IMG/VR virus record: IMGVR_UViG_3300035138_000084
Span: 1-27,181 of that record
Source: a virus
Direction: 5' to 3' (one strand)
DNA: 27,181 bases
Made by a program: the position numbers and the translations under genes. How positions within the stretch are numbered: the stretch's first letter is position 1; the number at the start of each line of letters is the position of its first letter. Below, one piece after another: positions 1 to 27,181 of this stretch. Under the pieces are notes generated by a model that was not told the origin of the DNA, did not search any database, and saw only the letters and a list, made by a program, of their open reading frames with translations.

Positions 1-806
1 TCGGAGACTTACATGACGGTTCCATTCTAAGCTCGACCGGGGGCTGGAATAAACTACTAAACATGATGCACTCCAAATATGACGGCTGTTCTAACAACTA
101 TGGGGTTGATGGTGGAGACATGGTAGAGGCTATCTTAGTGGATGACCCCCGTTTTGACCCGCAAAAACTTACTGAGCCATTGCCCCTTGAACAGCTTAAT
201 GAAGCTATCAAAAAGCGCGAACCTATTAAAGACCAGCTAATCACCATTCTACAGGGGAACCATGAAAGGAAGCTCTGGCGTTTCGGAAATATAACCAAAG
301 ATATTTGCGATAAGCTCGGGGTCGAATACGGCACTTACACGGCCAAGATAAGCATAGTCAATAAGCACGACAATCTCATGTTCAAGGTATTCGAGACTCA
401 CGGCTCCAAGACCATTACTTCCACCGCCGATGACCCAATACGCCGCGAGGCCAATGAGAAGCTAATCCTGAAACGCCATCTCAAACGAAAGGCTGGCGAC
501 TGCGCCGTAATGGTCAAACACCACGCTCACAAACTTATAGTAGCTACCCCCGAACATGAACTTTACCTTGTTGACGATGGCAAAGCTATCAGGCAGCGCT
601 ATACGGGCTGGGGTCAGAATGAGGAATGGATACACCCCGATGCTAGATGGTATGGTTGCGCTGGTGCTTTCCTACGACTCTATGGAGATGGGATTTCAGG
701 CTATGCTGAGATAGGGGAATACGACCCCGTTGAGCTTGGCTTCTTGGTAACGAAGGTCAGGAAAAAGAAAATCGTGGCTGTCGAGCCTGTATATCTAAAA
801 CAATGA
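1..806 (+). CDS. Calcineurin-like metallophosphoesterase, 5' end outside window
   Basis: The frame is already open at base 3, so the gene starts upstream of the window; 267 codons are visible. Metallophosphoesterase motifs appear in order: GDLHDG at the window edge (motif I, metal-binding Asp and His), GGDMVE about 40 residues on (motif II), GNHER (motif III, bases 259-273) and a KHHAHK segment near base 520 that fits the C-terminal His-rich metal motif. The family hydrolyses phosphomono- or diesters with two metal ions in the cytoplasm; the substrate cannot be told from the sequence. It is the first gene of the rightward block, upstream of the capsid genes, and overlaps the next small gene by 4 nt (ATGA). 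An internal ATG at 63 is not the true start because motif I lies before it. The enzyme class is well supported; a role in virion assembly or nucleic-acid processing is unknown. Confidence 0.85.
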   Translation, partial: GDLHDGSILSSTGGWNKLLNMMHSKYDGCSNNYGVDGGDMVEAILVDDPRFDPQKLTEPLPLEQLNEAIKKREPIKDQLITILQGNHERKLWRFGNITKDICDKLGVEYGTYTAKISIVNKHDNLMFKVFETHGSKTITSTADDPIRREANEKLILKRHLKRKAGDCAVMVKHHAHKLIVATPEHELYLVDDGKAIRQRYTGWGQNEEWIHPDARWYGCAGAFLRLYGDGISGYAEIGEYDPVELGFLVTKVRKKKIVAVEPVYLKQ

Positions 807-970
807 ACCTAACAGATAAACAGCTAGAGGAAATAACCGAGAAGGCTAACGATAAGAAGGTCATTAAGCAGTGTGAGCCTCAAGTCTGCTTTCCTTTGCC
901 GGTGGAGAAGTGGATGGTTAGGCGGGTATTGGTAGCTTATGAAAAAACCCATATTCGACAAAGACCATAA
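803..970 (+). CDS. Small hypothetical protein (55 aa)
   Basis: This ORF begins at the ATG inside the ATGA that ends the phosphoesterase gene, the usual arrangement for coupled translation. It encodes 55 residues, starting MNLTDKQLEEI, with a charged helical N-terminal half, two cysteines (residues 24 and 29) and a basic C-terminus. It overlaps the next small ORF by 32 nt in another frame. No family is recognised. Support is positional only: the 4-nt overlap and lack of any other use of the stretch. Confidence 0.5.
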   Translation: MNLTDKQLEEITEKANDKKVIKQCEPQVCFPLPVEKWMVRRVLVAYEKTHIRQRP

Positions 971-1112
971 GGTAATCCCTGAGACACTTACTAAAGAGTC
1001 GGCGCCGATATTTATTTTATTCTTAGACTCCGAAATCCAGCGTCATCAAGAGGACATCGACCAGACCGAAGACCTGATAAAACGGATAAAGGAGCGATTT
1101 GAAATTGAATAA
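939..1112 (+). CDS. Small hypothetical protein (57 aa)
   Basis: The ATG at 939 opens a 57-residue frame that overlaps the preceding ORF by 32 nt and the following gene by 14 nt. The product starts MKKPIFDKDHKVIP, has a short hydrophobic run (IFILFL, residues 24-29) and ends in a charged amphipathic helix (about residues 30-57). No clear ribosome-binding site precedes it beyond a weak GGTATTGG stretch, so coupling to the upstream ORF is likely. No family is recognised. Confidence 0.45.
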   Translation: MKKPIFDKDHKVIPETLTKESAPIFILFLDSEIQRHQEDIDQTEDLIKRIKERFEIE

Positions 1113-1434
1113 GAAGTTAATCTACATCGCAGCCCCTTATACCAGTAATCCTGAGGAAAATGTCAAGAAGGCATTGGAAGCTGCCGATATAGTATTCGAG
1201 TGTGGGTATATTCCTTATGTGCCCCACCTCAGTCATCATTGGCATAGCCTATCACCTAAGAGCTATGAACAGTGGATGGAGATGGGTCAGGCTGTTGTGG
1301 AACGCTGCGATGGGGTATTGAGATTGCCAGGCAGGAGTCCTGGGGCCGATAGGGAAGTCCACTACGCTATTTTACTCGGAAAGCCTGTCTATTATGGCTT
1401 GGAAGATTTACCTACAGAGGGCTTGCGTAAATGA
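1099..1434 (+). CDS. DUF4406 / nucleoside 2-deoxyribosyltransferase-like protein
   Basis: The 111-residue product starts with a beta-strand motif IYIAAPYTS, followed by a helix (ENVKKALEAADIVFE), the pattern YIPYVPHLSHHWH, and the C-terminal stretch CDGVLRLPG...GADREVHYA. These are hallmarks of the DUF4406/nucleoside 2-deoxyribosyltransferase-like Rossmann fold, with the GAD-RE segment near the expected active site. Related enzymes act on nucleosides or nucleotides, but the phage versions are mostly uncharacterised. The likely start is TTG at 1099, four bases after AAAGGAG; a second in-frame TTG at 1105 is also possible with a 10-nt spacing. The gene is followed by an intrinsic terminator, so it closes the first transcription unit. 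Confidence 0.75.
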   Translation: MKLNKKLIYIAAPYTSNPEENVKKALEAADIVFECGYIPYVPHLSHHWHSLSPKSYEQWMEMGQAVVERCDGVLRLPGRSPGADREVHYAILLGKPVYYGLEDLPTEGLRK

Positions 1435-1451
1435 ATAAAGTGGGTTACAAT
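1423..1451 (+). promoter_or_regulatory. Possible sigma70-type promoter before the terminator
   Basis: TTGCGT (1423-1428) and TACAAT (1446-1451) are separated by 17 bp. The -10 matches five of six consensus bases, but the -35 matches only TTG. Transcription would begin near 1458 and meet the hairpin at 1482 almost at once, so it would either read through to the protease gene or make a very short RNA. Weak evidence. Confidence 0.25.
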
Positions 1452-1481
1452 ACTATGAAAAGAATATCATGTTAAGAAGTG

Positions 1482-1504
1482 GCCCGCTTCGGCGGGCTTT
1501 CTGT
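1482..1504 (+). terminator. Rho-independent terminator
   Basis: GCCCGC (1482-1487), a TTCG tetraloop and GCGGGC (1492-1497) make a perfect 6-bp GC stem, followed by TTTCTGT. It lies between the DUF4406 gene and the prohead protease gene and probably ends or attenuates transcription from upstream genes. Confidence 0.75.
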
Positions 1505-1530
1505 CATTAAAAACCAGGAGGGCCAGTATA

Positions 1531-2538
1531 ATGGAACTCGAAAAAAAGACTATTAAAGTCGAGCTAAAAGAGGATAGCGAACCTGGCAGCTTTACGGCTG
1601 TCATCGCTACTCTTAATGTGTGTGACAAGGACGGAGACGTAACCCTACCCGGTGCTTTCCCCGATGGCAAGCAAGTCTTAATATCCGCCTACGGTCATAC
1701 TAGCTGGTTGGGAAAGCCACCTATCGGAGTCGCTACGATTCACGAAAAGGGTGATAAGGTGCTGGGTGAGGGGCGCTTTAACCTTATGACCACCGATGGC
1801 AAGGATACCTACGAAGCCTTGAAATTTGCCCCGCAACTTCAAGAGTTTAGCTATGGCTTTTACCCTACCGAATGGTCTGTTGAGGAATGGGAAGATGATG
1901 GGGAAGCTCGTATGCTGAAGAAAATCGACATAAAGGAAATGTCCCCGGTGCTGGTTGGCGCTGGAATTGATACGGGGCTTGTCTCAATCAAGAGTGGAGA
2001 GGAAACCAAGCCATACGAAAATGAACATGCCTGTCGCTTGAGAAGCCCTAGTGATTTCGATAAAGATACCTTCAGGCGGGTTAAACGAAAGCATGAAGGC
2101 AAGGAATATTCCGTTATTATGGGGAAACTCAAAGGTGAAGATACCATGACCGAGCAGGCTTATCGTTATGATAAAAAAGTCTGGTCGGAATCCGAAGCCA
2201 GGAGTCATTGTAAAGACAAAGATGGCTCTTTTGAAGCTGCAAAAAAGGCCGAGGGAATGACCTATGTGGAAGAGGCCGAGATGGTGCTTGCTGCCGTCAA
2301 CGACCTTTCCGCCCGCACTAAGTCGCTTGCTGATTTGAGACGGGAAGATGGCCGTGACCTCAGCTTACCTAATCGAGAACGCTTAGAGGAACTGCAAGAA
2401 TCGCTGAATGGTATCGGGGGCTATATCAAGGAACTCATCGAAGCCCCTGCGCCAAAGGCTAATCCGGGCAGGGAACTCGAGCAACTCGAGCTTCAATTCC
2501 TGGAACTAGAGTCAAAATTCGTGGAGGTAACAAAGTGA
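1531..2538 (+). CDS. HK97-type prohead protease with C-terminal extension
   Basis: The protease trims the capsid precursor inside the procapsid. The first ~155 residues fit the U35/S78 (herpes-assemblin-like) family: SAYGHTSWLGKPPIG holds the probable catalytic His56, FSYGFYP holds the probable nucleophile Ser107, and KEMSPV lies in the conserved third strand. Residues ~160-232 form an extra domain (EHACRLRSP ... MGKLKGEDTMTEQAYRY ... EARSHCKD) that is also found fused to other phage proteases. Residues ~245-335 are a predicted coiled coil rich in Glu and Leu, probably a scaffold-like tail. At 335 aa it is longer than minimal prohead proteases (about 180-220 aa). ATG 1531 follows AGGAGGG. Its stop overlaps the capsid start (GTGA). 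Confidence 0.92.
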   Translation: MELEKKTIKVELKEDSEPGSFTAVIATLNVCDKDGDVTLPGAFPDGKQVLISAYGHTSWLGKPPIGVATIHEKGDKVLGEGRFNLMTTDGKDTYEALKFAPQLQEFSYGFYPTEWSVEEWEDDGEARMLKKIDIKEMSPVLVGAGIDTGLVSIKSGEETKPYENEHACRLRSPSDFDKDTFRRVKRKHEGKEYSVIMGKLKGEDTMTEQAYRYDKKVWSESEARSHCKDKDGSFEAAKKAEGMTYVEEAEMVLAAVNDLSARTKSLADLRREDGRDLSLPNRERLEELQESLNGIGGYIKELIEAPAPKANPGRELEQLELQFLELESKFVEVTK

Positions 2539-3785
2539 AAATCGAAACTATGTCCCTTAAGGAACTAAGGGAAGCCATCGGCCAGAAGTCTAAGGAACTC
2601 AAGGCTATCTGGTCGGAAGCCGGAGAAGACCGTGACCTGTCTAAGGTCAAGAGTCTCGATGGTGACAATGCTGCAAAGCTCGATACCATCAACCAGAAGA
2701 CAACGGAGCTTAACGAACTCCATGCCGAATTCGAGAAGAAAAATAAGATGGATGTTGATGCCAAGCGGGTTGCTGAACTGGACAAGGAATTCAACAAGGC
2801 AGCTTCACCTATCGAATTCCCTGGCCAAGACCCCGGCGGTCACGCTGCTCCCACTAAAGACCTCGGCCAGCTATTCTGTGAGTCGAAGGCTTACAAGGAA
2901 AAGGGTAAAGAGGCTAGGCTTGACATAGAGCTCAAGACCATTATGACCGCGACTTCAAGCTGGGCGCCAGAGTCCCTACGGATACCGAGGATTGAGCAGT
3001 ATCCCTTACGGGCACTCACGGTGGCTGACTATTTTCCCATGTTTACTACCGATATGTCTTCAATCAAATACATGGAGGAAACGACCTTTACCAATAATGC
3101 CGCCGAAATCGCCGAGGAAAGCAACGCTGCAGCTCCTACTGCTTATGGCGAAGCTGCGCTGGCCTTCACCGAGCGCTCTGTGCCTATCGAGAAGATAGCC
3201 GTCTGGCTGCCTATTACCGATGAGCAGCTAGAGGACGTGGTAGGAGTCGGGCAGTATGTCAATGACCGTTTGGCCTTTATGATTCGCTACAAGCTCGATG
3301 GTCAGCTAATTGCCGGCGACGGTTCCACGCCTAACCTGCGCGGTGTCCTTAATGCTACCAACATCCAGACGCAGGCTCTTGGAACCGATACCGTTCCCGA
3401 TGCTATCTATAAAGCAGCTACTCTGGTTAGAGCGACTGGCTTTGCCGAGCCTTCGGTTGTAATGATGCACCCGAATGACTGGCAGTCCGTAAGGCTGCTG
3501 CGCACGGCTGATGGTATCTACATCTTCGGCAACCCGACTGAGCCAGGGCCGGAGCGCATCTGGGGTATTCCTATAGCGCTTACTACGGCGGAAACTGAAA
3601 ACACGGCGGTTGTTGGTGACTTTGCCCGCTTCGCTGGACTGTATGTAAAACGCGGTGTTGATGTCAAGGTCACTGATAGTCACGGCGAACTGTTTACGGC
3701 TGGCGTTCAGGCGGTCAGGGCCACGATGCGCTGTGCTGCGGTTTACTTCCGAGGCACGGCCTTCTGTAAGGTAACTGGAATATAA
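2535..3785 (+). CDS. HK97-fold major capsid protein
   Basis: The 416-residue product forms the icosahedral shell. Residues 1-~95 are a charged coiled coil, the delta/scaffold domain normally removed by the protease. The HK97 core follows, with recognisable blocks LDGQLIAGDGSTPNLRGVL (E-loop/A-domain side), PSVVMMHPNDWQSVRLLR and ERIWGIPIALT (P-domain and A-domain strands), and a final GTAFCKVTGI strand. The start is GTG at 2535 inside a GTGA overlap, with GGAGG 8 nt upstream. Adjacency to the protease and connector genes agrees with the call. No separate scaffold gene is needed. Confidence 0.95.
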   Translation: MKIETMSLKELREAIGQKSKELKAIWSEAGEDRDLSKVKSLDGDNAAKLDTINQKTTELNELHAEFEKKNKMDVDAKRVAELDKEFNKAASPIEFPGQDPGGHAAPTKDLGQLFCESKAYKEKGKEARLDIELKTIMTATSSWAPESLRIPRIEQYPLRALTVADYFPMFTTDMSSIKYMEETTFTNNAAEIAEESNAAAPTAYGEAALAFTERSVPIEKIAVWLPITDEQLEDVVGVGQYVNDRLAFMIRYKLDGQLIAGDGSTPNLRGVLNATNIQTQALGTDTVPDAIYKAATLVRATGFAEPSVVMMHPNDWQSVRLLRTADGIYIFGNPTEPGPERIWGIPIALTTAETENTAVVGDFARFAGLYVKRGVDVKVTDSHGELFTAGVQAVRATMRCAAVYFRGTAFCKVTGI

Positions 3786-3792
3786 AAAAACT

Positions 3793-3832
3793 AGAGGGAG
3801 GCGGCGGGACAACCCCCCTTCCCCTTCCCTCT
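3793..3832 (+). other. Hairpin between capsid and fibre genes
   Basis: AGAGGGA (3793-3799) can pair with TCCCTCT (3826-3832), with further interrupted G/C pairing inside. There is no T-run after it, so it is more likely an mRNA-stability or attenuation hairpin below the very highly expressed capsid gene than a full terminator. The next ribosome-binding site (GGAGGA, 3840-3845) follows it. Confidence 0.4.
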
Positions 3833-3853
3833 TAAAATGGAGGACAAAACGAA

Positions 3854-6259
3854 ATGGCTAGAAAACCATTAACAAAACGGGTCTGGCAAAATGCTGGTGC
3901 GCCTTCGGATGGCGGAAGCGGCACTCTTGCGGGTGACCCCTGGCTGGAAAAGGGCGACCTACTTATTGATATAACTAACGGCACACTTTACCAAAATACC
4001 AATACTCAGGCTTCGCCGACCTGGTCGCAGATAGTCGGTGGAACCGGGGCTTCCCTCGATACCGATGTGGGCAACATGGCAACCGATGGAACGGCTACGG
4101 CCAATGCTCTCGGCTCGGCTTCTACGGCGGCTCCTATCGACCACGTCCACAAGCTCGGCGACCATGACCATAGCGGAGCTACAAAGGGTGGGGCTATCGC
4201 TCTAGCGGCTCTCGGTGCCGGTTTCTTTACGGCTGATGCTACGGGCCGCGCTAAGTTCGCCAGTGACTTTTTCGATGCGACAAAGTTCGCTGACATCGTA
4301 GCTGACGATGCGATTACCAACGCTTTCCTAGATGCGAAGGTAGCCGATGACGCTTTCGATAATACCTTCCTACTGGCGGCTATTGATGCCGATGCCTTTG
4401 ATAATGCACTCTGCGACCTCATCTTTGCCAATAATGCTTTCGCTGCCGATGCTGCCAGCCGAGCTATGTTCGCTGACGGTATCTGGACGGGGGCAAAGCT
4501 GGCTGACGGTGCCTTGAGTGCCGATGCAACGGGCAGGGCCAAGATAGCTACCGACTTCTTTAATGCGGCTACCGTCCTCGATTTATTCGCCACTGACTCG
4601 ATTGACTCGACGGCTGCGGCGGCTATCATCGCCGATAATGCTATCCCGTCGAGCAAGGTCAACTGGTCTTACGGCGGAGCTGGAGACATTGTTACAATTG
4701 TTCCTGACGCTTCGGCTGATGCTGGTTCTGAATCAGGTGTAGCTCGAATCGACCATACCCATGCTATCGCCTGTGCTGCACCGAGTGCCGGTCTAGCGGC
4801 TGCGGATGCTGAAGGCTCAAGCAATTCATTTGCACGGGCTGACCATGTCCACAAGGCTACTCTGGCTAACGATGTCTATTTTGTCGGGCGCAACAATGCC
4901 GATGATGGCGACATCAACGTCTTTAAGGTCAATGCCTCCGACCAGATAGAACTTGGTGCTGACCTTTATCCCGGAGCACACAATATCATAATGACGGGCT
5001 ATGTCAGCATTGGCTCTACAGTGGCCGATAGCGGCGGGATACGCATACCCAATGATACGGTAGCCGTAGTCGCTCGAAACGCTGGGGATGATGGTAACGT
5101 AAACATGTGGAAAGTCAATGCCAGTGACCAGATAGAAGCGGGCGCTGACGTAAACATGAGCACCAACGGCCTAATCTCTACTGGTTACATCTCAGTCGGA
5201 GCTTCCCCTGCGGATGCTGGTGGTATCCGAATCCCCAACAACACCTATCTAGCCCTGGCTCGGAATCAGGCTGGTGGCGGCAATATCAATATGTGGAAGG
5301 TCAATGCTTCCGATGACCTTGAGGCTGGAGCAGATGTTGACCTCGGTTCTAATAACCTGTTCACTACCGGTTATGTTTCCATCGGTTCTACGGTAGCTGA
5401 CAGTGGCGGTATCAGGATACCCAATGATACCTATCTGGCGTTAGCTAGGAACAACGGGGATGATGGCAATGTTAGCCTTATAAAAGCCAATGCTTCAGAT
5501 TTGATAGAGTTCGGAGCGAGCCTAGCGGCTACTACCTTCGCCGGAACAGTAAGTATGGCTGACCAGGCTATCGACTTCACGACTGGATACATAGAGTTCG
5601 GAACCACGCCGGCGGCTTCAGGGGATATTCGCCAGGAAAATAATACGGTTCTCTGGGCGGCTCGGAACGCAGGAGATGACGGCGACATATCGGGCTGGAA
5701 GGTAAACGCCGAAGACGACTACGAAGCTGCGGCTGATGTCAACCTGGGAGGCAACAAGCTCTATGGTGGCACGGCGGCTAATGCCGACCTAGACCTTAAC
5801 GCCACCACCAACGGCACCGAGACGACCTCTTACATCATAGCCAGACAGATGCTCGATTGCACAGTAGGCATGGTAGCTACACTGGTGAAGGCCGGGGCGG
5901 TAGGCGATGCTGAAACTAACCAGACCGACATCAATGGCCTTATGGCTATCGATTCCACTAACCACCGCTTCTACTTCCGCTATGGCGATGCCTGGCACTA
6001 CTGTTCACAGGATGCCGGCTTTGCCTTCCCCGAATGGGAGCGAAACTGTCCTATCTGCGGAAATGCTATCGAGGTTGGTGATTCCGTAGTCGGCGTCATC
6101 GACTCCATTCAGGAGGACGGCGCGCGGCATGGTGTCTATTGTCATGCAAGCTGCGTGGGTGAATCGGTGACCGGTATCAATCTTCCCAACAAGGCAGAAG
6201 CTCCTAAAGGCAAAGGTGTTTCAGAGCCTAGCGCGCGGGAGAAGATGCTGGCTGCTTAA
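3854..6259 (+). CDS. Repeat-rich fibre/decoration-like virion protein with C-terminal Cys motif
   Basis: This 801-residue protein sits directly after the capsid gene, where decoration or head-fibre genes occur. Domains seen: residues ~20-62, a small beta unit (GDLLIDITNGTLYQN ... TWSQI) like that in the 60-aa gene at 7085; residues 97-108, DHVHKLGDHDHSG, a His-rich fibre motif repeated as IDHTH (~299) and ADHVH (~329); residues ~120-265, Ala/Asp-rich tandem units (ADATGRAKFASDFF, ADDAFDN, LADGALSADATGRAK); residues ~340-648, five ~62-residue repeats; residues ~650-720, a beta domain (NHRFYFRYGDAWHYC); residues 732-767, CPIC plus CHASC, a zinc-knuckle-like pair. The fold should be an elongated trimeric fibre, as in tail fibres using HxH metal sites. 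Head fibre or large decoration protein is inferred from position only; a displaced tail fibre is possible. ATG 3854 follows GGAGG. Confidence 0.7.
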   Translation: MARKPLTKRVWQNAGAPSDGGSGTLAGDPWLEKGDLLIDITNGTLYQNTNTQASPTWSQIVGGTGASLDTDVGNMATDGTATANALGSASTAAPIDHVHKLGDHDHSGATKGGAIALAALGAGFFTADATGRAKFASDFFDATKFADIVADDAITNAFLDAKVADDAFDNTFLLAAIDADAFDNALCDLIFANNAFAADAASRAMFADGIWTGAKLADGALSADATGRAKIATDFFNAATVLDLFATDSIDSTAAAAIIADNAIPSSKVNWSYGGAGDIVTIVPDASADAGSESGVARIDHTHAIACAAPSAGLAAADAEGSSNSFARADHVHKATLANDVYFVGRNNADDGDINVFKVNASDQIELGADLYPGAHNIIMTGYVSIGSTVADSGGIRIPNDTVAVVARNAGDDGNVNMWKVNASDQIEAGADVNMSTNGLISTGYISVGASPADAGGIRIPNNTYLALARNQAGGGNINMWKVNASDDLEAGADVDLGSNNLFTTGYVSIGSTVADSGGIRIPNDTYLALARNNGDDGNVSLIKANASDLIEFGASLAATTFAGTVSMADQAIDFTTGYIEFGTTPAASGDIRQENNTVLWAARNAGDDGDISGWKVNAEDDYEAAADVNLGGNKLYGGTAANADLDLNATTNGTETTSYIIARQMLDCTVGMVATLVKAGAVGDAETNQTDINGLMAIDSTNHRFYFRYGDAWHYCSQDAGFAFPEWERNCPICGNAIEVGDSVVGVIDSIQEDGARHGVYCHASCVGESVTGINLPNKAEAPKGKGVSEPSAREKMLAA
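4871..5797 (+). repeat. Five ~62-residue tandem repeats inside the fibre gene
   Basis: The coding repeats share a pattern of ARN-x(2)-DDGN-(I/V)-N-x-WKVNASD-x-(I/L)-E-x-GAD, then TTGY(V/I)S(I/V)G, then GGIRIPN(D/N)T. Copies 1-3 and the beginning of 4 are closest; copy 4 has about 10 extra residues before TGYIEFG, and copy 5 has decayed at its end (GGNKLYGG). DNA similarity is diverged, so copies are old. They probably build the shaft of the fibre. Confidence 0.85.
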
Positions 6260-6270
6260 CACGGGTTATA

Positions 6271-6293
6271 GGGGGTGGGTGACTCCCACCCCC
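6271..6293 (+). terminator. Strong GC hairpin after the fibre gene
   Basis: GGGGGTGGG (6271-6279) pairs perfectly with CCCACCCCC (6285-6293) around the loop TGACT. The stem is very stable, but the tail TTGACTAA is not a real U-run. It may be a weak terminator or a stability hairpin that sets different levels for the genes on either side. Confidence 0.5.
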
Positions 6294-6327
6294 TTGACTA
6301 ATAAGGAGGGAATAAAAAGGAGGAAAA

Positions 6328-6732
6328 ATGAAGGTAACAAACGGTACAATCTTCAGTGCCCGCGAGCCCCTGAGGATTCTGCTCGGACAAAAATTCCCAG
6401 TGATGGTGAGCTATAAACTGGCTAAGATGGCTCATGTTGTTCAGGACCAGCTTCACATCATAACCGAAACGCGCAATGCCCTTATTGAAAAACATGGCAC
6501 CAAAGAGAAGGGGAAGCCCGGCAAGACCGTGCCCCCTAACACCCCGGCAATGGAGGCCTTTAGCAAAGAACTGGCCGAACTGCTTGAACTTGAAGTGGAG
6601 CTAAAAATCGAGAAGGTTAAGCTCCCGGAGAAGGTAGCGGCCACCTGTGATAAATGTCATCATAACATGGATAGACCGCTCGAAATAGAGCCTTCCATAC
6701 TCTTAGCTTTGGAGGACTTTATCGAGGTTTAG
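6328..6732 (+). CDS. DUF1617-like phage protein (134 aa)
   Basis: The product begins MKVTNGTIFSAREPLRILL and has a long helical centre (KLAKMAHVVQDQLHIITETRNALIEKHG), then an acidic segment (FSKELAELLELEVELKIEKVKLPE). This pattern resembles the DUF1617 group of small phage proteins found among head and tail genes, whose function is unknown. The C-terminal part has a CDKCHH pair of cysteines and histidines that could bind a metal. The start follows AAGGAGGA with ideal spacing. An 8-bp hairpin (AGCTTGGC/GCCAGGCT, 6731-6755) starts at its stop codon. Confidence 0.55.
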   Translation: MKVTNGTIFSAREPLRILLGQKFPVMVSYKLAKMAHVVQDQLHIITETRNALIEKHGTKEKGKPGKTVPPNTPAMEAFSKELAELLELEVELKIEKVKLPEKVAATCDKCHHNMDRPLEIEPSILLALEDFIEV

Positions 6733-6846
6733 CTTGGCCTTGGGCAAGCCAGGCTCCCTACTTCTGGTGGGGGGATATGGGGTTACTCTCCTTACCCATT
6801 CCCCTCACCCTCGAAGGGGGTGGAAATGAAAAAGGGTAGTGAGTAA
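6733..6846 (+). other. Intergenic region before the tRNA, hairpins only
   Basis: No credible gene is seen. A stem AGCTTGGC/GCCAGGCT (6731-6738 with 6748-6755) overlaps the preceding stop codon. A small CACCC/GGGTG stem lies at 6806-6822. A 20-codon frame (ATG 6777 to TAG 6839) exists but has only a G-rich run before it. Bases 6836-6844 can pair with the tRNA 3' end. Confidence 0.4.
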
Positions 6847-6922
6847 TGCGAGTTGGAGCAGTGGTTAGCTCACCAGCCTCATAAGCTGGAGGTCGGGGGT
6901 TCAAATCCCCCACTCGCTACCA
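6847..6922 (+). tRNA. tRNA-Met(CAU), initiator-like
   Basis: A 76-nt cloverleaf with encoded CCA. The acceptor strands TGCGAGT/ACTCGCT give six pairs and a U1:U72 mismatch. The D stem is GAGC/GCTC with loop AGTGGTTA, the anticodon arm CCAGC-CTCATAA-GCTGG (anticodon CAU), the variable loop AGGTC, and the T arm GGGGG-TTCAAAT-CCCCC. The unpaired 1:72 position and the A11:U24 pair are traits of bacterial initiator tRNAs. The three consecutive G:C pairs next to the anticodon loop are absent (A29:U41, G30:C40, C31:G39), so identity is mixed; elongator Met or Ile2 (lysidine) cannot be excluded. It sits inside the structural gene block on the coding strand. Confidence 0.9.
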
Positions 6923-6923
6923 A

Positions 6924-6949
6924 TAGTATATACAAGTAGTATATACAAG
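6924..6949 (+). repeat. Perfect tandem 13-bp repeat after the tRNA
   Basis: TAGTATATACAAG occurs twice in direct tandem (6924-6936 and 6937-6949), beginning 2 nt after the tRNA CCA end. It is AT-rich in a GC-moderate region. It could be a protein-binding site, a processing signal or a promoter-like -10 pair; nothing in the sequence decides between these. Confidence 0.8.
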
Positions 6950-6957
6950 AAGTAAAA

Positions 6958-7092
6958 ATGAAAAACGACTTGGAAAATAAAATGGGCGCAGAGCCCGAAA
7001 GGAAAACCCTCATGTCGAGGGCAAATGGGTATCCGCCTGAATCGAGACGGATTAAACCCGTAAAGCGAAAACGGAGGCAAAAAGATGGCTGA
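6958..7092 (+). CDS. Small basic hypothetical protein (44 aa)
   Basis: ATG 6958 opens 44 codons ending at TGA 7090-7092, overlapping the next gene by 8 nt. Two other small-gene pairs in this module (20542/20549 and 20962/20969) have the same overlap. The product has an acidic start and a strongly basic end (SRRIKPVKRKRRQKDG), suggesting nucleic-acid binding. The ribosome-binding site is weak (AAGAAG). The same bases can fold into three stacked hairpins, so this stretch could instead be an RNA element. No family is recognised. Confidence 0.4.
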   Translation: MKNDLENKMGAEPERKTLMSRANGYPPESRRIKPVKRKRRQKDG

Positions 7093-7267
7093 CTTTAAGC
7101 AATACGGAGTCCCTCAGAAGTACATCGGGGCTTCAACGGATGCCAAGCCGACAGGGGTGCAAATCGGTTCAACCTGTTATGAGACAGATACTAAAAAGCT
7201 ATTTATCACTGCCGACGGCACGAACTGGACAGAGATAGGATCGGTCACGGCCACTATAGAAGGGTAA
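7085..7267 (+). CDS. Small virion-type protein (60 aa)
   Basis: The 60-residue product reads MADFKQYGVPQKYIG, then TGVQIGSTCYETDTKKLFIT and DGTNWTEIGSV. This is the small beta unit (tag-like strand pair ending in G-T-x-W) common in phage fibre and decoration proteins; a related unit is near residue 35-60 of the 801-aa fibre. GGAGG lies 7 nt before the ATG. It lies 3 nt before the connector gene. A minor structural or capping role is inferred from context. Confidence 0.6.
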   Translation: MADFKQYGVPQKYIGASTDAKPTGVQIGSTCYETDTKKLFITADGTNWTEIGSVTATIEG

Positions 7268-7270
7268 GAT

Positions 7271-8152
7271 ATGAGCTTATCAGATACGGCTTTAGTAACC
7301 TTAGTCGAGGCCAAAAACTTCCTGCGACTGGATGCCGCCACTTCGCTCACGGTCAGCGCGGAGTATATCGGTGCGGGCGATGGTGAGACTACGGAATTTA
7401 CGCTAGACCATACTCCCCAAAGCGGCTCACTCCAACTCTATGTCAACAACGTCCTGCAAGTCGAGGACACGGACTTCTCGATAAGCGGGGCTACAGTTAC
7501 CTTTGAGGCAGCGCCTACCTTGAATTATCCGATAACCGCTTCCTATACCTATGTGGCTGACGATAATACTTTCGAGAGCTACGATGATGACTTGATTGAT
7601 AAGCTAATCAACGCTGCTACCCAAAAAGCAGAAGACTACACGGGCAGGGCTTTTATTGAAAGGGAAATCACTGAAAACCGCCGAGGGGATGGCGGCACTC
7701 ATCTTTTCTTGAATAAGCGGCCTGTGTCTGAAATAGAGAGCGTGACCCTGGACGGGACTGAGCTTACCGTAGATTCCGACTATGAGGAATGGCTAGAGGA
7801 AGGCTACCTTACCCGTCCCGTTCCTATACCCACGACCCACCCTTATATGACTTCTTCGGGCTGGACAGAGGGGAAGGCTATTGTGATTGTCTACACGGCG
7901 GGTTATGCTGATACCCGCGCCGCCACTCAAGCCCTGGTTCCCGATGCGGTGACGGCAGTCTTAATTGCCGTAGCCAACTGGTATGAAAACCGACTGGGCT
8001 TAAGCTCGGAAAGCGTGACGGGAGTGGGCACGGTGAACTACGGGGGTGGGAGTGCTGGCCGTCAGGATGTATCAGGCGGAGCAGTCGGTGGGCTTCCCCC
8101 CACTTCTAAACGACTACTAGATTCTTACCGAGTTATGCAGGGGATATTCTAA
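7271..8152 (+). CDS. Head-tail connector (HK97 gp6-like) with inserted beta domain
   Basis: This adaptor forms the ring below the portal. The HK97 gp6-like signature is split: residues 9-20 (VTLVEAKNFLRL) and residues 104-127 (YDDDLIDKLINAATQKAEDY) would normally be almost adjacent. Between them, residues ~31-95 form an inserted domain (GAGDGETTEFTLDHTPQSG ... SYTYVADD). The rest follows the family: GRAFIEREITENR, LNKRPVSEIESVTLDG, a C-terminal helix PDAVTAVLIAVANWYENR, and the final KRLLDSYRVM. Normal family members are about 100-220 aa; this one is 293 aa because of the insertion and long linkers. Its stop overlaps the next ATG by one base. Confidence 0.85.
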   Translation: MSLSDTALVTLVEAKNFLRLDAATSLTVSAEYIGAGDGETTEFTLDHTPQSGSLQLYVNNVLQVEDTDFSISGATVTFEAAPTLNYPITASYTYVADDNTFESYDDDLIDKLINAATQKAEDYTGRAFIEREITENRRGDGGTHLFLNKRPVSEIESVTLDGTELTVDSDYEEWLEEGYLTRPVPIPTTHPYMTSSGWTEGKAIVIVYTAGYADTRAATQALVPDAVTAVLIAVANWYENRLGLSSESVTGVGTVNYGGGSAGRQDVSGGAVGGLPPTSKRLLDSYRVMQGIF

Positions 8153-8460
8153 TGCTGGCGAACATCAAAAGAGACAGGGTGGAGGTTCAGCTAAAGACAA
8201 CAACATTGACGGCCGGCGGTGAAACCGAGGTATATACGCCCGTCCAGACACGCTATGCCCTGGTTAAACCCCTCGGCACCAAAGCCATCGCGGAGTATCA
8301 GCAGCTAAATTCGGAAGTCTTTTATGAGATTATCTTTGATAACCCCGCCGATTACACGTTGGGCAATTACCGTTTCAAGTGGAAAAACAAGACGCTCATA
8401 CCATCGGCTCCGCCCCGTGTATTGGCAAAGGTGACGATTATACCTGTAAAGGAAACATAA
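8152..8460 (+). CDS. Head closure / head-tail joining protein
   Basis: The 102-residue product is an all-beta protein of the SPP1 gp16/HK97 gp7-like (Phage_H_T_join) type. It starts MLANIKRDRVEVQLK, has TRYALVKPLGTKAIAEYQQ, and ends in a strand pair around FKWKNKTLIPSAPPRV. It would close the portal channel and bind the tail. Assignment rests on size, beta pattern and fixed gene order (after the connector, before the gp10-like gene). It overlaps both neighbours by one base (TAATG). Confidence 0.75.
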   Translation: MLANIKRDRVEVQLKTTTLTAGGETEVYTPVQTRYALVKPLGTKAIAEYQQLNSEVFYEIIFDNPADYTLGNYRFKWKNKTLIPSAPPRVLAKVTIIPVKET

Positions 8461-8873
8461 TGGGGATTGAAGTCCAAATAACTAACCGCACATCACAGGC
8501 CGTTCAGAAGCTGCGGGATACGGCGGGAAATCGTATGCATGAAATGGTCAACGTGGTCAGGAATAATACTCTCGAAACTCTATCGGGCAATCGGACTGGC
8601 CGCACCTATCGTGTCCCTGGCTCAATCAGGACTTACACTGCCTCGGCCCCTGGTGAGCCTCCGGCGCAGCGATTAGGCGAGCTTCGCCAATCTGTCAGCA
8701 CTGAGGTCAAGGTGTCAAAGGACGAAGTGAAAGGTCGAGTCGGAACGGGTAAAGACTACGGGTTGATGCTGGAGTTGGGTACTAAGAATATGGCCGCCCG
8801 TCCCTGGCTACTCCCCAGCTTTCAACGCTCCGAGGACGAACTCGAAAGGATAAAAAACAGACCGTGGTTGTAG
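8460..8873 (+). CDS. HK97 gp10-like tail completion protein
   Basis: The 137-residue product has the family signature: an N-terminal helix pair (QAVQKLRDTAGNRMHEMVNVV), APGEPPAQRLGELRQSV, and GKDYGLMLELGTKNMAARPW followed by LLPSF. The start is ATG 8460 in a TAATG overlap; a frame extending to 8379 is only overlap into the preceding gene. It acts in joining or completing the head-tail interface. Confidence 0.88.
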   Translation: MGIEVQITNRTSQAVQKLRDTAGNRMHEMVNVVRNNTLETLSGNRTGRTYRVPGSIRTYTASAPGEPPAQRLGELRQSVSTEVKVSKDEVKGRVGTGKDYGLMLELGTKNMAARPWLLPSFQRSEDELERIKNRPWL

Positions 8874-9319
8874 ATACACAACAGAGCCTCTTAACTTACT
8901 TGTTTAACCTTTTAGTCGCGGACGACACTTTGAAGGCCGCTATGGGCGGCTCAGTGCGTCTCTACCCCGTTTGGGCCAAAGAGGATGCGGTGTTTCCTTA
9001 CCTGGTCCATCGGATAGACAATAATGCGGCGGGCGGGATTTTCCCACTGGTGCAGGCTACTTACTATCTCGATATATGGTCTAACACATCCACCAATGTC
9101 GAAGCCCTGGCTATCCGAAAGCGGATTATCGAATTGCTGGACGAAAAGGAATTTAGCACCACCGACGCCGAGGAAACTATAGAGGTATGCGGGGCGCGGC
9201 TCTGGCTTCAATCGGATGGTTTCGTGCCGGAGACGGAGCCGGATATATGGCATTATGCCTTTCAATTTAATTTACGGTTCTATCGGTCATCCGAAACCGA
9301 TGCTATAGTCGGAAGATAA
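8864..9319 (+). CDS. Tail terminator / completion protein (DUF3168-like)
   Basis: The 151-residue product starts with a helix (QQSLLTYLFNLLVADDTLKAAMG), then RLYPVWAKEDAVFPYLVHRI, a strand-rich core (TYYLDIWSNTSTNVEALAIRK) and an ending EPDIWHYAFQFNLRFY. This follows the DUF3168/gpU-like tail terminator pattern. The start is probably GTG 8864, overlapping the preceding gene by 10 nt, with AAAGGA about 14 nt upstream. It caps the tail tube and stops its growth. Position directly before the major tail protein fits. Confidence 0.8.
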   Translation: MVVDTQQSLLTYLFNLLVADDTLKAAMGGSVRLYPVWAKEDAVFPYLVHRIDNNAAGGIFPLVQATYYLDIWSNTSTNVEALAIRKRIIELLDEKEFSTTDAEETIEVCGARLWLQSDGFVPETEPDIWHYAFQFNLRFYRSSETDAIVGR

Positions 9320-9340
9320 TAAACACGGGAGGTACAAATC

Positions 9341-10105
9341 ATGTCGGGAATAAGCACAAGCACAAAAGAGAATATCCTGCTAGGGGAGGGTGCCGTCTAT
9401 CTGGGCTACATCGATTCGACTGTGGTCGGGACGCTATTAGGCGCTCTGGCTCCAGGCTCTACCTTTAAGGTAGAAGCGGAGAAGCGGAGCATCGAGCCTG
9501 ACGGGTCTATCGGGGAGCTTAAAGGCTTAGAGTTTATCACGCGGGAAAAAGCCTATGTGATGGCAAAGCTCTATGAGTTCACCGAGGAAAACCTGCGGGC
9601 TATGTTGCTCGGCGCCGACTACAGTTCGGGTACTACTGAGGTAGAGGATGAGGCTGTTGGCACGGGCGACGGCGAGACTACGGAGTTTGCCCTTGACCAC
9701 TCACCTGTTCAGTGGGGTACCGTGAGCGTCACCGTTGATAGTGCGGCTGTAACAGAGGGCACGGACTATGCGGTAGATTATACTGCCGGCACTCTCCAAT
9801 TCGTTTCCGCCCCGGCCTCCGAAAAAGCTATCGTCGCAACCTATACCTACATCTCAACTGATGCGGTTATATCAGGCGGTGATATAGCTTCGGCTCACTA
9901 TCTGGGCAACATCGCTATTGTGGGCAAGCGGCTTTCTGATGGCAAGCAGGTGATATGCCGGGTCAAGAATGCTATCTGCGTAGAAGCTCCCGAAATCCCC
10001 TTTAACTCCAAAGAGGAAACTACGGTAGATGTAAAGTTCGAGTCCCGGTATCTTACCAGTGCGCCGACGACAAGGGTCTGGGATATAACCTATATCAATA
10101 CCTAA
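9341..10105 (+). CDS. Major tail tube protein with inserted beta domain
   Basis: The 254-residue product builds the tail tube. Residues 1-~100 (GEGAVYLGYIDSTVVGTLLG ... EENLRAMLLGADYSSG) and ~175-254 (HYLGNIAIVGKRLSDG ... FESRYLTSAPTTR) read as the two halves of a lambda gpV/HK97 gp6-like tube fold. Between them, residues ~105-171 form an accessory domain (GDGETTEFALDHSPVQW ... VATYTYIS) nearly identical in pattern to the one in the connector at 7271. GGGAGG precedes ATG 9341 with good spacing. It is followed by the chaperone pair and tape measure, the standard order. Confidence 0.85.
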   Translation: MSGISTSTKENILLGEGAVYLGYIDSTVVGTLLGALAPGSTFKVEAEKRSIEPDGSIGELKGLEFITREKAYVMAKLYEFTEENLRAMLLGADYSSGTTEVEDEAVGTGDGETTEFALDHSPVQWGTVSVTVDSAAVTEGTDYAVDYTAGTLQFVSAPASEKAIVATYTYISTDAVISGGDIASAHYLGNIAIVGKRLSDGKQVICRVKNAICVEAPEIPFNSKEETTVDVKFESRYLTSAPTTRVWDITYINT

Positions 10106-10119
10106 AAAGGAGGAGCGAA

Positions 10120-10485
10120 ATGGTAGAGCCTATTACGATTAGGCCGCTGACTAACCGTGACACTAAAACGGTGGCTCGGATTCTGGGCAAAGCTCTGGGC
10201 GCTCAGGGAGCTAAGGGCGTTATGACAGTGGTTGGTGATGATGCCCAGGTCGATTTATTTAAGGCTATCGGGCTTGTTTTTTCTGAGCAGACCGATGAGC
10301 TTATGGCTTGGTTGGCTGACCTAATCGGGAAAACTGCAGAGGAATTTGACAAGATGCCGCCTGCCACGACGCCGGCTGTAATCGAAGCCATCAAAGGGCA
10401 GGAGGACTTCAAGGATTTTTTAGCAGGAGTGTCGAGCTTACTCGGCCAGAAGGCAGGCAAAGGATCGCCCAAGTCCAAGACCTAA
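10120..10485 (+). CDS. Tail assembly chaperone G
   Basis: The 121-residue protein between tail tube and tape measure genes has the helical pattern of gpG-type chaperones (TIRPLTNRDTKTVARILGKA, LFKAIGLVFSEQTDELMAWL, GQEDFKDFLAGVSSLLG). These bind the tape measure protein during tail assembly and are not in the finished virion. AAAGGAGGAG precedes ATG 10120. A UUUUUUA site at 10416-10422 lets a fraction of ribosomes move to the -1 frame and make the GT fusion. Confidence 0.85.
   Translation: MVEPITIRPLTNRDTKTVARILGKALGAQGAKGVMTVVGDDAQVDLFKAIGLVFSEQTDELMAWLADLIGKTAEEFDKMPPATTPAVIEAIKGQEDFKDFLAGVSSLLGQKAGKGSPKSKT
10416..10446 (+). promoter_or_regulatory. Programmed -1 ribosomal frameshift site (T TTT TTA plus hairpin)
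   Basis: In the G frame the codons GAT TTT TTA give the heptamer T-TTT-TTA at 10416-10422, an ideal X-XXY-YYZ slip site, the same heptamer as the HIV-1 gag-pol site. After an 8-nt spacer, GTCGAG (10431-10436), loop CTTA and CTCGGC (10441-10446) make a 6-bp stem with one G-U pair. The -1 frame is open from 10350 to 10790, so the slip gives a 223-aa product (101 residues of G plus 122 of T). Lambda-like tail chaperone pairs are known to use this mechanism. Confidence 0.85.
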
Positions 10486-10790
10486 TTCAGGAGCGTTATG
10501 GGTGGACGGATGCGGAAATATTAGACTTGACCCTCTCCCGATTCAGGGAGATATTAAGGACTATAGCTAAAGCTAAACAGGAGGAGCGAAAGGAAAAAAG
10601 AATCCTGGCAGCGTTCACCTCGTTTGACACTGCACTTCTAGTACTTAAAGGATTAAACGGGGAGAAGATTAGCTTGCAGGATTATCTCACGGAGTTGGGC
10701 TTGATGCCGAAGGCAGAGTTACCCTCGAAGGCTCAAGCGGTTAAAACGGCAGAGGCAATCTTAAAGAAGGCACGGGAGCAAGGAAAGTAA
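10422..10790 (+). CDS. T domain of the GT tail assembly chaperone (via -1 frameshift)
   Basis: This frame has no good start of its own and is read after the -1 shift at 10422. The product contains the typical T-part pattern DLIQERYGWTDAEILDLTLS then RFREILRTIAKAKQEERKEK, followed by a helical end (KTAEAILKKAREQGK). In lambda, T attaches to the tube subunit while G binds the tape measure. A TTG at 10527 could start a free T, but no ribosome-binding site precedes it. It ends 1 nt before the tape measure ATG. Confidence 0.82.
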   Translation, partial: SRSVELTRPEGRQRIAQVQDLIQERYGWTDAEILDLTLSRFREILRTIAKAKQEERKEKRILAAFTSFDTALLVLKGLNGEKISLQDYLTELGLMPKAELPSKAQAVKTAEAILKKAREQGK

Positions 10791-10791
10791 G

Positions 10792-12696
10792 ATGGCATTT
10801 GAAGTCTGGTCAATTCAGGGCACGATGACCCTCAAGGGCACGGCCCAAGTGGAATCGCAGCTAAAGAATATGTCACAGCGCGTGAGCGACTTTGGCTCTA
10901 AGCTGCAATCGGCCGGCCGCCAGATGCAGACGGCGGGGCAGCAGATGTCATTGTTTATCACTGCTCCCCTCTTAGCTGCGGCCGGGGCTTCGCTTAAATT
11001 CGCTGGCGACTTCGACAAAGCTATGCGCGCTGTTAATGTGATGCTGGGCGCTTCAACCAAAGAAGTCGAGCAGTATAAAGAGGAAATCTTAGCCCTGTCG
11101 AGTGAGACTGCCGTTAGTGCTACCGATATTACCAGTGCTTTCTATCAGATAGTTTCGGCTGGCTTTCGCGGTGCCGACGCCATAGACATATTAAGAGTGG
11201 CGATTAAGGGTGCTGTAGGTGGTGCGGCCGAAGCTCTCACTACTACCCAGGCGCTTACCAAAGCCATGAACATCTTTGCCCTCGAAGGTGTGGGCGGGGC
11301 CAGCCGCGCTATGGATGTTTTCTTTGGCATTGTGGATACTGGTCTGTTGACCTTCGAGGAAATGGCTAACTCATTCCCCCGCGCGGCTTCTAACGCTGCC
11401 GGTCTGGGAGTGTCTATTGAGGAAACGGGCGCGGCTCTCGGTACACTGACTAAGTTCACGGGCTCTACAGAGCAAGCGGCCACCGCTCTCGATGCTACTC
11501 TCCGTATGCTTATTTCACCCTCCGAGGCCATGCTTGCTTTATTCGGGGAATGGGGAGTCAGGACGGGCCCGGAAGCGATAGAAAAATTCGGCGGGTTGAC
11601 GGGCGTCTTAAAAGAACTCCAGTCGGTAGCTCAAGGCGATGTCACGGTAATCAAAGCTCTGTTTCAAAGTGACGAGGCTCTCAAAGGTGCATTACCCCTC
11701 TTAACCTATGCTTTCCAGGACTTCAATGCCGCCGTTCAGACCGTCACTGGTAGCACAGGCCGTGCCTCGGAAGCCTTTGACGAAATGGCTGAGGGCACAG
11801 GTTTTGCCCTCGACCAGGCAACCACCACTCTCAAAAATACTTTTATCTCTTTAGGCGATGCCCTGGCTACGTCGCTCATTCCTCTTATTCAGGAGCTTAT
11901 AGACTGGGTAGAGGACAACAAGGATTCCTTTATCGCTCTAGCTACCGGCTTGGCCGACACCGTTATCCCCTGGATTCAAAGCCTTGTCGGGTTGGTGCAG
12001 GGGGCTATCGACTGGTTTATCGGGCTGGATGACAGCGTTAAAAATGTGTTTCTGACTATGGGCGGGATAGCTGTCATTGCTGGCCCCATGCTCATGTATA
12101 TCGGCTTAATCACTCAGGGTATCGGCGGAATGATAACCATGATAGGCAAGTTTTCAGGCTTTATAATCTCCACCCTAATTCCTGCATTAGCCAAAGGCAT
12201 AGCCAGCTTTATAGCTTTCTTTACTTCTATGGGGCCTGCTGGATGGATAATCCTAGGCGGTATGGCCGTAGCTCTAGCGGCTGGGTTGGCTCTCTTTGCA
12301 AATTGGATAGGTGGTATGTCCACGCCAAAGCTGGGGGCTGGAGAAGGCAACATTTCGACTAATCTATTTACTGGTGGCGGTGAATCCGAGACGATGACCA
12401 CAGCCGAATACAACCGCCGCCTTGAGGAAGCCCACTCTAAAGGGGAACTTCTTAACTATCAAGGTGGTGGTCCTATCCCCGAAGATACCTTGCTTTACGG
12501 CTTATCTTCCCGAAGGGTTTATGCTAGGGCTCATGAAGGCGAAATGGTAACATCTGGTGGAGGTCAACCGATAAGCGTAACCATCAATATGCCTGGCCCC
12601 TATCATATCCGGGAAGAAGCCGACATAGATAAGCTGGCCCAAAGATTAGACGGGCGCTTGCGCTCTACTCTCAGAGCTTCGGGGGTGCCGGCATGA
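10792..12696 (+). CDS. Tape measure protein (TP901 family)
   Basis: The 634-residue protein sets tail length. The N-terminal ~60 residues are coiled coil (VESQLKNMSQRVSDFGSKLQ). Residues ~60-350 match the TP901 core: FDKAMRAVNVMLGAS, ETAVSATDITSAFYQIVSAG, AMNIFALEGVGGASRAMDVF, EMANSFPRAASNAAGLG, and EAFDEMAEGTGFALDQATTT. Residues ~420-520 hold several hydrophobic membrane-like segments, as expected for a protein released on DNA ejection. The end has the usual VYARAHEGEMV motif. About 0.15 nm per residue implies a tail near 95 nm, an inference from the family rule. It overlaps the next gene by 4 nt (ATGA). Confidence 0.93.
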   Translation: MAFEVWSIQGTMTLKGTAQVESQLKNMSQRVSDFGSKLQSAGRQMQTAGQQMSLFITAPLLAAAGASLKFAGDFDKAMRAVNVMLGASTKEVEQYKEEILALSSETAVSATDITSAFYQIVSAGFRGADAIDILRVAIKGAVGGAAEALTTTQALTKAMNIFALEGVGGASRAMDVFFGIVDTGLLTFEEMANSFPRAASNAAGLGVSIEETGAALGTLTKFTGSTEQAATALDATLRMLISPSEAMLALFGEWGVRTGPEAIEKFGGLTGVLKELQSVAQGDVTVIKALFQSDEALKGALPLLTYAFQDFNAAVQTVTGSTGRASEAFDEMAEGTGFALDQATTTLKNTFISLGDALATSLIPLIQELIDWVEDNKDSFIALATGLADTVIPWIQSLVGLVQGAIDWFIGLDDSVKNVFLTMGGIAVIAGPMLMYIGLITQGIGGMITMIGKFSGFIISTLIPALAKGIASFIAFFTSMGPAGWIILGGMAVALAAGLALFANWIGGMSTPKLGAGEGNISTNLFTGGGESETMTTAEYNRRLEEAHSKGELLNYQGGGPIPEDTLLYGLSSRRVYARAHEGEMVTSGGGQPISVTINMPGPYHIREEADIDKLAQRLDGRLRSTLRASGVPA

Positions 12697-13445
12697 GCTT
12701 CAGTATAAACTATAACGGCACTGATTTAAGCACCTATGGCTTGACGTTAAAGAGTGAAATGGATGCCCTGGCGGTAGCTCTCGATTATAATTCCGTTCAG
12801 TTGCCGGATAGGTCTTATGTCTCGCGTCCTCAATTACCACCTAAATCACTCAATTTTGAGGTGGTGGTCAAGGCTACTACTTCGGTACTGTTACAGACAT
12901 ACCTCGATGCAATCAGGCGGATATGCGCCCAGCTTACCGATAAGCCTCTTATCCTCGATGTTATAAGCGATAGATTTTGGGAGGCTCGGTTTACGGGTAT
13001 GTCCGGCCAGAGAATAGCCCCGTCTGTCTGGGAAGGCACTCTTAGCTTCGTGGCTGATGACCCTCTTTCCTATTCCACTACCCAGACTTCCAGCGACTTC
13101 TCCATAGATGCCGACCCGAAGACAATTACCGAATCCGTAGGGGGCACGTTCCGAGCCAAGCCCCTCTATACCTTGACGGCGGGCGAAGCTCTGAACGATA
13201 TAACCCTGCTGGTCAAAAATGTCACGCTTGATGAGGAGCTTTCATGGGAAGGCAGCTTATCGAATGGGGAACGCCTGACTATAGATGTGCCCTACTGGAT
13301 AGTCAAGGTAGAAGGCACGGCGGATATGGCTGATGTAAGCGGGGAGTTCCCGGGGTTGGTTGCAGGCCAGACCAACTATATCACGATTACAGGCTTCGGC
13401 TCGGCAGGAAGCCTTAATATACAGTATAGGGACACTTATTTATAG
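12693..13445 (+). CDS. Distal tail protein (Dit-like)
   Basis: The 250-residue product follows the tape measure and has the N-terminal Dit pattern: a short strand pair (SINYNGTDLSTYGLTL), then QLPDRSYVSRPQLPPKSLNF (hinge), a two-sheet ring domain (LQTYLDAIRRICAQLTDKPL, FWEARFTGMSG, VWEGTLSFVADDPLSYS), and a C-terminal galectin/lectin-like beta half. Dit forms the hexameric ring that joins tube and hub. Start is ATG 12693 in an ATGA overlap. Confidence 0.88.
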   Translation: MSFSINYNGTDLSTYGLTLKSEMDALAVALDYNSVQLPDRSYVSRPQLPPKSLNFEVVVKATTSVLLQTYLDAIRRICAQLTDKPLILDVISDRFWEARFTGMSGQRIAPSVWEGTLSFVADDPLSYSTTQTSSDFSIDADPKTITESVGGTFRAKPLYTLTAGEALNDITLLVKNVTLDEELSWEGSLSNGERLTIDVPYWIVKVEGTADMADVSGEFPGLVAGQTNYITITGFGSAGSLNIQYRDTYL

Positions 13446-13467
13446 TAATATACTGCAAATAATATAC
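13446..13467 (+). repeat. TAATATAC direct repeat after the Dit gene
   Basis: TAATATAC occurs at 13446-13453 and again at 13460-13467 in the 38-nt gap before the next gene. The AT-rich doublet resembles in composition the TAGTATATACAAG tandem at 6924. It may be a promoter or binding site; no function is shown. Confidence 0.4.
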
Positions 13468-13483
13468 CAGGAGGTAAAAAGAG

Positions 13484-14065
13484 ATGGCAGTAGCAACTTT
13501 AGCAGTCCAACAGTACACGGGAGCGGGACCTTCAACGGATACCGTTACCACCCCCAGGCTGTCCACCAGCGACAGTAATAACCCCGGAACATCTAACCCT
13601 CTCATCATTCCCGATTCAGGACTTTACTACTCGTTCTGGATGACTCTACATCTTACCATCACGGCCTTGAACGATGCCACCCTGCTCAACAACCACCAGT
13701 TCTATTGCGATGAGGGCACGGATGCATGGACTCTTGGCACGGGTGGTGGGGTCGTAATCGGGCTACGGGATTCGGGCGACAACGGCGTTCCCACCGGTAG
13801 CTATGACCAGGCAACGGGCACGGCTGGCACTACGGGTCACTTCATGGAAGACGACTCGGACGGTCATACCTACTACAAGTCGCAAGACCCTGAAACAGCC
13901 GAGATTTCCGATTACACCTCTGGCTCTACCCTGGAAGTAGACACGGATAGTCACACCGGTGCCGAGGCATTTAAGGGTATCGTGATTCAAGCTAAGATTG
14001 ACGATGATGCTACCAGAGGGGCACAGGCCGCGAGTACACTTACATTCGTCTATGATGAGATATGA
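13484..14065 (+). CDS. Uncharacterised virion-type beta protein (193 aa)
   Basis: The product is rich in Thr, Ser, Gly and Asp with few Lys or Arg, which suits a secreted or virion surface beta protein. It has PSTDTVTTPRLSTSDSNNPG, a strand LYYSFWMTLHLTITAL, and an ending STLTFVYDEI. No family is recognised and there is no signal peptide. It lies between Dit and the hub/adhesin genes, behind AGGAGG, so a baseplate or receptor-side part is plausible. Confidence 0.55.
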   Translation: MAVATLAVQQYTGAGPSTDTVTTPRLSTSDSNNPGTSNPLIIPDSGLYYSFWMTLHLTITALNDATLLNNHQFYCDEGTDAWTLGTGGGVVIGLRDSGDNGVPTGSYDQATGTAGTTGHFMEDDSDGHTYYKSQDPETAEISDYTSGSTLEVDTDSHTGAEAFKGIVIQAKIDDDATRGAQAASTLTFVYDEI

Positions 14066-14098
14066 TTTACATAAACTAAATAAAGGCAGGTGACTAAA

Positions 14099-14470
14099 AT
14101 GGAACAGAAGGTATTAGCTTCTATCGAAAAGCAACTTGGTACTATCTTCGACCAGCGCCTTGATGATGGGGCGCAGGCCAAAGCTGGCGCGCCGAAACGG
14201 GAAGTCTCTATCCGCAAGCGCATGGGTGAGGTGGACGAAATGCTGTCCAAGCTCTACGGCGACAAGGGCAGGGTCAAGTCTCAAATCCGCCACCTGTTAG
14301 ATGCCACTTTCCAGGACGGCTTTAACGGCAACGGCAGTGACGCTATCCCCGCAAGAGTGGCGAAGGCCGTGCAGTTCGTTAAAGACTATCTGACCACCAA
14401 AGCGCCGGCGGGCAAAGTCGGGGAAACTCAACCGATTAAAGACAAGTATGCTCTAGCAACGGAGGGTTAA
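14099..14470 (+). CDS. Uncharacterised helical protein (123 aa)
   Basis: The start is taken as ATG 14099 because AGGCAGG at 14084-14090 lies 8 nt before it; a GTG at 14090 would lie inside that site. The product is mostly charged helix (MEQKVLASIEKQLGTIF, EVSIRKRMGEVDEMLSKL, RVKSQIRHLLDATFQDG). Its end abuts the next ATG without a gap. No family is recognised; a baseplate-associated or assembly role is only positional. Confidence 0.5.
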   Translation: MEQKVLASIEKQLGTIFDQRLDDGAQAKAGAPKREVSIRKRMGEVDEMLSKLYGDKGRVKSQIRHLLDATFQDGFNGNGSDAIPARVAKAVQFVKDYLTTKAPAGKVGETQPIKDKYALATEG

Positions 14471-14944
14471 ATGGCGGAGATAGCCCAGGTATCCCCCCTG
14501 CTAAAAGGTGGGGTGGTCACCGAGATGTTCTGGGTGGCCGAGTATAATAACGGCCAGTGCTTACCCGAGCTCGACCCCTTTAAGGGACAGGTCAATTCCT
14601 TTTCTGAGGTTGACCATAAGAAGACTATCCGCTTCTGGTGGATACCCATAACCCCCGACATGGCTGCGCGCTTTCCCTTTACCCGCGTCAACCCCCGCTT
14701 CTTTACAAAGGATGGCAAGCCTAATCGCCACTGGGTTGACCTCAAAGGCTCTAGGGGATTTGTTTCACGGCGGATGTTCCTCAAGATGGGCATGGGCGAT
14801 AATGCCAAAGGGGTTGAACGGGGTATCAAGTGCTATGTTATCGGCATAGAAGGGGGGCCGAGACAGGAGATTTATCCTGACGGCCATGTGGTCAATAAGC
14901 TAGAACCTGATAGGGGGGAAACTCAGGATTTACTTCACCATTAG
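14471..14944 (+). CDS. Uncharacterised phage protein (157 aa)
   Basis: This 157-residue protein has alternating strands and aromatic-rich segments (EMFWVAEYNNGQCLPELDP, KKTIRFWWIPITPDMA, FPFTRVNPRFFTK). The middle and C-terminal region (YVIGIEGGPRQEIYPDG) looks like a beta hairpin. It has no signal or membrane segment. Similar small proteins occur among baseplate genes of sediment phages in my recollection, with no known function. Translation is probably coupled to the abutting upstream gene. Confidence 0.5.
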   Translation: MAEIAQVSPLLKGGVVTEMFWVAEYNNGQCLPELDPFKGQVNSFSEVDHKKTIRFWWIPITPDMAARFPFTRVNPRFFTKDGKPNRHWVDLKGSRGFVSRRMFLKMGMGDNAKGVERGIKCYVIGIEGGPRQEIYPDGHVVNKLEPDRGETQDLLHH

Positions 14945-14952
14945 GATATTAA

Positions 14953-17802
14953 ATGGCAGTTGTAATCGAGTACCCATCTAGTATCAATACCGACGGAGAC
15001 AAGCTCTCTGCCTGCTATTCCCTTATCGAGCAGCACCGCCTTGAGCATAACAAGGTGGCCGAGCAAGCCCGTAGCAACCCCGACAAATATATCAAGACGG
15101 GCAAGTTCAAAGCCTATGCTGAGAAGTCTAAGGCAGCACTCAAACAGCTTCTGGCCGAGCGCAATCAGATTATCGAGAATATCAGAACGGCCAACTACAC
15201 TGAGAAGGAATGGCAACAGGTAGGTAAACTTTCTGAGGAGGAATATGCCTCAATCCATAAATCTCTCTTTGGCAACAAGAGCGAGGAAAAGATTAAGCCT
15301 ACTAGGGCAACCTCCCCCCTGTTGGATGAACTGAGGGCTCAAAGCCTAGACGATAAGAAGGCTCTAGCCCCCGACCCTACTGAGGACTTTTCCGCCTATA
15401 CCGAATATGATGAAGGCAGTGACATCACTAAGACGGCTGACCGTATCACCTTTACTAATGCTGAAACTAGAGACGATACGTTCTACGTTTATGACGACAA
15501 GGGGGCCGGTCATTTTGATGGCGACTTTGAGCATCGGGAAAAAGTCCTTGAGAGTGTCCATAATACTGCTGCGGTGTTGGTAAGTTGGATTGTAGCCAAT
15601 GCAGTCGCTGACCTTTATGCCTTAATTGGGGCAAACGAGAGTTGCCTATCCTTCTTTCTTTATCATGATGCAGGCGGTTACTATATGCGCTTGCGAGAGC
15701 GGGACAGCGCAACATCTTATACCGATGAATACCAAGACTTTTCTCTCAGCACCGTTTATTATCTTCAGATAGAGAGGGACGAAAGCGTTGGCACTTATGG
15801 AACTATCTATGCTTATATCGCCACCAGTAACTACTATAGCGATGGCGGCTCATTAGTTGATACTCTGAGTGTCACGCTGCATACCAGCAAAAAAGATTAT
15901 AGATATGTTTATGGGTTATCAGGCTATGACTCAAGCAAGGGCATAGGATATACAGCTACAGGCTATGTTGAACTTCTTGATTTGCAGGAGGCGGTAGCCG
16001 AAACCTACACCAAGACCGTCTCAATAGACGCTTTACTCCAGACAACAGATACTAACCAGCCTACCATAGATGCCCTCTTAAGAGACACCGATAAAACCGA
16101 GACTGACCTAGACGCCCTAATCCGGGGAGAGGCAAGCCAGACCCCAACTCTGGACGGCCTGATAAAGGCTCTGGGCGTTTCAAAGACGGTGGCACTCGAT
16201 ACACTTATCCGCATATTGGGGCTTTCGGATACCGTTGATTTAGATACCCTGATACAAAGAACAGACCGTAACAAAATTCTCTATGAATACTATAATACTG
16301 GGGATAGTGGGAATACTGACCCGACCGGAACTCACTGGTGTGGGCAAACTTTCACCCCATCTACAAGCCACAAAATTACAAGTGTCAAATTAAAACTCTT
16401 TCGATATGGTTCTCCTGGCACTGTTACAGTAAGCATTAGAAACACCGTTCCTGATGGCGACTTTGGCGAGTATCTTCCTACGGGAGGAGATTTGTGTTCG
16501 GGTACAATAGATGGAGATACTTTAACCACTAGCGGTAGCGGGGAATGGTATGAAGTAACATTGGGAGCTGGATATAATCTAGTCGCTGGAACTGTATATG
16601 CCATAGTAGTGAGAGCGCCTAGTGGGAGTAACCCTAGCAACATTCTCTATTGGCGTCTTCATAGCCTAACCGCCTCCTATGATGGCGGGACTTTTGTATG
16701 TAGTGAAGATAGTGGTGAAAATTGGACAAGCGATGAAGGTTATGGGCATTTTGATTGTATGTTTGAGGAGTGGGGAGGGGGATTACAGATAGACGCCTTA
16801 ATTCAAAAAGCCGATAGCCAGGTTATAGATACCGATGCCTTGCTGAAAGCACTGGGTGATACAAAGATGATTGCTATCAGTGCCTTGCTTCGTGCCCTCG
16901 GCATATCAGAGACTATAGACATAGATGCTCTGGTAGGGAAGGCAGGCAGCAAGACCATAGACATAGACACCCTCATCGAAACGCTTGGTACTAAGACCCT
17001 TACCATTAGTGCCCTACTCCGTGCTCTCGGTGTAGATACAACGGTGGCAGTGGATGCCTTAATTCAGACCCTTGATACTGAAACAGCTACGATTGACGCT
17101 CTGCTACGAAAGCTGGGCGTGGATAAGACCGTAGCCCTCGACCTCTTATTGAGCGGTTCGGTCAGTGAGACGGTTGACCTTGACTTGCGTATTCAGGCTC
17201 TTGACTCTCAGGGCGTAGATTTAGACGCTTTACTCAAGGCCATAGATACGGCTACCGTTAGCCTGGATACCAGGATTCAGACACTTTCCGAAGTCTTTGT
17301 GGACATAGACGCCTACCTCAGAGCGATGTCCGTAATCGAGACAGTTGACTTGGATGCTCTATTACAAGCAACGGGCGTCTCGGTTACCGTCCTTCTCGAT
17401 GCCCTGATTTATGACCGGCTGGAGCAGACAATTGACGTTGACCTTTTGCTTCAGGGTGAGTCCACCGTTACTCCCCTGCTGGATTTACTCTTACAGGGAA
17501 CAGCTAGCACCACCGTAGCCCTGGACGCTATCATCGCTCAAGCCTATGCTGGCGCCCTGACCTTTCAGCTCGAAGTCCATAACACTGACGGCGACCTAGT
17601 AGCTATCTTAGAAAACGCCTTTGGAATTAGCTACGATGCTCGTATTAACCAACCGCATAAACTGACATTTTCTATTCCTGCTGCCGACTCAAAGCAGTCT
17701 GATATTACCCTGGCTAACGAAATCTGGCTGCGTAATCTCAAGACCAATACGGTAGTCAGGAAGTTTAGAATACAGGTTACCAGAGACGAGAGGAATGCTT
17801 AA
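14953..17802 (+). CDS. Multi-domain adhesin ending in the N-terminal part of a tail hub
   Basis: The 949-residue protein has a modular order. Residues ~10-115 are a charged coiled coil. Residues ~145-345 are a LamG/concanavalin-like beta sandwich (FYVYDDKGAGHFDGDF ... YYMRLRERDS ... YIATSNYYSDGGSL). From ~350 there are six LDALL repeats; residues ~438-611 are a jelly-roll-like insertion (TGTHWCGQTFTPSTSHKITS ... VYAIVVRAPSG); then about 18 more LDALL repeats to ~865. Residues ~866-949 (LEVHNTDGDLVAILENAFG ... NEIWLRNLKTNTVVRKF) match the first domain of siphophage hub/Tal proteins (TIGR01665/Gp37-like). The hub sequence stops at TRDERNA and continues in the next gene. Sugar or cell-surface binding is inferred from the domain types. 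TAA overlaps the next ATG by one base. Confidence 0.75.
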   Translation: MAVVIEYPSSINTDGDKLSACYSLIEQHRLEHNKVAEQARSNPDKYIKTGKFKAYAEKSKAALKQLLAERNQIIENIRTANYTEKEWQQVGKLSEEEYASIHKSLFGNKSEEKIKPTRATSPLLDELRAQSLDDKKALAPDPTEDFSAYTEYDEGSDITKTADRITFTNAETRDDTFYVYDDKGAGHFDGDFEHREKVLESVHNTAAVLVSWIVANAVADLYALIGANESCLSFFLYHDAGGYYMRLRERDSATSYTDEYQDFSLSTVYYLQIERDESVGTYGTIYAYIATSNYYSDGGSLVDTLSVTLHTSKKDYRYVYGLSGYDSSKGIGYTATGYVELLDLQEAVAETYTKTVSIDALLQTTDTNQPTIDALLRDTDKTETDLDALIRGEASQTPTLDGLIKALGVSKTVALDTLIRILGLSDTVDLDTLIQRTDRNKILYEYYNTGDSGNTDPTGTHWCGQTFTPSTSHKITSVKLKLFRYGSPGTVTVSIRNTVPDGDFGEYLPTGGDLCSGTIDGDTLTTSGSGEWYEVTLGAGYNLVAGTVYAIVVRAPSGSNPSNILYWRLHSLTASYDGGTFVCSEDSGENWTSDEGYGHFDCMFEEWGGGLQIDALIQKADSQVIDTDALLKALGDTKMIAISALLRALGISETIDIDALVGKAGSKTIDIDTLIETLGTKTLTISALLRALGVDTTVAVDALIQTLDTETATIDALLRKLGVDKTVALDLLLSGSVSETVDLDLRIQALDSQGVDLDALLKAIDTATVSLDTRIQTLSEVFVDIDAYLRAMSVIETVDLDALLQATGVSVTVLLDALIYDRLEQTIDVDLLLQGESTVTPLLDLLLQGTASTTVALDAIIAQAYAGALTFQLEVHNTDGDLVAILENAFGISYDARINQPHKLTFSIPAADSKQSDITLANEIWLRNLKTNTVVRKFRIQVTRDERNA
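16000..17548 (+). repeat. LDALL repeat array in the 949-aa protein, interrupted once
   Basis: About 24 coding repeats of 14-15 codons follow the pattern (T)V-x-(L/I)-D-A-L-(L/I)-(Q/K/R)-(A)-(L)-G-(V/I)-S-x. Six units lie at 16000-16266; a jelly-roll insertion fills ~16267-16787; about 18 units follow to ~17548. Adjacent copies differ strongly in DNA, so this is an old, diverged array and not a recent expansion. The periodicity fits a solenoid or stalk. Confidence 0.85.
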
Positions 17803-20327
17803 TGGCTACTGAGATACTTAGACCCAATGCTGCCGGGGATGTTACGGCTCTTTTCCCCTCTGGGGCCAGCTTTAATTGGGATTGCGTGAATGACGTCACG
17901 CCTGATGGTTTATCCACCTATGTTGTCTGTTCGATAGAAGGATACGACTTATATAATATTCCAAATACCAGTATACCAGACGGGGCAACCATAAATTCTG
18001 TCACTGTTTATGCCTATTGCAATGCAGATTATCCAGGGAATTATGCAAAGGTAAGAATTAAGACTGGGGGAACCGAATATTACTCTGCTTTATTATATGT
18101 GGCCCAAACTCCAAGCTGGACTTTAATTAGCGAAACATGGAATACCAACCCGAAATCTAGTTTAGCTTGGACAAAAAGCGACCTTAATGCACTACAGATA
18201 GGCGTCTATCTTATCTGGCATAATCAATATTACCCATATACTAGGTGTACCCAGGTCTATGTAGAGATTGACTATACCGGGCCTGAAACCTATACCAAGA
18301 CCGTAGATATAGATGCCCTACTCCAAACTACAGGCCAGTCTCAGCCCACAGTAGATGCTAAAGTAAAAGGAACCGGACAAAAGACCGTTGCCTTGAATGC
18401 CTATGTTGGTGAACCGTTTAATAAAGAAACCCAGCTAGACTCACTGCTTCGCCAGTCTATCTCCCAGGGAGTTAGCCTTGATACTTTATTGGGAAAAACC
18501 TCTATCTCCGATCAGCAGGTTGCCCTTGACACGATTATAGGCGAAACCGCTATTCCCGATATGTCGGTCCTTACCCGGGTAGAAGCTATGGATTATATGT
18601 CTCAGCTATCGGCCAGTATGGTTCAAGATTATGAGGCTCTAGGTTTACAGATGACCTATATCTCACAGACATGGAGTTACGGCGGTATCATCTATGCCTT
18701 CGATGCCGATGATGATTATTTTTATGCCGTTGGCGCCAGTGACCAAAAGATAAGGAAATTCAGCAGGGCTACTGGTGCCCAGGTAGCGGAGAGTGCAGCA
18801 CAGGATAACCCGATGTGGGCTATAATTGCAGATGGGGATTATCTTTACATTGGGCTTCAGCGCGATGCCCCGTATAACGACTATGTGGTAGGGAAATTCT
18901 TGAAATCTAACTTGAGTCTTTCGATTGTGAGTTCCGATTATGGTGCCGTTATCTATGCTCTCACAGCAGATGATACCCATATCTTCGCTGCTGGGGCTTT
19001 ATTTAATGGCAACACGAATGTAAAAAAGTACCTTAAAAGCAACCTGTCTTATGTAACCCAGGGAGGTTCTTCTGCTGCCGCTATCTGGGCGATGGACAAT
19101 GATGACACCCATATCTATGTTGCCACTTATGCAGCAGCACCATATGATTATTACATAGTCAGAAAGCTCTTAAAATCTGACCTGAGCTATGTTGCCCAGG
19201 GCGAAGAAGGAAGCAATCTAATCAGAGCCATCAAAGTTTCAGGGAGCTATATCTATGCAGGTGATGAGGGTGGTATCGTCAAAAAGTATGCAATTTCCGA
19301 TATGAGTACATCCGCTACAAGTGCCGCCTATGGCGGAGTAGTTTTAGCTGTCGACGTAAGCGAATCGCACGTCTATATCGCCGGGGCCACCACGAATAAA
19401 ATCTACCGTCTCTTTATCAATAATTTAACTAAGAGTGATGAGAGCCCATCTTATGGGGGGAATATCTGGGATTTATTTCTCGATGGCGATTACATCTATG
19501 CCGGCGGAGCTACCACTATAACCATCAGGAAATATCAGCTTTTTCAGACGGTTGACGAGGTCGTCGACGAACTCTTGGATTTCCCCATGCAGCCCCCGGC
19601 CATCACCAAAGGGGATATTTCCGATTTTGAAGATGAGGTCGTGCCTCTTAACATCGACGGGCAGACCTTACTCCAAGCCTTCCTTGCCTTACGCAAGCCC
19701 CTCGGCGGCTACATGGAAGTCAACAATGACCGCGAGTTAGACTGGTTCGCTTCCATCGGCGAAGACAAGGGGCAGCAAATCAGATACGGGAAAAACCTCT
19801 TAGGCATTTACCGTGAGATAGACTATACCAAACTCTTTAACCGCATCTATGTTTACGGCCGTGATGCAGACGGCAACGTGGTCAAGCTCTCCGATATTCA
19901 GGATGAGGACTATGTAGAAGATACGGACTCGCAGGATACCTACGGTGATGGTGTGAATCCCTATATCGGTGTCGGGGTATTCGTGGACTTCTCGATTCCC
20001 GGCGCGCAAGCATTGCTAGACTGGGCCAACGAACTCTTGGCGCAGTATAAAGACCCGCCTACTACTTATTCGATAAATGCTGTAGACCTATCTACGCAAC
20101 AGGGCTTCGACTTCGAGGCTTTGCAACTCGGCTCCACCGTGAAGGTGATTGACGAGGACTTGGGTATAGACATAGAGGCTACCGTTGTAAGGCTCTATTA
20201 TCCCGATTTATCCAAGCCCCATGAAATGCAGGTCGAGCTTGATAATGCTGTCAGGGATATAACCGATTCAATGGCTAATCTGGCGCAGGGTCAAAAGAAA
20301 CACGACATGCTGCTGGTGAATCCCTGA
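17802..20327 (+). CDS. Tail hub C-terminal part with lectin, repeat and seven-bladed propeller domains
   Basis: The 841-residue protein starts at ATG 17802 (TAATG). Residues 1-~160 look like a DNRLRE/CBM-type beta sandwich (SIPDGATINSVTVYAYC ... LNALQIGVYLIWHNQ). Residues ~162-250 are about six LDALL repeats matching those of the previous gene. Residues ~287-580 hold seven ~43-residue repeats of the pattern YGG-x-I-(Y/W)-A-x(6-9)-(Y/I)-(I/Y/F)-(Y/F)-A-x-G, a predicted seven-bladed beta-propeller. Residues ~580-841 are hub sequence (TVDEVVDELLDFPM, LLQAFLALRKPLGGYMEVNN, GQQIRYGKNLLGIYREIDYT, NRIYVYG, LGSTVKVIDEDLGIDIEATV). Hub N-terminal sequence is missing here and present at the end of the previous gene. 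It should sit at the tail tip and contact the host. Confidence 0.8.
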   Translation: MATEILRPNAAGDVTALFPSGASFNWDCVNDVTPDGLSTYVVCSIEGYDLYNIPNTSIPDGATINSVTVYAYCNADYPGNYAKVRIKTGGTEYYSALLYVAQTPSWTLISETWNTNPKSSLAWTKSDLNALQIGVYLIWHNQYYPYTRCTQVYVEIDYTGPETYTKTVDIDALLQTTGQSQPTVDAKVKGTGQKTVALNAYVGEPFNKETQLDSLLRQSISQGVSLDTLLGKTSISDQQVALDTIIGETAIPDMSVLTRVEAMDYMSQLSASMVQDYEALGLQMTYISQTWSYGGIIYAFDADDDYFYAVGASDQKIRKFSRATGAQVAESAAQDNPMWAIIADGDYLYIGLQRDAPYNDYVVGKFLKSNLSLSIVSSDYGAVIYALTADDTHIFAAGALFNGNTNVKKYLKSNLSYVTQGGSSAAAIWAMDNDDTHIYVATYAAAPYDYYIVRKLLKSDLSYVAQGEEGSNLIRAIKVSGSYIYAGDEGGIVKKYAISDMSTSATSAAYGGVVLAVDVSESHVYIAGATTNKIYRLFINNLTKSDESPSYGGNIWDLFLDGDYIYAGGATTITIRKYQLFQTVDEVVDELLDFPMQPPAITKGDISDFEDEVVPLNIDGQTLLQAFLALRKPLGGYMEVNNDRELDWFASIGEDKGQQIRYGKNLLGIYREIDYTKLFNRIYVYGRDADGNVVKLSDIQDEDYVEDTDSQDTYGDGVNPYIGVGVFVDFSIPGAQALLDWANELLAQYKDPPTTYSINAVDLSTQQGFDFEALQLGSTVKVIDEDLGIDIEATVVRLYYPDLSKPHEMQVELDNAVRDITDSMANLAQGQKKHDMLLVNP
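18285..18550 (+). repeat. Second LDALL repeat block
   Basis: About six 14-15-codon units lie at residues ~162-250 of the 841-aa protein. Their first 20 bases (18285-18304) match bases 16000-16019 of the previous gene at 19 of 20 positions, showing that the block was duplicated between the two genes. Later units diverge (VGEPFNKET, LLGKTSISD). Confidence 0.8.
18664..19542 (+). repeat. Seven ~43-residue propeller-blade repeats
   Basis: Units begin near SYGGIIYAFDAD, NPMWAIIADGD, YGAVIYALTADD, AAIWAMDNDD, NLIRAIKVSG, YGGVVLAVDVSE and YGGNIWDLFLDG. Each carries a (Y/I)-(F/I/Y)-A-x-G strand and a later K(I/V)-(R/K)-K-(F/Y/L) strand. The copy number of seven and the four-strand periodicity fit a closed beta-propeller. 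Units diverge in DNA. Confidence 0.8.
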
Positions 20328-20351
20328 GAGCCAAAAATAAGGGGGTGAAAA

Positions 20352-20549
20352 GTGAAAGCAGTACTAGAGGTCATTAAATCCCTTATAAGACCAATAGGCT
20401 TGCTTTTCTGGCTTATCATTCGGACTCTATGCGCTGCTCAAGGGGTGGATATAGAACTTTCGTTTTTGTCCGTAGTCCTTGATGCTGCCGTAGCCGAGTA
20501 TTTTGCCGAGCGCGCATATAAACGATACAAGGAAACAAAAAATGCCTAG
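20352..20549 (+). CDS. Small membrane protein, holin-cluster candidate (65 aa)
   Basis: GTG 20352 follows AAGGGGG at 6-7 nt. The product starts MKAVLEVIKSLIRPIG and has one hydrophobic segment (GLLFWLIIRTL), a second less hydrophobic stretch (FLSVVLDAAVA) and a charged C-terminal helix (EYFAERAYKRYKETKNA). Short proteins with the VIKSLIRP start occur beside lysis genes in other phages. A holin or holin-regulator role is inferred from context. It overlaps the next gene by 8 nt. Confidence 0.55.
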   Translation: MKAVLEVIKSLIRPIGLLFWLIIRTLCAAQGVDIELSFLSVVLDAAVAEYFAERAYKRYKETKNA

Positions 20550-20838
20550 AGACGAACTCAAACGCTTATTGATGCACCTGGTACATGGGGCACTGCCCGC
20601 CTGGTGGATTTTCGGCTGGCCGGTTCCCGGGCTGATTCCCCTCGAGGTATCATGGGTTAGTATGATTCTCGGCTTGATAGCACTGGCGGTTTTCATTATC
20701 TATCAGGTCTTCAATCAGGTAGGGAAGGGCAAGAGATTCAAGGGTGAGCCCGATGATTCCTGGAAAGATGTGCAGGGCATATGCTGGGGCTGGGCCATAG
20801 CAGGTAGTCTTTTCGGTATCTTGTGGAGGCTGTTATGA
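20542..20838 (+). CDS. Small membrane protein with two or three helices (98 aa)
   Basis: The start is ATG 20542, 8 nt before the previous stop, after AAGGAAA. The 98-residue product has hydrophobic stretches around HGALPAWWIFGWPVPGLIPL, VSWVSMILGLIALAVFIIYQ and ICWGWAIAGSLFGILWRLL. A charged loop (GKGKRFKGEPDDSWKDVQG) lies between the last two. The MHLVHG start resembles a common uncharacterised phage membrane protein. It is probably part of the lysis cluster; it ends in an ATGA overlap with the next ORF. Confidence 0.6.
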   Translation: MPRDELKRLLMHLVHGALPAWWIFGWPVPGLIPLEVSWVSMILGLIALAVFIIYQVFNQVGKGKRFKGEPDDSWKDVQGICWGWAIAGSLFGILWRLL

Positions 20839-20969
20839 AGGTAGGGCTACTTTTTTTGCTCATCGTAGCTCTGATAGCTTTTATTGTCGGAGTGGTCAGA
20901 TGGGTCATAGGCTTACTGTCTGACTTCGTGAAGACGGCTAGCTATACTGAAAGGAAAGAAGATGAGTAA
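20835..20969 (+). CDS. Single-span membrane peptide (44 aa)
   Basis: ATG 20835 lies in the ATGA that ends the preceding gene; TAA 20967-20969 overlaps the following ATG by 8 nt. The peptide starts MKVGLLFLLIVALIAFIVGV, a strong transmembrane segment, and has a polar tail (TASYTERKEDE). No cysteine follows the hydrophobic stretch, so it is not a lipoprotein or an Rz1-type spanin. A small holin or antiholin part is possible. Confidence 0.6.
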   Translation: MKVGLLFLLIVALIAFIVGVVRWVIGLLSDFVKTASYTERKEDE

Positions 20970-21276
20970 ACGTGTTGACTTTCAGGCAAAGACCGATAGG
21001 GAACTTTTACTTTTGACCGCCCAGGCGACTAATGAAATGAGCGATCAGCTAAAGAAACTCAATGGCTCTGTCAAGGAAAACCAGCGATTGATAGCTCATA
21101 ATACTGAGAGGATAATCATATTGGAAGCAAATCGCGAAGCCCAAAACCCCGCCAGTAACCCTTCGGTCTTTATGAAGGTCATCAACAAAGGCAAAACGCC
21201 AGGCTTAGTCATCGGCATAGCAGGTCTTCTATTCACTGGGGTATATTCGCTCGGTCAGGTTATGGGGTGGTGGTAG
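20962..21276 (+). CDS. XhlA-like coiled-coil membrane protein
   Basis: The 104-residue product has an N-terminal coiled coil (LLLLTAQATNEMSDQLKKLN ... TERIIILEANREAQ) and a C-terminal transmembrane segment (GLVIGIAGLLFTGVYSLGQV). The XhlA type of lysis-associated phage protein has this layout, working with a holin at the membrane. Start ATG 20962 follows AAAGGAAAG. It is the last gene of the rightward block, and its final 17 bases overlap the convergent gene on the other strand. Confidence 0.65.
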   Translation: MSKRVDFQAKTDRELLLLTAQATNEMSDQLKKLNGSVKENQRLIAHNTERIIILEANREAQNPASNPSVFMKVINKGKTPGLVIGIAGLLFTGVYSLGQVMGWW

Positions 21277-21769
21277 CATCAGTCCAATGGGAAAGGGAGC
21301 TATTTCTTATTCTTGCGCCTATCACCCATTCTTTTCTTTTGGAATCCCACTGTTTTTGATATAGTTTGTGCATCACAAAGGCCAGGAGTAGTTGCCAGAG
21401 CGATGGGTAAGTTTCAAGCAGAAGACCATCCGGCGCATATAATCCGTTTGCACTTTTGGTGACGAAATTCCAGAATTCATAGAAGGCCATTCCCCACTCG
21501 AAGCCCCGCTTTTCCTGCACCATCTCCCATAGCTGGTGTTCGAGGGGTAGCCAGATAGACTTATCCTCTTTATACCATTTCAATTGCTGCTCTTTGGTAA
21601 GTAGATGGCCACCAGAATCATCGTCCTTGACATCTTCGGAGATACACTGCACCCCTAAAATATGGTAGCATTTGTCTTTATATAAATCGCCACCCTCATA
21701 ACCCCACTGTGCCTGTATCTCCTCCGCCTTCTCCGCCATCAGGATATCTTCTTCAGTAAATTGTCTCAT
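21260..21769 (-). CDS. Uncharacterised phage protein (169 aa)
   Basis: The 169-residue product begins MRQFTEEDILMAEKAEEIQ and is rich in Trp, Glu and Lys, with helical stretches (PLEHQLWEMVQEKRGFEWG, LWQLLLAFVMHKLYQKQWD). Only two cysteines are present, and no enzyme motif stands out. It is the last gene of the leftward block; its start overlaps the DUF1064 stop (ATGA) and its end overlaps the rightward XhlA-like gene. Similar early-region proteins in phages have no known job. Confidence 0.6.
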   Translation of the reverse strand: MRQFTEEDILMAEKAEEIQAQWGYEGGDLYKDKCYHILGVQCISEDVKDDDSGGHLLTKEQQLKWYKEDKSIWLPLEHQLWEMVQEKRGFEWGMAFYEFWNFVTKSANGLYAPDGLLLETYPSLWQLLLAFVMHKLYQKQWDSKRKEWVIGARIRNSSLSHWTDATTTP

Positions 21770-22089
21770 CGGATTAACCTCACTTCTATACTATATTTTT
21801 CCTTGAGCCACGCCAGCTTCGTCCTTGAATCGCGGGTCAGGACGCCCTTGACATCCTCATAAACCCATTTGGCATCCACCCCCTTGCCTTCAATATAGAC
21901 AAAGTCTAGAGTAATGGTGACGCGGGGTTTTTCACAGAGCACGAATTTAGGTTGATAGCCGAGCTTCCTTATTTCCCCAGCCATCTCCAGCATCCTCAAT
22001 TCCTCACCCCGGATGGCCTCCGCCTTACTGTCAAAGGAACGCCGACATAGCTCCGACCAGGTTCGTTTAGCATGGTATTTATTGCTCAT
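21766..22089 (-). CDS. DUF1064-type PD-(D/E)XK nuclease-like protein
   Basis: The 107-residue product has the DUF1064 pattern: KYHAKRT, SFDSKAEAIRGEELRMLE, GYQPKFVL, TLDFVYIEGKG and VYEDVKGVLTRDSRTK. Glu30 or Glu31, Asp62 and Asp79-Val-Lys81 fit the PD-(D/E)XK nuclease triad. In phages this family lies in replication or recombination modules and may resolve or trim DNA; the exact substrate is unknown. It follows the replisome-organiser gene by 4 nt in the same direction. Confidence 0.78.
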   Translation of the reverse strand: MSNKYHAKRTWSELCRRSFDSKAEAIRGEELRMLEMAGEIRKLGYQPKFVLCEKPRVTITLDFVYIEGKGVDAKWVYEDVKGVLTRDSRTKLAWLKEKYSIEVRLIR

Positions 22090-22093
22090 AGTT

Positions 22094-22501
22094 TTACCTC
22101 TGTACTACCTGCCCACCTTTCCCTTTTATATATTTATCAGGATCCTCTTTTTTCTTTTCCCGATAGGGTTTTTGGCGTTGGTATTCCGATTGATAATCCT
22201 TCCAGTTCGTGATATGAATTCCCTTGCCATCTTCTTTTATCCGGCCCTCATCCTTGCACTTCTTAAGCGTGACTTCCAACAATTCTAAAGTAACATTTAG
22301 GCGGTTGGCTATAAATTCATGGGGATACGGACGGCTGTCCTTATCTGAAATCGTGCCAGGCTCACTGCAAAGGGCGGAAAAATTCAGAAGGTCATACCAC
22401 ACACCGCGTTCATCTGATTCAAGTTGATAACGGATAGAACCGTAAAGGCAATCGGCGGGATAAAGTTTAATCCATCGGCGCTTCCAAGAGGCTCGGCTCA
22501 T
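22094..22501 (-). CDS. Phage replisome organiser N-terminal-like protein
   Basis: The 135-residue product starts SRASWKRRWIKLYPADCLYG, then SIRYQLESDERGVWYDLLNF, GTISDKDSRPYPHEFIANRL and LEVTLKKCKDEGRI. This is the winged-helix pattern of phage replisome organiser N-terminal domains, which bind origin DNA and recruit helicase loaders. The basic tail (YREKKKEDPDKYIKGKGG) replaces the usual longer C-terminal half, so it is short. AAAGGAG precedes the ATG. An extended -10 promoter and repeated motifs lie directly upstream at 22522-22621. Confidence 0.75.
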   Translation of the reverse strand: MSRASWKRRWIKLYPADCLYGSIRYQLESDERGVWYDLLNFSALCSEPGTISDKDSRPYPHEFIANRLNVTLELLEVTLKKCKDEGRIKEDGKGIHITNWKDYQSEYQRQKPYREKKKEDPDKYIKGKGGQVVQR

Positions 22502-22521
22502 TTGGGCACTCCTTTTATCGT

Positions 22522-22530
22522 ATTATATCA
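22522..22530 (-). promoter_or_regulatory. Extended -10 promoter for the replisome-organiser gene
   Basis: Read on the minus strand the sequence is TGATATAAT: a perfect TATAAT (22522-22527) with TG one base upstream. No good -35 is needed for this class. Start of transcription would be near 22515, giving a leader of about 14 nt with the AAAGGAG ribosome-binding site inside it. Confidence 0.65.
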
Positions 22531-22625
22531 CAGGTTACTACTAAAGTTACAGCATTCCTCGTAGAAAGTTACTCATAAAGTTATAAAATCTCCTCTTATC
22601 TTATCTATATATTATCTTATCTTTA
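22531..22625. other. AT-rich repeat region, candidate replication origin or operator
   Basis: GTTAC-type motifs recur as GGTTACTA (22533), AAAGTTAC (22543), AAAGTTAC (22565) and AAAGTTAT (22577). An AT-rich block follows with two tandem TTATC pairs (22596-22605 and 22612-22621) around TATATA. The layout of iterated sites next to an easily melted block, upstream of a replisome-organiser gene, is origin-like. It might equally be an operator set for the promoter at 22522. Confidence 0.4.
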
Positions 22626-22974
22626 GGGGGGTTGTTAAGGGGGGATTTCTGTTCGTTCCCCACTTATGAACAGGCAACCCCCAGCGATGTTTGAGTCCGG
22701 TCCATACACAGTGTTTCATTTTCCAACGCCGCTTGACTGCCGGCTCTCCTAATATTTCCCGCTCCCGTAGGATCCGGGGCTTATTCTGCTCATAGTAATT
22801 TCGGTTTTTCCCTTTACCTGCTCGGCTAGGCTTCGGCGGTATAGGAGTCAGCAGTAGCCCTACTTTTGAAAACTCGTCGAAGCGGTGGCCTCCCTGAAGA
22901 CACAACCATTCCCTATCATCCTTTAACCATTCCAGGTCGCCACCGCATTTAGGACAGGCTTTCAGTTTGAGCAT
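22612..22974 (-). CDS. Zinc-ribbon protein (120 aa)
   Basis: The product begins MLKLKACPKCGGDLEWLKDD and has CLQGGHRFDEF: CPKC plus Cys and His in a ribbon. The remainder is basic (PPKPSRAGKGKNRNYYEQNK, EPAVKRRWKMKHCVW). Basic zinc-ribbon proteins of this size are common in phages and mobile regions of anaerobic bacteria and probably bind nucleic acid. The start overlaps the methyltransferase stop by one base (TGATG). No function is known. Confidence 0.65.
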   Translation of the reverse strand: MLKLKACPKCGGDLEWLKDDREWLCLQGGHRFDEFSKVGLLLTPIPPKPSRAGKGKNRNYYEQNKPRILREREILGEPAVKRRWKMKHCVWTGLKHRWGLPVHKWGTNRNPPLTTPLKIR

Positions 22975-23657
22975 CAGATATTCAACTCCATAACTGATTG
23001 CCTACACCGATTAGCCGCAATCTCGCAATACTTCTCCTCTATCTCTATGCCTATGCACTTGCGGTTGAGATATTTGGCCGCTACTGCCGTTGTCCCGCTT
23101 CCTAAAAAGGGGTCGCAGACAGAATTATTGCTGAACCAATTGACTAACCAAGTCAAATGGTCTAATCTCCGCGGTGTAGGGTGCGGCATAGCTAGAGCAG
23201 CTTCTATGCGTTTGTGGTTATTTTTTGTATGGCGAAGAAATTGTTTGTCCGACCTAGTGGCTATACAACGGCCAGGCATCAGGAATCGCCCCTCTCGAGC
23301 TGCTGGGGGAATACCAAAGACATAGGCAATATCACCACCATAAAGTATTCGCCCTTTATAATGCGGCCGTGCATAATCAAGATTGCATATCCGCAGAAAT
23401 GGCCAGCTCGAGGGAACGCTAGATAGAAAACGGGGGTCACTATCACAACCAAGATGAACTACCAGCCTCTCAGCTCGAGGCAGGGCTAAACACATTTCAC
23501 GGAAAAGCTCCGATGGGTTCTCCTGCCCTTGCATTTTCACCGCGGCATTAGGCCAAACAGGGTCAGTTATTACCGTCTCGAGCTCGAGCTGTGGCAGTAT
23601 CTCCCGACAGTCTCCGTGATAGATGGTTACATAGTTGTCTTTGTAGTAGGGTTTCAA
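22974..23657 (-). CDS. DNA (adenine-N6 or cytosine-N4) methyltransferase
   Basis: The 227-residue enzyme has motif IV TDPVWPN (residues 31-37, a variant of (D/S)PP(Y/W)) and motif I CDPFLGSGTTAVAAKYLN (181-198), in the motif IV-before-I order of beta-type enzymes. PHPTPRRLDHLTWLVNWF fits the segment between them, and IGIEIEEKYCEIAANR the strand after motif I. It would transfer a methyl group from S-adenosylmethionine to DNA; the target site is unknown. The start is TTG 23657, overlapping the previous stop (TTGA) and preceded by GGGGAGG. No restriction enzyme is adjacent, so an anti-restriction or regulatory role is likely. Confidence 0.88.
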   Translation of the reverse strand: MKPYYKDNYVTIYHGDCREILPQLELETVITDPVWPNAAVKMQGQENPSELFREMCLALPRAERLVVHLGCDSDPRFLSSVPSSWPFLRICNLDYARPHYKGRILYGGDIAYVFGIPPAAREGRFLMPGRCIATRSDKQFLRHTKNNHKRIEAALAMPHPTPRRLDHLTWLVNWFSNNSVCDPFLGSGTTAVAAKYLNRKCIGIEIEEKYCEIAANRCRQSVMELNI

Positions 23658-24010
23658 AGCAGCCTCCCCTGTCTATTATCACTCCAGTATGCCCCCACAT
23701 TATCAAGCACCTTTCTTTTCCTGTGAGATAGATGTTCTATGCGGGTCTGTAACGATAGGAGATGCTCCTCGGCCTCTTTATGACTGGTAGCTAAGAAGTA
23801 ACCGGCGGGCGGTTCCGAGGTCGAAACTATAGGCAAGCCGTTTTCTATAAGCTCCTCCAGCATCGCCCTGACCTGCCTATTCCTCTGGCCTACCATCCGC
23901 GCTAAAGACTCACCGGTAATGGCCGAATCCCTCCCCTGGTGTCTCTCAAGGATACTACGGAGTTCCTGTTTCAAGTCTGTTTTAGTAAGCCTGGTTAGAG
24001 TAACCATCAT
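23654..24010 (-). CDS. Winged-helix DNA-binding regulator-like protein
   Basis: The 118-residue product has a predicted HTH (ITGESLARMVGQRNRQVRAM) and wing (LEELIENGLPIVST ... PPAGYFLATS), then a charged helix (KEAEEHLLSLQTRIEHLSHR). This is the layout of small phage winged-helix proteins related to the BirA/HTH_11 type. It may regulate this operon or work with the origin region. The first of two adjacent ATGs is chosen because AGGAG lies 6 nt before it. It overlaps the methyltransferase start by 4 nt. Confidence 0.68.
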   Translation of the reverse strand: MMVTLTRLTKTDLKQELRSILERHQGRDSAITGESLARMVGQRNRQVRAMLEELIENGLPIVSTSEPPAGYFLATSHKEAEEHLLSLQTRIEHLSHRKRKVLDNVGAYWSDNRQGRLL

Positions 24011-24024
24011 TCACCTCTCCTTAG

Positions 24025-24594
24025 TCAGTGGGGACGGGGACACAGATTTAATTCCCATCTTATTTTGTCAGCTTTACTTTGGCTTGGTTGTCTATCACGA
24101 GTTTTATTCCATGGTCTATATGCGACCCTTGTCTTTGCTTCCCAGCCTGCCGCTTTATAGATAATTCCTTTGTGAACTTCGGTGTCTTGGTATGATATTA
24201 GCCGCTTGATATTGGGCAGTCGTTTCTTGATAAGTAAAACCATAATACGGAGCATCCTTGAGGCGGTATTCTTTGGGGCTTCGGGGGCTATCGTCATTCG
24301 TCTTAATTCTAAAGTAGTGTCCATATCAAAGGCTTGGTTTACTGGCGATGACCATATTCCCACAGCGAACCACTCACTATTGAATATTGCCCCAAAGCAG
24401 ATATAATGCCTATTCCGTGTAACATTGCTCCAATCTATTTCGGGAAGCCGACTATGCCATTTCTCATTTAGGATGCAAGCTGCCCTAACGCCGATTTCTT
24501 TAATCTCAAACTGGAGCGGTGAGGTCGGGATTGAACCGCCGCCTTTTATCTGGAATGATAACTGTTCTTCCACTAAACTATCACCGCCTGCCAT
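24025..24594 (-). CDS. Mom-like GNAT-fold DNA modification protein
   Basis: The core (residues ~29-165) has patterns seen in phage Mu Mom-like proteins: FEIKEIGVRAACILNEKWHS, FGAIFNSEWFAVGIWSSPV, LELRRMTIAPEAPKNTASRM, then LISYQDTEVHKGIIYKAAGW. Mu Mom changes adenine in phage DNA to a carbamoylmethyl form and so blocks host restriction; many relatives are uncharacterised, so the chemistry here is inferred. The N-terminal 28 codons (bases 24511-24594) coincide with a tRNA-Gly-like sequence on the same strand. The ATG at 24594 has only AGAGGGA one base away, and no in-frame ATG, GTG or TTG occurs between the tRNA end and the core, so the true start is uncertain. It lies 14 nt before the regulator gene. 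Confidence 0.65.
   Translation of the reverse strand: MAGGDSLVEEQLSFQIKGGGSIPTSPLQFEIKEIGVRAACILNEKWHSRLPEIDWSNVTRNRHYICFGAIFNSEWFAVGIWSSPVNQAFDMDTTLELRRMTIAPEAPKNTASRMLRIMVLLIKKRLPNIKRLISYQDTEVHKGIIYKAAGWEAKTRVAYRPWNKTRDRQPSQSKADKIRWELNLCPRPH
24512..24587 (-). tRNA. tRNA-Gly(UCC)-like gene, degenerate
   Basis: On the minus strand a 76-nt cloverleaf can be drawn with a perfect 7-bp acceptor (GCGGTGA/TCACCGC), discriminator T and encoded CCA. It has TA at 8-9 and a Gly-type D arm (GTTTAGTGGAAGAAC). The anticodon stem TTATC/GATAA leaves a 6-nt loop ATTCCA with anticodon UCC; the T arm is GGCGG-TTCAATC-CCG(A)CC with one bulged A. The short anticodon loop and the T-stem bulge are unusual, so it may be a divergent phage tRNA or a decaying one. 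It overlaps the 5' end of the Mom-like frame. Confidence 0.65.
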
Positions 24595-24621
24595 TCCCTC
24601 TAAGTGCAGCCATGACCCCTG

Positions 24622-24804
24622 CTAGGATTTAGACTCACCTTTTAGTAATTCGTTGGGGCTAAGTTGCCCCTGTTCTCTTGCTCGCTTAAATTCTTTTAGG
24701 GCCTCAATGCCGAATTGTTTGGCCTGACTAACCCGTGCTGGAGTATGGGGGTGTTGGTTGGTAAAGTCAGCCTCTAATTCCTTGATAGCCTCGTCAATAG
24801 TCAT
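24622..24804 (-). CDS. Small hypothetical protein (60 aa)
   Basis: The start is ATG 24804 because AAAGGAG lies about 9 nt upstream and because a longer frame (to 24906) would overlap the next gene's 3' part in another frame. The product MTIDEAIKELEADFTNQH ... QAKQFGIEALKEFKRAREQG is an all-helical small protein of a type common in phage early regions. The function is unknown. Confidence 0.6.
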   Translation of the reverse strand: MTIDEAIKELEADFTNQHPHTPARVSQAKQFGIEALKEFKRAREQGQLSPNELLKGESKS

Positions 24805-24851
24805 CAGTCCCATCTCCTTTCTATTTATTTTTATCCCCTGGGGTGGGGGCA

Positions 24852-25028
24852 CTATTTGTTTTCCCTTATGACCGTTCCCCAGTCGGTTAATCTTGGCCTT
24901 CCGCACCTAAAACACATAAACCCCAAGTCTCTTTTGCCATTGATTGGGTTATAGCGGACTACTCCATCATCGTGTCCCTTAACAAGACAAATCAAACTGC
25001 GCCAAAACCAGAAAAATCTTTGCTTCAT
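24852..25028 (-). CDS. Small Cys-rich protein with CxxC pair (58 aa)
   Basis: ATG 25028 follows GGGGGGA. The 58-residue product starts MKQRFFWFWRSLICLVKGHD and carries MCFRCGRPRL near its end, so Cys14, His19, Cys39 and Cys42 could bind one zinc. It fills the space between the 60-aa gene and the next Cys-rich gene. The function is unknown; similar one-zinc small proteins are common in phages. Confidence 0.6.
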   Translation of the reverse strand: MKQRFFWFWRSLICLVKGHDDGVVRYNPINGKRDLGFMCFRCGRPRLTDWGTVIRENK

Positions 25029-25029
25029 A

Positions 25030-25647
25030 TCATCCCCCCTTATCCTGCTCCCCTAGTGGCTCGGACTTGAGGCAATTTTTAAGGCAGTCATGGCATCTCA
25101 TCTCATATTCTTCGCATTTCCGCACAGCTTCTTCCGATTGTCCAGCCCTAATATATGGGCATTCTGTTCGGCGCTCAAACAGCCCCATCTTATCGGCAGC
25201 ATCAAACACCCTCTCCACAGCATCCCGTTCAATGGCTCGGATTTCAGAAGGGGAACGGTAGCCGAGGGAGTGAAGTAGTTTTTTGAGTTCTGTTCTAACG
25301 CATTTACCACAATCTACGAGACTCAATTTACTGCCCTTAATCGTATAATCTTCGCAATTACCTTTAGGGGGGCAAGCATCTCTACATAGTTTATCCATAA
25401 ACCAAATTAGCTCCTCTATCGCCTGCCCCTCTGTCTGCGCAGCTCCCCCCCCCTTTTCCCAGCCGAGGGTGCGGAGCTTGCGTAATAGCATTTTAGTCCG
25501 ACCCTTCCAATATTTCTGCATAAGGGTAGGCAATTCCCCCCAAGATGGGCAAGATATAGCTTTGACCTTTAGGGCGTGTTCTTCAACCTCATAAAGTATC
25601 TTTGCCAGTTCCTCTATGTCTTTATCTGGTTGGGGTGGATTAGTCAT
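25030..25647 (-). CDS. Cys-rich hypothetical protein (205 aa)
   Basis: The product has an N-terminal helical half (KDIEELAKILYEVEEHALKV, GRTKMLLRKLRTLGWEKG) and a C-terminal half with more than ten cysteines: KLCRDACPPKGNCEDY, VDCGKCVRTE, RTECPYIRAG and RCHDCLKNCLKSE. Such spacing suits zinc or iron-sulphur binding. The start overlaps the preceding stop in TAATG. No family is recognised. Confidence 0.6.
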   Translation of the reverse strand: MTNPPQPDKDIEELAKILYEVEEHALKVKAISCPSWGELPTLMQKYWKGRTKMLLRKLRTLGWEKGGGAAQTEGQAIEELIWFMDKLCRDACPPKGNCEDYTIKGSKLSLVDCGKCVRTELKKLLHSLGYRSPSEIRAIERDAVERVFDAADKMGLFERRTECPYIRAGQSEEAVRKCEEYEMRCHDCLKNCLKSEPLGEQDKGG

Positions 25648-25772
25648 TACGCATTCTCCTCGACAGCCTCTGGTATTTCGGTGTTACAATAGGGACAACA
25701 GCCGTCTAATAGTTCTTCTGGATTAAGCTCTACATCACAATGCGGACAATAGAATTTTTCCTTTTTAGCCAT
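25647..25772 (-). CDS. Two-knuckle zinc-ribbon peptide (41 aa)
   Basis: ATG 25772 opens 41 codons. The peptide MAKKEKFYCPHCDVELNP ... GCCPYCNTEIPEAVEENA has two CPxC knuckles 16 residues apart, an ideal zinc ribbon, with an acidic tail. It overlaps the next gene by one base (TAATG) and begins one base before the end of the gene on its other side. It could be a transcription or replication cofactor; no family is assigned. Confidence 0.7.
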   Translation of the reverse strand: MAKKEKFYCPHCDVELNPEELLDGCCPYCNTEIPEAVEENA

Positions 25773-25991
25773 CTATCCGTCCTCCTTTATCCCTTCAATA
25801 TCTTCTCTTTCTGCTTGTATTGCTCTAGGGAAAACAGTCGCCAATTTCACTACCCTGTCTTTGTCATCCCCGTAATAGTGCTTAGATATAGGGGTAAGTT
25901 GATATATATTACCCAAATCATCTTTTATAAAAGGTGTGCCGTCTTCCCAATTAGAGCCGTTCTTATAAAGATAGATTTTAATTTCTCTCAT
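25773..25991 (-). CDS. Small hypothetical protein (72 aa)
   Basis: The start is ATG 25991, with AAGGGA 7 nt upstream and an ATGA overlap with the previous gene; the longer frame to 26060 is not needed. The product MREIKIYLYKNGSNWEDGTP ... LGNIYQLTPISKHYYGDDK has a beta-rich first half and a charged helical end. No family is recognised. Confidence 0.55.
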   Translation of the reverse strand: MREIKIYLYKNGSNWEDGTPFIKDDLGNIYQLTPISKHYYGDDKDRVVKLATVFPRAIQAEREDIEGIKEDG

Positions 25992-26296
25992 TTCACCATC
26001 CCTTCTGGTAATGTGCCCTGCTTGAGAGCCTCTATCCCCTCTAAAATTCGTAGCCGACACTGGCTCAATGAGTTAAATAGTTTATCAGGACTCATTCCCT
26101 CCAATTTCAGGCGTTCCAGCCTCTCCCCGATGGCCCGTCTCTCCTGCTCCTGTTCCTTTTTACAAGAGGCTAGTTGGGCATCCAAAATATCTTCTAAGAC
26201 CAGCATTTCTTCTCGGTCTAGCTCGGCCGATGTATCTTGCTTACTCCAAGATTTATTCCATTCAGCCCGTATTTCTTTCCGTGTTATCCGTTTCAT
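25988..26296 (-). CDS. Coiled-coil hypothetical protein (102 aa)
   Basis: ATG 26296 lies in an ATGA overlap with the upstream small gene and follows AAGGAGGG at about 10 nt; the frame to 26371 is overlap only. The product is almost wholly charged helix (LDREEMLVLEDILDAQLASC, KKEQEQERRAIGERLERLKL, CRLRILEGIEALKQGTLPEG). No family is recognised. Confidence 0.55.
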   Translation of the reverse strand: MKRITRKEIRAEWNKSWSKQDTSAELDREEMLVLEDILDAQLASCKKEQEQERRAIGERLERLKLEGMSPDKLFNSLSQCRLRILEGIEALKQGTLPEGMVK

Positions 26297-26445
26297 TGGT
26301 GCTTGCCCTCCTTCAGTATATTGCGTTGTTTTTCCATTAGCTTGTCTCGCACTCTTTGGCAATCTGGGCATAAAGTTCTTTTCACATATGGCGCAAATCG
26401 GGGGTTTACGTCTGCCTCGTGTCCACAGAAATGTTTTATCTTCAG
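26293..26445 (-). CDS. Zinc-finger peptide with probable CTG start (50 aa)
   Basis: The 50-codon frame reads LKIKHFCGHEADVNPRFAP, then YVKRTLCPDCQRVRDKLMEK. The CGH and CPDC pairs form a clear zinc site. The frame can only begin at CTG 26445, 4 nt after AAGGAGGGG and just behind the previous stop; no ATG, GTG or TTG lies before the first cysteine. It ends in an ATGA overlap with the next gene. CTG starts are rare but known in bacteria. The peptide is likely real because of the motif and tight packing. Confidence 0.6.
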   Translation of the reverse strand: MKIKHFCGHEADVNPRFAPYVKRTLCPDCQRVRDKLMEKQRNILKEGKHQ

Positions 26446-26446
26446 T

Positions 26447-26842
26447 TCACCCCTCCTTTGGTGTCCCCGTAACTATGGAGACGACCTTTGGGTATAATTT
26501 GCGGATTTTAAGGGCGGCGTTTTCAATATAGGTTTTGTGGCTAGTCTGTGGCTCTTCTTCCCCCCCAAGTAATGAATAGACGTCAGCCAAAATCCCGACT
26601 ATGTAATCTAAATCTCTCCCAAACGGCGGCATTTCCTCATCAGCCAGCTTCACTACTCCAAGTTCGTCGAGTTTGAGAGCTAAGCTGTCAAAACTATCTA
26701 GCCAAGTTGCCCTTACATGGTCGGGTTGCTCGGACAAGTGGGCTGGCTTTGCTCCGACATATTTCCTGAACTTATTAAAAAGCCATTCTGCACCCGCCTC
26801 CCGTATCTTATCTATGTTCTCTGGTAAAGGTTTGCTAGTCAT
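26447..26842 (-). CDS. Uncharacterised protein (131 aa)
   Basis: The start is ATG 26842, which overlaps the stop of the preceding gene (ATGA) and has AGGA 8 nt upstream; another ATG at 26851 has no spacing from its AGG. The product MTSKPLPENIDKIREAGAEW ... RDLDYIVGILADVYSLLGGE is acidic and helical, with PQTSHKTYIENAALKIRKLY near the end. No enzyme motif or family is recognised. Confidence 0.6.
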   Translation of the reverse strand: MTSKPLPENIDKIREAGAEWLFNKFRKYVGAKPAHLSEQPDHVRATWLDSFDSLALKLDELGVVKLADEEMPPFGRDLDYIVGILADVYSLLGGEEEPQTSHKTYIENAALKIRKLYPKVVSIVTGTPKEG

Positions 26843-27181
26843 TGTGTGCATCCTGTTGGATATATCCTGTACTCTTTTCGTTGTGATGGCAATGTAAGTT
26901 GTTCAAAATCCCAATAACCTTGATAGGATTGACGGCTTCTAATAATTAACGGAGTGTTTTCCCTTAATATGATTTCCAAACGCTTTAAATATACCTCAAT
27001 TCGTTTGGGGTCAGATTCAAATATTACCCTCTCTGTAATCTCACGAACCTTGTGCCTTACTTGATGGCAGGAGGGGCAAAGTTCTCGTGTATTGCTTTCT
27101 ATATATTCGCCGCCTTCTACACCAGGTTTTATTCTGTCGGTTTCCGTTTTTGTCTCACAGCCACACCGAAAACAAACCTTC
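26839..27181 (-). CDS. Zinc-finger protein, 5' end outside window
   Basis: The frame is open to the window edge (first full codon at 27180) and shows 113 residues. VCFRCGCETKTETDR and ELCPSCHQVRHKV form two CxxC pairs about 30 residues apart, a zinc ribbon. The rest (RIEVYLKRLEIILRENTPLI, LPSQRKEYRIYPTG) is basic. It resembles the recognition or zinc part of HNH-like or recombination-associated proteins, but no catalytic motif is visible in this fragment. It ends in an ATGA overlap with the next gene. Confidence 0.6.
   Translation of the reverse strand, partial: KVCFRCGCETKTETDRIKPGVEGGEYIESNTRELCPSCHQVRHKVREITERVIFESDPKRIEVYLKRLEIILRENTPLIIRSRQSYQGYWDFEQLTLPSQRKEYRIYPTGCTQ

Follow-up and report, generated by a model that had tools for sequence, protein, structure and literature searches.

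Hub domain I (HDI) belongs to the core of phage tails, of tailocins and of the spikes of type VI secretion. All four hub domains reside on one protein in T5, T4, 80alpha and T6SS, and in lambda HDI is carried on gpL and HDII-IV on gpJ, with a similar arrangement in RcGTA (gp13+gp15) (PMC10721106). T1 (gp36+gp33) and Chi share the lambda arrangement (PMC11945409), and in lambda itself HDI and HDIV form a pseudo-hexameric ring that sits below the distal tail protein and extends the tail tube (PMC11101478). Common to lambda, RcGTA, T1 and Chi are the spread of four hub domains over two proteins, whose genes may have others between them, and a first chain that holds the entire HDI followed by an iron-sulfur domain (PMC10721106, PMC11101478, PMC11945409). 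Two further points of comparison are the one-chain Tal proteins of the PF06605 family (Listeria gp18 3gs9, 80alpha, monocin FtbL, NF5 Tal), which have HDI on the same chain, and the Tal of the Oenococcus phage Vinitor162, also one chain, with a carbohydrate-binding domain N-terminal to the hub (PMC8540738).

Here we describe tail hubs encoded by two genes, A and B, in uncultured phages. Their likeness to lambda, RcGTA, T1 and Chi ends at the first chain, which here lacks the last HDI strand, stops directly with no iron-sulfur domain, and forms the end of an adhesin-like protein that in some genomes occurs as two such chains. Chain B and its unsplit relatives belong to the PF06605 family, although B, unlike the family, does not carry HDI whole; the Vinitor162 Tal resembles our locus in placing a carbohydrate-binding domain before the hub and differs in being a single unbroken chain. 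Two-chain hubs are already known, and what is new is the cut inside HDI, the fusion to an adhesin and the duplicated A chains. A cut inside domain I was not found in the open-licence literature on hubs, an absence that counts as weak evidence.

Results

The window, by which we mean the whole stretch of DNA analysed, is a 27,181-base IMG/VR virus record from an uncultured phage, and all of our evidence on split hubs comes from metagenomic contigs. Head, connector, tail-tube, tape-measure and Dit genes precede A, and closer to the locus the order is TMP (10792-12696), Dit, three small genes, A and then B, placing the hub downstream of tape measure and Dit as is usual for the PF06605 type. The first group of features comprises Dit and chain A:

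12693-13445, plus strand: Dit (distal tail protein), expected to form the ring that partners the hub (phrog_33, 1.8e-22)
14953-17802, plus strand: chain A, a 949-aa adhesin-like protein with the first part of HDI at its C-terminal end (open reading frame, L003 alignment, HMM)
16303-16743, plus strand: choice-of-anchor R domain, A residues 451-597 (NCBIfam NF041539, 32.3 bits against a cutoff of 30)
16795-17547, plus strand: repeats of about 14 residues, TVDLDALLQALG-like, in A (motif spacing)
17557-17799, plus strand: A residues 869-949, hub domain I minus the last strand (L003 identity, leave-one-out HMM, phrog_4311)

Elsewhere in the window, an 801-aa protein encoded at 3854-6259, between the major head protein and connector genes, has no convincing Pfam or PHROGs family match. 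Adjoining DNA methyltransferase and Mom-like DNA modification genes lie on the minus strand (22974-24594), oriented against the structural genes.

Chain A thus reads as an N-terminal region, the choice-of-anchor R domain, the repeats, of which additional copies lie at residues 355-442, and finally 81 residues of hub domain I. A DNA tandem array underlying the repeats was looked for and none was found. A domain-I HMM built without the window matched A 869-947 at E 6e-35, while the Pfam model of domain I (PF18994) gave a weak match below its cutoff (E 0.05); in a six-frame HMM search of the window domain I was located on A only and not on the polypeptide that bears PF06605. The four-cysteine iron-sulfur domain sought C-terminal to HDI is absent from A, residues 869-949 contain no cysteine at all, and the chain stops two residues past the DER of the hairpin. 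Window A shares residues 2-350 with the A protein of L016 (55% match) and residues 443-947 with that of L017 (41%), which marks A as a conserved gene of mosaic make-up. Between pairs of A halves dN was 0.13-0.37 with dS saturated or >1.7, and the A half is under purifying selection.

Chain B carries the remaining hub and begins with an addition of its own:

17802-20327, plus strand: chain B, an 841-aa protein (PF06605, L003 alignment)
17802-18560, plus strand: N-terminal addition, B residues 1-253, a jelly-roll-like stretch and TVDIDALLQ repeats (alignment)
18561-18641, plus strand: B residues 254-280, MSVLTRVEAMDYMSQL..., the last HDI strand and the link after it (alignment to L003 and other B starts)
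18654-19541, plus strand: beta-propeller inserted in the hub, B about 285-580 (model, PDB beta-propeller matches, alignment)
19545-20324, plus strand: remaining hub domains, B about 582-841 (PF06605, TIGR01665, alignment)

PF06605 matches B at 8.6e-30 (104.7 bits against a curated cutoff of 31.3), and NCBIfam TIGR01665 likewise identifies it as a tail hub. Residues 1-253 are missing from L003 and were modelled at low confidence. Met254 falls at the position where other B chains begin (for example MSKTLVEVEALDL in L050), which suggests that the addition was likely made to a B that was already split. The propeller fold is backed by the model, which is confident over this stretch, and by beta-propeller matches in the PDB. 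The AlphaFold2 model of B alone was confident for the propeller only and low in the hub part, and is neutral on the split-hub reading. A TYTKTVDIDALLQTT module is common to both chains, the DNA at 16000-16048 (A) and at 18285-18333 (the N-terminal addition of B) being 80% identical.

The closest relative that we found, L003, has the whole hub in a single 658-aa gene. A 869-949 aligns with its residues 3-83 (48% identity, E 1e-22) and B 256-838 with its residues 86-655 (43% identity, E 7e-151), so the halves lie adjacent on one hub, without overlap and with almost nothing missing. Independent profiles agree: A matches positions 5-69 of phrog_4311 and 14-73 of phrog_22322, and B positions 183-356 and 173-351 respectively. 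An earlier note on this DNA, made from the sequence alone, had taken the end of A for the start of a hub and the last ~260 residues of B for the rest, and had named a match of both halves to the same part of the hub as the outcome that would speak against it; L003 places them on different parts. The reading of A is confirmed, and that of B is right in kind and too narrow in extent, as B ~254-280 is also hub and includes the last HDI strand. The note had also put adhesin and propeller domains at the break. The adhesin-like part of A and residues 1-253 of B do flank it; the propeller lies further along the chain and, being present in unsplit L003 as well as in window B, is independent of the break.

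Where the cut falls within the fold was judged from the homologues L005, L063 and L003. The AlphaFold2 model of the unsplit L005 hub, mostly at about 90 pLDDT, is a classical hub with structural matches to monocin FtbL (Z 22.7), NF5 Tal, 80alpha, Mu gp44, T4 gp27 and VgrG, among them structures of the PF06605 one-chain family, and the break maps to the loop between its strands 66-75 and 84-90. In unsplit L063 the Pfam domain I extends to residue 98, about eight residues beyond the break point. On this strand layout and domain extent B keeps the last HDI strand, and the cut is placed within HDI, at a beta-hairpin, and not between domains. Set against the lambda type, with HDI on a separate first chain, A has HDI minus its last strand and the last strand is on B.

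Relatives were gathered by scans of viral contigs (four with protein alignments, two with single sequences) and one scan of genome contigs, and were sorted into those with domain I and hub core in one frame and those without. Besides the window, 20 contigs are cut at the same beta-hairpin:

Split contigs, first ten: L004, L014-L018, L025, L026, L028, L029
Split contigs, remainder: L031, L034, L037, L038, L040, L042, L043, L044, L046, L050

In L004 the A piece forms a gene of its own (80 aa), in many phages it is the end of repeat or adhesin-like proteins of 186-949 aa, and three genomes (L046, L042 and L044) have two A-type proteins for one B. N-terminal additions on B occur in the window, L025, L029 and L034. 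Across the split relatives A and B together make up a hub that lacks no more than one or two residues, A typically ending in KFRLxxxxDxRx-stop and B typically starting with M-(I)xTEIETLDLxSQL.

Some loci show further arrangements. At L046:1778-6004 two consecutive repeat proteins of ~700 aa, each with a domain-I piece at its end, precede the single B gene. At L033:5387-9483 the hub is apparently in three pieces, i.e., with a second cut: one is the domain-I piece, one a middle chain that stops close to hub position 184, and the third bears hub positions 190-240 at its end, behind adhesin-like domains; a second B-like paralogue lies downstream. Many loci (L079-L126) hold distant one-chain hubs of ~840-860 aa with ~395 residues before domain I, an unbroken N-terminal extension.

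In the window the two open reading frames, of 949 and 841 aa, meet as the earlier note described them:

17788-17794, plus strand: Shine-Dalgarno-like GAGAGGA for B, within the A coding sequence (AGGA 7 nt before the ATG)
17800-17804, plus strand: TAATG, the stop of A overlapping the start of B

The 21 A/B junctions comprise 13 overlaps of 4 nt (ATGA type), three of one (TAATG), one of 23 nt and four non-overlapping pairs (L034, L043, L042 and L044) whose genes are 13-648 nt apart, with another gene between A and B in L042 and L044. The Shine-Dalgarno-like stretch of B often lies within the codons just before A's end. The A/B pair is two genes, and from these signals stop/start-coupled expression is most likely.

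It could be argued that some rounds of translation yield a single A-B hub polypeptide by programmed -1 frameshifting, as the B frame is open into A's end in 17 of the 21 cases and is the -1 frame in nearly all, but ATGA and TAATG overlaps produce that frame by themselves. We consider it very improbable. None of the 21 junctions, the window included, has the slippery heptamer that was sought and that the earlier note had likewise not seen; every B has its own start codon; just 7 nt of overlap is left in L014; and in the four pairs whose genes do not overlap frameshifting is excluded. Less probable still is a single gene broken by a sequencing or assembly error, the possibility that the note had raised against itself. 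The window is indeed a single metagenomic contig, but 20 others have the identical cut, complete with start codons and stop/start overlaps, and the A part is under purifying selection. Frameshift and sequencing error were both rejected on the recurrent cut, the missing heptamer and this selection.

On a tree of 42 hub cores, a sample biased because the searches started from split members, split and whole states need about 5-7 changes, and the window pairs with whole-hub L003 (support 100/99). A single split clade is rejected at p 0.03, a weak result with some branches long. Splits and re-fusions have probably both occurred, as read from this tree, and even close relatives differ in the split, the hub of the sister L003 being one gene.

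Two of the 20 other split loci are in MAGs labelled Dehalococcoidia and Chloroflexota. A Chloroflexota host is a lead only, as these may be phage contigs binned with host. Apart from the genome of L037, a search of 400 Chloroflexota genomes gave one weak match, which makes prophages of this kind rare in that phylum. In cultured phages tblastn revealed no split hub, as judged from annotated protein names; hub-part identities were about 22-33%, the domain-I piece was weak (E 0.04 or worse), and where both matched they were neighbouring under one annotated protein name.

Discussion

The split hub is genuine, recurs across contigs and is very likely functional. The coding parts of A and B are complementary, the same cut is present in many phages, the junctions have no frameshift signal, and the A part is under selection. 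The earlier note had proposed one hub from two separately translated chains without a described example. The complementary parts and the cut in 20 other contigs bear out the two chains, from which we infer their assembly, and the claim of novelty needs narrowing, as two-chain hubs occur in lambda, RcGTA, T1 and Chi, with the cut at another place.

Very probably, A and B form a two-polypeptide hub in which B completes the HDI barrel of A and anchors the adhesin. A would be an adhesin or fibre-like protein whose C-terminal ~80 residues are HDI minus the last strand, and B, translated by coupled re-initiation at the overlapping stop/start, would hold that strand and the other hub domains. Beneath the Dit ring, A and B may assemble non-covalently, three copies of each, the first hub strand of B closing the barrel of A across the natural beta-hairpin break. 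The closed barrel would lock A into the trimeric hub and so anchor the adhesin in the tail tip, with the adhesin-like part, presumed to bind the host, projecting from the tip. By analogy with the lambda HDI/HDIV ring, the domain-I piece of A and B may together form the ring that continues the tube.

The domain-I piece of A might instead serve as an anchor in its own right, docked elsewhere (e.g., on the Dit ring), leaving B as a shortened hub. This would suit the genomes that have two A-type proteins per B or a gene between A and B, and the finding of the A piece alone. We think it unlikely, as A and B cover domain I end to end, with hardly a residue missing or repeated, and B chains have kept the last domain-I strand, which would have no obvious role without the other strands.

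A more tentative extension of the two-polypeptide hub is that it acts as an open socket, into which any protein ending in a domain-I piece clips by strand complementation; we regard this as possible and lean slightly against it. Were it true, the genomes with two A proteins would assemble tips of mixed type, in which one hub bears two adhesins, and adhesins would be exchangeable with the hub gene untouched.

Split-hub phages will be mis-annotated wherever a search expects the hub gene to be complete. A recurrent natural cut inside HDI would show that the barrel tolerates strand complementation. The presence of the A piece on adhesin-like proteins suggests a way to plug host-binding fibres into the tail, and fusion to a domain-I piece would give phages a genetic route to attach and exchange adhesins.
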